From: Pelagibacterales bacterium MED-G40
GTDB taxonomy: Bacteria; Pseudomonadota; Alphaproteobacteria; Pelagibacterales; Pelagibacteraceae
Direction of reading: 5' to 3'
Assembly: GCA_002457515.1 (NCBI GenBank)
Contig: NTJN01000003.1
Coordinates: forward strand, 62,001-126,000
DNA: 64,000 nt
Below the pieces are notes generated by a model. It made no database searches, had not been told where the DNA came from, and saw only the letters and a list, made by a program, of their open reading frames with translations. How positions within the stretch are numbered: position 1 is the stretch's first letter; each line of letters begins with the position of its first letter. Shown here in pieces: positions 1 to 64,000 of the stretch. The position numbers were made by a program, and so were the translations under genes.

Positions 1-611
1 TTTACATATTTTCTTATATCAAAATTATACTTATTATGGTTTTGCTTTAAAAAAAAATTAATATTGTTTTTTGATTCTGCCAAAAAATTCTTATAAAAAT
101 CCTCACCTACCTCATAACTTTTGTTTCCAATACATGGACCAATACAAGCTGTAATTTTAACTTTATTATTTATTTCCTTAAATTTTTTTATAGTGTTTTC
201 AATTACTCCAGAAATAGAACCCTTCCAACCTGCATGTATACAACCAATTGATTTATTAACTTCATCATATAAAATTATAGGGACACAATCAGCAGTAAGA
301 ACACCCAGAGCAACACCATTGACATTGGTGACAAGTGAGTCAGATTTAATTTTATTCAAATTCTTATTTTTTTCGTCAAGAAAAAATACTTTGTTACTAT
401 GTGTTTGATTCATAAGCTTTAAGTTCTCTACATTATTGATCTCCATTTTTTTTGCTACAAACTCTAAATTTTTTATCACATTATTTTTATTATCATCTGA
501 CCCTAGTCCACAGTTTAAACTTTCATATATCCCTGATGAATAGCCACCTTTTTTTGAAAAAAAACAATGATTTATGTTTTTAAATTTATTTAATTTATTT
601 GAAAAAAACAT
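1..611 (-). CDS. pgeF: PgeF/YfiH family (polyphenol oxidase-like) purine nucleoside phosphorylase, C-terminus cut by window edge
   Basis: Reading the minus strand from ATG at 611 gives an open frame of about 203 codons running off the window at position 1. It contains the family signatures SLNCGLGSDD, NQTHSNKV, LTADCVPIILYD, IHAGWKGS and ACIGPCIG. The His of NQTHSNKV, the Cys of ADC and the His of IHAGW correspond to the Cys/His/His metal site of the YfiH/YlmD (DUF152) fold. Members have been described as purine nucleoside phosphorylase/adenosine deaminase-like enzymes and linked to correct peptidoglycan precursor use. The start overlaps the stop of the upstream methyltransferase gene by one base (TAATG on the minus strand), so the two are probably co-translated. 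The last roughly 40-50 residues are outside the window. Confidence 0.85.
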   Translation of the reverse strand, partial: MFFSNKLNKFKNINHCFFSKKGGYSSGIYESLNCGLGSDDNKNNVIKNLEFVAKKMEINNVENLKLMNQTHSNKVFFLDEKNKNLNKIKSDSLVTNVNGVALGVLTADCVPIILYDEVNKSIGCIHAGWKGSISGVIENTIKKFKEINNKVKITACIGPCIGNKSYEVGEDFYKNFLAESKNNINFFLKQNHNKYNFDIRKYV

Positions 612-1654
612 TAATTAAATCCCAGCCTAAATTTTTTTTTATTTTTATAAGCAAAAATTACTTTAAAAAGATTTCCCATATATCTTGAGTCCAGCAACCT
701 TCTTAATCTTGAGTATAAATTGGCTTTTGCACTAAAACTCATTTTTTTACTTAACATTTCTGCTCTATGTAAAATACCAATTCTCTTTAAGAAAAAGCTT
801 TGTGAAACAACTTGATTAAGATTAAAATTTTGTTTTAAAAAATAGTCCTTCAAAAGAGTAAAATTTACTAAAGAGGTAATATCAGCGTCACTTAAATTTT
901 CAAATACTTCATTTTTTTTATGAGATTTTACAGATTGTAAAGTACTAACATTCTTTTTATCTAAAAAACCATAGTCGATTAACAGTATACCTCCATTAAA
1001 TTTTCTAATAACTTGTATCATCTTATCTAATTCCTTTATTCCTAGATCTGGATATTCTATTACTCCTTTATTATTAAATAGACCAAACTTTTTTAATTTA
1101 AATATGGTTTTTTTTTTAGCTTTCTTTAAAATTATTTTTATTTTATCCTTTTTATTAACAGAGAGATATTTTTCGTAAATTTTATTTTTATCTATTTTAA
1201 ATTGCTTAATTGGTATCGCATCAAAAAATTCATTTCCAAAGAAAAGAACTGGACCACTTTTAATATCATTTATATTTTTAAGCCAACTAACTTTTTTTTC
1301 TTTTATTTTATTTTTCTGTATTTTTTGTAAATATTTACTTCTTTCATATAAAAAAATTTTTACATTTTTATAAAAATCAGGGAAATTTTTAAAAGTTTTT
1401 ATCAAAACTTTACATAGATCTCCATTTCCAGGACCTAATTCTACAATATTAAATTTTTTAGGTTTTTGTAAATTTTCCCAGTAGGAAATTATCCATATTG
1501 CAATCATCTCACTAAACAAAAAAGATATGTTAGGAGCTGTTACGTAATCTCCAGATTTTCCAAAGGGATTTTTTTTTGAATAATACCCATAGTTTTCATT
1601 ATAAAGTGCGTTTTCAACAAATTTGTCTAATGGTATAATTTGAGCTTCTTTCAC
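611..1654 (-). CDS. SAM-dependent methyltransferase, MidA/NDUFAF7 family
   Basis: This 347-residue protein has the N-terminal block of the MidA/NDUFAF7 (DUF185) family: NENYGYYSKKNPFGKSGDYV followed by the TAPNISFLFSEMIAIW segment. The glycine-rich SAM-binding motif VELGPGNGDL follows near residues 71-80. The human homologue methylates an arginine of a respiratory complex I subunit, so a role in complex I assembly is a reasonable inference here. The gene lies 5 bp downstream of lgt and overlaps the pgeF start by one base, forming a minus-strand lgt-methyltransferase-pgeF operon, an order common in alphaproteobacteria. The substrate in this organism cannot be read from the sequence. Confidence 0.85.
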   Translation of the reverse strand: MKEAQIIPLDKFVENALYNENYGYYSKKNPFGKSGDYVTAPNISFLFSEMIAIWIISYWENLQKPKKFNIVELGPGNGDLCKVLIKTFKNFPDFYKNVKIFLYERSKYLQKIQKNKIKEKKVSWLKNINDIKSGPVLFFGNEFFDAIPIKQFKIDKNKIYEKYLSVNKKDKIKIILKKAKKKTIFKLKKFGLFNNKGVIEYPDLGIKELDKMIQVIRKFNGGILLIDYGFLDKKNVSTLQSVKSHKKNEVFENLSDADITSLVNFTLLKDYFLKQNFNLNQVVSQSFFLKRIGILHRAEMLSKKMSFSAKANLYSRLRRLLDSRYMGNLFKVIFAYKNKKKFRLGFN

Positions 1655-1659
1655 TTTTT

Positions 1660-2454
1660 TTATACTTCCTTGCTTTTATTAATTTTTAATAACAAAAAAA
1701 ATCCCAGAACCATCATTATTAAACTTAAGAGCGTTCCCATGCTAAATAAATTAAACAAATAACCTATATGTTCGTCTGGCTCCCTAAATTGTTCTCCAAT
1801 AATCCTAAAACCACCATAAAAAATTAAAAATAAAGCTGAGCAAATACCTATTTTAATTTTTCTATTATAAACAAAGGTTATAAGTATTAAAAAAAGAATA
1901 ACCCCTTCCATAAGAGCCTCATAAATTTGTGAGGGATGTCTTGGGATATTATCTACAGTTGGAAAGATAACAGACCAAAAAACTTGTGCTGGTTTACCGT
2001 ATAATTCTGCGTTAATAAAATTTGCAATTCTTCCAAAAAATAATCCTATAGGCGCAACACAAGCAATAATATCTAAAAAAATAAAAGTTTGAATTTTTCT
2101 TTTTTTTGCAAAAAGAAATGTACCAATGATAACTCCAATTAAAGCACCATGAAAGGACATACCACCCTCCCATACTTTAATAATTTCAACTAAGTTATTT
2201 AAATAAAAGTTAGGATTGTAAAATAAAACATATCCTAATCTTCCGCCTAAAATTATTGATATAATTAAGTAGACTATAAGATCATCAAATGCTATTTGAA
2301 ATAAAGTTCTATCCTCATTATTTGATCTGTAATTTAAAATTTTTTTAGCTAACCACCAACCTAATAAAATTCCGAAAATATAGGCTAAAGAGTACCATCT
2401 AATTTCAATAAATCCGAAATTAACTATAACTGGGTCAAAATTATGAATATACAT
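1660..2454 (-). CDS. lgt: Prolipoprotein diacylglyceryl transferase Lgt
   Basis: The 264-residue polytopic membrane protein transfers the diacylglyceryl group of phosphatidylglycerol to the lipobox cysteine of prolipoproteins at the inner membrane. The family signature GRIANFINAELYGKP is present, as are GGMSFHGALIGV and HPSQIYEALMEG, with several hydrophobic membrane segments between them. Length is typical for the family. It starts with ATG at 2454, divergent from ubiK across a short gap, and heads the lgt-methyltransferase-pgeF operon. The window also encodes one clear lipoprotein substrate candidate, BamD. Confidence 0.95.
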   Translation of the reverse strand: MYIHNFDPVIVNFGFIEIRWYSLAYIFGILLGWWLAKKILNYRSNNEDRTLFQIAFDDLIVYLIISIILGGRLGYVLFYNPNFYLNNLVEIIKVWEGGMSFHGALIGVIIGTFLFAKKRKIQTFIFLDIIACVAPIGLFFGRIANFINAELYGKPAQVFWSVIFPTVDNIPRHPSQIYEALMEGVILFLILITFVYNRKIKIGICSALFLIFYGGFRIIGEQFREPDEHIGYLFNLFSMGTLLSLIMMVLGFFLLLKINKSKEV

Positions 2455-2507
2455 CTTAGGATTTATAACATAATTGATATTATATTTCTTATGAATTAAG
2501 ATTGGTT

Positions 2508-2753
2508 ATGAACAACTCTGAAAGATTTTTGAAAGCAATATCTGATATTATTGAAAATGGAATCCTATCGTCTAAAGATGCTAAGAAAGAAATATTAACT
2601 AATCTTAAATTTCAAAAAGAAAACTTATTAGAAAAATTAGAAGTAGTTTCTAGAGAGGAGTTTGAAGTTTTAAAAAATATTGTTCAAAAACAAGGAAAAG
2701 AATTAAAATCTTTGAAAAAAAATAAAAAATCTAAATCGGCAAAGAAACCTTAA
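2508..2753 (+). CDS. ubiK: UbiK/BMFP-family ubiquinone biosynthesis accessory protein
   Basis: This small protein of about 81 residues matches the BMFP (YqiC/UbiK) family. It has an N-terminal helix (NNSERFLKAISDIIENG), a middle segment with KKEILTNLKFQKENLLEKLE, and a C-terminal coiled coil with the VSREEFEVLKNIVQKQGKEL pattern. UbiK is a trimeric coiled-coil accessory factor of the aerobic ubiquinone biosynthesis complex. The frame is open from a TTG at 2502, but ATG at 2508 is the more likely start. The 3' end overlaps the 3' end of the histidine kinase gene tail-to-tail by 23 bp. The C-terminus is a lysine-rich tail. Confidence 0.75.
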   Translation: MNNSERFLKAISDIIENGILSSKDAKKEILTNLKFQKENLLEKLEVVSREEFEVLKNIVQKQGKELKSLKKNKKSKSAKKP

Positions 2754-4044
2754 CAAGTAAGCCACTGTACTTACTTTTAGAAAGCTGAATACTTCCACCA
2801 TGAGAATTTATAATATCCTCAGAAATTGATAGGCCTAGGCCTACACCAGATTTATTGAGACTTCTGCTTTTGTCCAATCTATAAAAAGGTTTAAAAACAT
2901 TTCGATGTTGATCTTTAGGTATTCCTGGACCATCATCCTCCACTAAGATACTTAATCTATTAGGAGCTCTATTAAGGCTAACATAAACATTTTTTCCATA
3001 CGATAGGCCATTTTGAATTAAATTATTAAAACATCTTTTTAAAGCATTTTTCCTACCTACAAATTTATAGTTTTCTTCGGTTGTAAGATGCAAATTTTTA
3101 TATTTAAATTCTTTTAATATGTCTTGAAAAAAAATATTAAGATCTATAGTTGAAGTACTTTCTTGTGTTTGAGTTTTTGCAAACTGAAGGTAATCATCAA
3201 GCATTCTCTCCATTTCATCAATGTCTTTAGACATCCTATCAGAAATTTCTTTTTGATTTAGCATGGCTAGCTGAAGTTTAAGTCTAGTAAGAGGTGTTCT
3301 TAGATCATGACTTATACCTGAGAGCATTTCTGATCTTTGGTTTAAGTGTCTATTTATTCTTTTAACCATTCTATCAAATTCATAAGCTGCTTTTCTTATT
3401 TCCGAAGCTCCTGACGGTCTAAATTCATTAACATAATCACCTTTTCCAAATCTCTCAGCTGCTTTTGCTAAGTTAACTATAGGTCTTGTTTGATTTTTTA
3501 AAAAAATTATTGCAATAAAGATTAGAAGAAAAGAGGGCACACTCACCCATAATAAAAATAATCTTACAGATGATGTAGCTATTTTTTCTCTAGGAAAGAA
3601 AAATTGAATAACTCTATTATTAGATCTTATCCTTACTTCAACAACATCTTTATATTTTGTTGTATTAAACCAATAGTTTCCACTTCCAAATGCAGATTTT
3701 AGTTCTCTTCTTAAAGATCTATCCATTGGACTAAACTTTCTTTCTGATTCAATTTTAGGTAAGTTTTCCTCTTTAATATTAATTACAAAATCAAAATTCT
3801 TTTTGTATATGTTCGTTAGTAAGTCTATTTCTTTATTTTCATTATAAAAATCAGTTAAAGTTTTTAACTCACCAACCAGGGATCTAGTCATCCCTTTATT
3901 AGCTTTTATCCAGATGCTATCAAAAAAAACTGTAGTGACAAGAATTTGCAATATAATGACAGGTGCAGCTACTATTATTAAAGATCTATAAAATAGTCCT
4001 TTAGGTAAAATTAATTTGAAAAATTTATTCAATCCAGAGAACAT
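2731..4044 (-). CDS. envZ: EnvZ-like sensor histidine kinase
   Basis: A 437-residue membrane sensor kinase. Two membrane segments lie near residues 20-41 and 159-182, enclosing a periplasmic domain of about 115 residues. A HAMP domain follows (about 183-235), then a HisKA domain with the phosphoacceptor His246 in SGISHDLRTPLTRL, and a HATPase_c domain with an N box (NNLIQNGLSYG), G1 (DDGPGIP) and G2 (GVGLGLS). The layout matches EnvZ. It overlaps the response regulator gene by 20 bp, so the pair is translationally coupled. The sensed signal is not evident; EnvZ/OmpR-type pairs usually respond to osmolarity or envelope state. Confidence 0.88.
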   Translation of the reverse strand: MFSGLNKFFKLILPKGLFYRSLIIVAAPVIILQILVTTVFFDSIWIKANKGMTRSLVGELKTLTDFYNENKEIDLLTNIYKKNFDFVINIKEENLPKIESERKFSPMDRSLRRELKSAFGSGNYWFNTTKYKDVVEVRIRSNNRVIQFFFPREKIATSSVRLFLLWVSVPSFLLIFIAIIFLKNQTRPIVNLAKAAERFGKGDYVNEFRPSGASEIRKAAYEFDRMVKRINRHLNQRSEMLSGISHDLRTPLTRLKLQLAMLNQKEISDRMSKDIDEMERMLDDYLQFAKTQTQESTSTIDLNIFFQDILKEFKYKNLHLTTEENYKFVGRKNALKRCFNNLIQNGLSYGKNVYVSLNRAPNRLSILVEDDGPGIPKDQHRNVFKPFYRLDKSRSLNKSGVGLGLSISEDIINSHGGSIQLSKSKYSGLLVKVSLPI

Positions 4045-4702
4045 ATCCTGAGCCTCTTATTGTTTGTAAATATTTTGGATTTTTTGGATCCTTTTCAATT
4101 TTTTGTCTAAGTCTTGTTATCATCACGTCAATTGATCTTTCTTGTGAAATTTTAGAAATGTTTCCTATCTGAGTCCTGCTGTAAGTTTTTCCAGGATTAG
4201 ACATCATTTCTATAAGAACCTTTTTTTCTGCAGAGTTAATTTTATTAGTTTTGTTATTTAATTGAATTGTCATTCTATTTAAATCCACTTTTGCCGATCC
4301 AACTTTGCTAATCTTTTTAGTATCAATTTTTTTACTCTTTTTAATAATATTTTTTATTCTTAAAAGCAATTCTTTTGGCTCAAAAGGCTTACCTATATAG
4401 TCATCAGCTCCCAATTCTAAGCCGGCTATTCTATTTTCAACTTCACCTTTTGCAGTTAATAGAATTATTGGAACGTTTAATTTTTTTTTAATTTCTTTAG
4501 TTAATTCAAATCCACTTTGACCGGGCATCATCACATCTAATACTATTAAATCAAATGCAAACTGTTCCAATTTAATTTTAGCATTTTCTGAGTCAATAGA
4601 CGTAGATACTATAAAATTATTATCCTCCAAATATTCTTTTAATAATTCCCTGATTCCATTATCATCATCGACAACTAATATATGTGTTTTACTTTTTTCC
4701 AT
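4025..4702 (-). CDS. ompR: OmpR-family response regulator
   Basis: A 225-residue two-domain regulator. The receiver domain has the acidic pair in VVDDDN, the phosphorylation site Asp56 in LIVLDVMMPG, Thr83 in LLTAKGE and Lys105 in GADDYIGKPF. The C-terminal winged helix has the Trans_reg_C pattern, including RSIDVMITRLRQKIEKD and the wing TIRGSGYVLW. It sits between the MarR-type gene (14 bp overlap) and the histidine kinase gene (20 bp overlap), a three-gene signalling operon on the minus strand. Target genes cannot be deduced from this window. Confidence 0.9.
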   Translation of the reverse strand: MEKSKTHILVVDDDNGIRELLKEYLEDNNFIVSTSIDSENAKIKLEQFAFDLIVLDVMMPGQSGFELTKEIKKKLNVPIILLTAKGEVENRIAGLELGADDYIGKPFEPKELLLRIKNIIKKSKKIDTKKISKVGSAKVDLNRMTIQLNNKTNKINSAEKKVLIEMMSNPGKTYSRTQIGNISKISQERSIDVMITRLRQKIEKDPKNPKYLQTIRGSGYVLWIE

Positions 4703-5132
4703 CTATTATTTTATTTAAAACCTTTTTAAATTTAATTACTGAGTCGGGTTCTGAGCTTTTTAAAGCATTAAATATCCTCTTTTTTTGAGTTTCATAAATT
4801 TTATTAAAAAAAATCTTGCCATCTTTATCTAAGTACAAATTTTTCTTTCTTGTGTCATTATCATTTTTTTCTTGTTTTATCATTTTAGATTTTATTAGAT
4901 CTCTTAGAACTCTATTAAGGCTTTGTTTAGTAACTTTAAGTTTAAATAGAAGATCGCTTTGATTGATACCAGGATTTCTCTCAATAAGATTTAACGCCCT
5001 AAGATGAGCCGATCCAAAAGATTTTTTTGATAATATTTCCTTAGGATCAGAAAATGTTTCCTTATAAGCATAAAAGAGCAATTGAATAAAATCCTTTATT
5101 TGTTCATCTTTAAGGTAAAGTAGATCTTTCAT
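4689..5132 (-). CDS. MarR-family transcriptional regulator
   Basis: A winged-helix DNA-binding protein of the MarR type. The core reads AHLRALNLIERNPGINQSDLL for the helix leading into the recognition region, then LKVTKQSLNRVLRDL for the recognition helix and NDTRKKNLYLDKDGK for the basic wing, as in MarR/SlyA proteins. I chose ATG at 5132 (147 residues). The frame remains open to a TTG at 5186, but that would run through a possible ilvE promoter (TTGACT at 5148-5153 and TATACT at 5169-5174, with a short 15-bp spacer). The gene overlaps ompR by 14 bp and is divergent from ilvE. It may regulate itself or ilvE; this is inference. Confidence 0.8.
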   Translation of the reverse strand: MKDLLYLKDEQIKDFIQLLFYAYKETFSDPKEILSKKSFGSAHLRALNLIERNPGINQSDLLFKLKVTKQSLNRVLRDLIKSKMIKQEKNDNDTRKKNLYLDKDGKIFFNKIYETQKKRIFNALKSSEPDSVIKFKKVLNKIIDGKK

Positions 5133-5209
5133 AATTGGTAAGTTATATTGACTTATTGTATTAAGAAATATACTTTTTTGTAACAAAAAAATCGTTTAAT
5201 TTAATTCTT

Positions 5210-6097
5210 ATGGAAACAATACCTTACGATAAAAGATCGGGCAAAATTTGGTTTAACGGTGAAAATGTAGACTGGAGGTCTGCACAAATTCATCTTTTGA
5301 GCCATGGATTGCATTATGCCAGTTGTGTTTTCGAGGGCGAAAGAGTTTACGATGGTGAAATATTTAAACTAGAAGAACATACTGAAAGATTATTTTATTC
5401 TGCAAAAAGAATGGGAATGGATATTTCATATACTAAAGAGCAAATTAATGATGCATCTAAGCAAATTATTGCCGTTCAAAAAGTAAAAAATGGATATGTG
5501 AGACCAGTGGTCTGGAGGGGAAGTGAAATGATGGCAATCTCAGCTCAGAAAAATAAAATCAATGTAGCGATAGCAACATGGGAATGGGGTTCTTATTTTG
5601 ACCCCAAACTTAAACTGGAAGGAATTAGACTTGATATTTCATCATGGAGAAGGCCTTCTCCTCAATCTGTTCCATGGGACACAAAAGCTTCAGGTTTATA
5701 TATGATTTGTACACTTTCTAAACATGAAGCAGAAAGAAAAGGATATACAGACTCTTTAATGTTAGATCACGAAGGCAATATAGCAGAGGCGACGGGGGCA
5801 AATATTTTTTTTAAAAATAATGAAAAAGAATTACATACACCGACCCCTGACTCCTTTTTAGATGGAATTACAAGACGGTGTATAATTGAAATTGCCAAGT
5901 CTAAAGGAATAAAAGTTATTGAAAGAAAGATTAAACCAGAGGAAATGAAAAATTTTAAAGGATGTTTCTTGACTGGAACTGCGGCTGAAGTTACCCCAGT
6001 TTCTCAAATTGGAGATTTTAAGTTTGAAGTTTGTAACCTTGTAAGAGATTTGTCAGATAGCTATCAAAGCTTAGTTAGAAAAAAAACTGCAGCTTAA
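5210..6097 (+). CDS. ilvE: Branched-chain amino acid aminotransferase IlvE
   Basis: A 295-residue fold-type IV PLP aminotransferase that interconverts branched-chain amino acids and their 2-oxo acids. The PLP lysine is Lys159 in PWDTKASGLYM, and EATGANIF supplies the conserved Glu193 of the family; FEGERVYDG and LDGITRRCIIEIA are also typical. ATG at 5210 gives a normal N-terminus (the start of a substrate-loop segment, GKIWFNG). It is divergent from the marR-ompR-envZ operon. Its stop codon directly abuts the stop of pgsA on the other strand with no intergenic base, as expected of a streamlined genome. Confidence 0.93.
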   Translation: METIPYDKRSGKIWFNGENVDWRSAQIHLLSHGLHYASCVFEGERVYDGEIFKLEEHTERLFYSAKRMGMDISYTKEQINDASKQIIAVQKVKNGYVRPVVWRGSEMMAISAQKNKINVAIATWEWGSYFDPKLKLEGIRLDISSWRRPSPQSVPWDTKASGLYMICTLSKHEAERKGYTDSLMLDHEGNIAEATGANIFFKNNEKELHTPTPDSFLDGITRRCIIEIAKSKGIKVIERKIKPEEMKNFKGCFLTGTAAEVTPVSQIGDFKFEVCNLVRDLSDSYQSLVRKKTAA

Positions 6098-6679
6098 TTA
6101 TTTTTTATCTTCACTAATTGCGTGATCTATTCCTTTAACAAAATAGTCGTACCCAGTGTATAAAGTTAAAAAAGCAGATAGCCATAAAAGAATAATCCCA
6201 ATAGTTTGGGCATTATAGTCTTGAAAGTTAATAATTTTATTACCAAAATCTCCGGTTAGAAGAACTGAAATTGCAAACATTTGAATAAAGGCTTTGAGTT
6301 TTGATAAACTTGTTACAGGCATTGATATGCTTCCTTTAGCCAAAAACTCTCTTAAACCCGAAATTAAAATTTCTCGTGTGATAATAATAATCGCTGCGAT
6401 AACTTCAAAATTTTTTATTGCTCCATTCATTATAAGTAGAAGCAGAGCTGTTGAAACTAAAATTTTATCAGCAATGGGATCCAATAACTCCCCAAGTTTG
6501 GACTCCTCTTTAAACATTCTAGCTAAAAGACCGTCTAAATAATCTGTAAAACTTGCTAAAACAAAAAGAAAAAAGGGAATAAGATCACCAAAGAAACCAG
6601 GTAGAAAAAAAGTTACAATAAAAATTGGAACTATTATTATTCTTCCTATTGTTAAGATATTTGGAATTTTAAATTTCAT
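6098..6679 (-). CDS. pgsA: CDP-diacylglycerol--glycerol-3-phosphate 3-phosphatidyltransferase PgsA
   Basis: A 193-residue membrane enzyme making phosphatidylglycerophosphate, the first committed step to phosphatidylglycerol. The CDP-alcohol phosphatidyltransferase motif is complete: Asp46, Asp49-Gly50, Ala53-Arg54, Gly63, Asp67 and Asp71, within DYLDGLLAR and KLGELLDPIADK. Several hydrophobic membrane segments flank it. It begins 2 bp after the uvrC stop and is the last gene of the uvrB-SDR-folB-uvrC-pgsA operon; the uvrC-pgsA linkage is widespread in proteobacteria. Confidence 0.93.
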   Translation of the reverse strand: MKFKIPNILTIGRIIIVPIFIVTFFLPGFFGDLIPFFLFVLASFTDYLDGLLARMFKEESKLGELLDPIADKILVSTALLLLIMNGAIKNFEVIAAIIIITREILISGLREFLAKGSISMPVTSLSKLKAFIQMFAISVLLTGDFGNKIINFQDYNAQTIGIILLWLSAFLTLYTGYDYFVKGIDHAISEDKK

Positions 6680-6681
6680 TT

Positions 6682-8541
6682 TTATTCGTGAAAGTAATCA
6701 TATATTTTTTTTGCTATACTTTCCTCAATTCCTTCTACAGATTTTAGATCCTCTAAACTAGCAGATTCTATTGATCTAGCTGATCCAAAATGATTTAGTA
6801 AGGACCTTTTTCTTTGTTTTCCTATACCATCTATTTGATCTAACAATGATCTACTTATTCCTTTTTTCCTCTTAGCTCTATGTGTACTTATTGCAAATCT
6901 GTGAGCCTCATCTCGCAATCTTTGTATAAAAAATAACAGAGGGTCATTTTTTTTTAAAATATATTCTTTATTTTCATAATATATTTTTTCTTCACCTGCA
7001 TTTCTATTTTTACCTTTTGCTACAGCTAATATAGGCAAATCATGCAAACCAAGTTCATTTAATACTTCTCTACTTACTGAATATTGGCCTTTACCTCCAT
7101 CAATTAGAATTAACTCTGGTAAAGATAGAGAGCCAGACTTTTCTTTTATTGCTTTTGAAAATCTTCTAAATAAAACTTCTTTCATCATGCCATAATCATC
7201 ATTTTTTACTTTTTCGTTTTTTATGTTGAATTTTCTATATCTTTTTTTTACAAAACCTTCATTTCCAAAACATATTAGAGCTCCAATGGAATCACTGCCT
7301 TGGTTGTGGCTATTATCATAAACCTCAATAAGATTTATATTATTATTTAAATCAAATTTATTTGCTAAACTTTCTATTAAGTTATTATTGCTCTCAGTTT
7401 GATAAAGTTTTTGAGTTAAGGCTTGTTTTGCATTTTTTTCAGCAAGTTTAGATATATTTATCTCATCATTACTTTTTGCTTTTTTTATTAACACATCTCT
7501 TTTTTCTTTTTGAGAAAAAGCTTTTTCTAATAACTTTAAATCCTTTACTTCCGTATTTGTTATAATCATACTTGGAACTACTTTATTTTCATAAAATTGA
7601 GTTAAAAATGAAGTTATTATTTCTCTGACATCATCATCACTGTCATGCTTTGGATAAAAAGCTTGGTTTCCCCAATTTTGTTTAGATCTAAAAAAAAATA
7701 CTTGAATACAAGTTTTTCCAGATTCTTTGTAGATACTTACTACATCAGCCTCAGTTAAATTTGTTTGATTTATTTTTTGAGAAGTTTGAATTTGAGTTAA
7801 AGCCTTTATCCTATCTCTTGCTACTGCAGCTTTTTCAAAATCTAATTCTTTGCTGGCAAGCTCCATATCTTTTGATAAGGATTTTTGTATCCTTCTAGAT
7901 TTTCCAGAAATAAAATCTATAGCATCCGACACTGTTTTTTTATATTGAGTTTCTTCAATGTGTCCCACACAAGGAGCCGAACATCTTTTAATTTGATATA
8001 AAATACAAGGTCTCTCTCTGTTTTTAAAAACGGTATCATCACAAACCCTTATCTGAAAGATTTTTTGTAAAATTTTTATTGTCCAATTAGCCGATCCTAT
8101 TGAGGCGAAAGGACCAAAATAATATCCATTTTTCGATTTTTTTCCTCGGAGCTTAGTCAGTTGAGGCCATTTATCTTTATGACCGATATAAATATATGGA
8201 AATGACTTATCATCTCTTAATAAAATATTGAATCTTGGTTTATGTTTTTTTATTAAGTTTGCCTCAAGAAGAAGAGCCTCACTTTCATTGTTGGTAGTAG
8301 TTACTTCAAGATTATGTGTCAAAGAGAGCATACGCTCTGTTCTTATCGGTAAGTTTGACTCTGTAACATAACTTTTTAATCTATTTGGGATATTTTTGGC
8401 TTTACCGATGTACAAAATTTCTCCAGAGACACTTATCATTCTATAAATACCAGGATTTTTTGGAATTAATGGTATTTTTTCTTTAATAATTTTTTTTCCT
8501 AATTCTAAACTATTATTCATCTCTTCTTTTCGATACCTCAA
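6682..8541 (-). CDS. uvrC: Excinuclease ABC subunit C (UvrC)
   Basis: A 619-residue UvrC, the nuclease of the UvrABC excision repair system that cuts on both sides of bulky lesions. In order: an N-terminal GIY-YIG nuclease (PGIYRMI, then [10 protein letters not shown]), a Cys-containing linker ([21 protein letters not shown]-type segment), a UVR motif for UvrB contact ([17 protein letters not shown]), an RNase H-like 3' domain ([24 protein letters not shown]) and tandem helix-hairpin-helix motifs at the end ([28 protein letters not shown]). The 5' end overlaps folB by 29 bp; a first Met a few residues further in (MNNSLELG) is also possible. Confidence 0.96.
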
Positions 8542-8911
8542 TTCCTACGGACTCAGTGTTTTTAATAATATCCAGTTTTTCTAATTTAAGACTTACTTTC
8601 TTTACTATTTTACTTTTAAAAATTATATCAAAAATATTTTCTGCCAAATCTTCCAATAACTCGTGATGTTTCGTTTTTGTTATAGATGTTATTTTGTTTA
8701 TAGCATCTTCATAATTCACAATTGATAATAAATTATTATTATCAGGTTTAATATTCGAGTCAGTTATAATATCAATATTAAATCTTACTCTCTGTTTTTT
8801 CTTTTTCTCAAAATCATGAAGACCTACAGAAATTTTAAGTATTAAATTTTTAATACTAACTTTTCTGTTATATTTGTATTTTTTTTTATCTTTAAATTTT
8901 ATTATTTTCAT
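8513..8911 (-). CDS. folB: Dihydroneopterin aldolase-like protein (FolB)
   Basis: This 132-residue protein fits the tunnelling-fold FolB family: [20 protein letters not shown] near the N-terminus, [12 protein letters not shown] in the middle, [17 protein letters not shown] for the conserved LLE-LAE helix, and VSLKLEKLD with VGIEVSKRR at the C-terminus. FolB converts dihydroneopterin to 6-hydroxymethyldihydropterin in folate synthesis. It overlaps uvrC by 29 bp and the upstream SDR gene by 4 bp. The basic N-terminal extension of about 20 residues is unusual. The neighbouring SDR gene supports a pterin role. Confidence 0.72.
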
Positions 8912-9663
8912 TCTTTTGTGTTAATAATATCTGGAGTTAACCATGCAAGTCTTTGACCGCTATCAACATTTATTATTTCCCCTGTTATGTTATCATTTTT
9001 TATAAGAAACTTTACAGTTTCACATATATTTTCTAAATTTACTTTTCTTTTTAATAAAACAGACTTCCATTGCTTTTTAAAATGAGATTCTGATTGTCTT
9101 TTATTCTTTAAAGTTGGACCAGGAGATATTGCATTTACTCTGATATTCGGAGCTAATTTCATTGCAGATGTCAAAGTTAGTATCCCTAAAGCAGATTTGC
9201 TCAGAGTATAAGAAAAAAAATAAGGAGTTAGCTTCTCAATTCTTTGATCAATAATATTAATGATGTTCCCATGGTTATTTTTAACATATTTTTTAAAATT
9301 TTGAGTAAGTAAGGCTGGAGCTTTTAAATTAACGTTCATATGTTTTGAAAAGCTTTTATCATTAAAGTTAATTAAACTATCATTTTCAAAAATTGAAGCA
9401 TTATTTATCAAACAATCTAACCCTTTCATTTTTTTAAATGCATCTCTAATTAACTTTTGTCCCTGATAAGAGTTGTTTAAATCAGCTTTTATCAAAAATA
9501 CTCTGCTGCCTAAATTTTCTAATTCTTTTTTTAATTTATTAGCGGAATTTCTAGATTTATTAAAATGTACTGTAATATCTACCTCATATCCCGCTAAGCT
9601 TTTTGCTATAGCAGCCCCAACTCTAGTAGCTCCACCGGAGATTATTATTTTTTTGGCTTCCAT
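8908..9663 (-). CDS. SDR-family oxidoreductase, possibly a pteridine/dihydromonapterin reductase
   Basis: A 251-residue classical short-chain dehydrogenase/reductase. The Rossmann motif is [11 protein letters not shown], followed by ADLNN, NNASIFE, the catalytic Tyr-x3-Lys in YTLSKSAL, and [17 protein letters not shown] closes the fold as in FabG/FolM proteins. The start TGAT-R-VG in place of TGxxxGxG resembles pteridine reductases (FolM/PTR1). It overlaps folB by 4 bp and uvrB by 19 bp. The SDR family is clear; the pterin substrate is inferred only from the folB neighbour and the N-terminal motif. Confidence 0.82.
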
Positions 9664-11816
9664 TTTTTTATTGCTTTTTTTGGCTTAGTCCCTGGCATCC
9701 CCATAGTTGATCTTCCTTTAGGGTATACTTTATTTTTTAATTTGTATTGATTAATTTTTGGATTCAAAGATATCTCTAACTCACTTGCCTCTAATTTTCT
9801 TATTTCATCCCGAATTTTAGCAGCTTCTTCAAATTCTAAATTAGCGGCAGAATCTTTCATTTTTTTATTTAAGGCTTTTAAGTGTTTTTTAAGATTCCCT
9901 CCAACATTGGAACCTTCACTTATTTTTACATAATCTTTCTCATAAACTGACTCTAAAATATCACTAATTTCTTTTTTTACTGACTCAGCTGTAATCTTAT
10001 TTTTTTTATTATACAGCAATTGTTTATCTCTTCTTCTATCTGTCTCTTTAATTGCTTTATCAATGCTTTTTGTGACTTTATCAGCGTACAAAATTACCTT
10101 TCCATCTATGTTTCTAGCAGCTCTTCCAATAGTTTGAATTAAAGATGTTTCTGATCTCAAGAATCCTTCTTTATCAGCGTCGAGTATCGCAACCAAAGCA
10201 CATTCAGGGATGTCTAAGCCTTCTCTTAATAAGTTAATTCCAACCAAGATATCAAATACGCCCATTCTTAAATCTCTTATAATTTCTATTCTTTCTAAAG
10301 TATCGATATCGGAGTGCATATATCTAACTTTCAAACCATTTTCATGAAGATACTCAGTTAAATCTTCAGCCATTTTTTTTGTTAAAGTTGTTGCCAAAAT
10401 TCTAAAACCCTTCTTTACTATTTCTCTTGCTTCATGCATCAAATCATCCACCTGAGTTTTTGCCGGTCTTATTTCTACAGGTGGATCAATTAAACCAGTT
10501 GGACGAATTATTTGATCAATGGATTCATTCTTTGTTTGTTTTAATTCCCAAGGCCCAGGGGTAGCCGAAACAAATATTGTTTGTGTTCGCATTAAATCCC
10601 ACTCCTCGAACTTTAAAGGCCTGTTATCCATACACGAAGGAAGTCTGAAGCCATATTCTGCCAAAGTACTTTTTCTTGTCCTATCACCTTTATACATTCC
10701 GTTAAGTTGTGGAACTGTTACGTGGCTTTCATCGACAAAAATAATTGTATTATCTGGAAAATATTCAAATAATGTTGGGGGAGGTTCGCCAGGTTTTCTT
10801 CCAGATAAAAATCTTGAGTAATTTTCAATTCCAGCACAAGTCCCAGTAGCTTCAATCATTTCTAAATCAAATTTTGTTCGCTCTCTTAACCTTTGTGCTT
10901 CAAGAAGTTTATTTTCAGACTCATGTTTTTTTAAAGTTATTTCAAGTTCGTTTTTAATTTCCTTGATTGCTTGATCTATAGTGGGCTTAGGTGTGATGTA
11001 ATGGCTATTTGCGTATAATTTTATTATTGAAAAGTTATTTGTTTTATCACCTGTTAATGGATCAAATTCCTCTAATTTTTCTAATTTGTTTAGATTTAAA
11101 CTTATTCTCCAAGCTCTATCTTCTAAATGAGATGGAAATATTTCTAAATTTTCTCCCCTAACTCTAAAAGTTCCTCTATAAAAATTCTGGTCATTCCTTT
11201 TATATTGAAGTCTTACAAAAGCCTTTATTAGTTCATCTCTATCATATTCATAGTTTTTTTTTAAAGTGATGGTCATTTTAGAGTAAGCTTCCACTGAACC
11301 TAAACCATAAATACACGAAACACTTGCTACAATAATTACGTCGTCCCTTTCTAATAGCGACCTGGTTGCCGAGTGTCTCATTCTGTCTATTTGTTCATTG
11401 ATAGATGCCTCTTTTTCGATATAAGTGTCAGATCTTGGAACATAAGCTTCAGGTGTATAGTAATCATAATATGATACAAAATACTCAACAGCATTATTCG
11501 GAAAAAAATTTTTGAATTCTCCATAAAGCTGAGCAGCCAAAGTCTTATTAGGGGCTAACACTAAAGCAGGCCTATTAGATGCCTCAATAACTTTAGCCAT
11601 AGTGAACGTCTTTCCAGAGCCAGTGACACCCAGCAAGACCTGTTCATTCTTTTGCCCTTTAAGATTAGTAATAAGTTTTTTTATTGCTTGGGGTTGGTCT
11701 CCAGCAGGTTGAAAATTACTTTTAATTTTAAACTTAATGCCACCCTCTAATTTTTTATTTATAGAGTTGTTAGTAGTTTCTAAATCTAGTATTTTTTCTT
11801 GATATGTATTTTGCAT
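9645..11816 (-). CDS. uvrB: Excinuclease ABC subunit B (UvrB)
   Basis: A 723-residue damage-verifying helicase of nucleotide excision repair. Seen in order: Walker [10 protein letters not shown], the beta-hairpin [44 protein letters not shown], motif VI-like QTIGRAARN, and a C-terminal UVR motif ([18 protein letters not shown]) for UvrC contact, then a lysine-rich tail. It is slightly longer than the usual 670 residues because of a 20-residue N-terminal extension and this tail. It heads the operon containing uvrC and is divergent from the aminotransferase gene across 38 bp. Confidence 0.97.
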
Positions 11817-11848
11817 TCTGTGATATTAATAATTAAAAAGTATTATAA

Positions 11849-13054
<1,206 letters not shown>

Positions 13055-13071
13055 AAAACAAATTTAAAAAT

Positions 13072-14019
13072 TCATTTTTGATTTAAAATTTTCTTAGAAG
13101 CTAACGTTTTTTTAATCCATATTTTAGGAATTGTATTCAATCCTTTCAAAGCTGCAAAATAAGCCCCGATAAAATTCACTCGAGAACAATTACATCCACC
13201 AGCTTTGATTGTTTTTAAAATCGCGCTTTTATAATTTGATGAACTAATAATTGAGTGAATAGAACTATTAAAAGTTCCAGGATAACTACAAGCCATTCCA
13301 AGTTTTTTGACTACTGAAGAATGAGGTTTAGTTTTTAGTTTCTTTACTTTTTCAATACCTTCAATAACATTTTTGAAATAAGAATTTTTTTTATATTTAA
13401 AAACAAATTCTCTTATAGGATCCTTAGAACCTTTAAGAGCTAAATCTATCAAACGAAATTTAGCCAAAGCATACTTTAGACTTATTTTTGAAACTGTAAC
13501 TGTTGAAATAATTTTCTTTAAGTTATTAAAACCATAACCATACAAAAAATAGGGTAGCGCGGCACAATAGCCATCAGACTCATTGACTTTTTTTCCACCA
13601 GTTAATTTTTTTTTTGCTATAATATTTCTGACAGCTTCAACGATATTTTGATGTATCCAAGGACCTTTAATTATTCCTCGCCAATCTTTTACTTTTCTAT
13701 ATTTGGCTCTTAAATTATAATTTTTCCAATATGAACTTCTTGGACCAAAGTTATTAATGATATTCTTTTTAAATCTTTTTTCTATATTTTCATGTCCTTC
13801 AATTAATGTTTGAAACATGACTTGTCCTATATCATTATAACCAGAAACTTTTCCAGTTTTAATATTATAAAAAGGACTTTTATTCTTTTTTAAAAAAGTA
13901 TAATCTTTTTTTCCTTTAATGTAAGTTAATAATTTTTTTTGATTATATACCCAGTGCAAAGGTCTTGCAGCTGCATCAGCAACTGTAGATCCCAAAAAAA
14001 CATGAAGATTATTTCTCAC
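13072..14019 (-). CDS. ADP-ribosylglycohydrolase-like (J1-crystallin-type) protein, metal site altered
   Basis: A 315-residue protein resembling the ADP-ribosylglycohydrolase fold, most like the J1-crystallin branch. The N-terminus GSTVADAAARPLHWVYN matches the G-x-x-x-D-A-A-x-P-x-W block, and the C-terminus GGCNCSRVNFIGAYFAALKG with IPKIWI matches the last metal-ligand block. In catalytic ADP-ribosylhydrolases these blocks carry D-D-T and D-x-D-T metal ligands; here they read GYNDIGQ and GGCNCSR, so the usual di-magnesium site is not obvious. It may be a divergent hydrolase or a non-catalytic binder. It lies 2 bp downstream of trxB on the minus strand and is probably co-transcribed. Confidence 0.65.
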   Translation of the reverse strand: MRNNLHVFLGSTVADAAARPLHWVYNQKKLLTYIKGKKDYTFLKKNKSPFYNIKTGKVSGYNDIGQVMFQTLIEGHENIEKRFKKNIINNFGPRSSYWKNYNLRAKYRKVKDWRGIIKGPWIHQNIVEAVRNIIAKKKLTGGKKVNESDGYCAALPYFLYGYGFNNLKKIISTVTVSKISLKYALAKFRLIDLALKGSKDPIREFVFKYKKNSYFKNVIEGIEKVKKLKTKPHSSVVKKLGMACSYPGTFNSSIHSIISSSNYKSAILKTIKAGGCNCSRVNFIGAYFAALKGLNTIPKIWIKKTLASKKILNQK

Positions 14020-14021
14020 TA

Positions 14022-14969
14022 CTATTTGTCTGATAAATGTTTTTCAGCTTCAAGTGCAGCCATACAACCCATACCAGCTGCTGTTACTGCCTGTCTGAAA
14101 ATTTTATCTTTAACATCACCAGCTGCGAATACACCTGGTATATTTGTGACTGTTGAATCAGGTTTTGTAATCAAATACCCCTCTTTATCCGTTTTTAACT
14201 GATTTTTAAATAAAGCAGTAGCAGGGTCATGCCCTATTGCTATAAACAAACCATCAACTTTTAATTCTGAAATTTTACTATTTTTAACATTTTTTATTCT
14301 TACCCCAGTAACTACTTTTGGATCTTCAGTTCCTATTATATCTTCAACAATAGAGTCCCAAATTATTTCAATTTTTTTGTTCGCTTTTAATTTGGCCTGT
14401 AACATTTTTTCTGCCCTTAATTCATTTCTTCTATGTATAAGTTTCACTTTTGTAGCAAATTTTGTTAGAAACATTGCTTCCTCTACTGCAGCATTTCCAC
14501 CTCCTACAACCGCTACTTCTTTATCCTTGAAAAAAAATCCATCACATGTCGCACAGGCTGATACTCCAAAACCTCTAAATTTTTTTTCAGACTTCAAATT
14601 TAACCATCTAGCTTGAGCACCTGTTGAGATTATAAAACTATCCGCTGTATATATTTGACCGCTATCACCTATTGCGGTGAAAGGTTTTTTTGAGAGATCT
14701 ACTTTATTAATGTGATCCTGAATCATCTCTGTTCCAACTGCTTTTGCCTGACCTTTCATCTCCTCCATTAGCCAAGGACCTTGAATCACCTTTGAATATC
14801 CTGGATAGTTTTCAACATCTGTCGTGGTAGTCAGTTGTCCTCCTGGTTCAGATCCGTGCACTAAAATAGGCTTTAACATTGCTCTAGCAGCATAAATAGC
14901 CGCTGTGTAGCCAGCAGGTCCAGACCCAAGAATTAACACTTTTGTATGTTTAGTTGATTTATTATTCAT
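14022..14969 (-). CDS. trxB: Thioredoxin reductase TrxB
   Basis: A flavoprotein of 315 residues from ATG at 14969, reducing thioredoxin with NADPH. It has the FAD-binding motif ILGSGPAGYTAA, the redox-active cysteines Cys139 and Cys142 in SACATCDGF, the NADPH-binding VVGGGNAAVEEA, and the C-terminal FAD motif PGVFAAGDVKDK. The frame is open to a TTG at 14993, but that would extend to the divergent ELM1 gene start, and the ATG fits the family N-terminus. The ADP-ribosylglycohydrolase-like gene follows 2 bp downstream. Confidence 0.95.
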   Translation of the reverse strand: MNNKSTKHTKVLILGSGPAGYTAAIYAARAMLKPILVHGSEPGGQLTTTTDVENYPGYSKVIQGPWLMEEMKGQAKAVGTEMIQDHINKVDLSKKPFTAIGDSGQIYTADSFIISTGAQARWLNLKSEKKFRGFGVSACATCDGFFFKDKEVAVVGGGNAAVEEAMFLTKFATKVKLIHRRNELRAEKMLQAKLKANKKIEIIWDSIVEDIIGTEDPKVVTGVRIKNVKNSKISELKVDGLFIAIGHDPATALFKNQLKTDKEGYLITKPDSTVTNIPGVFAAGDVKDKIFRQAVTAAGMGCMAALEAEKHLSDK

Positions 14970-14993
14970 ATTATAAAAGATATATAGTAACAA

Positions 14994-15944
14994 ATGTTAA
15001 AATTAAAAGCACTTCTTTTAACTCAGGGTATGCACGGCATGGTTAGCCAAGCTGAGGGTTTAGCGAAGGCGCTAAATTTAAAATTTCAGCATCATACAAT
15101 TAGATTAAAGAAATTTTGGAATTTTATCCCCCCTATTTTAACTCCAATTTCTGAAAACTTATTAACAGAAAAAATAATTTGCGACTCTAGGATTATAATA
15201 TCATGTGGAAGAAAAAGTGTAATTTCATCTATAGCTCTCAAAAGAAAATATAAGCAAAAAATTTTTAATATTCATATTCAAGATCCGAAAGTTTCAACTT
15301 CAAATTTTGATTTAGTAATATGTCCTAAACATGATAATCTCGAAGGCTCAAACGTTCTTAAAACAATTGGAGCCATTCACTATCTTACTTCTAAAGAAGT
15401 AAATCAGTCCAATGGGTACTTGAGAATAGAGAGAGAAAATAAAAAGATTGTCTCTCTTATAATTGGAGGACCAAATAACTATTATAGTTATTCGGAAAAA
15501 CAAGTTGATCAGTTGTTTAATCAAATTAAAAATCTTTTTAGTCCCGATAAATATAAGTTAATAGTTATACCTTCCTATAGAACTCCAGATAGGATAATTA
15601 AAAAAGCAAATAATACTTTTGGGGACAACCATCTTGTTATAAAAAAGATAGACAAAAAAGCTTATCTCTCTGCACTTAATTTGGGCGAAATAATAATTGT
15701 AACATGTGACTCAATATCAATGATATCTGAAGCAGCGTTAACGGGTAAACCAATCTATGTAGCAAACATGAGACCAGAAAAAAACAATTATAGGTTCAAA
15801 AATTTTTTTTCAGAATTTAAAAAAATGAATATAATAAGGGATTTAGAAAATAGTGTTGACTTATGGAGTTATAATAAGTTAGATGAAGTAAATCGAATAG
15901 CACCCATAATTAAAGAGAAAATGAAAAAAAATGGAATTATTTAA
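14994..15944 (+). CDS. ELM1/GtrOC1-family protein (mitochondrial fission ELM1-like, DUF1022)
   Basis: A 316-residue protein with the ELM1 family hallmarks: LTQGMHGMVSQAEGLAKAL at the N-terminus, CGRKSVISSIAL, FNIHIQDPKVSTSNFDLVI, and VTCDSISMISEAALTGKPIYV near the C-terminus. The fold resembles GT-B glycosyltransferases, and the plant homologue ELM1 recruits a dynamin to mitochondria; the bacterial function is not established. It is divergent from trxB with only about 24 bp between ATG codons. It overlaps the following 2OG-oxygenase gene by 14 bp, suggesting the two act together. Confidence 0.85.
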   Translation: MLKLKALLLTQGMHGMVSQAEGLAKALNLKFQHHTIRLKKFWNFIPPILTPISENLLTEKIICDSRIIISCGRKSVISSIALKRKYKQKIFNIHIQDPKVSTSNFDLVICPKHDNLEGSNVLKTIGAIHYLTSKEVNQSNGYLRIERENKKIVSLIIGGPNNYYSYSEKQVDQLFNQIKNLFSPDKYKLIVIPSYRTPDRIIKKANNTFGDNHLVIKKIDKKAYLSALNLGEIIIVTCDSISMISEAALTGKPIYVANMRPEKNNYRFKNFFSEFKKMNIIRDLENSVDLWSYNKLDEVNRIAPIIKEKMKKNGII

Positions 15945-16596
15945 ATCTTTAGAAGCTAGGACTAAATTATTTAGCGATCCATTTAAACACTATGAGATTA
16001 ACCAACCTTTAACTAAAAAAGCAGTTGATGAGATTTGTGAAGCTGAGATAGCCGACCCAAGAAAGCAAAATTTAAATTATGATGGAACACGAGCCTTAGA
16101 CGGTGGAGAAGGCTCTTTTCGAGCAGGAATAAAAGATGGCGGCAAAGCAAAAAAATTAAGATGTTATGTTACTAAAGAAAATTCGAATAAATTTCCAGAA
16201 CTTACAAATTTTATAGATGAGTTAAGATCACCAGGAGTTTATAAAAAAATAGGATCACTAATTGGAAAAGATTTAACAAATTCTTATGTTAGATTAGAAG
16301 TAATCTGTGACCGTGAGGGTTTTTGGCTTAAACCGCATTGCGATATTAAGGAAAAACTAATGTCATCAATTGTTTTTGTAAATCTACATAATGAGTCTGA
16401 AAATTTAGGTACAGATTTTTACGACGAAAAATTAAATAAAGTTAAGACAGTGCCTTACAAACATAATTATGGATACTTTTTTACAAGTGGACCTAATACT
16501 TGGCATGGAATGGAAAAAAAAGAAATTAAAAAAGAGAGAAGATGTATACAAATTAATTATGTAACTTTTGAGACTGATTGGAAAGTTAAAGGTTAA
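15931..16596 (+). CDS. 2-oxoglutarate/Fe(II)-dependent oxygenase-like protein
   Basis: A 221-residue protein with the jelly-roll oxygenase ligand pattern: His-x-Asp in [10 protein letters not shown], the distal His in NTWHGMEKK, and a downstream Arg in RRCIQINY positioned to bind the 2-oxoglutarate carboxylate. The segment between them ([10 protein letters not shown]) reads as the core strands. The substrate is unknown. It overlaps the ELM1-like gene by 14 bp and converges with carB (4 bp overlap of 3' ends). Coupling to a GT-B-like protein hints at modification of a glycan or glycolipid, which is inference only. Confidence 0.72.
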
Positions 16597-19500
16597 ATAT
16601 CTTGTAGGGAAGTAACAGTTAAATCCTTTAAATTAAGCGATCTTATTCCTTCAATACACACTTTTGCAGTAGACATATTTGTACAATAAGGCACTTTATT
16701 TGCCAAAGTAGCTCTCCTTAAAGTTATAGCATCATTAAGTTGAGTCTCACTATTTCCTCCTCCAGTATTGATAACCAAAGCAATTTTTTTTGCATTTAGC
16801 ACATCAACTATATTAGGCGATTCTTGATTTGCTTTATTAATCTTTCTGCATTGAATTCCATGTTTACTTATGTATTCCGCTGTACCTCTTGTTCCACAAA
16901 TTGTAAAATTTAATTTAATTAATTGCTTAGCTAATTGAACTCCTTCCTCTTTATGACTATTTTTTAAAGAAATAAAAGCTAACCCTTTTGTGGGAAGAGA
17001 ATTAGATGCAGCAATTTGGCTTTTTGCAAATGCCATACCAAAGTTTTTATCAAAACCCATAACTTCACCAGTAGATTTCATTTCTGGTCCAAGTAATAGA
17101 TCGCTGTTGGGAAATTTATTGAATGGGAAAACAGCTTCTTTTACTGCAAACATACCTTTGGTTTTGCTTTTTAAATTAAAGTTAGACAATCTTTCGCCTG
17201 CCATTACTCTAGATGCAATTTTAGCAAGAGGTAAATTTTTAGCTTTTGAAACAAAGGGTACTGTCCTGCTTGCTCTTGGATTAACCTCTATCACAAAGAT
17301 TTTATCTTTTTTTATAGCAAATTGTACATTCATAAAGCCCTTAACTTTTAATGCTAAGGCCAATTTTTTTGTTTGATTTTCAATTTCTTTAATTAAAAAA
17401 GGTTTAATTGATACCGGTGGCAAACTACACGCAGAGTCCCCAGAGTGAATACCTGCTTCCTCTATATGTTGCATTATACCAGCAACAAATACTTTTTTAC
17501 CATCTGATATTGCATCTACATCTACTTCCATCGCGTTGTCTATAAATTTGTCAATTAATATTGGATTTTTTTCTGCTACTCTAAAAGCTTTTTTTACAAA
17601 TTCTTTAAGCTGTTTTTTTTCATAAACTATTTCCATAGCCCTACCTCCTAAAACGTAAGATGGCCTGACCATCAAAGGCAATCCAATTTTTCCTGCTATC
17701 TTTACAGCTTGAGGAAAAGTTTTTGCTATCCCACTTTCAGCTTGTTTTAAACTCAACTTATTTAAAAGACTTCTAAATCTATCTCTGTCTTCCGCGAGAT
17801 CAATTGATGAATACTGAGTTCCTAAAATTGGAAGTTTATTTTCATATAAAAATTTTGCTAGTTTAATAGGAGTTTGGCCACCAAATTGAGTAATCACTCC
17901 TTTTAAATTGCCTTTAGATTTTTCTCTCCTGATAATATTAAAAACATATTCTTCAACTAAAGGCTCAAAATATAATCTGTCACTTGTATCATAGTCTGTT
18001 GAAACAGTTTCTGGATTACAATTAACCATTATTGTTTCATATTTAGCTTCTTTAAGTGCAAAACTAGCTTGACAACAACAATAATCAAACTCTATCCCTT
18101 GACCAATTCTATTTGGACCCCCTCCAAGAATAATTATCTTTTTTCTGTTAGAAGGGTCAGCTTCACATTCTGAACTTAAAGAAAAATTTCTTTGATAAGT
18201 AGAATACATATAGGGAGTAAAAGATTTAAATTCTGCAGCACAAGTGTCAACTTTTTTATAGACGGGTAAAACTTTTAGCGCTTCTCTCTTTCTTCTAATT
18301 ATTGTCTCTGAAGTACTTGTGAGTTCTGATAATTTTTTATCTGAAAATCCAATTGATTTAATATAATTAAATTCATTAAAATTTTTTGGAAGTCCATTTT
18401 TCTTAATTTTGACTTCATTATCTATTATCTCTTTTATTTGATTTAAAAACCAAGGATCAATCTTTGAAAGTTTATGTATTTTAGTTAAATTGATTTTTTT
18501 CCTAATAGCCTCACCTACAAGCAAAATTTTATTGGGTATATTTTCTTTTAATTTTTTTTTAATTTGTTTTGAACTTAAATCAAATATTTGATCCAATCCT
18601 GAGAAACCTGTTTCAAGGGAAACTAAAGCTTTCTGTAAAGACTCTTTAAAGTTTCTCCCTATAGCCATAGCTTCACCAACAGATTTCATTGATGTTCCTA
18701 AAACTGCAGCTGAAGTTGAAAACTTCTCAAATGTAAATCTTGGAATCTTTGTTACAACGTAGTCTATAGTTGGCTCAAAAGATGCTGGTGTTACTTTAGT
18801 AATCTCATTTTTTAACTCATCTAATGTGTATCCAACCGCTAACTTTGCAGCCACCTTTGCTATTGGAAAACCAGTTGCCTTAGAAGCTAAAGCAGATGAC
18901 CTTGAAACCCTTGGGTTCATTTCAATAATCACCATTCTTCCATTTTTGGGATTGATAGCAAATTGAACATTTGATCCACCAGTTTCTACTCCAATTTTTC
19001 TTAGGCAAGCTATAGAGGCGTTTCTCATCACTTGATATTCTTTATCAGTTAAAGTTAGTGCGGGAGCTATCGTAACAGAGTCTCCTGTATGAATTCCCAT
19101 TGGATCCAAATTTTCAATTGAGCAAATTATTATGCAATTATCTCTTTTGTCTCTGACAACCTCCATTTCAAATTCCTTCCAACCCTCTAAACATTCTTCA
19201 ACTAGGACCTGACTTACGGGTGACTCATGAAGACCATTTTTTACTATTTTGAAAAATTCTTTTTTGTTTTTAGCAATTCCTCCTCCAAGACCACCCAAGG
19301 TGAAAGCTGGTCTTATTATAGCAGGCAATCCAATTTGTTTTAAAACTTTGGTAGTTTGATTAAAATTATTTACAATTTTTGATTTTGGTAAATCTAAGCC
19401 AATTTCAATCATATTTTTTCTAAATTTTTTTCTATCTTCGGCATTTGATATTGCTTTTGAGTTTGCTCCTATCAGTTCAATTTTATATTTTTTAAGTATC

Positions 19501-19817
19501 CCTTTTTTTTCAGCCTCCATTGATAAATTTAACGCAGTTTGACCACCCATAGTTGGCAAAATAGCATTGGGCTTTTCTTTGATAAGAATTTTTTCTAAAA
19601 CTTCTAATGTAATAGGCTCTATATAAGTTTTATCAGCAACGTTAGGATCTGTCATAATTGTTGCTGGATTAGAATTAATTAAAATCACTTTATACCCCTC
19701 ATCTTTAAGAGCTTTACAAGCTTGAGTACCTGAGTAATCAAATTCACAAGCTTGACCAATAATAATTGGACCAGCTCCTACAACTAATATTTTTTTAATA
19801 TCTTTTCTTTTTGGCAT
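16593..19817 (-). CDS. carB: Carbamoyl-phosphate synthase large subunit CarB
   Basis: A full-length 1074-residue synthetase that forms carbamoyl phosphate from bicarbonate, ATP and ammonia for pyrimidine and arginine synthesis. Both ATP-grasp halves are present: the first starts [20 protein letters not shown] and has [13 protein letters not shown], the second starts [19 protein letters not shown] and has [12 protein letters not shown]. The C-terminal MGS-like allosteric domain follows ([17 protein letters not shown]). The start overlaps carA by 23 bp, giving a carAB operon with translational coupling. Confidence 0.97.
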
Positions 19818-21003
19818 TTTTTTTCATACTCATTATAAATTGCTTAAATAAATAGACACTATCTTGAGGACCAGGATTAGACTCAGGATGATATTGAACA
19901 GAAAAAACAGGTTTATTTTTTAATTGAATACCTTCGATACTGTTGTCAAAAAGAGATTGATGAGTAACTCTTATATTCTTTGGTAAATTCTTTTTAACAA
20001 CTTCAAATCCATGATTTTGGCTAGTTATTTCTACATTGTCTTCAATTAAATTTTTAACAGGATGATTGGCACCTCTATGACCCAGTTTCATTTTTTCTGT
20101 TTTGGCACCTAATGTCAAAGCTAATAATTGATGACCCAAGCAAATACCAAAAATTGGTAAATTTTTTTTTATTAATATTTTAATTATTGGTATCGCATAT
20201 TTTCCAGTTGCAGCAGGGTCCCCAGGTCCATTTGATAAAAATATTCCATCAGGTTCTTGCTTAAGTATATCCAAAGCATCTGTTTTACATGAAACGATCG
20301 TAACTTTACAACTAAAGTCAGAAAAGTATCTCAAAATATTTTTTTTAATTCCATAGTCAATTGCTACAACATGTAATAATTTTTTTTTATTTTTTTTAAA
20401 ACCATCCTCTTTTTTCCATGTCTTAAAATCTTTCCATACATAATTTTTTTTAGTTGTTACTTTTTTAGCTAAATCTAAATTTTTAAGTCCACTCCAATTT
20501 TGAGTAATTCTAATTAGTTTCTTTATATTTAATTTATTTTTTTTGAAAAAAGATATTGTTCCTTTGGGAGCACCCTTGTCTCTAATTATATTTGTCAAAC
20601 TTCTAGTATCAATACCAGTAATTCCAACAATTTTATTTTTTCTTAACCATTCATCCAAGTGTTTTAGAGATCTGTAATTAGAGGGATTAGTTATTTCAGT
20701 ATTAATTATTACTCCTTTAGTCCATATCTTATCCGACTCGTGATCCTCTTTATTCGTACCCACATTCCCAACATGAGGAAAAGTAAAATTAATGATTTGA
20801 TCGGCATATGAAGGATCAGAAATTATTTCTTGGTAACCAGTAATTGATGTATTAAAACAAACTTCTCCAGTTGAAGTACCTTGGTAACCTAAACCAGTAC
20901 CTTTAAAAAACTTACCGTTCTGAAGAACTAAAATAGCAGTGGAATCGATCTCTTTAAGATTTTTATTAGAGTTTATATTTTGACTAATCTTCTTCAAATA
21001 CAA
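19795..21003 (-). CDS. carA: Carbamoyl-phosphate synthase small subunit CarA
   Basis: A glutamine amidotransferase subunit that feeds ammonia to CarB. The N-terminal domain has [22 protein letters not shown], and the C-terminal class I amidotransferase has the nucleophile Cys in [12 protein letters not shown] plus the His/Glu pair in [12 protein letters not shown]. The only in-frame start before the conserved [13 protein letters not shown] strand is TTG at 21003, giving 402 residues with a roughly 20-residue extension. A promoter-like pair on the same strand lies 43-71 bp upstream. carB overlaps by 23 bp. Confidence 0.95.
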
Positions 21004-21045
21004 CTCATAAGTTAAAGTAAAAAACTTATAAACATGATTTTGCGC

Positions 21046-21074
21046 AAGATATGAAATAGTTACAAAATCGTCAA
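21046..21074 (-). promoter_or_regulatory. Putative sigma70-type promoter of carAB
   Basis: On the minus strand TTGACG (21074-21069) is followed by 17 bp and TATCTT (21051-21046). This would start transcription near 21039, about 35 bp before the TTG start of carA. Only the hexamers and spacing support it. Confidence 0.45.
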
Positions 21075-21127
21075 GAAAGTTCTTTTTATTTCATATAAGA
21101 ATTGTGATTAAATTAACTCATCAAACA

Positions 21128-21583
21128 ATGTCTCTTAAAAAACAAATAAATGATAAGCTTACCGAAGCTCTAAAGGCCAAAGATAAAAACACTTATCCAA
21201 CTTTAAGGCTTGTAGTTTCAGCAATAAAAGACGCAGAAATAGCAGCCCGTTCTAAGGATCAAAAAGAGATAAAAGATACTGACATTATTTCACTGCTAAA
21301 AAAAATGATAAAACAAAGAAACGAGTCTTGCGAAGTTTACGAAAAAGCTGGACGAACTGAGCTCTTGGAAAGTGAGAAAAAAGAGATAGCTGTGATCAGC
21401 GCTTTTCTACCGAAACAACTAAGTGAGGAAGAGACGAAAAAAATTTGTCAGGATGCAATCAAAAATGTTGGAGCCACTTCCATGAAAGATATGGGTAAAG
21501 TTATGGGAGTTTTAAAATCTAAACATGCAGATACATTAGATTTTTCAAAAGTGAGCTCAATAATTAAAGGATTACTTAATTGA
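21128..21583 (+). CDS. GatB/YqeY domain-containing protein
   Basis: A 151-residue YqeY-family protein. It begins MSLKKQINDKLTEALKAKDK and continues with LRLVVSAIKDAEIAAR, KKMIKQRNESCEVYEKAGR, EISAFLPKQ-type and MGKVMGVLKSKH segments that define the family. The C-terminal part resembles the tRNA-binding tail of GatB and may promote tRNA-dependent amidation; its cellular role is poorly known. The frame is open from a GTG at 21104, but ATG at 21128 fits the family length. It is coupled to dnaG, whose start lies 2 bp beyond its stop, a linkage common in alphaproteobacteria. Confidence 0.88.
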   Translation: MSLKKQINDKLTEALKAKDKNTYPTLRLVVSAIKDAEIAARSKDQKEIKDTDIISLLKKMIKQRNESCEVYEKAGRTELLESEKKEIAVISAFLPKQLSEEETKKICQDAIKNVGATSMKDMGKVMGVLKSKHADTLDFSKVSSIIKGLLN

Positions 21584-21585
21584 GC

Positions 21586-23367
21586 ATGAAATATCCTAAA
21601 GAATACCTCGAAGAAATAAAATTAAGACTTAAAGTTTCCCAAGTTGTTGGCAAAACCGTTCAACTTAAAAAGAGAGGTAAAGAGTTTGTTGGACTTTCTC
21701 CTTTTAAAAATGAAAAGACACCCTCATTTACTGTTAGCGATGAAAAAGGTTTTTATCACTGTTTTAGTTCTGGAGAACATGGAAATATTTTTGATTTTTT
21801 AATGAAAACTAAATCTGTAGGATTCGGAGAGGCAGTTAAAACTTTAGCATCTGAAGCCGGTATGGAACCTTTCAGGTTTTCAAAATTTGATGAAAAAAAA
21901 GAAAAGAGATACCAAATTTATAAAAATATTTATAACGATTATGTAAATTTTTTCCATGATCAATTATTTCTTAACGAAAGTGTAGAGGCTCAAAAATATT
22001 TAGAGGATAGAAAAATTAGTAAGTCAACATTAAAAAATTTTAAAATTGGATTTGTTCCAAGACAAAATAATTTTTATAATAATTTGCTAAAGAAATATTC
22101 TTCAGAAGATATCGAACTAACGAAAATTTATTACAAGAATGACAAATCAGGCAAGTTTATAGATAGATTCAACTCAAGAATAATTTTTCCTATAAATAAT
22201 TTAAATGGAGACCCAATAGCTATTGGAGGAAGAATAATTAAAAAAGAACTTAAGTTAGCAAAATATATTAATTCACCTGAAACAGAGTTCTATAAAAAAG
22301 GTAGAGTTCTTTTCAACTTAGACAAAGTTAAGTCTTTAAGATCAGAAACCAAACAAGTTTTGATAGTAGAGGGATACATGGATGTTTTAAGTTTAAATTC
22401 TTCTGGGTTTAGAAGTGTCATTTCCAATTCTGGAATTGCGTTAACAGAAAATCAAATAAGTTTAATTTGGAAATTTTTTTCAGACCCTATCATTTGTTTA
22501 GATGGCGATGATAGTGGCCAACGGGCTGCACTTAGAATAGCTGAAAGATTAATTACATTAATTAATGAAGATAATAAAATTTATTTTTCAATTTTACCTA
22601 AAGGACAAGATCCTGATGATTTTGTAAAAAAAAATGGTAAAGAAAGTTTTTTATCGTTTTTGGATTCAAAAAAAATAATTCAGAATTATATTTGGGAAAT
22701 GTATTCAAGTGAAATTAAAAAAAATGATCCTTACGCAATATCAAAATTTGAAAAAAAAATTAAAAGTCTATGTTATACTATAAAAGACGAGGTACTTAAA
22801 AAGTACATTCTAGAGGAATTTTTGGAAAAGATTAGAAATTTAACACCTATTCAAAGTAATAGAAAAAACTTTAATAGATTTAAAAATAAAAACTTTAGCG
22901 TATTACAGGAGACAAGGAATCTTCACAAACAATCAGACAGCTTAACAAAAGAACAATTAAAAGAATTCTCTATACTTTTTATCATGGTTAATTACAGCTT
23001 AACTGCTCAATATCATATTGAAGAACTTTCAGAGTTGAAGTTTTCATCAGAAGAAAGTGAGAATTTAAAAAATGAAATAATTAAAAAATTTTCTGAGAAT
23101 TTAGATCCTGCAGAAACTAAGTCTATTATTAAAAATAATTTTAAAGATCAGATTGACCTCATAGAAAAAAATTCAAATATTAAAAATATAATATTTAAAA
23201 AAAGTGAAAAAGAGAGGGGAAATTTATTGAAGGAGCTTATAGAAGAATTAAAAGAAATTATTCATCTAAAAAAGATTGAATATTTGGAAAGTAAAGTAGC
23301 TAAAAATTTGGACGAAGGTTTGTATTCTGAGCTTATTAAGCTCAAAAGCCAGTTAAATAGGGATTAA
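21586..23367 (+). CDS. dnaG: DNA primase DnaG with degenerate zinc-binding domain
   Basis: A 593-residue primase that makes RNA primers at the replication fork. The N-terminal CHC2-type domain is recognisable (VGLSPFKNEKTPSFTV, GFYHCFSSGEHGNIFDF). Three of the four zinc ligands are replaced: Ser38, Lys41 and Ser62 stand where E. coli has Cys40, His43 and Cys64; only Cys59 remains. The Toprim catalytic core is intact (IVEGYMDVLSL, CLDGDDSGQRAA, KGQDPDDFVKK). The C-terminal helicase-interaction region is lysine-rich and diverged. ATG at 21586 follows the yqeY stop by 2 bp; a TTG at 21580 is the alternative start. rpoD follows, the classic yqeY-dnaG-rpoD order. Confidence 0.95.
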   Translation: MKYPKEYLEEIKLRLKVSQVVGKTVQLKKRGKEFVGLSPFKNEKTPSFTVSDEKGFYHCFSSGEHGNIFDFLMKTKSVGFGEAVKTLASEAGMEPFRFSKFDEKKEKRYQIYKNIYNDYVNFFHDQLFLNESVEAQKYLEDRKISKSTLKNFKIGFVPRQNNFYNNLLKKYSSEDIELTKIYYKNDKSGKFIDRFNSRIIFPINNLNGDPIAIGGRIIKKELKLAKYINSPETEFYKKGRVLFNLDKVKSLRSETKQVLIVEGYMDVLSLNSSGFRSVISNSGIALTENQISLIWKFFSDPIICLDGDDSGQRAALRIAERLITLINEDNKIYFSILPKGQDPDDFVKKNGKESFLSFLDSKKIIQNYIWEMYSSEIKKNDPYAISKFEKKIKSLCYTIKDEVLKKYILEEFLEKIRNLTPIQSNRKNFNRFKNKNFSVLQETRNLHKQSDSLTKEQLKEFSILFIMVNYSLTAQYHIEELSELKFSSEESENLKNEIIKKFSENLDPAETKSIIKNNFKDQIDLIEKNSNIKNIIFKKSEKERGNLLKELIEELKEIIHLKKIEYLESKVAKNLDEGLYSELIKLKSQLNRD

Positions 23368-23436
23368 ATATAGATAGATTTTTAGAAAATTCTTACTATA
23401 TATATTTAACGGTATCTTAAATTATTTGAAGTTTAA

Positions 23437-25293
23437 ATGGCTGAAAAACTAATTACAAAATCATTTGAAAGACTTCTTGATAAAGGAATCAATAGAGGTT
23501 TTATAACTTACGAAGAGTTAGGCAAGTCGCTTGGAAAAAGAGGCGGTTCTGTTGAAAATACTGAAAAGGCATTTGTTATCATAGCAGATAAAAGCGTCAC
23601 TCTTGTTGAAAAAAAATCTCAATTTCAAAGCAATAAAAAAAAGGAAGCTACCAATACTTCAGAAGATAAATCATCGGATAAAAGTGATGATCCTATTAGA
23701 ATGTATTTGAGAGAGATGGGTGGTGTAGAGCTACTTTCTCGAGAAGGTGAAATCGCCATAGCAAAAAGAATAGAGGCTGGGAAAGATGTTATGATAAACG
23801 CTTTAACACAAAGTCCTTTAATTGCAAAAAAAATCTATGAATGGAAAGAAAAATTAGAAAATAACGAACTTTTAGTAAGAGATATTATCGATATAGACTC
23901 TACATATGAAGATTTTGAAGAGTCTGAAAATGCAAATGAAGAAAAATCATCAAAGGAAGAAAAATCAAAGAAAAATAATGAGCAGGATGAAAAAAAGACC
24001 GAAGAGGCAAGTACTGAAGATGATGAATTTAATGTATCTCTGGCGAAGATGGAAGAAGAAATAAAGCCTAAAATTGTAAATATTATTGATACTCTTAGTA
24101 AAAATTATTCAAAACTTCAAAAATATCAGAGAGAGAAATTAAATTGTCTACTAGCTTCTAAAGATCTTTCAGTTTCTAAAAATAAAAACTTTAAAAGAAT
24201 ACAGTCAGTTTTAGTAGAAAATTTTAAAAGCTTACAGTTAGCTCCATATATTGTTGAGGAATTAGTACAATCTCATTACAAAGAAAATAAAAGAATAGTC
24301 TCTTTAGAAGGAGTTTTATTAAGATTAGCAGTAGATAATAAAATTAGTAGAGAAGAATTTTTAAAATATTATATAGGAAATGAAATAAACCCTAAATTTG
24401 AAAGTTTTTTAGCAGAAAATTCAACCTGGAAAGCTTTTTTTAAAAAATTTAAAAAAGATTTTAAAGAAATAAGAGATAGGTTAGTTGAGTTTAGTGAAAA
24501 AATTGGGCTATCAGTTGGTGAGTTTAAAAGATTAGTAAGCAGAATCCAAAAAGGAGAAAGAGAATCTCGCATCGCTAAAAAAGAAATGGTGGAAGCTAAT
24601 TTACGATTAGTAATTTCTATAGCAAAAAAATATACTAATAGGGGTCTTCAGTTTCTAGATTTAATTCAGGAGGGAAACATTGGATTAATGAAAGCCGTAG
24701 ATAAATTTGAATATCGTCGTGGTTATAAATTCAGTACATATGCGACGTGGTGGATTCGGCAAGCTATTACTAGATCTATAGCTGACCAAGCAAGAACAAT
24801 TAGGATACCTGTCCACATGATAGAAACAATAAATAAAATAGTTAGAACTCAAAGACAAATAATGAGTGAATTTGGAAGAGAACCAACTCCAGAAGAACTA
24901 GCTAAAAAATTAGCAATGCCTTTAGAAAAAGTTCGTAAAGTCTTAAAAATTGCTAAAGAGCCTGTTTCATTAGAAACTCCTGTAGGAGACGAAGAAGATA
25001 GTAGTTTGGGTGATTTTATTGAAGATAAAAATGCTTTACAGCCTTTGGACACTGCAATTCAATCAAATCTTAGTGAGTCTACAACTAAAATATTAGCTTC
25101 ATTAACACCTAGAGAAGAGAGAGTTTTAAGAATGAGATTTGGAATAGGTATGAATACAGACCATACTTTAGAAGAAGTTGGACTTCAGTTTTCAGTTACC
25201 AGAGAGAGAATAAGACAAATAGAGGCTAAAGCTTTAAGAAAACTTAAACACCCGAGTCGTTCTAAACAATTAAAAAGCTTCCTAGAGAAATAA
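23437..25293 (+). CDS. rpoD: RNA polymerase primary sigma factor RpoD (sigma70)
   Basis: A 618-residue housekeeping sigma factor. Region 1.1 is at the N-terminus ([19 protein letters not shown]), region 1.2 includes [20 protein letters not shown], and an acidic, low-complexity spacer runs around residues 165-200. Regions 2.1-2.4 ([40 protein letters not shown]), 3 ([13 protein letters not shown]) and 4 ([35 protein letters not shown]) are all present. It recognises -35/-10 promoters of the kind seen ahead of the tRNA, rnpB and mraZ in this window. It is the last core gene before the accessory island. Confidence 0.97.
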
Positions 25294-25327
25294 ATTATAC
25301 TGTTATAAAAGATTAAATATTTTTTAA

Positions 25328-25356
25328 TTGAAAAAATAATTAAAATTTGATAATAT
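25328..25356 (+). promoter_or_regulatory. Sigma70-type promoter for the leader RNA/island operon
   Basis: TTGAAA (25328-25333), 17-bp spacer, TAATAT (25351-25356). Transcription would begin around 25362-25364, leaving about 270 nt before the first ATG at 25631. The spacing is ideal and the hexamers are one or two changes from consensus. Confidence 0.6.
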
Positions 25357-25362
25357 GTTTTT

Positions 25363-25600
25363 AGGTAAGGTTTAAATGTTGTTGAAGGCAAGATATATAC
25401 ATGAACCTTACTGACCAGTGTATATTTCCTGCCTTCAGTAGTGCATTGCCGACCTTTTAAGAGATAGAACTAATTGTTTTATCTTAACTTAATTGGAATA
25501 GATGTACGCAATCTATAAATCTTTTTGCCTAAAACTAACAACTAAGAACGAAAGTTCTAAGGGGTAAAATATATGGTCAGTAAAATAGACAGATTTATCT
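25363..25600 (+). ncRNA. Candidate structured RNA or long structured 5' leader with a pseudoknot
   Basis: This stretch after rpoD has no convincing ORF but strong base-pairing potential. A hairpin pairs 25384-25390 (GAAGGCA) with 25430-25436 (TGCCTTC) and 25393-25400 with 25418-25425 (8 bp, one G-U). Its loop carries AACCTTAC (25404-25411), perfectly complementary to GTAAGGTT (25365-25372), which would form a pseudoknot. Further hairpins lie at 25461-25485 (9-bp stem), 25498-25516 (6-bp stem, ATAGAT/ATCTAT) and 25545-25558 (AGAAC-GAAA-GTTCT tetraloop). GGTCAGTAA at 25575-25583 can also pair with the loop (25408-25416), so two folds may compete. It matches no RNA family I can name; it could be an sRNA, a cis-regulatory leader or both. 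Confidence 0.5.
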
Positions 25601-25630
25601 TTTTTGAGCTTAACGTTCAGAAAGGTAAAT

Positions 25631-25900
25631 ATGAAGATCAAAAAATTAAGAAAAATAAAATCGCTCACAGATCACGAAAAGCTTATTAATTTAATAGCAG
25701 TTCAGGGCGAGAAAGACGTTGGTGAGTTGCTCAGTTCAATAGATAGAGTCTTTATTGAATTATTTAATCTTAAAGAGTCCGAACTTCCCTGGTTAAACAC
25801 TAATACTGACAAAGAGTGGGACGATTTCATGAGAAAATCACGCCTAGCTTTTTATCGTATTTATTTTGAATTAATTCAAAAAGGAAGGGTTCTTCATTAA
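25631..25900 (+). CDS. Hypothetical protein (89 residues)
   Basis: I do not recognise this family. From ATG at 25631, preceded by AAAGG at 25621-25625 with a 5-nt gap, it encodes 89 residues: a basic start (MKIKKLRKIKSL) then a helical, mixed-charge body (LINLIAVQGEKDVGELLSSI, ELPWLNTNTDKEWDDF, RLAFYRIYFELIQKG). No membrane segment or signal peptide is seen. The frame extends to a TTG at 25604 but the Shine-Dalgarno favours the ATG. Its stop overlaps the next ATG (TAATG), placing it first in a tightly packed plus-strand gene string. Confidence 0.6.
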   Translation: MKIKKLRKIKSLTDHEKLINLIAVQGEKDVGELLSSIDRVFIELFNLKESELPWLNTNTDKEWDDFMRKSRLAFYRIYFELIQKGRVLH

Positions 25901-26061
25901 TGGATAAAATAACAGAAATTAGAATAGAAGAGATTTTCGATGAAGAAAATGATCAACACTATTATTGGATTTACTATTATAAAAATGATGAAGCAAAAAT
26001 CATAGGTAAATCCTCAGTTAAACCACAATGCTACAAACAAATTGCGAGGTACATTAAATGA
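25900..26061 (+). CDS. Hypothetical small protein (53 residues)
   Basis: A short gene filling the gap between two other small genes. ATG at 25900 overlaps the previous stop by one base, and its TGA (26059-26061) overlaps the next ATG (26058) in an ATGA junction. The product starts MDKITEIRIEEIFDEEND, has an aromatic patch (HYYWIYYYKNDEAK), and ends KPQCYKQIARYIK. The fold is unknown; alternating charged and aromatic residues suggest a small beta-sheet. The exact stop/start overlaps on both sides are the main argument that it is translated. Confidence 0.55.
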   Translation: MDKITEIRIEEIFDEENDQHYYWIYYYKNDEAKIIGKSSVKPQCYKQIARYIK

Positions 26062-26330
26062 AAAACTATTTTAAAAATAAAATGAGAGATCGACTAACTT
26101 ACTGCCATGAGTGGAAGAATTCGGTAGATATTTATTTGGCTAATCAAGAAATAACTAAAAAAGCTGATGAAGAATACTATAAATCAAAGCCTTTACTTAA
26201 GTTGATTTTAAATATCTACTTTATACCCTATAATATACTTAGATTTTTTTTATATTTAAGAATGATTCATGAATACAAAAAAAATCAAGTTGAAATAAAA
26301 ATTCTTAATAGAGAAATTGGTGAAAAATAA
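26058..26330 (+). CDS. Hypothetical protein with one membrane-like hydrophobic segment
   Basis: This 90-residue protein is of unknown family. The N-terminal half is charged (KNYFKNKMRDRLTYCHEWKN); residues 45-68 are hydrophobic and aromatic (LLKLILNIYFIPYNILRFFL), enough for one membrane segment or an amphipathic membrane anchor, followed by a charged helical tail. It overlaps the 53-residue gene by 4 bp and the following nuclease gene by 11-14 bp, so it belongs to the same translational chain. No function can be assigned. Confidence 0.55.
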   Translation: MKNYFKNKMRDRLTYCHEWKNSVDIYLANQEITKKADEEYYKSKPLLKLILNIYFIPYNILRFFLYLRMIHEYKKNQVEIKILNREIGEK

Positions 26331-27834
26331 AAATTATAGCTTAACAAAAAGTAGTATTATAAGTGGTGACCAGTGTGAAAAAAAACTTTGGTTTGATATT
26401 AATGAACCCAAAAAATTTGAACAAAAAGCTAATTTTTTAAGAGGTTATCGCTTCGAAGATGAGGTCAGAAAAATTTATGCTAAAGATCAAAAAGTTTTAG
26501 ATTTATCGCCCAAAAAAGAAAAATGGATAAAACCTAAAGAAAGAACTGAACAAGCTATTAATTCTAAAGAAATAAATGTTATTTTTGAAGGTGTATTCAT
26601 TTTTTTAGATACTTATATAAGAACAGATATTTTAATTAGAAAAAATAAAGGATGGGAACTTTTAGAAATAAAGTCATCAGGAGAACAAAAAAATTATCAT
26701 ATAACAGATTTAGCAATTCAATCTTATATTCTTAAGAAGATGGGTATTAATTTAACTAGCGTTAAATTAATTCATATTAATAAAAATTTTATTTTTAAAA
26801 CTGAAGGAGATTATAAAGATTTACCTGTAGAGGTTGATGTTACTAGTAAAGTTGTTGAAAAAGAAAAAGAAATACCAGGTCTAATTAAAAAATTATTACC
26901 TATAACCAAAAAATCACCCTGTCCTAATATAAAAATGGGAGATCATTGCAAAAAACCTTTTGATTGTGATTATATAGATAAATGTAAACCTAAATCAAAT
27001 ATAATTTCTTATGAAATTTTGCCTGGAAGAATAAAAGGCACAAAACTAGAAAAACACTGTAAAGCAAATGGAATTAAAAAATTAGAAGATGTGCCTGCAG
27101 AACTATTAAACGAGAATCGAAAAATTATTCAAGACTGTCATAAAAAAAACATAACTTGGTTTGGTCCAAATCTAAACAACATCATTAAAGATTTAAGTTG
27201 GCCAATTTATTTTATGGACTTCGAAACAGTAATGCAGGGAGTTCCCAAAATAAAGGGAACAAAACCTTACATCCCTTTGCCTTTTCAGTGGTCGGTGCAC
27301 AAATGGTCATCCTTGGACAAAAAAATCAAGTTAAATGATGCAAATTCATTTTTAGATTTTTTGGATCAAAATATAGAAAGAAAATTTGCTGAAAGTCTCT
27401 TAAATGAACTAGGTGATGAAGGATCTATATTTATTCATTCTCCTTACGAAAAGAAAGTTTTAGATAGGTTAAAGAAAAAAGATAGCTGTAAAGATTTAGT
27501 AAATAAAATTGATAAATTAGACGCAAGAATATTGGATACTTTAGAAATTGTTAGAAAAGAATTTTATGATCCAAACATGAATGGTCAATATAAAATAAAA
27601 GTAATTAATAAAGTTATACCAAATAGCGATATTAATTATGAAAAGAAAGATAATATAGTAAGCGGTGAAGATGCTGAATTAGCTTGGTTTATTTACACAG
27701 ATCCTAAAACTCCTAAAGAAGAGAAAAAAAAACAAAAAAAACTTTTAATAGATTACTGCTCCAAAGATACATTTGCTGTATATTATTTGGTAAAATATTT
27801 AATGGAAAAGTCAAAAAAAAATAAAAAAAAATAA
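26320..27834 (+). CDS. DUF2779-type protein: Cas4/RecB-like nuclease plus DEDD-type exonuclease-like domain
   Basis: About 504 residues. The N-terminal part (LTKSSIISGDQCEKKLWFDI, then GWELLEIKSSGE) resembles the PD-(D/E)xK core of Cas4/RecB-like nucleases. A Cys cluster follows (CPNIKMGDHCKK, FDCDYIDKC) of the kind that binds an Fe-S cluster or zinc. The C-terminal part has YFMDFETVMQGVP, PFQWSVHKW and DYCSKDTFAVYYLVKYL, the DFE...YC-x-D pattern of DnaQ-like 3'-5' exonucleases. This arrangement is that of DUF2779 proteins, whose function is not established. GTG at 26320 is taken as start (TTG at 26317 is adjacent). It precedes the DUF2130-type gene by 10 bp. Confidence 0.75.
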   Translation: MKNKNYSLTKSSIISGDQCEKKLWFDINEPKKFEQKANFLRGYRFEDEVRKIYAKDQKVLDLSPKKEKWIKPKERTEQAINSKEINVIFEGVFIFLDTYIRTDILIRKNKGWELLEIKSSGEQKNYHITDLAIQSYILKKMGINLTSVKLIHINKNFIFKTEGDYKDLPVEVDVTSKVVEKEKEIPGLIKKLLPITKKSPCPNIKMGDHCKKPFDCDYIDKCKPKSNIISYEILPGRIKGTKLEKHCKANGIKKLEDVPAELLNENRKIIQDCHKKNITWFGPNLNNIIKDLSWPIYFMDFETVMQGVPKIKGTKPYIPLPFQWSVHKWSSLDKKIKLNDANSFLDFLDQNIERKFAESLLNELGDEGSIFIHSPYEKKVLDRLKKKDSCKDLVNKIDKLDARILDTLEIVRKEFYDPNMNGQYKIKVINKVIPNSDINYEKKDNIVSGEDAELAWFIYTDPKTPKEEKKKQKKLLIDYCSKDTFAVYYLVKYLMEKSKKNKKK

Positions 27835-27844
27835 GGAAAATTAA

Positions 27845-28918
27845 ATGACTCCAAAAATAACCTGTCCTTACTGCAATAAAGAGTTTCAAATGGAAGAAGG
27901 TCTTTCTATTCATTTAAAAAAAATTGAGGAAAAAAAAACTCAAGAAATTGAAAAAAAGCAAGAAGAGAAGATAAAATCTTTAGAAACTTCTAACAGAGAG
28001 AACCAAGACAAACTAAAATCCTTAGAAGATGCTAATAAGGAAAAAGATGAAAAACTAAAATCATCAAATGAACAAAAAGAAAAAGAATTAAAAGCTTTTG
28101 ATAAACAAAATAAAGAGCACTACAAAAGTCTTTTTGATGAAAGATTTAAAAGTGAATTAGAAAACCGAGATCAGCAAAATTCTGAAAAAGAAAAATTATG
28201 GAAATTAAAAGAAGAAAGATTGATTTTAACAATTGAGGATCTTACAAAAAAAGCAAAACAAGGGACCACCGTTGACCAAGGATCCTCTTCAGAGATGCAG
28301 TTAGGAGAATATTTAAAGGATTTATTTAAAGATAAAAAAGACAAAATTAATGAGTATGAAAAAGGTGTAGCTGGTGGGGATTGGTTACAAGAAGTTGTTG
28401 AGAATGATTTTACAATTGCAAAAATATTATATGAAAGAAAAAATACTAAAGCATGGAGCAATGGTTGGATAAAAAAACTACAAGATGATATGAAAGACTC
28501 TAAGTCAGATGTGGGTATCATTTTCACAAAATCGCTGCCAAAAGAATTTCCTAAAAACAAATTGTGGGATCACAAAGGAAATATTTTTATATGTAAATAT
28601 AATTTCATAGCACTTAATGCTTTAGCCTCTATGCAGAGATGGAATTTGGCAGAAAAAAATAAACAAGATGAATTTGGTACTAGTAATGTCATATCTGCTA
28701 CTAAATGGATTGAAAGCCCAATTATAACTAATATTTTAATGCAAAAAATAAATATATCTGAACAAAAAAATCAAAAATTTAAATTACTTAAAAAAAATTT
28801 AGAAGATGTAGAGAAGCTAGATGAAAGCTCAGATAATATTTTTAAAGAGTTGCTTGATGAAATAAATAAAATTGGAGTAGCAGCATTTATAGAAAAATGG
28901 AAAAAGAAAAAAAATTAA
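27845..28918 (+). CDS. DUF2130-type protein: zinc motif, coiled coil, nuclease-like domain
   Basis: A 357-residue protein in three parts. A short N-terminal zinc-binding motif (CPYCNKEF with a following His23) is followed by a highly charged coiled coil at about residues 25-115. The C-terminal domain has SSEMQLGEYLKDLFKDK, YEKGVAGGDWLQEV, ILYERKNTKAWSNGWIKKLQ and SDVGIIFTKSLP, as in DUF2130. The ExK within YERKNTK and the preceding acidic residues suggest a restriction-endonuclease-like PD-(D/E)xK site. Function is not established. It starts 10 bp after the DUF2779 gene; a 58-residue gene follows. Confidence 0.78.
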   Translation: MTPKITCPYCNKEFQMEEGLSIHLKKIEEKKTQEIEKKQEEKIKSLETSNRENQDKLKSLEDANKEKDEKLKSSNEQKEKELKAFDKQNKEHYKSLFDERFKSELENRDQQNSEKEKLWKLKEERLILTIEDLTKKAKQGTTVDQGSSSEMQLGEYLKDLFKDKKDKINEYEKGVAGGDWLQEVVENDFTIAKILYERKNTKAWSNGWIKKLQDDMKDSKSDVGIIFTKSLPKEFPKNKLWDHKGNIFICKYNFIALNALASMQRWNLAEKNKQDEFGTSNVISATKWIESPIITNILMQKINISEQKNQKFKLLKKNLEDVEKLDESSDNIFKELLDEINKIGVAAFIEKWKKKKN

Positions 28919-28925
28919 AAATAAT

Positions 28926-29102
28926 ATGGATAAAAAAGATAGAAATAAATGGACAAATAAATTTAGGGAAATGGGAAAGAAAAAAGGTTCCAGGCAAGAT
29001 TTTGTTAATCTTTACAAAGAAATGAAAAAAGAAAAAGATAATAAAAAAAATGATAGTTCTAAATCTGAAAATGATAAAAGCTGGAAAGATCTAATAGAAT
29101 AA
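28926..29102 (+). CDS. Hypothetical small basic protein (58 residues)
   Basis: A short ORF in the gap between the DUF2130-type gene and the M48 peptidase gene. ATG at 28926 lies 7 bp after the preceding stop, and TAA at 29100-29102 lies 17 bp before the next ATG. The product is rich in lysine, with MDKKDRNKWTNKFREMGKKK at the start, FVNLYKEMKKEKDNKK in the middle and KSWKDLIE at the end. The central part could be one amphipathic helix. No family is recognised; tight packing and same-strand context support it, but composition alone does not. Confidence 0.45.
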   Translation: MDKKDRNKWTNKFREMGKKKGSRQDFVNLYKEMKKEKDNKKNDSSKSENDKSWKDLIE

Positions 29103-29119
29103 AAAGTACTAAAATAAAA

Positions 29120-30250
29120 ATGAATTTTTTAGATAGATTTAGGTATACCTACGATGATTTGAATGAACTAGGAATTGTTCAAAATAATAAAAACGATACA
29201 AAAAATTTTAATAATCAAAACCTAAGAAACTTGCTATCAAGTTCAGTCAAAGTGAGTGAAAACTTATTTCCAAAGATTGCAAGTTCCATAGAAAAAGTTT
29301 TTAAAAGACTTGGTGTTAAAAATAACTTTAATTTCTTTATCACTGCAAATCATATTGAAACTCAAGCAGCTTGTGCAATGATGCCCCAAAGTTTAAATGC
29401 AGAAATAATTATTACCTCAAAAATGGTTGAGTTGTTAAATGCAGGTGAACTAGAGAGTGTTATTGCCCATGAGATTTCTCATTTTTATTATCAACACAGT
29501 CTTTATCCACCTATTCAAAAAGCAAGGACTAGAAATGAATATCTTAATTTTCTTAATTTAAGTAGGGCCGCAGAAATATCAGCTGATCGTGCTGGTTTAT
29601 TAGGCTCAGGGAGCATTGAAAATTCTCTTAGAGCAATGCTGAAGATATCTACAGGTCTTAGTGATGAGCATATATCTTTTAATTTTAGTTCTTATTTAGA
29701 TCAATTGAGAGAATTAAAAGAGTTACAAGGAAATAAAAACTTACTTTATGCTACTCATCCAACATTTCTTAATCGAATGCAGGCCTTGATATGGTTTTCA
29801 ATGAGCAATGAATACAACGAATTTTTTAAAACAGACAAGAAAGGTGTCTATGATTTGAAAGTGGTTGATAAGAAGATTGATGAAAGTATAAAAAAAGTAA
29901 CTGGAAATGAATTAGATAACTCTAATAAAGAAATAATTAATAAAGCTTTATTATGGGGCTCATTAAGTATTTATCTTGCAGATAAAAAATTTTCTAAAGA
30001 TGAACAAGAAAAATTCAAAAAGAGATTTGGAGAAAAAGCAGCGGTAAGTATAAAAAGTCTTTTGAATATATCAAAAATGTCTGTAGTAGAAAAAAGAATT
30101 GAAAATGCCTTTAACGAAGCCAAAATTTTGATGAAATCTGATAAAAAAAAAATAATATCTACCTTGAAAGAAATATTTGCAGAATCAGATAATCACAACA
30201 AGGATGCAAGTTCTATTTTAAAAAAATTAATCGATACGATTAAATTGTAG
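29120..30250 (+). CDS. Cytosolic M48-family metallopeptidase with TerB-like C-terminal segment
   Basis: A 376-residue zinc protease candidate. The zinc motif HEISH is at residues 117-121 inside ESVIAHEISHFYYQHS; the third ligand is Glu152 in the AAEISADRAGL block, as in M48 peptidases. Unlike HtpX, Oma1 or BepA there is no signal peptide and no obvious membrane segment, so it probably acts in the cytoplasm. The C-terminal hundred residues include IYLADKKFSKDEQEKFKKRF, similar to the acidic helical pattern of TerB/DjlA-type domains. It converges with the 879-residue PDZ/TerB/J-like gene (4 bp between stops). It may process substrates delivered by the neighbouring Hsp70; this is inference. Confidence 0.75.
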   Translation: MNFLDRFRYTYDDLNELGIVQNNKNDTKNFNNQNLRNLLSSSVKVSENLFPKIASSIEKVFKRLGVKNNFNFFITANHIETQAACAMMPQSLNAEIIITSKMVELLNAGELESVIAHEISHFYYQHSLYPPIQKARTRNEYLNFLNLSRAAEISADRAGLLGSGSIENSLRAMLKISTGLSDEHISFNFSSYLDQLRELKELQGNKNLLYATHPTFLNRMQALIWFSMSNEYNEFFKTDKKGVYDLKVVDKKIDESIKKVTGNELDNSNKEIINKALLWGSLSIYLADKKFSKDEQEKFKKRFGEKAAVSIKSLLNISKMSVVEKRIENAFNEAKILMKSDKKKIISTLKEIFAESDNHNKDASSILKKLIDTIKL

Positions 30251-30254
30251 TAAA

Positions 30255-32894
30255 TTATTTATTATATTGAGATCTTAAACTTGCAGCCAAATCTCTCATT
30301 TCTTTAGCTCTTTCTCTAATCATTTTATCAGTATTATTTGTTAAAGCATTCCATCTACTATATTCTTTTCTTAAAATTTTAAGTTTCTCGTTTTTAGTCA
30401 TATCTTTATCAATCCCAAACACACTTTCTTCTACCCCTTCACCAAAATCAACAAATTTTACAGATGAAGTTTTTTGTTTTTTAATTTCTTGATATTTCTC
30501 TTTATTTAATTCAAGTTCTTTTGAAACTTTGTCTATGAATTTATTTTCTTTACTATTAAAAGTTTCATCTTTTGTTGCTAGATTAAGTAAAAAATCTATT
30601 ATTTCATACCTCTCGTGTATTACAGAATTTTTCTTTAAGTCTTTTAAAATATTGTCTAAATTTAATTTTTCATTCAAAGATTTTTCATAATTTCTTTTCA
30701 AACTAAGTATTTTATGTATTTTTCCCTCAACAGCATAATCACCATATTTCACTGAAGCATAATCACCATATCTCACTGAGTCTTTAATTTTTTCTAAATT
30801 AGCTTTCTGATTATTTTTGTCATCTTGGTTTAAAGCTAAGCTTAAAGCAATTTTAAGATCGTTATATTTACGTCTATTAATTTCTAAGTATCCTGGCTGT
30901 TTATATTCAACTTCTATTTCAGATGATGAATAAGATAAAATATCTGTATAATCATTGTACTCATCAAATCCGTCCGAATAACTATCTAAAAAATACTCTT
31001 CTGCTCTGAAATTAGGCTTATCGTTAGAAATAAATCTTCCGTTGTTTTCATCAAATTTTTGATTATCGGTACAAATAAAAGTTCTAAAAGATAGTTTTCT
31101 TTTTCCATATTTTGGTATTTGTAATTTTGAGTAAGGAAAGGCTAATTCGCTAGGGTGAGATCCATAAGATTCTAATTCTTTGGTTTGAACTAAAATTCCG
31201 TTACCTTCTGACCATGACAAATCCTCTGTTTTAACTACATGACTATTATTGAGGAAATATTGTTCTGTGTCTTCACCATTGTCTAGAGTCTTAAAGTACT
31301 TGTCCTCATCTAAATCCGTTACATCATAAATATAAATTTTAAGATAAATTTTTTGCCCTCTAATAATATGATTTTCTATTTCTTCCTCGTTAGGTAAATT
31401 ATTTAATTTAACCACAAATGATTCTTTTCCAGCTATTTTCTTTTTATTAACACTGGTTGAAATATAAATTTTATCTTGGTAATCGGAATCATAATCATAT
31501 CCATCATCTTCTGGTTCATCTTGAAGATCCAATTTTTTAATTTCTTTTATTCTCTCAATATTAAAATCAGGATATTCTAAAAAAAAGCTTTTACAAAAAT
31601 CATCTACTGCTAGTTTTACTTTTGCTTTATTAAATTTATATTTTGATTCAAACCAATATTCTAAATTTTTTGCAATATCTGCAAAGCCTCGAGCTGATTC
31701 AGTAGAGAGTTCTGCTTTTTTTTTATTTGAAAATTTCCAAAACTTCTTATCTGATTCATATTTGATAAAAATATTTTTTTTTTTATCAACCATTTCATTA
31801 AAAAAAAAGTTTAAGGATGCCTCTGAAATTTCATCGACAAATACTTCCTTTTTTTTATCTTTGACAGAAATTAATTTTTCAAAGTTTTTAATATTTGCAG
31901 GAACATCTTTAACCCAATCTCCGCCAACAGCTTTTCCTGTTAAAATATATGAATAACAACACTCCTTTTTTAAATTTAGACTTCTTAATTTTGAAATAAT
32001 TTTTGAATTAAAAATCAAACTAAAAAAATTAAGTTTGAAATTGATATCTTTGTATTCAGGTTTTAATAAGCTGGTAAGTAGTTTGGCATCTTTATTTTTC
32101 CAATCTTTTATATAGTCAGAATTATAAGTATATCTTGCATCAGAAAAACGTTCTGCAATCGTCTCTAATTTCATAATATCTTCTTTTCTTTTATTCCAAT
32201 CATCATGATTACGTCCGTAATCTGTTAAAACCCATTCTTTAAATAATAATGAACCAGCTTTTTTTAAATAATGATCATCAATTGATTTTTTACTGATCGC
32301 TACAGCCTGCACAGCATTAATAAGTTTTAGTTTTACTTTAATTTCACCTAGTTGTTTTTTTTTGATCTTAAATTCTACATTATTCCCTGGTTTATATTTT
32401 GAAGTTATTTTTCCAAAATCAAATTCTGATGAAATTTTTTCTGAATCTATTGATAATAAGATATCCCCATCTTCTACTGAATTATCAAAATCTGGATATT
32501 CAAAAGCATTTTTTTCAATTAATACTAAATTATTTTTCACTTTTACATGACAAGGCCAATTTATAGAATTTTTTTGAAAATTATGAAAAGAGATTGTTTT
32601 TATTTTAACTTTTTCAATTTTATTTGATCTTTTTACTTCAAATAATACTTCATTTCCCCAATCTATTTTATTTGTCTCAAAATCTAAATCACCAATTGTT
32701 TTAATTTCAATGTTATTAATGGATAATATTAGGTCTCCTACTAATAATTTTTTATCCGAAATACTTCCTGCTTGGACAAAATTTATTAGAGGTTTCGACG
32801 TATTTCTATGTTCGTTTCTAGCATCAAATCCAACATCAAAACGAACAATGTGTTGAAGCCTCTGTACAAATTTTCTTTTTTTTTTTACTGCCAC
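30255..32894 (-). CDS. Large protein with PDZ-like repeats, TerB-like domain and HPD-less J-like C-terminus
   Basis: An 879-residue protein without signal peptide or membrane segments. The N-terminal 200 residues contain two PDZ-like units (VGDLILSINNIEIKTIGDLD, EDGDILLSIDSEKI). A long middle region is unrecognised, with acidic tyrosine-rich stretches and an 8-residue tandem repeat at residues 706-721. Residues about 757-822 (FLLNLATKDETFNSKENKFI) resemble a TerB-like helical domain. The last 57 residues look like a J-domain: VFGIDKDMTKNEKLKILRKE, then Y-S-R-W-N, and a final helix ending AASLRSQY. The HPD tripeptide needed to stimulate Hsp70 reads NNT. The gene is 6 bp downstream of hsp70, so it is the likely co-chaperone. 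Overall architecture is unfamiliar to me. Confidence 0.65.
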   Translation of the reverse strand: MAVKKKRKFVQRLQHIVRFDVGFDARNEHRNTSKPLINFVQAGSISDKKLLVGDLILSINNIEIKTIGDLDFETNKIDWGNEVLFEVKRSNKIEKVKIKTISFHNFQKNSINWPCHVKVKNNLVLIEKNAFEYPDFDNSVEDGDILLSIDSEKISSEFDFGKITSKYKPGNNVEFKIKKKQLGEIKVKLKLINAVQAVAISKKSIDDHYLKKAGSLLFKEWVLTDYGRNHDDWNKRKEDIMKLETIAERFSDARYTYNSDYIKDWKNKDAKLLTSLLKPEYKDINFKLNFFSLIFNSKIISKLRSLNLKKECCYSYILTGKAVGGDWVKDVPANIKNFEKLISVKDKKKEVFVDEISEASLNFFFNEMVDKKKNIFIKYESDKKFWKFSNKKKAELSTESARGFADIAKNLEYWFESKYKFNKAKVKLAVDDFCKSFFLEYPDFNIERIKEIKKLDLQDEPEDDGYDYDSDYQDKIYISTSVNKKKIAGKESFVVKLNNLPNEEEIENHIIRGQKIYLKIYIYDVTDLDEDKYFKTLDNGEDTEQYFLNNSHVVKTEDLSWSEGNGILVQTKELESYGSHPSELAFPYSKLQIPKYGKRKLSFRTFICTDNQKFDENNGRFISNDKPNFRAEEYFLDSYSDGFDEYNDYTDILSYSSSEIEVEYKQPGYLEINRRKYNDLKIALSLALNQDDKNNQKANLEKIKDSVRYGDYASVKYGDYAVEGKIHKILSLKRNYEKSLNEKLNLDNILKDLKKNSVIHERYEIIDFLLNLATKDETFNSKENKFIDKVSKELELNKEKYQEIKKQKTSSVKFVDFGEGVEESVFGIDKDMTKNEKLKILRKEYSRWNALTNNTDKMIRERAKEMRDLAASLRSQYNK
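30732..30779 (-). repeat. 24-bp tandem duplication inside the PDZ/TerB/J-like gene
   Basis: Two adjacent 24-bp copies (30732-30755 and 30756-30779) differ at one position. They encode SVRYGDYA and SVKYGDYA in the 879-residue protein. The frame is preserved. Confidence 0.85.
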
Positions 32895-32900
32895 AAATAT

Positions 32901-34448
32901 CTACTCAATTACTATATGTTCGATAGCTTCATAGTTTTTTCTTAAATCTTCCGCAGACTCTGGTCTAATAGACACTTCATATTTTTCCTTTGTTGCCTCA
33001 TCCTCAAAAATACAGTGAAGTTTTCCAGATGTGTCATACTTGTAGGTTACATTGATAGGTCTACCTTTAGGCTTTTTGTCGGGAAATTTTAATTCACCTT
33101 GGTGAATAATATTTACAAATTCTCTATTTTTTTCTCTTCCTTCACTTTGAGTAATATCAATCGAGATAGATTCTTGATCATCATAGAGAGTCACTAATCT
33201 TGAACTTTTCGTTGCTGGCAAAGCGGTGTCGCGATCTATCAAAATTAAATTACTAGTAACTTGTCTATTCAAAACAGGGTCGTCTTCTTGAACTAACGTT
33301 CCTAAATAAAAATTACAAACATCTTGAAGTTTAACATTTGAAATTGCTTTTTTTTGTGCCTCATTTAAATTTTTCTTTGATTTTAAACCTGCATAAATTG
33401 CAGCACCTGCGGCTACAGCCTCATCAACGTTTACACCTTTCAATGGAGGCTTTTTCATAACCTGTTCAATAGTTTTTGTTATAATTGGTATTCTAGTTGA
33501 TCCACCAACTAGTAAAGTATGACTAATATTTTCGGCTTTTAATCCACTGCCATCAAGAGCTTCTTCCATAAGCATTTTAAGTTTTTCAATGTGCGTTTGC
33601 ATTGATTGTTCAAATTCTGCTCTTGTAATTTCTATTTCCTTTACACCATTAGGTCCATCGACTGATTCTATTTGTTTATCTCTAACTGACAAAACTCTTT
33701 TTACTTGTTCAGCTATCTCCATATACTTAGAATAATTATTATCGATATCTAATTCATTTCCAGTTAGTTTTTTATATTTTTCATTTATTAAATTAACCAA
33801 TTCTTTGTCAAAGTCTTTACCACCAAGCCACTTATCACCTCTACTAGTTATTACTTCAACTTCTTCACCTTGCACTTCGCAAACAGTTACATCAAATGTT
33901 CCACCCCCTAAATCAAATACTAAAATTTTACCTGTAATTTTTTTTACATTTGGCAGACTTGCATAATAACAAGCAGCAGCAGTTGGTTCATTGATTAAAC
34001 TTATAACTTCAATTCCTGCCATTTTTGCTGCATCTAAAGTGGCCACTCTTGCTTTTTCAGCAAATAATGCTGGAACAGTTATAACTGCTTTTTTAACATC
34101 AGATGCATAGCCTTTAAGTTTCGATAATATAAAAGAAGAAATTTGAGCTGGAGAGTAATAATCTTTATTTTTTTCATCTTTATCTACCCATTTTCCCTCA
34201 TCAATTGAGTAAACCACATCATTTTCCATTTGCCTTTTAGTTTCAGTAACAACTTGTTTTGGAGCTGTTTCCAAAGCATCAAGAGCCTTATCACCAACAA
34301 TCATATTTTGATCTTTTATATAAACAGAACTTGCTGTGATTTTTTTATTATTATCCGTAGATGCTAATACCTCTGGTGTACCTAAATCATCTAATTGTGC
34401 AATCGCACTATAAGTAGTTCCTAGATCTATGCCAATAATTTTACTCAT
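32901..34448 (-). CDS. Hsp70-family chaperone without the C-terminal lid
   Basis: A 515-residue Hsp70 homologue from ATG at 34448. The actin-like ATPase domain has IGIDLGTTYSAIA, INEPTAAACYYA, VFDLGGGTFDVTV and LLVGGSTRIP. The substrate-binding beta domain is present but the protein ends near IRPESAEDLRKNYEAIEHIV, about 120 residues short of DnaK, so the alpha-helical lid is missing. This is therefore not the housekeeping DnaK but a specialised paralogue. It is followed after 6 bp by the PDZ/TerB/J-like gene, and divergent from the LRR-like gene across 54 bp. The track frame extends to TTG at 34460; the ATG fits the Hsp70 N-terminus. Confidence 0.9.
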   Translation of the reverse strand: MSKIIGIDLGTTYSAIAQLDDLGTPEVLASTDNNKKITASSVYIKDQNMIVGDKALDALETAPKQVVTETKRQMENDVVYSIDEGKWVDKDEKNKDYYSPAQISSFILSKLKGYASDVKKAVITVPALFAEKARVATLDAAKMAGIEVISLINEPTAAACYYASLPNVKKITGKILVFDLGGGTFDVTVCEVQGEEVEVITSRGDKWLGGKDFDKELVNLINEKYKKLTGNELDIDNNYSKYMEIAEQVKRVLSVRDKQIESVDGPNGVKEIEITRAEFEQSMQTHIEKLKMLMEEALDGSGLKAENISHTLLVGGSTRIPIITKTIEQVMKKPPLKGVNVDEAVAAGAAIYAGLKSKKNLNEAQKKAISNVKLQDVCNFYLGTLVQEDDPVLNRQVTSNLILIDRDTALPATKSSRLVTLYDDQESISIDITQSEGREKNREFVNIIHQGELKFPDKKPKGRPINVTYKYDTSGKLHCIFEDEATKEKYEVSIRPESAEDLRKNYEAIEHIVIE

Positions 34449-34477
34449 TTTATATTTCAAATTTCGTCAAAATAATA

Positions 34478-34492
34478 ATATCCTACGGATAT
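34478..34492. promoter_or_regulatory. Inverted repeat in the hsp70/LRR divergent promoter region
   Basis: ATATCC (34478-34483), TAC, GGATAT (34487-34492): a perfect 6-bp inverted repeat with a 3-bp centre, sitting in the 54 bp between the two divergent start codons. It could be an operator for a dimeric regulator controlling both genes, or a small hairpin in the LRR leader. No regulator is encoded next to it. Confidence 0.4.
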
Positions 34493-34502
34493 AAGGTAAC
34501 TC

Positions 34503-37500
34503 ATGAATAATGAAGATACAAACAAATTATCAAATTTAGACATATTAAATACCAAGTGTAATTTTAAAATATTAGAATTAGAGGGTTTAAATTTAGATGA
34601 TGATTGGTCAAAATTATCTAAAGTTAAAAATTTAGAAACACTAATACTTAAAGATAGTTACATAGATTTTAAGAAATTTTATAATGCAATTTTTTCCTTA
34701 AAAAAATTAAATAAATTAAAATTAAATCATTATTGTTATTTCAATAAATCTAAAAATGATAAGTTTGAAAAAAATTTAAAACTTTCTTCTTTAAAAGAAT
34801 TTTGTCTAGAATTTCCAAGATCGGATGAACCAGATTTTGAAATAAATACTTATTTGCATAAAAGTTATGAAAACAAACATAATTCAATCACCGATGTCCC
34901 AAATAGCCATACTATGTTTCCTAACTTAGAGGTCATTAAATTATTAAATTATGAAACTTATAAGAAAAGAATACTTGATGAAGATGAAGATAATAAAAAA
35001 ATACATAAAGAAATTTATTGGAATACAAAATTAAATGATCTTAAACGCTTTAAAAAATTAAAGAATATAGTCATCGATAATGGAAATGTGAGCGATTTAT
35101 ATATAAACGGATTAGATCATTTCATAAAAATCTTAGAAAAACAAAAAATTAATCTTACTATAAATAATATAAATAATACGTCAAAATTAAATCTTGACTT
35201 TAAAACTGTAAATTTTTTTTGTGGTTATAAAGGTGACAAAACTAATCTTTGTTTTAAATTAGATAATGAATTTTTAAATATTTTGAAAGAAAATAATATA
35301 ATTATTGATAAAAATGTTTTTAATATCAATGAATTTCATTATTACAAAGACCCCTATAAGTATGACAAACCTTATGTAATCAACAAAAATAAAAATTATG
35401 AAGAAGTTATCAAATCAAATCCAACTTGTTTTATCTTTAAATCATGTTTTAGATTTTTACATATTAGTAATTCTGGATCTAGTAGAGGACAAAAATTAGA
35501 TGCAATGGAACATCTATTTAAAAATCAAAACAAGTTGGAAAAAATTATTTTTGATTTATCTAGAAATGATAAATATGACGGTGATGAAGATTGGCACGCT
35601 AATCAAATAAGTTTTTTAGTAAAATTTATATATGAATTTAGATTAAATAATAAAGATACCCAAATATTTATTTATCATCCTGAAATTAAAAAGTTACTCA
35701 ATGAAAAAGATAGTTCAGACAGTTTCAAAATTCATTTAATTTATCTTTATAATTCTCTTAAAATTAACAATTTAAAAGATAAACTCACGATATTAGGCGC
35801 GAACGATGAACAATTAGATTTATTAACGGATAAATTTATAAATGAAAATGTTAATCAGGTGGTAGTTATAGATGATATTTTTTATAATAAATCTAGCTAT
35901 TTTCCAGATAAAACATTTATAAATAATGATCAACTAGATGATTTAAAAAGTCATTATCCAAAATATATAAATGATGATGATAAAAAATGGTCTAAATTAA
36001 ATCATTTATTTAAATATGTATACGAAGAGATAATAAGAATAATTGACTTTTCAGATAGTGACTTTAAGCCAGATAAAAATAGTTTAATTCTAGTAATCAA
36101 AAAAACTGCAATAGACAAAATTCCAAATATAAATTTAAAAAAGATATATATTTATTCTGGTGCTTCATTACATCATGTTGCCCAACAAATGAATCATACT
36201 GAAAAAAATTGGAATGCAAAAAAAATTGTAGGAAAGTTAGTAAATAATAATGAAGAGGGAATAAATAAGATAAAAGATAAGTTATTTTCTGTTGCAACAA
36301 ATATAAGCGAAAGCTTTGTTTCATCGAATGACTTTAAAGGCAGTAATTTATCTAAAGAAGACTTTTTGAAACCTGCAGAGTTCAATGAGATAGTAGAGAA
36401 TACAAATATTAAACATGAAAAAATTAAAAGCTTAACGCATTGTTGGATTGAGGGTGTCAACCCATGGCAAGAAAAATACATAAAATTAAGTGAATTTGAT
36501 AAATTTATACCTATTGATAACTTAGAGTATTTAAAACTAAGCGATTGTTTACAAAGTGAAAATTTAGACTTACCTCATTTTCCAAAATTAAAAATTCTTA
36601 AAATGAAATTTTTTCAAAATCATCACAGAAAATCTTTAGATAAGGTAACATTATCAAAATTTGATAACTGCCCTAATCTTCAAAAAATTGAAATAAGTGA
36701 TTTGGAAAATTTCTATAATAAAGGATTATTTAAACATACACTAGGTTTTTCAGGATATTCGACTAATTTACATTATATCGATACTTGGTCTTATATAAAT
36801 GTAGATCTTTCAAAACTTCACCAATTAAAAAAGTTAGAGCAAGTAACTATTACTTCAATAACAGCTTCTGATTTAAAGGAGCTTAAATCTGTTGAAAATT
36901 TAAAAAAGATTAATCTGGGGGTTATGCATTTTAACAAAGATGATTATAAAAGTACTTATGAACCTCAAAAAGAAATTTGTGATCAAGATTTGTCTTTTTT
37001 TAAAAATTGCAAAAAAATTGAAGATATTAATTTAAGACTTGGAGACCCAAATTATAAAGGTGAATCATTTGGGAATATATCATCTAGTTATAAAGGAAAT
37101 GGTGAATTTATAAATTTTATAAATCATAAAATTAAAAAACTAAAATTAAATGTAAATCTGGATATTAAAAACCAAGCTACTATTCAAGATATAATAAATA
37201 ATATTACCAACAGGTTTTTATCATTAGAGGAACTTAATTTAAGTTTTAGTATTGCTGCTAGAGCAAAATATTTTGACTCTGAAAAAGGATATACTCAAAA
37301 AATCGATACACAAATTATAGATTTTAAGAAAATTGCTAAGTTAAAAAAACTAAAAAATCTTAATATACAGCATTATGGTGAGTCCCTTTATATTCCGTTT
37401 AAATCAGTAAATTTTGATGAGGTAATCAAACTAAAATTGATTAAGGATTTAGCCATAATGTGGAATTCAGTGAGTTTTTCTGAATTCAGGAAAGCCAGAA

Positions 37501-37724
37501 TTGCTTTTAAAAAAGAAAAATATGACAATCCTATATACTACGATGAATACATAGAGGATTATGAAGAAGATAGTGATTACCGAAAAAATTGGAATAGAAT
37601 GGAGCACATTAATACGGAAGATTGGGACTTTTATAGCTTAGAATCAAAATATCTAGATCTTGAAAAAAGGGAAAATAAAAAAAAATATGAAAAGAAACTG
37701 ATTATTAAAAAAAAAAATAGTTAA
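34503..37724 (+). CDS. Giant leucine-rich-repeat-like protein
   Basis: A 1073-residue protein with LRR-like units at both ends. N-terminal examples are FKILELEGLNLDDDWSKL and NLETLILKDSYIDFKKF; C-terminal examples are NLEYLKLSDCLQSENLDL, KLKILKMKF, NLQKIEISDL, LSLEELNLSFSIA and KLKNLNIQHYGESLYIP. The repeats are irregular and asparagine/lysine-rich. The central part (about residues 320-660) is not obviously LRR and contains DEDWHANQISFLVKFIYEF and LKKIYIYSGASLHHVAQQM; I recognise no enzyme motif. No signal peptide is visible, so it is probably intracellular. It is divergent from hsp70, with which it shares its upstream region. LRRs usually bind proteins; a recognition or scaffold role is inference. 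Confidence 0.6.
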   Translation: MNNEDTNKLSNLDILNTKCNFKILELEGLNLDDDWSKLSKVKNLETLILKDSYIDFKKFYNAIFSLKKLNKLKLNHYCYFNKSKNDKFEKNLKLSSLKEFCLEFPRSDEPDFEINTYLHKSYENKHNSITDVPNSHTMFPNLEVIKLLNYETYKKRILDEDEDNKKIHKEIYWNTKLNDLKRFKKLKNIVIDNGNVSDLYINGLDHFIKILEKQKINLTINNINNTSKLNLDFKTVNFFCGYKGDKTNLCFKLDNEFLNILKENNIIIDKNVFNINEFHYYKDPYKYDKPYVINKNKNYEEVIKSNPTCFIFKSCFRFLHISNSGSSRGQKLDAMEHLFKNQNKLEKIIFDLSRNDKYDGDEDWHANQISFLVKFIYEFRLNNKDTQIFIYHPEIKKLLNEKDSSDSFKIHLIYLYNSLKINNLKDKLTILGANDEQLDLLTDKFINENVNQVVVIDDIFYNKSSYFPDKTFINNDQLDDLKSHYPKYINDDDKKWSKLNHLFKYVYEEIIRIIDFSDSDFKPDKNSLILVIKKTAIDKIPNINLKKIYIYSGASLHHVAQQMNHTEKNWNAKKIVGKLVNNNEEGINKIKDKLFSVATNISESFVSSNDFKGSNLSKEDFLKPAEFNEIVENTNIKHEKIKSLTHCWIEGVNPWQEKYIKLSEFDKFIPIDNLEYLKLSDCLQSENLDLPHFPKLKILKMKFFQNHHRKSLDKVTLSKFDNCPNLQKIEISDLENFYNKGLFKHTLGFSGYSTNLHYIDTWSYINVDLSKLHQLKKLEQVTITSITASDLKELKSVENLKKINLGVMHFNKDDYKSTYEPQKEICDQDLSFFKNCKKIEDINLRLGDPNYKGESFGNISSSYKGNGEFINFINHKIKKLKLNVNLDIKNQATIQDIINNITNRFLSLEELNLSFSIAARAKYFDSEKGYTQKIDTQIIDFKKIAKLKKLKNLNIQHYGESLYIPFKSVNFDEVIKLKLIKDLAIMWNSVSFSEFRKARIAFKKEKYDNPIYYDEYIEDYEEDSDYRKNWNRMEHINTEDWDFYSLESKYLDLEKRENKKKYEKKLIIKKKNS

Positions 37725-37768
37725 AAAATAAATCTTTTATAAATCAGAATTATGCCAAATTAATACAG

Positions 37769-37786
37769 CACTTATAGCTATAAGTG
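37769..37786. repeat. 18-bp perfect palindrome at the right end of the island
   Basis: CACTTATAG followed directly by CTATAAGTG, 45 bp after the LRR-like gene stop. As RNA it could form a 7-bp stem with an AGCT loop, but no T-run follows, so it is not a standard intrinsic terminator. It may be a protein-binding site or a processing hairpin. Confidence 0.6.
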
Positions 37787-37820
37787 TTCACAAATAAAAC
37801 TTAAGATTGAAATTGATGAT

Positions 37821-37849
37821 TTGAGTTTTGATAAAAAGGCTTGTATATA
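37821..37849 (+). promoter_or_regulatory. Sigma70-type promoter of the tRNA gene
   Basis: TTGAGT (37821-37826), 17-bp spacer, TATATA (37844-37849). The expected start site near 37856 is 8 bp before the mature tRNA 5' end. Confidence 0.6.
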
Positions 37850-37863
37850 TTGAAATTATCAAG

Positions 37864-37940
37864 GGGCCTGTAGCTCAGCTGGTTAGAGCAGTACACTCAT
37901 AATGTATTGGTCCCAGGTTCGAATCCTGGCGGGCCCACCA
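37864..37940 (+). tRNA. tRNA with CAU anticodon (elongator tRNA-Met or tRNA-Ile2)
   Basis: A complete 77-nt cloverleaf. The 7-bp acceptor stem pairs GGGCCTG (37864-37870) with CGGGCCC, followed by discriminator A and an encoded CCA (37938-37940). The D arm is AGCTCAGCTGGTTAGAGC, the anticodon loop is CTCATAA with CAT at 37898-37900, and the T arm is CCAGG-TTCGAAT-CCTGG. The anticodon stem (GTACA/TGTAT) lacks the three G-C pairs of initiators, so it is not tRNA-fMet. Sequence alone does not tell me whether the C34 is lysidinylated (Ile2). The 3' end directly abuts the mlaC stop. Confidence 0.95.
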
Positions 37941-38540
37941 TTAACTCGAAACAAATTCTCTAAGTTTGTTTAAAAGAGCATTAATGTCCATATCATTTGA
38001 ATTTAGTATAGAGGCAAACTCTTCTTTTTGTGTTTTAGCCAAACTTAATCCCTCAACAATTAAATCTCTTATCAAAGGCTTTTGAGGATTTTTGGTATAA
38101 ACTCTCCAATCTATTTTTATTTCTGGTTGAGCAGAACCTTCTTCAATTTTGGAGTGTACAATTGTGTACTTAGCATTTTTTTGTGTAGAGTCTATGACAC
38201 TAAACTTTTGATCAGAGTAATCGGTAAGTCTTGATATCAGGCTTTTTAAAAAGTATTTTTCAAATAAAACATGATATTCTGATATTGTTTTTTCGTCTAA
38301 ATCTTTCCTTATTTTACCGAGAGTGTATAAACCGATCCCCTTTATATCAACGTTTGCTTTTGCAATTTCTTCTATAAACTTATTTTTTTCCTGTTTAGTG
38401 ATACTTTTATCGCTTAAGGTTTTAATTGCATCATCGACAAGCTCACTTATAAAAATTTTTGGATTAGAATTGTAAGTGACTGCAAAGGCTATTTTAGAGA
38501 TTAAAAACACCGAAATTATTAAAAAAAATAATTTTCTCAT
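37941..38540 (-). CDS. mlaC: MlaC/Ttg2D-family phospholipid-binding ABC transporter protein
   Basis: A 199-residue periplasmic protein. A signal peptide (MRKLFFLIISVFLISKIAFA) is followed by the MlaC domain: the ...YTLGKIRKDLDEKTISEYHV segment, LFEKYFLKSLISRL, and KIDWRVYTKNPQKPLIRDLI with VEGLSLAKTQKEEFASIL. MlaC shuttles phospholipids across the periplasm between the MlaA complex at the outer membrane and the inner-membrane MlaFEDB transporter. The gene is 16 bp downstream of mlaA. Its stop codon is immediately next to the tRNA CCA end on the other strand. Confidence 0.88.
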   Translation of the reverse strand: MRKLFFLIISVFLISKIAFAVTYNSNPKIFISELVDDAIKTLSDKSITKQEKNKFIEEIAKANVDIKGIGLYTLGKIRKDLDEKTISEYHVLFEKYFLKSLISRLTDYSDQKFSVIDSTQKNAKYTIVHSKIEEGSAQPEIKIDWRVYTKNPQKPLIRDLIVEGLSLAKTQKEEFASILNSNDMDINALLNKLREFVSS

Positions 38541-38556
38541 TTTAAAATTATAATTT

Positions 38557-39297
38557 CTAATTGTCTAAATTTCCCCAGTCGTCATCATTTGACTCTGAAG
38601 AGTTATTAATTTTTTTCTGTCTATTCTGCAAATAAAGACTTTTAGTTGCAGCGTATAAATCAATTGAATTTTTTTCTAAACTTTCAAAGTTTGTCATATT
38701 ATCTCCTCTGAAATCAATAGCTGTAGCTGCCTTAAGGCCTACATAATCAACTTTGGTACCTGAAATACTTTTAATTTCCCTTTCATGCCAAGTTATTCTA
38801 GCAAAAGGGTCTACTAAATTATCTCCAACCATCCCTACAGTATCTCTTAATGTTGTCGGACCTAAAACTGGAATAACAAAATAACAACCACCACCAACAC
38901 CATAAGATCCTAAAGTCTGTCCGATATCTTCTTTTTGATTTTTAAGTCCAAGTGCTGAAGCAGGATTAGCTAAACCAAGTATTCCAACTGTTGTATTAAC
39001 TAAAAAACTACCTGTTGCATGACCTGCCATTTTAAATTCACCTTGTAACATGTGATTTGGGATAGATAAAAGAGTAGCAATATTTGAAGTAAAATTGCCT
39101 GTTCCATTTCTTATAGGTTCTGGAAGTTTATTATAACCTTTTGCCAAAGGTTCCAAAATCACGTTATCAAAACCTTGGTTAAATTTAAAAATGCCTCTAC
39201 TAACTTTTTCAAAGCACTCTTTGTCGCTTGCGTTAGCTACGCTAGCAAAAAACAAATACCCACCAAAAACAAATATTTTTAAAGTTTTAGACAACAT
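38557..39297 (-). CDS. mlaA: MlaA (VacJ) family protein
   Basis: A 246-residue envelope protein of the MlaA/VacJ family, which removes mislocalised phospholipids from the outer leaflet of the outer membrane. Family segments: NQGFDNVILEPLAKGYNKLP, NFTSNIATLLSIPNHMLQG, FLVNTTVGILGLANPA, IGQTLGSYGVGGGCYFVIPV and LGPTTLRD. The N-terminus (FVFGGYLFFASVANASDK) looks like a signal-peptidase I signal, with no clear lipobox Cys as in E. coli MlaA. mlaC follows 16 bp downstream. Confidence 0.9.
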   Translation of the reverse strand: MLSKTLKIFVFGGYLFFASVANASDKECFEKVSRGIFKFNQGFDNVILEPLAKGYNKLPEPIRNGTGNFTSNIATLLSIPNHMLQGEFKMAGHATGSFLVNTTVGILGLANPASALGLKNQKEDIGQTLGSYGVGGGCYFVIPVLGPTTLRDTVGMVGDNLVDPFARITWHEREIKSISGTKVDYVGLKAATAIDFRGDNMTNFESLEKNSIDLYAATKSLYLQNRQKKINNSSESNDDDWGNLDN

Positions 39298-39404
39298 AAA
39301 CGCTGTATATAGAAATTATGTACATTTTGCATATAAAATTTTAATTAATTTAATGGGATTTTGCCCTAAACTTTGATTATATTTGTCTATAAATTAAGGA
39401 AAAA

Positions 39405-40133
39405 ATGAAGATCATAAGGATAAATTCGCCCTGTTTCTCAAAAAAGATGAGAAAACCTAGCAAAATAAAATTTATAATAATTCATTATACTGGAATGCAA
39501 TCTAAACGTGTATCTATTCAAAGACTAATTTCCAAAAGACATAAAGTGAGCTGTCATTATCTAATAGATAGATCCGGCAAAATAATTCAGATGGTTGACG
39601 AGAATAAAGTTGCCTGGCATGCCGGAAAATCCAAATGGAAGAATTTTATAAATTTGAATAATAATTCTCTGGGAATAGAACTTGTTAATAGAGGTCATAG
39701 ATTGGGCTATCAGTCTTTTTCAAAGATTCAAATCAACCAATTAGTGAGAGTTTGTCTTAAACTAAAAAAAAAATATAAAATAAAAAGATCAAATATTTTA
39801 GGACACTCAGACATTGCGCCCTTAAGAAAAAGTGATCCAGGAGAGAAATTTCCTTGGCCTAAACTTGAAAAAAAAGGCTTAAGTATTTGGTATGTGGTTA
39901 GAAAAAAATATTACTTGCAAAAAAAATTGAATAACCAAAAAGTTAGAAGTAAATTTTTTCAAAACCTCCATAAGTTAGGCTATAGATATTTTAGTAAAAA
40001 AAATCCAAAAAAAACTGATACATTAATAGTAAAATCTTTTCAAAGTCGATTTAGACAAAGTAAGATTAATGGTTTAATAGACTTAGAATGTCTTAATATT
40101 AGTGAAAATTTGGCAAGAAATACAAAGATTTAG
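39405..40133 (+). CDS. N-acetylmuramoyl-L-alanine amidase, AmiD/AmpD-like
   Basis: A 242-residue zinc amidase of the Amidase_2 family. Zinc ligands appear as His27 in IIIHYTGMQ, His134 in LGHSDIAP and Asp144 in KSDPGEKFPW; SCHYLIDRSGKIIQMV and LGIELVNRGHR complete the fold. The C-terminal 75 residues resemble a peptidoglycan-binding domain (VKSFQSRFRQSKINGLIDLE), as in AmiD. There is no signal peptide or lipobox, so a cytoplasmic AmpD-like role in muropeptide recycling is as likely as a periplasmic one. It is divergent from mlaA across about 107 bp and followed by rnpB. Confidence 0.85.
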   Translation: MKIIRINSPCFSKKMRKPSKIKFIIIHYTGMQSKRVSIQRLISKRHKVSCHYLIDRSGKIIQMVDENKVAWHAGKSKWKNFINLNNNSLGIELVNRGHRLGYQSFSKIQINQLVRVCLKLKKKYKIKRSNILGHSDIAPLRKSDPGEKFPWPKLEKKGLSIWYVVRKKYYLQKKLNNQKVRSKFFQNLHKLGYRYFSKKNPKKTDTLIVKSFQSRFRQSKINGLIDLECLNISENLARNTKI

Positions 40134-40134
40134 C

Positions 40135-40163
40135 TTGATTTTGCTTAAACTAATACATAAATA
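40135..40163 (+). promoter_or_regulatory. Sigma70-type promoter of rnpB
   Basis: TTGATT (40135-40140), 17-bp spacer, TAAATA (40158-40163). The predicted start about 40169-40170 coincides with the first base pair of the RNase P RNA P1 stem. Confidence 0.55.
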
Positions 40164-40168
40164 GTGTC

Positions 40169-40526
40169 TGCCAGATAGATGGATAATCGCTATTAATTAT
40201 ATTAATAGAGGAAAGTCCGGGCTCCGTAAGGACACAGTGCCAGTTAATGGCTGGCGAGGGTGACCTCAGGGACAGTGCCACAGAAAATAAACCGCCTAAT
40301 CAAGGCAAGGGTGAAACGGTGAGGTAAGAGCTCACCGGTTTTTTGGTAACAAAAAACGCATGGCAAACCCCACTGGGAGCAAGGTTAAATAGAGAAGACA
40401 TTGCATTTTATGCTAAAAACAGTCTTTAGTTAGTCTTCTGGGTTAACCGCTTGAGCTTAGGTGTGAACTTAAGCCTAGAGAAATGATATCTTCAATGACA
40501 GAACCCGGCTTATAGTCTGTCTGGCA
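40169..40526 (+). ncRNA. rnpB: RNase P RNA component
   Basis: About 358 nt. It has the 5' conserved core AGAGGAAAGTCCGGGCTCC, an ACAGTGCCA segment, the CAGGGACAGTGCCACAGAAA region, AAGGGTGAAACGGTGAGGTA, the TGGCAAACCCCACTGGGAGC block, and the 3' core ACAGAACCCGGCTTA. The P1 helix pairs TGCCAGATAGA at the 5' end with TCTGTCTGGCA at the 3' end (one G-U). This is the catalytic RNA that removes tRNA 5' leaders. Exact mature ends are estimated from P1. It precedes the division cluster, with its own promoter. Confidence 0.95.
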
Positions 40527-40586
40527 AATCTCGCTTAAATCTTAAAATGTTCTGTTTTTGTATCACTTATGGCAAAAACTATTATA

Positions 40587-40615
40587 TTGACTACTTCTTA
40601 TAAAACCCATACTAT
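40587..40615 (+). promoter_or_regulatory. Sigma70-type promoter of the mraZ-ftsZ division cluster
   Basis: TTGACT (40587-40592), 17-bp spacer, TACTAT (40610-40615); transcription would begin near 40622. Both hexamers are one base from consensus. The -10 element lies inside the three-repeat MraZ box. Confidence 0.7.
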
Positions 40616-40629
40616 CCCATAAAATCCCA
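40605..40629 (-). promoter_or_regulatory. MraZ box: three TGGGN direct repeats
   Basis: On the minus strand TGGGA (40629-40625), TGGGA (40619-40615) and TGGGT (40609-40605) are separated by exactly 5 bp each, a 10-bp period. This is the operator pattern described for E. coli MraZ. It covers the -10 hexamer and the start-site region of the promoter ahead of mraZ, so MraZ binding should block transcription of the whole cluster. Confidence 0.75.
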
Positions 40630-40643
40630 ATAAGGAGGGTTAT

Positions 40644-40787
40644 TTGGATAAGTTAAATAAAGAGATTTTATCAAGACACTTTTTGGTTGAGTCTTTTCAT
40701 GCTCCAAAATTAAAAAATTATGTTTTTATCAAGTTACGAAAACAAATTAGACAAAAAAGGGAGGGTATCAGTGCCTGCTACCTTTAG
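40644..40787 (+). CDS. Possible leader peptide/upstream ORF overlapping mraZ
   Basis: AAGGAGG at 40632-40638, the best Shine-Dalgarno seen near here, is followed after 5 nt by TTG at 40644. The frame runs 47 codons to TAG (40785-40787), starting (M)DKLNKEILSRHFLVESF, and overlaps the mraZ start (40720) out of frame. mraZ itself has only A/T-rich sequence before its ATG. Translation of this ORF would bring ribosomes to the mraZ start, so it may serve as a coupling leader. The peptide resembles no family I know, and expression is unproven. Confidence 0.35.
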   Translation: MDKLNKEILSRHFLVESFHAPKLKNYVFIKLRKQIRQKREGISACYL

Positions 40788-41181
40788 ATCACACTTAAAT
40801 TCTCTTGGTTACAATGGTTTTGTAACCTATCCATCATTTAATTATGCGGCTTTAGAGGGATGTTCTCAAGATAGAATAGAAAAACTCTCGAATACTATAG
40901 ACACACTTAATCCATTTGAGGAAAAAAGAGATTATTTCGCTACTTCAATATTATCTGAAAGTTTTAGCTTACAGTTTGATAGCGAAGGAAGAGTTTTGTT
41001 TCCTGAAAAATTACTTAATCATGCAAAGATAAAAAAAGAAATTTTATTTGTAGGTCTTGGAAAAACATTTCAAATCTGGGAACCAAGAAATTTTGAAAAG
41101 TTTAAAATATTAGCAAAGAAAAAAGCTTTTAAAAATAGATCATCATTAAAATGGGAAAAACAAACAAAGGAGGGGGAATGA
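40720..41181 (+). CDS. mraZ: Transcriptional regulator MraZ
   Basis: A 153-residue protein with two SpoVT/AbrB-like beta-alpha-beta repeats: YENKLDKKGRVSVPATFR at residues 6-23, and FSLQFDSEGRVLFPEKLL in the second half. MraZ oligomerises into a ring and represses the division/cell wall cluster by binding TGGGN repeats; three such repeats precede this gene. Start ATG at 40720 fits the family N-terminus (MFLSSYENKLD). It lacks an obvious Shine-Dalgarno and is overlapped by an upstream ORF. Its stop overlaps the ftsZ ATG (ATGA). Confidence 0.9.
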   Translation: MFLSSYENKLDKKGRVSVPATFRSHLNSLGYNGFVTYPSFNYAALEGCSQDRIEKLSNTIDTLNPFEEKRDYFATSILSESFSLQFDSEGRVLFPEKLLNHAKIKKEILFVGLGKTFQIWEPRNFEKFKILAKKKAFKNRSSLKWEKQTKEGE

Positions 41182-42650
41182 CGATTAATATAGGAGGAGG
41201 AGAACTTAAGGAACTGAAACCAAGAATTTTGGTTTTAGGAATTGGAGGCGCAGGAGGTAATGCTATTAATGCAATGATAGAGTCTGGTTTACAAGGTGTA
41301 GAGTTTGTTGCTGTAAATACTGATGCTCAAGATCTAAAAATGAATAAAGCAGATGCAAAAATTCAAATAGGAATGAATCTCACTAAAGGATTAGGTGCAG
41401 GAGCCAAGCATGATATTGGTCAAGCTGCTGCAGACGAGTCTTTAAATGAGATAGTAAGTTATATTCAAGGAAGTAATATGATTTTTATTACTGCAGGCAT
41501 GGGTGGTGGAACAGGTACTGGAGCTTCACATGTTATAGCGCGAGCGGCTAAAGAATTAAATATTTTAACTGTAGGTGTAATCACTCTTCCATTTTCTTAC
41601 GAAGGTCCAAAAAGAATGCGAAGAGCGATGCAAGGATGGGAAGAGTTAAAAAAACACCTTGATACTTCAATCTTAGTTCCGAATCAAAATTTATTTAAAA
41701 TTGCAAATGAGTCCACAGGTTTTGAACAATCTTTTTCTCTATCCAACGATGTTCTTAAACAGGGAGTTCAAAGTGTAACAGATTTAATGGTAAGACCAGG
41801 TTTAATAAATCTAGATTTTGCTGACGTTGAAACTGTTATGAGCTCAATGGGCAAAGCGATGATGGGAACTGGTGAGGGGGAAGGAGATAATAGAGCTCTT
41901 ACCGCAACTGAACTTGCTTTAAACAATCCTTTAATTGATGATTATTCTCTAAAAGGGGCAAAAGGTTTGCTTGTAAATATAACAGGAGGGGATGACATTA
42001 AACTATTTGAAGTAGATCAAGCTGTAAATAAAATAAGAGCTGAAGTAGATCCTGAAGCTGAACTAATTTTTGGTGCTATTAAAGATGAAAATCTTGATGG
42101 AAAAATGAGAGTCTCTATAGTTGCAACTGCTCTTGATGGAGAAGCTCCACATTCTAAAACTGTTCTTAACATGGTTAGTAGAATGCAAAATAGAAACCCA
42201 GGCTATTCAGATGGTTTATTTTCTAAAAGCACTCATATAGAGAGTAACGCTATGAATTCTATTAGTGGCGCAACAGCTTTAAAGCTTGAGGAAACTTTTG
42301 AACCCGAAAGTCAAAAAGAGGATTTGCCCAATATAGAGCCAGAGACCTCTGAATCTTTAGAGGTAAATAATGAAGAGTTAATTGATACTACATCGGGTAT
42401 TTCATTAGAAAACGCATCCTATATTGAGAATAATAATGAAAGTTTAAAAACTTCAAATATACCGGAGACAGATAGTCAAGATGAGCAAACGCCTAGACTG
42501 TTTTCAGTAGAGAATGAAGTTTTAGAAGAGTCAACAAACAACACATCCTCTGAAACAGAGGACCAGAACGAAAAACTATTTGATCAAGAAAATGTTAACG
42601 AAGAAGAGGAATTTGAAATTCCTGCTTTTTTAAGAAAACAAAGATTTTAA
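41178..42650 (+). CDS. ftsZ: Cell division protein FtsZ
   Basis: The tubulin-like GTPase that forms the division ring; 490 residues from ATG at 41178, preceded by AAGGAGGGGG (41167-41176). Seen: VLGIGGAGGNAINAM, NTDAQDLKMN, the tubulin signature GMGGGTGTGAS, and the T7 loop NLDFADVE. An acidic disordered linker of about 150 residues leads to the conserved C-terminal peptide IPAFLRKQ, the FtsA-binding tail. The frame also opens at ATG 41151, but the Shine-Dalgarno and the family N-terminus favour 41178. Its position directly behind mraZ, away from ftsA, is unusual. Confidence 0.97.
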   Translation: MTINIGGGELKELKPRILVLGIGGAGGNAINAMIESGLQGVEFVAVNTDAQDLKMNKADAKIQIGMNLTKGLGAGAKHDIGQAAADESLNEIVSYIQGSNMIFITAGMGGGTGTGASHVIARAAKELNILTVGVITLPFSYEGPKRMRRAMQGWEELKKHLDTSILVPNQNLFKIANESTGFEQSFSLSNDVLKQGVQSVTDLMVRPGLINLDFADVETVMSSMGKAMMGTGEGEGDNRALTATELALNNPLIDDYSLKGAKGLLVNITGGDDIKLFEVDQAVNKIRAEVDPEAELIFGAIKDENLDGKMRVSIVATALDGEAPHSKTVLNMVSRMQNRNPGYSDGLFSKSTHIESNAMNSISGATALKLEETFEPESQKEDLPNIEPETSESLEVNNEELIDTTSGISLENASYIENNNESLKTSNIPETDSQDEQTPRLFSVENEVLEESTNNTSSETEDQNEKLFDQENVNEEEEFEIPAFLRKQRF

Positions 42651-42668
42651 TGTTTTATTTTGCAAAAA

Positions 42669-43685
42669 ATGAATGCAGCTCAAACATCACTGGATCCCCC
42701 TCATTTTCCAGTGATGTTAAAAGAGGTAATTGAAATTTGCTCACCAAAAAATGGTGGTAGTTTTGTTGATTGTACATTCGGCGGCGGTGGCTATTCTAAA
42801 GAATTACTAAAATTTCCAAATACAAAAGTTATAGCCTTAGACAGGGACAAGGGCGCAATAAGAGAAGCAGAAAAATTAAAAGAGAGGTTTTCTGGACGCT
42901 TCTCATTTTATAATGAAAAATTTAGTAATCTGGACCTAATCTTAAATGAAAAAAACTCAATAGATACTTTTATATTTGATCTAGGAATTTCTTCTAATCA
43001 ACTATTAGATTTAGATAGAGGTTTTTCTTTTAAATCTAATAAAAGAATAGATATGAATATGGGTTTATCTGAAATATCAGCAGAAGAAGTATTAAATGAG
43101 GTTGATGAAAAAAATTTAAAATTAATCATAAAAACATTTGGAGAGGAAAAGGAAGGATCTCGAATTGCAAAAAACATTGTTAGAGCAAGAGAAAAAAAAA
43201 GAATTTCATTAGTACCAGAGTTAGTAAAAATAATAGAGGCAAGTAAAAAGAAAATTTTTAATAAAAAAATTAATGTTTGTACTAAAACTTTCCAGGCTTT
43301 AAGGATATTTGTTAATAAAGAGATTACAGAATTAATTGAAGGAATAATAACAGCTGCTAAATTTTTAAAAGCAGATGGCAAAATAGTTGTAATTACTTTT
43401 CACTCAATAGAAGACAAAATAATAAAATTTTTTTTTAATTATTATTCAAAAAATAGATCAAAACCATCAAGATATTTTCCTGAAGAGGAAACAAAAGCTC
43501 CAATATTATTTCACAATAATAATAATAAATTTTTAAAAGCAAGCCCTAAAGAAATTAATATAAATCCAAAATCTAGATCGGCAAAGTTAAGGTTTATTAT
43601 GAGAAATAATGAACAATTCAAAGATCCCGATGAGCTAAAAATAAAATTTAAAAGATACTTAGATTTGGAGAACATTAATGTTTAA
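42669..43685 (+). CDS. rsmH: 16S rRNA (cytosine-1402-N4) methyltransferase RsmH
   Basis: A 338-residue SAM-dependent methyltransferase that modifies C1402 in the ribosomal P site. Family motifs: HFPVMLKEVIEIC, DCTFGGGGYSKELL (SAM site), VIALDRDKGAI, FDLGISSNQLLDLDRGFSF and ITFHSIEDKIIKFFF. The frame opens with TTG at 42660; ATG at 42669 is taken as start. As in most bacteria it lies upstream of ftsL-ftsI, overlapping ftsL by 8 bp. Confidence 0.95.
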   Translation: MNAAQTSLDPPHFPVMLKEVIEICSPKNGGSFVDCTFGGGGYSKELLKFPNTKVIALDRDKGAIREAEKLKERFSGRFSFYNEKFSNLDLILNEKNSIDTFIFDLGISSNQLLDLDRGFSFKSNKRIDMNMGLSEISAEEVLNEVDEKNLKLIIKTFGEEKEGSRIAKNIVRAREKKRISLVPELVKIIEASKKKIFNKKINVCTKTFQALRIFVNKEITELIEGIITAAKFLKADGKIVVITFHSIEDKIIKFFFNYYSKNRSKPSRYFPEEETKAPILFHNNNNKFLKASPKEININPKSRSAKLRFIMRNNEQFKDPDELKIKFKRYLDLENINV

Positions 43686-44013
43686 AAACAAAGTATTCAT
43701 CTCAATCACAATTTTTTCAGTTCTTATGTTTTTAACTGCATTAATAAAAACTCAAACGAGAATAATAGAAAAAAATATTTATTCTTACCAATTCAAAATA
43801 AGTGAACTTGAAAATAATCTATATGAAGCTCAGCTAGAATATTTTTATCTTTCATCACCAGAAAATTTATCTAAGAAGATTTTAGAATATAGCGATGATG
43901 AATATAAAAGTATAAATTTTTCTAAAATTTATTTTAGCATTGAGGATTTTAAAAAGGATCAAAGAAAGACTAGTAAAAAAGTTATAAATGATAAAAAAAT
44001 ACAAAAAAAGTAA
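43678..44013 (+). CDS. ftsL: Cell division protein FtsL-like
   Basis: A 111-residue bitopic protein between rsmH and ftsI. One N-terminal membrane segment (VFISITIFSVLMFLTALIK) is followed by a periplasmic coiled-coil segment (YQFKISELENNLYEAQLEYF) and a lysine-rich tail. Sequence conservation of FtsL is low, so the call rests on position, topology and size. FtsL acts with FtsB and FtsQ to activate FtsWI septal synthesis. It overlaps rsmH by 8 bp and ftsI by 26 bp. Confidence 0.75.
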   Translation: MFKNKVFISITIFSVLMFLTALIKTQTRIIEKNIYSYQFKISELENNLYEAQLEYFYLSSPENLSKKILEYSDDEYKSINFSKIYFSIEDFKKDQRKTSKKVINDKKIQKK

Positions 44014-45730
44014 AAGTTTTAATAAGAACCAAAGAAGTTTTTATTTTCAAGATTATATTGCAACCAATTTAAAACAAAAAAAAATTCAAAAATCACCAAT
44101 TTCTGAAGACAGAATTTATATTTTGTTCTTTTTCTTTTTTTGTTTAATAGCAATTTTTGCACTTAAGATAACACTTGTATCTGTTAAAAATCCAAACCTT
44201 TTTGAAATAAAAAAAAATGAATTAAATTTTTTACCATTAAGGAGAGATATAGTTGATAGAAATGGAGAATTAATTTCTAGAAATATCAAGTCATACCACG
44301 CGGCTGTAAAACCAAACCTTATTTTAGATAAAAAAAAATTTATGATTAATATAAAATTAAATTTTCCTGAAATTTCTCAAGATGAACTTCAAAAAAAATT
44401 AAAAAAGAATAAATACTTTTATTTAAAAAAACGTATTACAGATGATGAAAAAAATAAACTATGGTCTTTGGGCGACAAGGGAATTAAATTTGAACCTACT
44501 CAAAGAAGGGTATATCCCCATGCCGGATTATATAGTCATATTCTTGGTCAAATAGACGACGATAATTATGGCATTTCTGGAGTAGAAAAATATTTTGACG
44601 ATGAACTTAAAAACTTAGATAAAATAAAGGAGCCTTTAAAATTAACATTAGATACAAATATTCAATTTTTAGTTAAAAAAGAGTTAGAGAAATCTTTAGA
44701 TAATTTTGATGCTATAGGGGCTGCCGGTTTACTGATGGACGTTCACAAAGGAGAGATATTATCTCTAGTCTCTTTACCAGATTATAATATCAATTTAAGA
44801 AATGACATATCAAGTCTTGAATACACTAATAAAATAACTAAAGGAGTTTTTGAGTTAGGTTCGATATTTAAAACTTTTACGATAGCATTAGCTTTGGAAG
44901 AAAAATTATTTAATGCTGATACTATCATAGAAAATATTCCATCAAGCATCAATTGTTCAAAATATAAAATATCAGAACATGATGAACTTCCAAAAGATTT
45001 ATCAGTAAAAGACATTCTCGTTAGATCTTCTAATATTGGTTCGACAATAATTGCTAAAAAAATTGGTGAAGAAAAATATAAAAAGTTTATTAAAGATATT
45101 AATCTATTAAATACACTAGATTTTGAATTGGACGAAGTTGGAACGCCATTAAGCTTTAAATGGGATAAATGTAAGTTAGAAACAATATCTTTTGGTCATG
45201 GAATAACTACAACTCCTCTACAGGCAGCATCCGCATATGCAACAATCACTAATGGAGGGTATTTAGTAACTCCAACATTATATTTGAATAAAATTAGTGA
45301 AAACATTAAAGAAAAAGTTTTATCAAATTCAACAAGCGATCAAATAAATATGATTTTACGGGAAGTTGTAACTAATAAGAATGGAACAGCTAGTTTAGCT
45401 GACGTTTATGGTTTTGATGTAGGTGGTAAAACCGGAACGGCTAAAAAATCTTTTTACGGCAAATATTCCAACAGGAAACTTAATACTTTTATATCAGTTT
45501 TTCCTATGAGCGAACCAAAGTATGTTTTATTAGTTCTTTTAGATGAGCCCAAACCAGCACCAGAAATGGTTTATAACTATCGTGGCTACAAAGTGACCAA
45601 TATCAAAAGGAATGAGGCAGGTTGGAATTCTGTCCATGTGGCTGGCAAAATAATAGAAAAAATTGGACCTATTTTAGCCATAAATAACAACGAGTTTTAT
45701 AAAAATTATGTTGTTAAAAAAACTAATTAA
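43988..45730 (+). CDS. ftsI: Septal peptidoglycan transpeptidase FtsI (PBP3)
   Basis: A 580-residue class B penicillin-binding protein. One N-terminal membrane segment (IYILFFFFFCLIAIFALKI) is followed by the dimerisation/pedestal domain (LPLRRDIVDRNGELISRNI) and the transpeptidase domain with the active-site Ser292 in GSIFKTF, Ser347-Ser348-Asn349, and Lys481 in GGKTGTAKK. Works with FtsW at the septum. Overlaps ftsL by 26 bp and the murEF fusion gene by 23 bp. Confidence 0.95.
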   Translation: MIKKYKKSKSFNKNQRSFYFQDYIATNLKQKKIQKSPISEDRIYILFFFFFCLIAIFALKITLVSVKNPNLFEIKKNELNFLPLRRDIVDRNGELISRNIKSYHAAVKPNLILDKKKFMINIKLNFPEISQDELQKKLKKNKYFYLKKRITDDEKNKLWSLGDKGIKFEPTQRRVYPHAGLYSHILGQIDDDNYGISGVEKYFDDELKNLDKIKEPLKLTLDTNIQFLVKKELEKSLDNFDAIGAAGLLMDVHKGEILSLVSLPDYNINLRNDISSLEYTNKITKGVFELGSIFKTFTIALALEEKLFNADTIIENIPSSINCSKYKISEHDELPKDLSVKDILVRSSNIGSTIIAKKIGEEKYKKFIKDINLLNTLDFELDEVGTPLSFKWDKCKLETISFGHGITTTPLQAASAYATITNGGYLVTPTLYLNKISENIKEKVLSNSTSDQINMILREVVTNKNGTASLADVYGFDVGGKTGTAKKSFYGKYSNRKLNTFISVFPMSEPKYVLLVLLDEPKPAPEMVYNYRGYKVTNIKRNEAGWNSVHVAGKIIEKIGPILAINNNEFYKNYVVKKTN

Positions 45731-48491
45731 AAATTTACCTAAAAATATTAAAAATATTAAAATTAAAGGCTTATCACTAGATAGTAGAAAAGTGAAAAAA
45801 GGAGACCTTTTTTTCGCCATTAAAGGAAAAGAGTTTAATGGAAATTTTTTTATAAAGGACGCAATATCAAAAGGAGCAGCTGCTGTAGTCTGTTCCCAAA
45901 GTTTAAAAAAAAAAAGTACAAAAACACCTTTAATTATTGTCAAAGATCCCAAATTATTATTATCAAGAGCATGTGGGATATTTTTTAAAAGGAAGCCAAA
46001 GAATATCTTTGCAGTTACGGGTACTAATGGAAAAAGTTCTGTAGCTGATTTTTTTCATCAAATTTTGAATATTAATAAAATTCCTGTAGCAACTATTGGA
46101 ACACTAGGTATTAAAAAGAATAGGGCCATAAAAAAATTAAATCTTACTAGTCCAGACATAGTAACTATTCATAAAGAATTATTTAATTTAAAAAAATCTG
46201 GCATAGACTATGTAGTTCTTGAAGCATCAAGCCATGGTTTGGCGCAGGGCAGACTAAATGAAATCGATTTTAAAGCAGGAATTTTTACTAACTTTAGTCA
46301 GGACCATCTGGATTATCACAAAAATATGAAAAATTATTTTAATTCAAAAATGATACTTTTTTCACGTTTGCTTAAAAAACGAAGCAACATGATTGTTGAT
46401 GAAGAGATTAAAGAATTTTCTAAGTTAAAAATGATAGCTGGCAAGAGAAGTTTAAAAGTAATCAAGGCAAACAGAATTTTTGACATTGATAAACAAAAAA
46501 TTTCTTTGACAGGCAGCTTCCAAACTACAAATCTTTTAATGTCAATAGCAGCAGCGAAACTTTGTGGATTAAAAAAAAGAGAAATAGATTTTGCTCTTAA
46601 TAAAATTAAGAGTGTTGACGGAAGATTAGAATTAATTAGAATTTTTCCAAACGGCTCTAAAGTTTATATAGATTTTGCACATACGCCAGGCGCTTTATCA
46701 ACAGTACTTAAATCACTGAGAAAAAAATATTCTAATACAATATCTCTAGTATTTGGTTGTGGAGGAGAGAGAGACAAAAAGAAGAGAGGAGAAATGGCTA
46801 AAATTGCTAGAAGATTATCTGACAAAATATATGTGACTGATGACAATCCAAGAAGGGAAAGTCCAAAAAAAATAAGAAAGATGATTACACAAAAATTAAA
46901 AAAAACCAATTATCTTGAAATCGGAAATAGGAGAAAAGCAATAAAAACTGCAATTCAAAAATCTGAACCTGAAGAGATAATTTTAATAGCCGGAAAAGGT
47001 CACGAGGTAACCCAAGATTATGGTAAAAAAATTTTAAACATATCCGACAAATCGATTATTAAAAGTATAAATTTTGTAGGTAAAAAATTTACTAAAAATA
47101 ATTACAACCAATATCTAAATTCTAAAATTTTAAGAAAAATAGTCAATAAGAATAAAAATTTTTCTTTTGAGGGTGTTTCCTTTAATTCAAAAGAGGTTAA
47201 AAAGGGAAATCTTTTTATTGCTATTAAAGGTTTGAGAAATGATGGGCATGAATTTGTATCTGAAGCCATTAAAAAAGGTGCAAATTTTTGTGTGGTTTCA
47301 AAAAATATTAAAGTTAAAAACAAAAGTTACTTGATAAAATGTAACAACACAATAAATTTTTTATACAACTTAGCTTTTTCAAAAAGAAGTCATTCAAAAG
47401 CAAAAGTGATTGCTGTAACAGGAAGTTCTGGGAAAACTACTGTTAAGACTCTTTTAGGAAAAATATTAAAAGTTTTTGGCGACACTTATTATTCTCCCAA
47501 ATCTTTTAATAACCATTATGGTGTACCTTTCAGTCTATCAAATTTAGAAAATAGTCATAAATTTGGAGTTTTTGAAATTGGAATGAGTAAAAAAGGTGAA
47601 ATTAATAATTTGTCTAAGCTGGTTAAACCAAATTTAGGTATCATAACCAATATAGCTGAAGCCCACATTGAAAATTTCAAAAACATAAAAGAAATCGCAA
47701 AAGCAAAAGGGGAAATAATAAATAACATTGATAAAGGTGGTAGCTTAATCTTAAATCGCGATGATAAATTTTTTAGTTTTTTAAAAAATTTAGCAGAAAA
47801 TAGAGGAGTAAAAGTTTTATCATTTGGTAATTCTACTAAATCAGACATTCGCCTAATTAAAGTTTTTAATTATAAAAATTACAAAAACTTAAAAATTAGA
47901 ATATGTGATGAGTCTTTATTACTTAAGGTCAGAAATATTGAGACATCAAATATCTATAATATTCTTTGTTGTATGGCGGTTTTAAAAATTTTGTATTTAG
48001 ATTTTAATAAGATTAAAAATTTTTTCAATTATCCATTATCACTTAAAGGAAGGGGCAAAACTCACAAAGTAAAAAGATACAAAACAAGGTTCAATCTCAT
48101 AGATGAAAGTTATAATGCAAACCCGCTTTCTGTAAAAAATGCAATTAAGAATTTATCTAATATAAAAGATAAAGATCATAAAAAGTACGTTTTACTTGGA
48201 GATATGCTTGAATTAGGAAACAAGTCAGATTTTTACCATAAAAATTTGTCAAAAATTATTAACAGTTCTAATATAGACAAACTATTTGTATATGGAGAAA
48301 AAGCATTAAAGACTTATAAGTATATATCAAAAAAAAAACAGGGAAATATTTTACAAGATAAAAATGATTTTGATGACGTTTTTTCAAATGTGATAAAAAA
48401 AGATGATTATTTGATGATTAAAGGTTCAAACGCTACTGGTTTAAATAAAATTTCTAAAAGTATTATAAAAGGAACAGCCAATGTTATATAG
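45708..48491 (+). CDS. murE/murF: Bifunctional MurE-MurF fusion ligase
   Basis: One continuous 927-residue frame containing two Mur ligases. Residues 1 to about 455 are MurE: LSLDSRKVKKGDLFFAIKG, ATP site FAVTGTNGKSSVADF, SSHGLAQGRLNEIDF and the meso-diaminopimelate-type motif TDDNPRRESP. From about residue 475 MurF follows: VSFNSKEVKKGNLFIAIKG, ATP site IAVTGSSGKTTVKTLLG, FEIGMSKKGEI and IDESYNANPLSVKNAI. Together they add the third amino acid and D-Ala-D-Ala to the UDP-MurNAc peptide. The two are normally separate adjacent genes. Overlaps ftsI and mraY (11 bp). Confidence 0.95.
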   Translation: MLLKKLIKNLPKNIKNIKIKGLSLDSRKVKKGDLFFAIKGKEFNGNFFIKDAISKGAAAVVCSQSLKKKSTKTPLIIVKDPKLLLSRACGIFFKRKPKNIFAVTGTNGKSSVADFFHQILNINKIPVATIGTLGIKKNRAIKKLNLTSPDIVTIHKELFNLKKSGIDYVVLEASSHGLAQGRLNEIDFKAGIFTNFSQDHLDYHKNMKNYFNSKMILFSRLLKKRSNMIVDEEIKEFSKLKMIAGKRSLKVIKANRIFDIDKQKISLTGSFQTTNLLMSIAAAKLCGLKKREIDFALNKIKSVDGRLELIRIFPNGSKVYIDFAHTPGALSTVLKSLRKKYSNTISLVFGCGGERDKKKRGEMAKIARRLSDKIYVTDDNPRRESPKKIRKMITQKLKKTNYLEIGNRRKAIKTAIQKSEPEEIILIAGKGHEVTQDYGKKILNISDKSIIKSINFVGKKFTKNNYNQYLNSKILRKIVNKNKNFSFEGVSFNSKEVKKGNLFIAIKGLRNDGHEFVSEAIKKGANFCVVSKNIKVKNKSYLIKCNNTINFLYNLAFSKRSHSKAKVIAVTGSSGKTTVKTLLGKILKVFGDTYYSPKSFNNHYGVPFSLSNLENSHKFGVFEIGMSKKGEINNLSKLVKPNLGIITNIAEAHIENFKNIKEIAKAKGEIINNIDKGGSLILNRDDKFFSFLKNLAENRGVKVLSFGNSTKSDIRLIKVFNYKNYKNLKIRICDESLLLKVRNIETSNIYNILCCMAVLKILYLDFNKIKNFFNYPLSLKGRGKTHKVKRYKTRFNLIDESYNANPLSVKNAIKNLSNIKDKDHKKYVLLGDMLELGNKSDFYHKNLSKIINSSNIDKLFVYGEKALKTYKYISKKKQGNILQDKNDFDDVFSNVIKKDDYLMIKGSNATGLNKISKSIIKGTANVI

Positions 48492-49566
48492 TTTTTTAAC
48501 TTCATTAGTAGAGCAGTACTCATTTTTAAATGTATTTAAGTACTTAACTTTTAGAACTGGACTTTCTGTTATCACATCACTTACTGTAGTATTTTTAGTA
48601 GGTGGGCCTTTAATTAAAATATTTTCAAAAAAACAAATTTTAGGACCCATTAGACAAGATGGGCCAATAGACCATATAATAAAAAAAAGCGGAACACCAA
48701 CTATGGGTGGAATTATAATTATAATTGGAATGTTGTCAGGAACACTGCTTTGGGCTGATCTATCAAATATATTTATCTGGACTCTTATTTTCGTATTTTT
48801 AAGTCTAGGAGTTTTGGGCTTTGTTGATGATTTATTAAAAATAAACCTTAAAAACTCAAGAGGTTTAAATTCAAAATTAAAGTTTTTAGGCCAATTAATT
48901 ATAGCACTAATAGCATTATATATTTTAATTCAATTTTCAGATCATCAATATTTATATAATTTATATTTTCCTTTTTTTAAAAACTTAATATTACATATGG
49001 GATTATTTTTTATACCATTTGCACTTTTTGTTATCATCGGATCTTCAAACGCTGTTAATCTTACAGATGGTCTTGACGGCCTGGCTACTGTTCCTGTTAT
49101 GTTGGTTGCTCTCTCATTCACTTTTATAAGCTATATAGTTGGTAACACTATTTTCTCAGAATATTTGCAACTACAATATATTCCTGGGGTTGGCGAAATA
49201 TCTATTTTTTGTGGTTCTATCGTTGGTTCTTGTCTAGGTTTTCTTTGGTACAACGCTCCCCCAGCTAAAATATTTATGGGTGACACTGGCTCTCTTTCTT
49301 TAGGAGGCTCACTAGCTGCAGTTGCGATTATTGTTAAACACGAAATCGTGCTAGCGATTATTGGAGGCTTATTTGTTTTAGAAACTATCTCGGTTATAAT
49401 TCAGGTAGCCTCATTTAAGTTGACCGGTAAAAGGGTATTTAAAATGGCGCCTATTCATCATCATTTTGAGAAGAAAGGTTGGGCAGAGTCTACAATAGTA
49501 ATCAGATTTTGGATAATCGCAATAATCCTAGCCTTAGTGGGTTTAGCCACACTTAAATTAAGATAG
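48481..49566 (+). CDS. mraY: Phospho-N-acetylmuramoyl-pentapeptide transferase MraY
   Basis: A 361-residue, roughly ten-span membrane enzyme that transfers phospho-MurNAc-pentapeptide to undecaprenyl phosphate, making lipid I. Family motifs: GTPTMGGIIIIIG, GFVDDLLKI, AVNLTDGLDGLA, FMGDTGSLSLGG and PIHHHFEKKGWAE. ATG at 48481 overlaps the end of the murE-murF gene by 11 bp. murD begins within 3 bp of its stop. Confidence 0.97.
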   Translation: MLYSFLTSLVEQYSFLNVFKYLTFRTGLSVITSLTVVFLVGGPLIKIFSKKQILGPIRQDGPIDHIIKKSGTPTMGGIIIIIGMLSGTLLWADLSNIFIWTLIFVFLSLGVLGFVDDLLKINLKNSRGLNSKLKFLGQLIIALIALYILIQFSDHQYLYNLYFPFFKNLILHMGLFFIPFALFVIIGSSNAVNLTDGLDGLATVPVMLVALSFTFISYIVGNTIFSEYLQLQYIPGVGEISIFCGSIVGSCLGFLWYNAPPAKIFMGDTGSLSLGGSLAAVAIIVKHEIVLAIIGGLFVLETISVIIQVASFKLTGKRVFKMAPIHHHFEKKGWAESTIVIRFWIIAIILALVGLATLKLR

Positions 49567-49569
49567 TTG

Positions 49570-50865
49570 ATGGACTTATCAAAATTAAGGAAAAAAAGTT
49601 TTGCAGTTTATGGACTTGGGTTGACAGGTATATCTGTAATTAATCATTTTAAAAAAAATAACATCAAAGACTTTTGTGTTTGGGATGACGATAAAATCAA
49701 AAGGTTTAAGTTTCAGAAATATCTGAACAACGGCAATTTTTCAAAAAAATTGGATAAAGTAGACTACATTGTAATAAGTCCAGGTGTAAATTTAAAAAAA
49801 ACAAAATTTAGTTCAAAATTACAAAAAAATAAAAATAAAATTATTACTGATTTGGATCTTTTTTATCAACAAAACATTAAAGGAAAAACAATAGTAATCA
49901 CAGGAACAAATGGCAAATCAACAACATGTAAAATAATTGAACATATATTAAAAAAAAATAAAAGGAATGTTCAAGTTGGAGGTAATATTGGCAAACCAAT
50001 TTTAGACCTTAACATCAAAAAAAAATCTTTCTATATTATTGAAGCATCATCTTTTCAATTATCAAATTCAAAAAATATTAAACCTAACTATGCTCTTATT
50101 TTAAATATCAGCAAAGACCATTTAGATTGGCATGGTAATTTTAACAATTATCGCAATTCAAAAATGAAAATTTTTTCAATGCAAGATAAATTTGATTATG
50201 CATTATTAAACGATAAAAATTTGATTAAAATTTTTAAAAAAAATAAATTCTCTAGTAAACTTAAAATAATAAAATCACTTAAATATGAAAAGTTAAGTAA
50301 TAAAATTAAAAATTCACATTTAAGCCTAAAATCTAACAAGGAGAATATGATCTTTATATTTGAATTAATAAAAATTTTAAAAATTAAACAAAAATATTTT
50401 TTAAAAGTTATAGAAAGTTTTAAAGGTTTAAACCACAGACATGAAATTTTTTTAAAGAAAAAAAATATTTCTTTTATCAACGACTCGAAAGCTACAAGCT
50501 TTGAAGCCTGCAAGTTTGCTCTTTCTAGTAACAAAAATATAATGTGGATTGTTGGAGGTCAGCCCAAGTTAAAAGATAAATTTAAATTAAATGGACTAAG
50601 CAAAAATATTATTAAAACATTTATAATTGGCAAAAACTTTAAATTTTTTAAAAATCAACTAGATGGAAAAGTTAATTTTGAAATATCAAAAACATTAAAA
50701 AAGGCTTTAATTTCAATATTCAAAACAATAGCCAAAACACCCGATAAAGAAATAAGTGTATTGTTGAGCCCAGGAAGCGCTTCATTTGATCAGTTTAAAA
50801 ATTTTGAAGAAAGAGGAAATTCTTTTAAAAAGTTGGTGAAATCTTATGGAAAAAAATATCTATAA
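49570..50865 (+). CDS. murD: UDP-N-acetylmuramoylalanine--D-glutamate ligase MurD
   Basis: A 431-residue cytoplasmic Mur ligase that adds D-glutamate. The N-terminal Rossmann segment (FAVYGLGLTGISVI) is followed by the ATP site IVITGTNGKSTTCKI, the EASSFQLSNSKNIKP segment, ISKDHLDWHGN and NDSKATSFEACKFAL; SPGSASFDQFKNFEERG near the end is MurD-typical. The frame also allows TTG at 49567 immediately before ATG 49570. It overlaps ftsW by 20 bp. Confidence 0.95.
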   Translation: MDLSKLRKKSFAVYGLGLTGISVINHFKKNNIKDFCVWDDDKIKRFKFQKYLNNGNFSKKLDKVDYIVISPGVNLKKTKFSSKLQKNKNKIITDLDLFYQQNIKGKTIVITGTNGKSTTCKIIEHILKKNKRNVQVGGNIGKPILDLNIKKKSFYIIEASSFQLSNSKNIKPNYALILNISKDHLDWHGNFNNYRNSKMKIFSMQDKFDYALLNDKNLIKIFKKNKFSSKLKIIKSLKYEKLSNKIKNSHLSLKSNKENMIFIFELIKILKIKQKYFLKVIESFKGLNHRHEIFLKKKNISFINDSKATSFEACKFALSSNKNIMWIVGGQPKLKDKFKLNGLSKNIIKTFIIGKNFKFFKNQLDGKVNFEISKTLKKALISIFKTIAKTPDKEISVLLSPGSASFDQFKNFEERGNSFKKLVKSYGKKYL

Positions 50866-51979
50866 AGAAAAATTAAATATTTATTGGCGTAATATTGATA
50901 AACAAATTTTTTTTAGTTTTATAATTTTGTTTCTCTTAGGGCTTTTTTTTTCTTTTTCATCAACCTCTTCATTAGCTGGTGAAAGGCTCAATAAAGATTA
51001 TTACTTTTTTTTTTCAAAGCACCTTACATTTGTTTTTTTATCACTTTTTTCAATGTTTATAATTTCATTTATTGAACGAAAATTTTTAATTAAAATAGTA
51101 ATTCCTATTTTCACTTTTTTATTAATAATGTTAATTTTAGTTCCTATAATCGGCATTGAAATAAAAGGATCTAAAAGATGGCTAAACTTATATTTCTTCC
51201 AACTTCAACCCATTGAACTTGTAAAACCCTTCTTTATTTTGATGACTGCAAAAATTTTATCATATTCTGAATTAAGAACATCAAATAGCTCATATTTTTT
51301 GAGTTTTATAATTTTATTATCAATAGTGACATTATTAGTTAATCAACCTGATCTCGGACAGTCAATTTTAATTATCGGAACATGGATTTCTGTGGTTTTT
51401 ATCTCAGGAATAAATATTTTTTATATAATTGCGTTTTTCGGTTTAGCGATCTCTTCATTTGTCACTCTTTTAATTATTTTACCAGAAAAATTAGGATACA
51501 TTACCAATCGTATAACTTCTTTTTTAGATCCTACTAAGGGTGATAGCTTTCAATCTCAAAAGGCATTGGACGCAATAAAACAAGGGGGATTAACTGGCCA
51601 AGGAATGGGAGAAGGAATTTTAAAGGATAGCGTTCCAGAAGCTCACACGGATTATATTATAGCAGTTATAACAGAGGAGTTTGGTTCATTAGTATCTGTA
51701 ATTATTACTTTAATTTTTTTGTTTATTTCTTATAGGATAATAAAAAAAACTGTGGTTGAATTAGACAAAAATTTAAAAATATCTCTTTGTGGTTTAGCTT
51801 CACTTTTAATTTTTCAAACCTTTATACACATCGGAGTAAATACGAGCTTACTCCCAACTACAGGAATGACTCTACCATTTTTAAGTTATGGAGGTTCTTC
51901 ATTACTTGGAAGCGCAATATTGGCAGGTATTATTTTAAATTATACTAAAAGCAGGTTTAAAGATGAAGAAATTGAATAA
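50846..51979 (+). CDS. ftsW: Septal peptidoglycan glycosyltransferase FtsW
   Basis: A 377-residue SEDS-family membrane protein that polymerises lipid II with FtsI. Recognisable are KGSKRWLNLYFFQLQPIELV, NQPDLGQSILIIGTW, GLTGQGMGEGILKDSVPEAH with TDYIIAVITEEFG, and TTGMTLPFLSYGGSS near the C-terminus. About ten hydrophobic segments are visible. RodA is the alternative, but its place between murD and murG supports FtsW. Overlaps murD by 20 bp and murG by 17 bp. Confidence 0.94.
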   Translation: MEKNIYKEKLNIYWRNIDKQIFFSFIILFLLGLFFSFSSTSSLAGERLNKDYYFFFSKHLTFVFLSLFSMFIISFIERKFLIKIVIPIFTFLLIMLILVPIIGIEIKGSKRWLNLYFFQLQPIELVKPFFILMTAKILSYSELRTSNSSYFLSFIILLSIVTLLVNQPDLGQSILIIGTWISVVFISGINIFYIIAFFGLAISSFVTLLIILPEKLGYITNRITSFLDPTKGDSFQSQKALDAIKQGGLTGQGMGEGILKDSVPEAHTDYIIAVITEEFGSLVSVIITLIFLFISYRIIKKTVVELDKNLKISLCGLASLLIFQTFIHIGVNTSLLPTTGMTLPFLSYGGSSLLGSAILAGIILNYTKSRFKDEEIE

Positions 51980-53051
51980 AAAAATTTTAATATCTACTGG
52001 AGGAACGGGAGGTCATGTTTTTCCAGCTTATAGTTTAGCACAATATTTAACAGGCCAAAATTTTTCTGTTGAGATTGTTACAGATACAAGAGGTATGAAG
52101 TTTCTTCAAAATTGTAAAATTAATTTAAAACTAATTAATACAGACACAATTTTTCAAAAAAATCCTTTTAAGGTTATTTATTCTTTTTTCCAAATAATCT
52201 TTGCTTTAATAAAATCTTTTTTCTTTTTGATTAATTCTAAGCCAAGTTTAGTTTTTGGAATGGGTGGTTATTCCTCATTTCCTATTTGTTTAGCAGCTAA
52301 ACTGCTTAAAATCCCTTTTATTATCTATGAAAATAATTTGCTATTAGGTAAAGCAAACAAGTTTCTTTTACCTTTTGCGCGTAAAATCTTCGTATCTTAT
52401 TCAGATCTCGAAGGATTAAAATCAAAATATGATTTTAAAAAAATTGAAATTGGAAATCTAATAAGAGAAAAAATTTTAAATTTTAAGTCTAACAAGAGTT
52501 TATTAAAAGAAAATGAAATTAGCATTTTAATTTTAGGTGGCAGCCAAGCGGCAAGGTCTTTTGCAGTAAAATTACCAAAAATAGTTGATCAATGCACTAA
52601 AGAAAAAATTAAATTGAGACTATTTCAACAATGCTTAAAAGATCAAAACCTGGAATTAGAAGAGCTATATAAAACTAAAAATATAAAGTTTGAATTATTT
52701 AATTTTAGCGAAAATCTATTAGAATATTTCTCAAAAATAGACCTTGCTATTACAAGAGCCGGTTCTTCCATGATCGCAGAATTGATAAATTGTAACATAC
52801 CATTTATTTCAATTCCCTTTCCTTACTCTGCAGAGAATCATCAACTTAAAAATGCCAAATATTTTGAAAAAAAAGGCTATGGATTTCTAGTTGAGGAGCA
52901 AGATATAGAGTTTAAGCTATTTACTTTGATTAAAATGATTCATAAAGATAAAAATCTTTTAACGCAGATAAAGGAAAAACAAAAAAATCACTCTGATAAA
53001 TCTGTTTTTAAGAAAGTTGATAAATATATTAAGGAGATAATAAATGAATAG
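51963..53051 (+). CDS. murG: UDP-N-acetylglucosamine transferase MurG
   Basis: A 362-residue GT-B glycosyltransferase at the cytoplasmic face of the inner membrane that converts lipid I to lipid II. The N-terminal glycine-rich loop is STGGTGGHVFPAYSLA; FGMGGYSSFPICLAA, ILGGSQAARSF and the donor-binding ITRAGSSMIAELI segment with IPFPYSAENHQLKNA follow. Overlaps ftsW by 17 bp and murC by 8 bp. Confidence 0.96.
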   Translation: MKKLNKKILISTGGTGGHVFPAYSLAQYLTGQNFSVEIVTDTRGMKFLQNCKINLKLINTDTIFQKNPFKVIYSFFQIIFALIKSFFFLINSKPSLVFGMGGYSSFPICLAAKLLKIPFIIYENNLLLGKANKFLLPFARKIFVSYSDLEGLKSKYDFKKIEIGNLIREKILNFKSNKSLLKENEISILILGGSQAARSFAVKLPKIVDQCTKEKIKLRLFQQCLKDQNLELEELYKTKNIKFELFNFSENLLEYFSKIDLAITRAGSSMIAELINCNIPFISIPFPYSAENHQLKNAKYFEKKGYGFLVEEQDIEFKLFTLIKMIHKDKNLLTQIKEKQKNHSDKSVFKKVDKYIKEIINE

Positions 53052-54441
53052 GATCAATATTGGAAAAAAAGAGATTATTCATTTTGTCGGTATTGGAGGT
53101 ATTGGAATGAGTGGTTTAGCTCAAATTATGAAAACTATGGGATTCAATGTTCAAGGAAGTGATTTGTATAAAAATAAAAATACTGAAAATTGTAAAAAAT
53201 TGGGAATAAAAATAATTTTGGGACATTCAAGAAAAAATGTTTCAAGTGCAACTATAGTAGTTAAATCAACAGCTATAAAAAATAACAATGTTGAATTAAA
53301 TGAGTCTAAAGCAAAAAGACTACCTATTTATGAAAGGGCAGAAATGTTAGCAAATATTGTGGCTTTAAAAAAAAATATTATAATTACAGGCTCACATGGA
53401 AAAACTACTACAACTTCATTAATTGGTAAAATTTTATCTGAAGCGAGATTAGATCCTACTATTATAAATGGCGGGGTAATAAATTCCATTAAAAGTAACG
53501 CAAAATTCGGAAAAGGAGAATGGACAGTTTTAGAAGCAGATGAGTCAGACGGGAGTTTTTTAAAACTTCCAATTAATTATTCAGTAGTTACGAACTTAGA
53601 TAATGAGCACCTAGACTTTTATAAGAATTTTAACAATCTTAAAAATGCTTTCACAAAATTTATAAATAAAACTCCTCCAATTGGTAAAGCAATTATATGT
53701 TTAGATGATCTAAATTTGAAAAATATTTTAAAAAAAATAAAAACTAAAAACTATTTAACTTATGGTTTTAATAAAAACGCTGATTTCCAAATTTTTAACA
53801 CAAAATATGACTCTAAATATTCTAAATATGATTTAAAATTTAAAGATCATAAATCAAAAAAAATAATAATCAAAAATATAGTTTTAAATTTAATTGGAAA
53901 ACATAATATCTTGAATTCGACTGCAGCAATAATAGTTTGTTTAAATTTAGGTATTCAAATTAAAACTATAAAAAAATCCTTAAAGATTTTTTCTGGAGTT
54001 CAAAGAAGATTAACTAAAATATTTGAGACAAACGGCAAAGAATTTTACGATGACTATGCCCATCATCCTACCGAAATTCTTTCAGTGCTAAAGGGATTAA
54101 GACAAGTTTATGAAAATAGAAAAATCATATCTATTTTTCAACCACACAGATACTCAAGATTAAAAAGTTTAAAAAGAGAATTCGCTTCATCTTTCTCAAT
54201 GTCAGATTTAGTTTTGTTATGTCCAATTTATGCAGCCGGCGAAAAAAAAGATTTGTCTTATAGTCAAGATAAATTAGCAAAACTAATTTCTCTAAACTCA
54301 AAAACCCAAGTTGTAATTATTAAAAACCAAATAGATGTGAAAAAATATCTTAATAAATGCTTAGTTGGAAATGAAATTGTAATTGGTATGGGAGCTGGAT
54401 CAATTTCAAAATGGATGAGAGACTTAAAAGGGAAAGTATGA
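53044..54441 (+). CDS. murC: UDP-N-acetylmuramate--L-alanine ligase MurC
   Basis: A 465-residue Mur ligase adding the first stem residue, L-alanine. Motifs: IHFVGIGGIGMSGLAQIM, ATP site IIITGSHGKTTTTSLIG, EADESDGSFLKLP, TNLDNEHLDFY, and YDDYAHHPTEI with FQPHRYSRLKSL in the C-terminal domain. Length is normal. Its TGA overlaps the murB ATG at 54438 (ATGA). Confidence 0.97.
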   Translation: MNRINIGKKEIIHFVGIGGIGMSGLAQIMKTMGFNVQGSDLYKNKNTENCKKLGIKIILGHSRKNVSSATIVVKSTAIKNNNVELNESKAKRLPIYERAEMLANIVALKKNIIITGSHGKTTTTSLIGKILSEARLDPTIINGGVINSIKSNAKFGKGEWTVLEADESDGSFLKLPINYSVVTNLDNEHLDFYKNFNNLKNAFTKFINKTPPIGKAIICLDDLNLKNILKKIKTKNYLTYGFNKNADFQIFNTKYDSKYSKYDLKFKDHKSKKIIIKNIVLNLIGKHNILNSTAAIIVCLNLGIQIKTIKKSLKIFSGVQRRLTKIFETNGKEFYDDYAHHPTEILSVLKGLRQVYENRKIISIFQPHRYSRLKSLKREFASSFSMSDLVLLCPIYAAGEKKDLSYSQDKLAKLISLNSKTQVVIIKNQIDVKKYLNKCLVGNEIVIGMGAGSISKWMRDLKGKV

Positions 54442-55343
54442 AATTAAAATTTGATGAACTAAAAAAAATATATGGCGATAATGTCTATAAAGATGAGATA
54501 CTATCTAAATACAGTTGGTTTAACCTTGGGGGACCATCGGAAATTTTTTTTAGACCAAATAGTGTTGCTCAACTGTCCTCATTTTTACGAGAAGTAAAAA
54601 AAATAAATAAAAAAATTACTATCTTAGGTGCTGGATCTAATACTTTAATAAGAGACTCAGGTGTAAACGGAGTTACTATTAAACTGGGATCAAAATTTTC
54701 ATTTTTAAATTTAATAAATGATGACACTATTCATGCGGGAGCTGCTACTCTTGATAAAAATATATCAAACTTTGCTAGGGACAACTCTTTATCAAATTTT
54801 GAATTTTTATCATGTATCCCAGGATCTTTAGGCGGTGGCATTGTTATGAATAGTGGATGTTATAAAAATGAAATATCAAAAATTTTAGTTTCAGTAGAGG
54901 TTATTGATAGTAATGGTAAAATATTTGAAATTGAAAAAAATAAGATCAACTTTTTTTATAGAGGATGTGATTTACCTGATAATTTAATAATTTTAAGCGC
55001 AAAATTGAAAGGTTTTAAATTAGACAAATCAAAAATTGAAAATAAACAAAATGAATTTATAAACAAAAAGAAGGATTCTCAACCAAGCCAAATAAAAACT
55101 TGCGGAAGTACATTTAAAAATACAAAAAATTTTAAAGCCTGGGAATTAATAAAAAAATCAAATTGTGACAAAATGTTTGTTGGGGAGGCAAAAATTTCTC
55201 CAAAGCACTGTAATTTTTTTGTTAATGAGGGAAACGCAAAAGCTTCTGAAATTGAGCAACTCATTAACAAAACAAAAGAAAAAGTTTTTGAAAAAACCGG
55301 AATAAACTTGGAATTAGAAATTAAGATTATAGGTGAAAGATAG
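54438..55343 (+). CDS. murB: UDP-N-acetylenolpyruvoylglucosamine reductase MurB
   Basis: A 301-residue FAD enzyme that reduces UDP-GlcNAc-enolpyruvate to UDP-MurNAc. Seen: YSWFNLGGPSEIFFRP, ILGAGSNTLIRDSGVNG (FAD site), CIPGSLGGGIVMNSGCYKNE, FYRGCDLP and GSTFKNTKNFKAWELI, with the C-terminal Glu in LELEIKIIGER. The frame is open from ATG 54411, but ATG 54438, which overlaps the murC stop, fits better. ddl follows 6 bp later. Confidence 0.95.
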   Translation: MKLKFDELKKIYGDNVYKDEILSKYSWFNLGGPSEIFFRPNSVAQLSSFLREVKKINKKITILGAGSNTLIRDSGVNGVTIKLGSKFSFLNLINDDTIHAGAATLDKNISNFARDNSLSNFEFLSCIPGSLGGGIVMNSGCYKNEISKILVSVEVIDSNGKIFEIEKNKINFFYRGCDLPDNLIILSAKLKGFKLDKSKIENKQNEFINKKKDSQPSQIKTCGSTFKNTKNFKAWELIKKSNCDKMFVGEAKISPKHCNFFVNEGNAKASEIEQLINKTKEKVFEKTGINLELEIKIIGER

Positions 55344-55349
55344 CAATAT

Positions 55350-56279
55350 ATGAAAAAGAAAAATGTTTTAGTTGTTTTAGGCGGGACTTCAAAAGAGAGA
55401 AAAATAAGCTTTGCTACTGGGAGAGCCTGTATAAAGGCTCTTAAAAAAATAGGTTATAAAGTAAATGAATTTGATCCCGCAAAACAACTATTAAATGAGA
55501 TTGATAAATCCAAAGTTGATTTAATTTTTAATGCACTACATGGCAAAGACGGAGAAGATGGTAATGCCCAAAGTTATTTTGAGTATTTAAGGATACCCTA
55601 TACTCACTCTGGAGTTATCTCTTCAATGAATGCAATGGATAAAATAATTTCCAAACAAATATTCAAAGATAATAAAATTCTTTCTCCAAAATACTTTGTT
55701 TTAAAATCATCAGAATTAAAAAAAAAAGATTTAAAGACTTTAATAAAGAAATATTCCCTTGGATCTTCTGTAGTTATAAAACCGTCCAATGAAGGATCAA
55801 GTATAGGTGTTAAAATTTGTAAAAATTTTCGAGAAATAAATAGAGCTATTAATGTTCTTAAAAAAAGATATGAAAATTTAATTTTTGAAAAATATATAGG
55901 GGGTCAGGAAGTACAGGTTGCAGTTTTAAATAATAAAGCTTTAGGAGCAATAGAATTAAAACCTAAACGAAGCTTTTATGACTATAAGGCTAAATATGAA
56001 AAGTCGGCAAAAACCTCACACATTATGCCTGCAAACCTATCAAAACGAAAATATAAAGAAGTTTTAAAAATTGCTGAAAGAACACATAGAATTTTAAGAT
56101 GCAAAGGTGTAACAAGATGCGATTTTAAATATTTCAAAAATAAATTTTACTTGCTTGAAATTAATACTCAGCCTGGAATGACAGATTTATCTTTAGTTCC
56201 TGAAATAGCTTCATTCAAAGGCATTTCATTCGAAAGTCTTGTCCGACGCATTGTTTTAGATGCAAATATTAACAAATGA
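55350..56279 (+). CDS. ddl: D-alanine--D-alanine ligase
   Basis: A 309-residue ATP-grasp ligase that makes the D-Ala-D-Ala used by MurF. Motifs: VVLGGTSKERKISFATG at the N-terminus, IFNALHGKDGEDGNAQ, SSVVIKPSNEGSSIGV, VTRCDFKYFKNKFYLLEINT and QPGMTDLSLVPEIA. The gene lies between murB and ftsQ as in other alphaproteobacterial clusters, overlapping ftsQ by 4 bp (ATGA). Confidence 0.95.
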   Translation: MKKKNVLVVLGGTSKERKISFATGRACIKALKKIGYKVNEFDPAKQLLNEIDKSKVDLIFNALHGKDGEDGNAQSYFEYLRIPYTHSGVISSMNAMDKIISKQIFKDNKILSPKYFVLKSSELKKKDLKTLIKKYSLGSSVVIKPSNEGSSIGVKICKNFREINRAINVLKKRYENLIFEKYIGGQEVQVAVLNNKALGAIELKPKRSFYDYKAKYEKSAKTSHIMPANLSKRKYKEVLKIAERTHRILRCKGVTRCDFKYFKNKFYLLEINTQPGMTDLSLVPEIASFKGISFESLVRRIVLDANINK

Positions 56280-56944
56280 GCAAATCATTAAAATTTTTAT
56301 TATTATTTTTTTTATTATTAATTTTCTCCACATATGTACCGAAGAGTCAAACGGATATTAAAAGTATAATTTTACCAATTAAAAATATTCAAGTCAGGAA
56401 TGCAAAAGTTATAGACGAAGTATTGCTCATCGAAAAACTATCTTATTTAATAGGAAAAAATATTCTTTTTATAGATAAGGATAAAGTAAGATCTACAATA
56501 ATGAAATTTGACTTTGTATCAAGTTTTCAACTAAAAAAAATTTATCCGCAAACGCTCGAAGTTATAATTGATGAAAAAAAACCAGTAGCTATTTACATGG
56601 ATGGTAAAAAAAAACTCTTTATATCAGATAAAGGAAAAATGATAAACTATATTGAAGTAAAAGAATTTACAAACCTACCAATTATTTTTGGAAAAAAAAT
56701 TAAATTTAAAAATTTCTTTAATAACTTGAAAAAAATTAACTTTCCTATTAATGAAATTAAAACTTTACATTATTTGGACATTGGAAGATGGGATATTGTT
56801 TTCAAAAATGGAATAACTGTCAAATTACCAAAAGAAAATTATAGAGATATTTTACAGAAATTTCTTTTGGTATATAATGATAGTGATTTTGAAAAATATA
56901 AAATTTTTGATTACAGAATAAAAAATCAGTTGATCTTAAACTAA
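56276..56944 (+). CDS. ftsQ: Cell division protein FtsQ-like
   Basis: A 222-residue bitopic protein with a single N-terminal membrane segment (FLLLFFLLLIFSTYV). A POTRA-type domain follows (IKNIQVRNAKVIDEVLLIEK, DFVSSFQLKKIYPQTLEVII) and an FtsQ beta domain (EKKPVAIYMDGKKKLFISDK). It links FtsL/FtsB to the early divisome. Sequence identity of FtsQ is low, so position between ddl and ftsA contributes to the call. Confidence 0.85.
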   Translation: MSKSLKFLLLFFLLLIFSTYVPKSQTDIKSIILPIKNIQVRNAKVIDEVLLIEKLSYLIGKNILFIDKDKVRSTIMKFDFVSSFQLKKIYPQTLEVIIDEKKPVAIYMDGKKKLFISDKGKMINYIEVKEFTNLPIIFGKKIKFKNFFNNLKKINFPINEIKTLHYLDIGRWDIVFKNGITVKLPKENYRDILQKFLLVYNDSDFEKYKIFDYRIKNQLILN

Positions 56945-56949
56945 ATTTT

Positions 56950-58149
56950 ATGGAAATTAACCAACCTTACTTATTTGTCGAAATTAATGATAAAAATTTT
57001 AATTTTCTAGTTGTTAAGTATGACGAAAACTTCGATTTTAAAATTATCTACTCTGAAACTATAAAATCTGAAGGCATCTCTAATGGTAAAGTTGTTGACG
57101 CATTAATCATTTCAAAAATTATTAAAGAAAATTTGAACCTGATAGAAAACAAAATAAATTTTACTTTTAAAAGCGCTACAATCATTAGCGATCAAAACAC
57201 ATACAAATGTATAAATGTTTCAGGTTATAAAAATTTGTCAGGTTCTCAAATTACTGATGATGATATTTCATTTATATTAAATGATATAAAAAAAATTATT
57301 TCAGACAATCAACCTAATAAAACGTTAATACATTTATTTAATTCTAAATTTGTTTTAGATAAAAATAATATTGAGAAAATACCTATTGGTTTATATGGTG
57401 AGTTTTACAATCAACATCTAACTTTTTTTTTGCTACCAAAAAATGATTTAAAAAATCTTAAATTAATTTTTAATAACTGTCATATAAATATTGAAAGAGT
57501 AGTTTATAAAAATTTTGCTGAAGGGATAAACCTAATTAACAAAAATAGTATTTCTAAATCTGTAGGAATTATAAATATTAATAAAAAAAGAAGTAAAATT
57601 TCAATCTTTAAAAATTTATCTTTTGTTTACTCTGAAGATTATTCTTTTGGAAGCGATATTATTATGTCTGATGTTGAAAAAGTTTGTTCTCTCAATATTG
57701 ATATTGTAAAAAATATTTTTAAAAATATGTCTTTTGAAAATTTAAATGAAAAAGAAAATGATTATTTGGATGAAAACTTCTTTCAAGGAAATAAATTTAG
57801 AAAAATTAGCCTAAGTCATCTAAATGAAGTGATTTCAGCAAGAATTGAAGAAATTATAAATTTAATTTTTATGAAAAATATCAACTTAAAATATTTAAAA
57901 AATGAAAATATTGATGTCTATCTTTTTTTCGAAGATGTAAATATGTTTAAAAATTTTAAGAAAAGTTTTGCAAAAAAATTTTCAGAAAATCAAAGAGTTT
58001 TTATTGAAAACCTCAATCAAGATGAAAACCTTGGAGCATGTATAGGATCTGCAGAACTTATGGGTAAGGGGTGGGAGAGAGAAGCTATACCCATAATTCA
58101 AACTAAAAAGTCAATAATTTCAAGAATTTTTAACACAATTTTTGGTTAA
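56950..58149 (+). CDS. ftsA: Cell division protein FtsA-like
   Basis: A 399-residue actin-like ATPase-family protein that anchors FtsZ to the membrane. It is diverged and lysine/asparagine-rich, but has the FtsA opening (FVEINDKNFNFLVVKYD), ISNGKVVDALIISKII, YSEDYSFGSDIIMSDVEKVC, SARIEEIINLIF and NLGACIGSAELMG. The C-terminus (KSIISRIFNTIFG) reads as the amphipathic membrane-targeting helix. ATP-binding motifs are weaker than usual. Unlike the usual order it is not followed by ftsZ but by lpxC, 69 bp on. Confidence 0.85.
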   Translation: MEINQPYLFVEINDKNFNFLVVKYDENFDFKIIYSETIKSEGISNGKVVDALIISKIIKENLNLIENKINFTFKSATIISDQNTYKCINVSGYKNLSGSQITDDDISFILNDIKKIISDNQPNKTLIHLFNSKFVLDKNNIEKIPIGLYGEFYNQHLTFFLLPKNDLKNLKLIFNNCHINIERVVYKNFAEGINLINKNSISKSVGIININKKRSKISIFKNLSFVYSEDYSFGSDIIMSDVEKVCSLNIDIVKNIFKNMSFENLNEKENDYLDENFFQGNKFRKISLSHLNEVISARIEEIINLIFMKNINLKYLKNENIDVYLFFEDVNMFKNFKKSFAKKFSENQRVFIENLNQDENLGACIGSAELMGKGWEREAIPIIQTKKSIISRIFNTIFG

Positions 58150-58218
58150 ATTTAATTTTGTATTTTTTTGAAACATTAGTTGTTTTCAAGTGTCAAAAAG
58201 GTTTTTGTATAAAAGTTC

Positions 58219-59142
58219 ATGCAAAATTATAACCAAAAAACAATTAGTGAAACTATAGAACTCCAAGGTATAGGCCTACATAATGGCGTCGAAGTAAACC
58301 TAGTAGTTAAGCCTGCAGATCCAAATACTGGTATAATTTTTAAAAGAGTAGATCTTGATGACAGCAATGTTATAAAAGCAAAATACGATAATGTTATTGA
58401 ACCTGTTCTGTGTACTAAATTAAAAAACTCTGATGGAATTTCGGTTTCTACTATTGAACACTTAATGGCAGCTTTTTACGGAGAAGGAATAGATAATGCT
58501 TTAGTAGAAATAGATGCATCAGAGATTCCTATTATGGATGGTTCCGCTTTTGACTTTGTAGAGGCAATTAAAAGTTCAGGTATAAAAGAACAAAATGAAC
58601 CAAGAAAATTTATTAAAGTGCTTAAAAAAATAGAAATTAAAGATGGACCCAAATATATTTCTATTGAACCATTAGAGAGAGATTTAATTATTGATTTTGA
58701 AATTGTTTTTAATAATCCTTTGATTAGAACTAGAAGAAAAGAATTTAAATTGAGCGAAGGTAATTTGACATCAATATATAATGCAAGAACTTTTTGTTTA
58801 TATGAGGATATTGATTTTATAAAAAGTAAAGGATTAGCTAAAGGAGGATCCTTAGATAACGCTATTGTTGTTCAAGGCGATAGAATTTTAAATGAAAATG
58901 GACTTAGAAGTAGACATGAATTTGTAGAACATAAAATATTAGATTGTTTGGGAGATATTATGCTTTCTGGATATAGAGTTTTCGGTCATATAAAAACTTC
59001 TCAAGGCGGTCATTTACTCACAAATTCACTGTTAAGAAAGTTTTTGGCTGATAAAAGTAATTGGTGTTTGGAAAGTTTTTCAGATGACGGTAAAAGCCAC
59101 AAAGAAAGCTTGAACAAAAGAGCTTTTGCAATGGGTGTCTAA
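58219..59142 (+). CDS. lpxC: UDP-3-O-acyl-N-acetylglucosamine deacetylase LpxC
   Basis: A 307-residue zinc deacetylase, the committed step of lipid A synthesis. Motifs: ELQGIGLHNGVEVNL, STIEHLMAAFYGEGIDNA with the first zinc His, EIPIMDGSAFDFVEAI, the LRSRHEFVEHKILDCLGD block with further ligands, and GGHLLTNSLLRKFL. Presence implies an LPS-containing outer membrane. A weak promoter-like pair (TTCAAG, 17 bp, TATAAA at 58208-58213) sits so close to the ATG that a transcript from it would be nearly leaderless. Confidence 0.96.
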   Translation: MQNYNQKTISETIELQGIGLHNGVEVNLVVKPADPNTGIIFKRVDLDDSNVIKAKYDNVIEPVLCTKLKNSDGISVSTIEHLMAAFYGEGIDNALVEIDASEIPIMDGSAFDFVEAIKSSGIKEQNEPRKFIKVLKKIEIKDGPKYISIEPLERDLIIDFEIVFNNPLIRTRRKEFKLSEGNLTSIYNARTFCLYEDIDFIKSKGLAKGGSLDNAIVVQGDRILNENGLRSRHEFVEHKILDCLGDIMLSGYRVFGHIKTSQGGHLLTNSLLRKFLADKSNWCLESFSDDGKSHKESLNKRAFAMGV

Positions 59143-59186
59143 TAATCTAAAATTTACCTAATTAATTTTTTTTGATATGTTTAATT

Positions 59187-63755
<4,569 letters not shown>

Positions 63756-63759
<4 letters not shown>

Positions 63760-64000
63760 TTAAGTAATTTTTTTTTTAATCTTTCCCAACCAGGACTGCG
63801 ATATCCCTCATTCGATTCAAAATCTTGATCTTGATTAAAATCAAAATCATTCGATACTTCTTTTAAAGTTCCTTCATTTTTTTCAATATTTTCCTCTGGG
63901 ATTTCATTCACAAATCTTGATGGTAGAGTGTCCATCCAATCTCCGTGAAAAGCTCTTCTCATAGCAAATGATATGAATGCTTCTTTTTTTGCTCTTGTTA
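63756..64000 (-). CDS. uvrD: UvrD/PcrA-type DNA helicase, C-terminal end only
   Basis: The frame enters from the right edge; its N-terminal part is outside the window. About 80 residues are visible: TRAKKEAFISFAMRRAFHGD, corresponding to helicase motif VI, then WMDTLPSRFVNEIPEENIE, the typical SRF-x-E-(L/I)-P element after the last motif, an acidic linker, and GYRSPGWERLKKKLLK at the end. UvrD unwinds DNA in excision and mismatch repair. An internal ATG at 63962 is not the start, since the frame and homology continue upstream. It is coupled to pepP by a 4-bp overlap. Confidence 0.8.

Follow-up and report, generated by a model that had tools for sequence, protein, structure and literature searches.

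A structured leader RNA with alternative loop pairings heads an exchangeable nuclease operon in a SAR11 genomic island: a candidate translational switch

Genomic context of the leader

The window analyzed here is a 64,000-nt stretch of a SAR11 genome (Pelagibacteraceae; 911,758 bases in eight contigs), and all coordinates are counted within it. The rpoD gene ends at 25293, and a tRNA-Met(CAT) gene lies at 37864-37940. In the corresponding loci of 30 relatives, this tRNA is found 26 to 56 nt past rpoD in 16 and ≈0.9 kb past it in two; in the other 12 it is absent from the 1.1 to 1.5 kb fetched past rpoD, and other genes lie between. Because the rpoD-tRNA spacing varies in this manner, we interpret the 12.5 kb at 25294-37863 as an island at a hypervariable rpoD/tRNA-Met site, of which the leader RNA would form the left edge. 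A first-pass annotation of this DNA had described the RNA as lying downstream of rpoD, which is correct for the window. The RpoD C terminus was seen in only 2 of the 10 loci that hold other copies (loci cut at various lengths), suggesting that adjacency to rpoD belongs to the island site and not to the RNA. Insertion by a tRNA-directed integrase was considered as well and rejected, as the left edge of the island and the tRNA region have no repeat of at least 10 nt in common.

The left part of the island holds the following features:

25328..25356, plus strand: sigma-70-type promoter, TTGAAA-17-TAATAT, with a predicted RNA start at ≈25363
25573..25689, plus strand: ORF A, a 38-codon leader peptide whose last 59 nt lie within gene B
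25631..25900, plus strand: gene B, 89 aa, the first full gene of the operon, without a Pfam or PADLOC match
25900..26061, plus strand: gene C, a small protein of 53 aa with relatives in 25 further genomes among 169 searched in the genus
26058..26330, plus strand: gene D, a small protein of 90 aa with relatives in 18 further genomes among 169 searched in the genus
26317..27834, plus strand: nuclease gene, Cas4-like domain and DUF2779, replaced by PD-(D/E)XK genes in other copies
27845..28918, plus strand: DUF2130 protein

Genes B, C, and D and the nuclease gene overlap end to start, and translational coupling can therefore carry on along the operon. The structure model of gene B is poor (mean pLDDT of 54). 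Farther downstream in the island are an M48 peptidase, a PDZ/TerB protein, and others. The segment at 32901-37724 includes an Hsp70-like gene on the minus strand and a 1073-aa leucine-rich protein (names assigned by eye). Families C and D recur in SAR11 near genes that resemble, again by eye, exonuclease I, DNA methyltransferases, and nucleases, and these two families are a possible marker of SAR11 defence islands.

Distribution of the RNA and exchange of its cargo

A protein search with gene B returned five close relatives in SAR11 genomes (L086-L090), all five of which carry the RNA directly upstream, at 145 to 161 bits with R1, a query built from the window alone. The same query found only its own genome among 169 genomes of its genus, two matches in 397 genomes of the family (one of them, L108, new), and eight in 250 genomes of genus g34; these genome draws overlap, and the counts are not additive. 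The matches in g34 comprise three loci identical to those of L087, L088, and L090, the L108 locus, and four divergent copies, L113 (73 bits), L114 (42 bits), L115 (40 bits), and L116 (36 bits). The known copies are thus the window and ten others, all from Pelagibacteraceae, and each of the ten immediately precedes either the operon seen in the window or an equivalent one.

Wider searches added no copies. Among 40 genomes of the order, R2 matched none but the own genome, and in 121 and 81 relatives of two carriers it gave only matches already known; R3 (the 3' part) matched only the window in 40 loci, and BLASTN of the region in 200 relatives gave the window itself and matches shorter than 45 nt, which we take as chance. 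Short matches occurred in 12 phage records, each covering at most 12% of the query; plasmids had zero matches to the region, and the viral contigs contained zero relatives of genes B and C and no exact copy of the RNA motif TTACTGACCAGTGTATAT. Another exact motif, GGTCAGTAAAATAGAC, occurs in two viral contigs (L106 and L107) and was dismissed as chance, the rest of the RNA being missing in both. The RNA therefore appears to be rare and, as far as these searches reach, confined to Pelagibacteraceae.

The genes behind the RNA are exchanged among copies. In L114-L116, gene B is replaced by an unrelated 62-aa gene that is ribbon-helix-helix-like by eye and has no Pfam match. Relatives of this 62-aa protein are found in 43 viral contigs (L124-L166), mostly at 60 to 68% identity over ≈45 residues, and the RNA is absent from all 42 of these loci that were searched with R2. 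Most of the viral loci inspected have a short upstream leader, in which ATATCC can pair with GGATAT at the Shine-Dalgarno sequence. The nuclease is of the Cas4/DUF2779 kind in the window and, as sequence similarity suggests by eye, also in L089 and L113; it is PDDEXK_1 in L086, L088, and L116, and those of L087 and L090 resemble that of L086. Viewed across the copies, the nuclease looks swapped behind an otherwise constant cassette, a DUF2779/Cas4 type in some and one of two PD-(D/E)XK types in others. PADLOC returned only Cas4 and related nuclease matches on the cassette. A role of the cassette in defence is plausible because of such neighbors as the HATPase gene that lies upstream in L089.

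The linkage of the RNA, in the copies examined, to a small-gene operon with a PD-(D/E)XK or Cas4-like nuclease would also fit a guide-like component of a Cas4-like nuclease system instead of a regulator. The RNA persists while nucleases of unlike families replace one another behind it, however, no variable guide segment was seen, and the conserved elements described below coincide with translation signals, such that we give this reading very little credence.

Fold of the leader

The leader spans 25363-25630 (268 nt) and forms the 5' part of the mRNA behind a conserved promoter. The promoter named in the first-pass annotation was found where expected, and a promoter-like site stands at the same distance in 10 of the 11 copies, with 9 to 11 of 12 positions matching, and in weak form (8/12) in L113. 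The folding energy is well below that of shuffled sequences, both for 25363-25600 (z of −4.9) and for 25363-25460 (z of −4.7), with 0 of 200 shuffles equally stable in either case. The predicted elements are as follows:

25363..25530, plus strand: three-way-junction RNA of 168 nt closed by P1, in the minimum-energy, pseudoknot-free fold
25363-25374 paired with 25516-25530, plus strand: helix P1, 12 bp with a 3-nt bulge, in the same minimum-energy fold
25383..25437, plus strand: arm 1, an 18-bp hairpin (8+2+8), stem 25383-25402 with 25418-25437, with a 15-nt loop at 25403-25417
25441..25507, plus strand: arm 2, the variable junction arm, extended and re-arranged in L114-L116
25545..25558, plus strand: H2, a small hairpin, AGAAC-GAAA-GUUCU
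25593..25630, plus strand: H3, a predicted 16-bp hairpin within ORF A that holds the Shine-Dalgarno sequence of gene B

The hairpin that had been noted earlier as 7 + 8 bp is thus real, somewhat longer than described, and only one arm of the junction. Covariation is strong in arm 1. In a set of nine sequences, eight of them distinct, 98.6% of 144 cells are paired, compared with at most 57% in slid versions; both sides have changed in 8 of the 18 pairs, and 0 of 500 shuffles reach the score. H2 is paired in 97.8% of 45 cells (at most 62.2% when slid). H3 is similarly well kept, with 96.5% of 144 cells paired and at most 59.7% when slid, but its pairs are mostly invariant or differ only by G-U, and its covariation fails the shuffle control (107 of 500 shuffles reach the score). 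The P1 duplex can form in all 11 copies at −7.1 to −10.3 kcal/mol, a statement of energy only, as the alignment of its 3' strand is ambiguous. A U run at 25517-25526 follows a weak hairpin at ≈25498-25516 and could be read as a terminator; by eye this arrangement is not kept in other copies, and attenuation was rejected.

Alternative pairings of the arm 1 loop

The first-pass annotation proposed that the loop of this hairpin pairs with a segment just upstream or, alternatively, with one downstream. Both complementarities are exact, between GTAAGGTT at 25365 and AACCTTAC at 25404 in the first case and between TTACTGACC at 25408 and GGTCAGTAA at 25575 in the second. When neighboring bases and G-U pairs are counted, each extends to 10 bp, giving PK1 (25364-25373 with 25403-25412) and PK2 (25408-25417 with 25574-25583), with these strands:

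25364..25373, plus strand: 5' strand of PK1, which has the loop as its partner and competes with P1 for the same 5' strand
25408..25417, plus strand: loop strand of PK2, which shares 25408-25412 with the loop strand of PK1
25574..25583, plus strand: 3' strand of PK2, which covers the AUG and first codons of ORF A

To count compensatory changes, the check suggested with the original proposal, the pieces were aligned by hand on the conserved CUGAC and GUCAG, with the strands kept in one register. PK1 is paired in 96.7% of 90 cells and PK2 in 93.8% of 81, values that fall to at most 60% and 47%, respectively, when the partner strand is slid. Both pairings carry compensatory changes, at one pair in 4 cells for PK1 (with 11 further pair types; 0 of 500 shuffles reach the score) and at two pairs in 5 cells for PK2 (1 of 500), a covariation that rests on ≈4 independent sequence types (the window group of seven, L113, L114/L115, and L116) and few independent events. 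In L114-L116, the 5' strand and the loop are both altered, and PK1 is still 10 bp; it is short in L113, with seven contiguous pairs, and consists elsewhere mostly of A-U and G-U pairs. PK2 is re-formed with 9 to 11 bp in L113, L114/L115 (in a shifted register), and L116, as in the L114 pairing of CUGACUUUAU with AUAAAGUCAG, and reaches 9 to 13 bp in all 11 copies when a register shift is allowed.

In a single sequence, the complementarity of PK1 is weakly improbable, arising in 26 of 1000 shuffles of the window and in 8 to 224 of 1000 across the six sequences tested. That of PK2 is stronger (5 of 1000 for the window and 0 to 19 of 1000 across the six), and conservation in homologs is the main evidence for the pairings. 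In all seven copies computed, the isolated PK2 duplex (−10.5 to −16.4 kcal/mol) is more stable than that of PK1 (−5.0 to −11.2 kcal/mol). P1 and PK2 are compatible with one another, and PK1 excludes both.

A large junction with a closing helix, a pseudoknot beside a translation start, and several near-invariant unpaired stretches are also what a metabolite riboswitch could offer, in which the junction would be an aptamer, a ligand would shift the balance of P1, PK1, and PK2, and the leader peptide would be incidental. The RNA varies most in arm 2 and the junction, however, which is not the pattern of an aptamer core; most of the unpaired letters that are conserved belong to the pairing strands; and the genes behind the RNA are nucleases and small orphan proteins rather than metabolic ones. 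Rfam 15, to which the first-pass annotation had pointed for comparison, gave zero matches at the gathering score in the window, riboswitches and 6S RNA included; with E values up to 10, the region drew only microRNA and CRISPR-repeat matches far below threshold and 6S was again absent, and six other loci returned tRNAs only. Considering these data together, we judge a riboswitch to be unlikely.

A leader peptide over a locked gene start

The leader is close to the 270 nt originally described and not ORF-less, as ORF A begins at 25573, atop the second pairing. The start codon remarked on earlier is indeed near this pairing and is that of the leader peptide rather than of the first island gene itself. 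In the window group, PK2 covers the AUG with the first codons; in the other copies, it falls among codons one to five or six. In all 11 copies, the frame of ORF A is open from a start codon beside PK2 and runs 11 to 59 nt into the next gene, whereas the other two frames across it contain stops. The peptides are related (window, MVSKIDRFIFFELNVQKGKYEDQ; L113, MYIVSRLNRFIFYELHVQKGKDEKQ; L114, MNKVRIYYFIFFELLVRKDKNDR; L116, MYKVSKKNFIFCDPIVRKDRYDRQ), and their length differences ahead of FIF are whole codons. An earlier view from the close copies alone, that ORF A is non-coding, was overturned by the open frame in the divergent copies. Within ORF A, close copies differ more by amino acid-changing than by silent substitutions, and the 3' end is variable, with the L088 stop lying twelve nt earlier. 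Because of these two features, the act of translating ORF A may matter rather than its peptide product; the peptide sequence is not strictly kept, and H3 and PK2 could account for much of the conservation.

The Shine-Dalgarno sequence of ORF A is good in the window (AAGGGG) and weaker in other copies. That of gene B, AGAAAGG (25619-25625), is located inside H3, which is itself inside ORF A, and the region before the gene B start has a predicted paired probability of 0.83 to 0.99 in all 11 copies. Constraint on the leader exceeds that on four-fold sites in gene B (17/265 versus 5/24 in the comparison with L088 and 29/265 versus 7/23 in that with L086).

The element had been called a leader or small RNA, and of the two it appears to be an mRNA leader. 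Its own promoter and the compact, stable fold of 168 nt would suit a discrete, trans-acting small RNA, one that uses the arm 1 loop as an antisense seed and is merely adjacent to the operon. No intrinsic terminator was detected between the RNA and gene B, however, conservation runs unbroken through H2, ORF A, and H3 up to gene B, and a complement of the loop is present in cis in every copy and covaries with it. A free small RNA is therefore improbable.

Proposed mechanism

The conserved helices are mutually exclusive and include translation signals, and the element is probably the 5' leader of an island operon that acts in cis as a translational switch by way of a leader peptide. The structural claim is strong at the level of sequence comparison, and that the leader would switch in the cell is a good inference. 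The regulatory switch envisaged at first pass therefore stands with respect to two mutually exclusive, conserved pairings; a third helix, P1, had gone unseen.

By sequence and comparison, the RNA has a predicted start at ≈25363, and the arm 1 loop can pair either with the 5' terminus, giving PK1, or with the beginning of ORF A, giving PK2, while the 5' terminus can alternatively close the three-way junction through P1. In the model that we propose, these pairings set the state of the operon. The off state would combine P1 and PK2, such that the start of ORF A is covered and gene B stays locked. PK1 would represent the permissive state, in which the loop is drawn away from ORF A and ribosomes can enter it; as they pass through H3 they would free the start of gene B, and gene B, once opened, would bring the coupled genes C and D and the nuclease along. 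As the strands become available during transcription, PK1 could form first, then P1, and then PK2, making off the default end state and P1 with PK2 the likely resting state. Candidate triggers include a protein, a small RNA, or ribosome stalling on ORF A. The RNA persists in L114-L116, where gene B has been replaced, which makes feedback via gene B alone unlikely.

At two other loci (L077, 1165-1320, plus strand; L074, 2062-1925, minus strand), with R2 scores of 26.8 and 22.4 bits, a different, tall hairpin leader precedes a ribbon-helix-helix-like gene, a gene D relative, and an exonuclease I-like gene. The loop of this leader (GGCUUUCUU / GGCUUCCUU) is complementary to the Shine-Dalgarno sequence AAGGAAGC itself. 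It follows the same logic without a leader peptide and is perhaps a distant relative or an analogue.

Comparison with known leaders

The repY-repZ leader of the plasmid ColIb-P9 was reportedly described by Asano and Mizobuchi in 1998. This leader encodes the RepY leader peptide, and a loop of its leader hairpin makes a long-range pseudoknot that sits upstream of the repZ ribosome binding site and is activating. The SAR11 leader resembles it in a loop whose long-range pseudoknot would decide translation, in the leader peptide, and in a locked downstream start. In a published account of this IncI-alpha system, repZ translation needs the pseudoknot, and an antisense RNA blocks pseudoknot formation (PMC8383071). 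PK2 differs in that its target is the very start of the leader peptide, so that it should repress, whereas the repZ pseudoknot activates; the SAR11 leader also has a competing 5' strand (PK1/P1). Measured against leaders of the IncI-alpha/IncB type in general, the SAR11 RNA has a leader ORF that overlaps the regulated gene, a predicted locked Shine-Dalgarno sequence, and a 5' hairpin loop with a pseudoknot near a translation start, here that of the leader peptide; it has neither a commonly placed minus-strand promoter nor a replication initiator gene, none having been found.

These last two points bear on whether the leader is under plasmid-like antisense control, as in IncI-alpha repZ, by an opposite-strand RNA of arm 1 that binds the loop. 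The general anatomy is shared (large-loop hairpin, leader peptide, locked Shine-Dalgarno), and the minus strand of arm 1 folds as a hairpin too. Five of the 11 copies (window, L086, L088, L089, and L090), however, have zero minus-strand promoters with at least 8 matches, those of the other six copies lie at differing places, and no replication gene stands behind the RNA. We consider such control quite improbable.

A 2009 study, reportedly by Meyer et al., searched the genome of Candidatus Pelagibacter ubique HTCC1062 for structured RNAs. Like the present element, the leaders known from that genome belong to the same bacterial group and are 5'-UTR RNAs, some of them pseudoknotted near start codons. 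The part of that source consulted names leaders of rpsB and rpsL and a pseudoknotted methionine-biosynthesis motif and contains nothing like the SAR11 island RNA (PMC2704228); the Rfam families had no match here.

In the genomic island SGI1, the leader peptide S004 overlaps repA, a stem-loop masks the repA Shine-Dalgarno sequence and start, and translation of S004 in cis is required for repA (PMC7826253). A genomic island, an overlapping leader ORF, and a masked start opened by leader translation are thus shared with our model, whereas the SGI1 leader regulates replication, and the portion available mentions no long-range loop pairing (PMC7826253). In Escherichia coli, translation of the toiL uORF of topAI-yjhQ alters an RNA structure by which the following ribosome binding site is occluded; its trigger is ribosome stalling in the uORF, and competing long-range helices go unmentioned in the abstract (PMC12121999).

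The open-licence literature on SAR11 RNAs, leader peptides, and coupling, in the parts consulted, does not describe the element. It appears to be a genuine and undescribed RNA family that shares the logic of known leaders, not their membership features. Translational control through a leader peptide and alternative long-range pairings is known as a general kind; competition among three helices is unusual.

Implications

SAR11 bacteria, which rank among the most abundant bacteria of the sea, possess few protein regulators. In this setting, a compact RNA control with three competing helices, kept across divergent copies, would head an exchangeable nuclease cassette. The RNA seems to be passed on as a unit of its own, which persists when the first gene and the nuclease are swapped. 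More tentatively, and with some doubt on our part, P1, PK1, and PK2, vying for one 5' strand and one loop, could constitute an undescribed class of three-way switch that silences a SAR11 anti-phage or anti-mobile-element nuclease cassette until infection or stress perturbs translation of the leader peptide, the cassette swapping its nucleases and first genes and keeping the switch. The leader offers a testable model for the silencing of hypervariable islands and may represent a chromosomal counterpart to the leader-peptide control of plasmids.

What the first reader, a model, noticed from the sequence alone, without database searches (positions are those of the whole stretch)
29120..37724. Candidate undescribed system: lid-less Hsp70, PDZ/TerB/J-like partner, cytosolic M48 protease and giant LRR-like protein
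Seen: a 515-residue Hsp70 lacking the alpha-helical lid, followed after 6 bp by an 879-residue protein with PDZ-like, TerB-like and J-like segments; divergently an LRR-like protein of 1073 residues; convergently a soluble M48 protease whose C-terminus also looks TerB-like. Known: Hsp70s act with J-proteins, TerB-like domains occur next to J-domains in DjlA-type proteins, M48 enzymes degrade or process proteins. Inference: these four form a specialised chaperone-protease surveillance or stress (possibly anti-phage) system in which the LRR protein recognises targets, Hsp70 and its J-like partner remodel them and M48 cleaves them.
Basis: partly seen in the sequence, partly recalled or inferred. 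Interest (0 to 1): 0.75.

Follow-up and report, generated by a model that had tools for sequence, protein, structure and literature searches.

The report
Mobile lidless-Hsp70 chaperone–protease module
A tiny-genome bacterium, probably a marine SAR11-type organism, carries on a genomic island a rarely found set of genes for a stripped-down Hsp70 chaperone, its own unusual helper protein, a protein-cutting enzyme and a large recognition-type protein; the same set recurs in related genomes at different chromosomal sites, so it looks like one undescribed machine, though what it protects against is unknown.

Summary
The genes are real and belong together. In 297 genomes of the order, the TerB/J-like protein and this M48 subfamily occur in exactly the same 8 genomes. 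A ninth locus came from the family search. Hsp70 sits beside them wherever the contig reaches. The large LRR-like protein occurs full-length in only four of these loci, all in one clade, in two gene arrangements and at two chromosomal sites.

The Hsp70 keeps the ATPase residues but ends before the lid. DnaK R167, which contacts the J-domain HPD motif, is Ser or Glu in all eight Hsp70s. The partner's J-like tail lacks HPD in all nine proteins. This suggests a private, re-engineered chaperone pair. Four partners are short and DjlA-like (membrane helix, TerB, J-like tail).

Here the module lies on a 12.6-kb island between rpoD and tRNA-Met; the site is empty in 7 of 13 same-genus genomes.

Weak points: the J-like and LRR calls rest on weak matches, TerB-likeness of the M48 C-terminus was not recovered, and anti-phage function is untested. 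Best reading: a mobile chaperone–protease module for triage of abnormal or foreign proteins.

The parts
25294..37863 (.). genomic island that carries the module, between rpoD and tRNA-Met
   Evidence: in 7 of 13 same-genus genomes rpoD ends within about 50 bp of the tRNA (empty site); none of the 8 island ORFs has a homolog at those sites
29120..30250 (+). soluble M48 metalloprotease, 376 aa; zinc site HEISH/EISADR intact; ~130-residue C-terminal extension of unassigned fold
   Evidence: Pfam M48 in 9/9 relatives; motifs; max 19-residue hydropathy 0.86, no membrane segment
30255..32894 (-). 879-aa partner protein: two PDZ domains, linker region, TerB, C-terminal J-like tail
   Evidence: Pfam PDZ_2 and TerB; TerB in 9/9 relatives
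32598..32807 (-). first PDZ domain (residues 30-99)
   Evidence: PDZ_2 E=1.2e-11 for the protein, best stretch
32355..32498 (-). second PDZ-like stretch (about residues 133-180)
   Evidence: second PDZ_2 stretch; DegS PDZ match 133-180, E=0.09
30480..30701 (-). TerB domain, matched part (residues 732-805)
   Evidence: PF05099 E=6.3e-6
30258..30419 (-). J-like tail (about residues 826-879) without HPD
   Evidence: hhalign to J domains P=0.003, probability 10%; HPD absent in 9/9
32901..34448 (-). lidless Hsp70, 515 aa from ATG (a TTG start at 34460 gives 519)
   Evidence: PF00012 E=1.9e-89; ATPase residues kept, R167 replaced by Ser, SBD-alpha absent
34503..37724 (+). large LRR-like protein, 1073 aa, divergent from hsp70
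   Evidence: sub-threshold LRR_14 in 3/4 relatives; beside the module in 4 loci, all in one clade
37864..37940 (+). tRNA-Met (CAT), right border of the island
   Evidence: ARAGORN, Rfam tRNA
23437..25293 (+). rpoD (sigma-70), left border of the island
   Evidence: Pfam sigma-70 regions 1.1-4; 84-88% identical beside the same site in 13 relatives

Best explanation
A mobile, self-contained chaperone–protease module. SHOWN by comparative sequence analysis: a lidless Hsp70 with an intact ATPase site, a TerB/J-like partner and a soluble M48 protease are inherited together; in most loci they overlap or abut as one operon; four loci also have a membrane-anchored GrpE-like gene, and one clade (type I, including the window) has a large LRR-like protein. 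INFERRED: the Hsp70 binds exposed hydrophobic stretches through its beta substrate-binding domain and, lacking a lid, releases them quickly. The partner protein is its dedicated co-chaperone and scaffold. It docks by a changed J-domain contact (HPD lost on one side, R167 lost on the other), so the pair should not cross-talk with the housekeeping DnaK/DnaJ. It is anchored in the membrane in type II, and targeted by PDZ domains in the window-like type I loci. The GrpE-like protein (or the host GrpE where it is missing) exchanges nucleotide. Clients held by the complex are cut by M48, and in type I the LRR-like protein helps choose clients. The likely use is triage of abnormal or foreign proteins, as an accessory stress or defence trait.
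For: Identical presence of TerB-J and M48 in 8 of 297 order genomes, plus a ninth locus from the family search; gene spacing of -7 to +6 bp between hsp70, terB-J and M48; three separate gene trees all give the same grouping of loci and the concatenated tree supports type I at 99%; GrpE profile matches 4/4 small upstream proteins, best E=1.4e-8, each with an N-terminal membrane helix; N-terminal membrane helix in the four short TerB-J proteins (hydropathy 2.1-2.5); ATPase residues D8, T11, K70, E171, D194, T199, D201 conserved wherever sequence is present, R167 to S/E in 8/8, linker Asp393 kept, HPD absent in 9/9; the R167-D35 contact is reported, with DnaK R167H suppressing DnaJ D35N (PMC5519331); protease zinc site intact in 9/9; full-length LRR-like protein in 4 genomes, all carrying the module.
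Against: No physical interaction or activity is shown. The J-like assignment is weak. GrpE-like is absent from the window genome and from L032. M48 is convergent, not co-directional, in the window and L031, so its expression can be uncoupled. A distant relative of the M48 (27% identity) stands without Hsp70 or TerB on a short Bdellovibrionales contig. Module-bearing genomes are few and most are from one genus.
Confidence: 0.55

Rival explanations
1. Anti-phage guard system: the LRR-like protein or the chaperone complex senses a phage protein or infection-induced misfolding, and this unleashes the M48 protease on host or phage proteins, stopping phage growth.
For: Patchy presence on variable islands with decoupled histories; LRR-like and TerB-J proteins diverge faster than the Hsp70 (39% and 38% versus 73% identity between window and L033); nuclease-type genes on the same island (DUF2779/Cas4-like and DUF2130). 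Precedents: host DnaJ is required for phage sensing by bNACHT25 (PMC12169576); Hsp70-like proteins are parts of CoCoNuT restriction systems (PMC11090510).
Against: No significant PADLOC match for any of the four proteins. The island site also takes clearly non-defence cargo such as glycosyltransferase- and sulfotransferase-like genes (read from sequence). Type II loci lack the LRR-like protein.
Confidence: 0.35
2. Ssz1-like regulatory Hsp70: the lidless Hsp70 does not cycle as a chaperone; it forms a stable complex with the TerB/J-like protein and works as an ATP-sensing scaffold that controls the M48 protease.
For: Yeast Ssz1 lacks the lid, forms a stable pair with a J-domain protein and does not hydrolyse ATP (PMC10191838). 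Here too the lid is absent, the linker is partly polar (V-x-L-x-D for VLLLD) and the HPD/R167 contact is lost on both sides.
Against: All tested catalytic ATPase residues and linker Asp393 are conserved and the beta substrate-binding domain is intact; four loci carry their own GrpE-like exchange factor, which a non-cycling Hsp70 would not need.
Confidence: 0.2
3. Coincidence of a variable island: the genes are unrelated cargo that happen to lie side by side.
For: The window genes lie in a hypervariable site whose content turns over.
Against: Same genes together at three different chromosomal sites with different neighbours, identical presence of the two diagnostic genes in 297 genomes, overlapping reading frames, matching trees.
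Confidence: 0.04

Closest known systems
DjlA (E. coli membrane co-chaperone) with DnaK and GrpE
   Same: Short TerB-J proteins have the DjlA layout: one N-terminal membrane helix, TerB, C-terminal J-like tail; an Hsp70 and a GrpE-like protein go with them (DjlA layout in PMC11709261)
   Different: No HPD motif; the Hsp70 and GrpE-like genes are dedicated and adjacent; an M48 protease is always present; the window version has PDZ domains and no membrane helix
Ssz1-Zuo1 (ribosome-associated complex)
   Same: An Hsp70 without lid and with altered linker, paired with a particular J-type partner (PMC10191838)
   Different: Zuo1 keeps HPD; Ssz1 does not hydrolyse ATP whereas the ATPase residues are kept here; no protease, TerB or GrpE-like partner
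E. coli HscC-DjlC pair
   Same: A specialised Hsp70 encoded close to a co-chaperone gene
   Different: HscC keeps R167 and has 85 residues beyond DnaK position 505 versus 17-18 here; it is a separate long branch in the tree
Hsp70-like CnuD/CnuCD of CoCoNuT type IV restriction systems
   Same: Hsp70 NBD/SBD unit inside a multi-gene accessory system (PMC11090510)
   Different: No McrB-type GTPase here (no match); catalytic residues intact here, whereas CnuD is predicted there to hydrolyse ATP very poorly at best
HtpX-type M48 proteases
   Same: Same catalytic motif and weak NCBIfam matches to HtpX models
   Different: No membrane segments, far below HtpX cut-offs, own C-terminal extension, genetically tied to Hsp70 and TerB-J

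Membership tests
Hsp70 (DnaK family) | NBD with catalytic ATPase residues | tested here: met
   D8, T11, K70, E171, D194, T199, D201 conserved in all members with sequence there; PF00012 E=1.9e-89
Hsp70 (DnaK family) | beta substrate-binding domain | tested here: met
   aligned through to about DnaK position 505, hydrophobic pocket position 436 I/L
Hsp70 (DnaK family) | alpha-helical lid (SBD-alpha) | tested here: not met
   17-18 residues after DnaK 505 versus 134 in DnaK; hence 'lidless Hsp70', not a canonical DnaK
J-domain protein | HPD motif | tested here: not met
   absent in 9/9
J-domain protein | J fold by profile or structure | tested here: inconclusive
   no Pfam DnaJ match; hhalign P=0.003, probability 10%; single-sequence model pLDDT 42
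DjlA | membrane helix + TerB + C-terminal functional J domain | tested here: not met
   TerB 9/9 and N-terminal helix in the four short members, but no HPD and no membrane helix in the window protein
TerB | Pfam TerB profile | tested here: met
   9/9 members, best E=1.4e-14; window 26.9 bits against cut-off 24.4
TerB (in the M48 C-terminus) | similarity to TerB profile | tested here: not met
   hhalign 2.8% probability; 1/9 members, E=0.13
M48 peptidase | HExxH plus downstream Glu | tested here: met
   HExxH and EIS[AS]DR in 9/9
GrpE | Pfam GrpE profile | tested here: met
   4/4 small upstream proteins of related loci, best E=1.4e-8; none in the window genome
leucine-rich repeat protein | LRR profile or periodicity | tested here: inconclusive
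   LRR_14 below cut-off in 3/4, KDM2B chains E=0.03-0.04, motif count not above shuffles
known anti-phage system | match to PADLOC models | tested here: not met
   no significant match for the four proteins; library of 2023
known anti-phage system | protection against phage | not testable with these tools
   needs a plaque assay

The most novel reading that the evidence does not exclude
A new class of accessory immune or stress machine in which an orthogonal, lidless Hsp70 with its own HPD-free J-like scaffold and, in some loci, its own membrane GrpE delivers recognised foreign or damaged proteins to a dedicated M48 protease, with an LRR-like protein as exchangeable recogniser: a chaperone-run, ATP-powered protein-surveillance system carried as mobile cargo.
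Probability: 0.3. Interest if true: 0.85.

Novelty: new variant of a known kind. Interest (0 to 1): 0.62.

Why it matters
If right, it is a complete Hsp70 machine that has been cut loose from the housekeeping network: it brings its own partner, in some loci its own exchange factor, and a protease, and moves between genomes of under 1.5 Mb in which extra genes are costly. It offers a natural test of whether an Hsp70 and a J-like protein can work without the HPD-R167 contact, usually treated as universal, and of whether a chaperone can serve as the sensor or feeder of a bacterial immune protease.

Tried and rejected
Relatives outside the order: no convincing TerB-J relative in 398 phylum genomes (only short weak TerB matches), no module Hsp70 in 230 class genomes, no M48 in 239 phylum genomes, no TerB-J match in phage and plasmid records, no relatives in the viral contig scans with M48, Hsp70, TerB-J and LRR profiles; Hsp70 matches on plasmids and phages were at most 36% identical and, where annotated, DnaK. 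Considered and rejected: the window Hsp70 as a truncated copy of the housekeeping dnaK (a separate 639-aa dnaK exists, 40% identity; module Hsp70s form a 100% clade on a long branch). Other LRR-like hits in the order (G392, G363, G043, G305) are different proteins with a different small partner in most and no Hsp70 nearby. No direct repeats that would mark integration ends were evident. Promoter and terminator scans were not above chance. Paper searches found no description of this gene set; the library holds open-access papers only.
Full report
WHAT IS THERE. All four reading frames are at the stated coordinates. The M48 protein (29120-30250 +) has an intact zinc site and no membrane segment. 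The 879-residue protein (30255-32894 -) has two PDZ stretches and a TerB domain. The Hsp70 (32901-34448 -, 515 aa from ATG) ends 18 residues after DnaK position 505, where DnaK has 134 more, so the lid is missing. The 1073-residue protein (34503-37724 +) is LRR-like only by weak matches.

SURROUNDINGS. The genes sit on an island of 12.6 kb (25294-37863) between rpoD and tRNA-Met. Of 13 genomes of the same genus in which I read this site, 7 have nothing between rpoD and the tRNA, 6 have other cargo, and none has any of the eight island ORFs. The island also carries a DUF2779/Cas4-like protein and a DUF2130 protein. The genome has 0.91 Mb in 8 contigs at 85% completeness. That it is a SAR11-type bacterium is my inference from size, low G+C and gene content; it was not tested.

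RELATED LOCI. A family search and then a profile of the TerB/J-like C-terminus found eight further loci, in seven genomes of the same family and one of a sister family (loci L008, L009, L010, L030-L034; L034 from G226 is the sister-family one, cut by the contig end). In 297 order genomes TerB-J (strong matches, E below 1e-30) and this M48 subfamily each occur in exactly the same 8 genomes. If the two were independent, a perfect match would be about 1 in 10^15; relatedness of the genomes makes the true figure less extreme. Hsp70 is directly next to TerB-J in every locus whose contig reaches that far. Full-length LRR-like proteins occur in 4 of the 297 genomes, all among the 8. They lie divergent from hsp70 or grpE in three loci and downstream of M48 in the fourth (L033), and at two chromosomal sites, rpoD/tRNA-Met in the window and a thioredoxin site in the others. 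The tandem genes overlap or abut (-7 to +6 bp).

A MISSED COMPONENT. In L008, L030, L031 and L033 the gene just before hsp70 encodes a 202-238-residue protein with one N-terminal membrane helix; all four match Pfam GrpE (best E=1.4e-8). It is absent from the window genome and from L032; the L009 and L010 contigs start too late to tell at their locus.

TWO TYPES. Trees from M48, Hsp70 and TerB-J group the loci in the same way. Type I (window, L031, L033, L032; 99% in the concatenated tree) has the LRR-like protein and long TerB-J proteins: PDZ domains in three, an N-terminal hydrophobic helix in L032. Type II (L008, L009, L030, L010) has no LRR-like protein in the DNA available and short TerB-J proteins with a membrane helix, the layout of DjlA. 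Module Hsp70s form one clade (100%) far from DnaK and HscC. DnaK differs by at most 19% within genus g4 in these genomes, yet module Hsp70s of that genus are as little as 53% identical, while the window (genus g1) and L031 (g4) share 83%: the module has moved or been lost independently of the species tree.

THE PAIR. All tested ATPase residues are conserved. DnaK R167, reported to contact D35 of the J-domain HPD motif, with R167H suppressing D35N (PMC5519331), is Ser or Glu in 8/8 module Hsp70s. The J-like tail aligns with true J domains in register (P=0.003, probability only 10%) and carries Asn-x-(Gln/Leu) where HPD would be in eight of nine, and no HPD in any. Loss on both sides fits a changed docking mode, but rests on a weak J assignment and on few sequences.

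MECHANISM. Shown: constant genetic association, operon structure, conserved active sites. Inferred: a dedicated Hsp70 cycle scaffolded by the TerB-J protein, at the membrane in type II, with clients passed to M48 and, in type I, chosen with help of the LRR-like protein. The purpose is open. Patchy presence, island location and faster divergence of the LRR-like and TerB-J proteins fit defence; so would an accessory stress function. Precedents for chaperones in phage sensing or restriction exist (PMC12169576; PMC11090510), but no significant PADLOC match was found.

LIMITS. Structure prediction was uninformative. The M48 C-terminus as TerB is not supported. The class and phylum samples found no further members, so the module appears confined to this order at this depth.

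Noticed in passing
window 26317-27834 and 27845-28918: DUF2779/Cas4-like protein and DUF2130 protein on the same island. A DUF2130 gene also lies directly upstream of the GrpE-like gene in L033 (5024-6163), 29% identical over 292 residues.
   Followed up: partly
L031 11609-12631, L010 4082-5068: RmuC-family genes lie next to the M48 gene in these two loci; RmuC genes also occur elsewhere in L032 and L033, near an SbcB-like exonuclease gene, so they may be site-specific neighbours.
   Followed up: partly
L060 8524-10599, L061 9164-11263, L062 9637-11724: At the same tRNA-Met/MlaC hotspot other genomes carry a ~700-aa protein with LRR-like repeats; in L060 and L061 it follows a ~200-aa small protein gene. 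L059 has a 1431-aa relative with such a partner elsewhere. A possible separate two-gene system.
   Followed up: no
L032 10494-13856, L033 15088-18462, L061 12558-15944: ~1120-residue proteins beside island loci; the L032 one has RNase_H_2 and AAA helicase domains (Dna2/Cas4-like layout).
   Followed up: no
L035 622-1911: Bdellovibrionales contig with a 429-aa relative of the M48 protein (27% identity), without Hsp70 or TerB on the 6.8-kb contig: the M48 subfamily is wider than the module.
   Followed up: partly
L034 8544-10774: A divergent member in the sister family (M48 about 31% identical to the window's); contig ends before any Hsp70, so whether the module is complete there is unknown.
   Followed up: no
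window 30732-30779: 24-base tandem duplication inside the TerB region (SVRYGDYA/SVKYGDYA), not present in the relatives.
   Followed up: no
L077 and L078 (genome G349): The housekeeping dnaK of the genome with the closest module is split into two pieces with stops, probably an assembly or sequencing error.
   Followed up: no
window 40171-40528: RNase P RNA (class A) between the amidase-like gene and the mraZ-like gene, a normal housekeeping gene.
   Followed up: no
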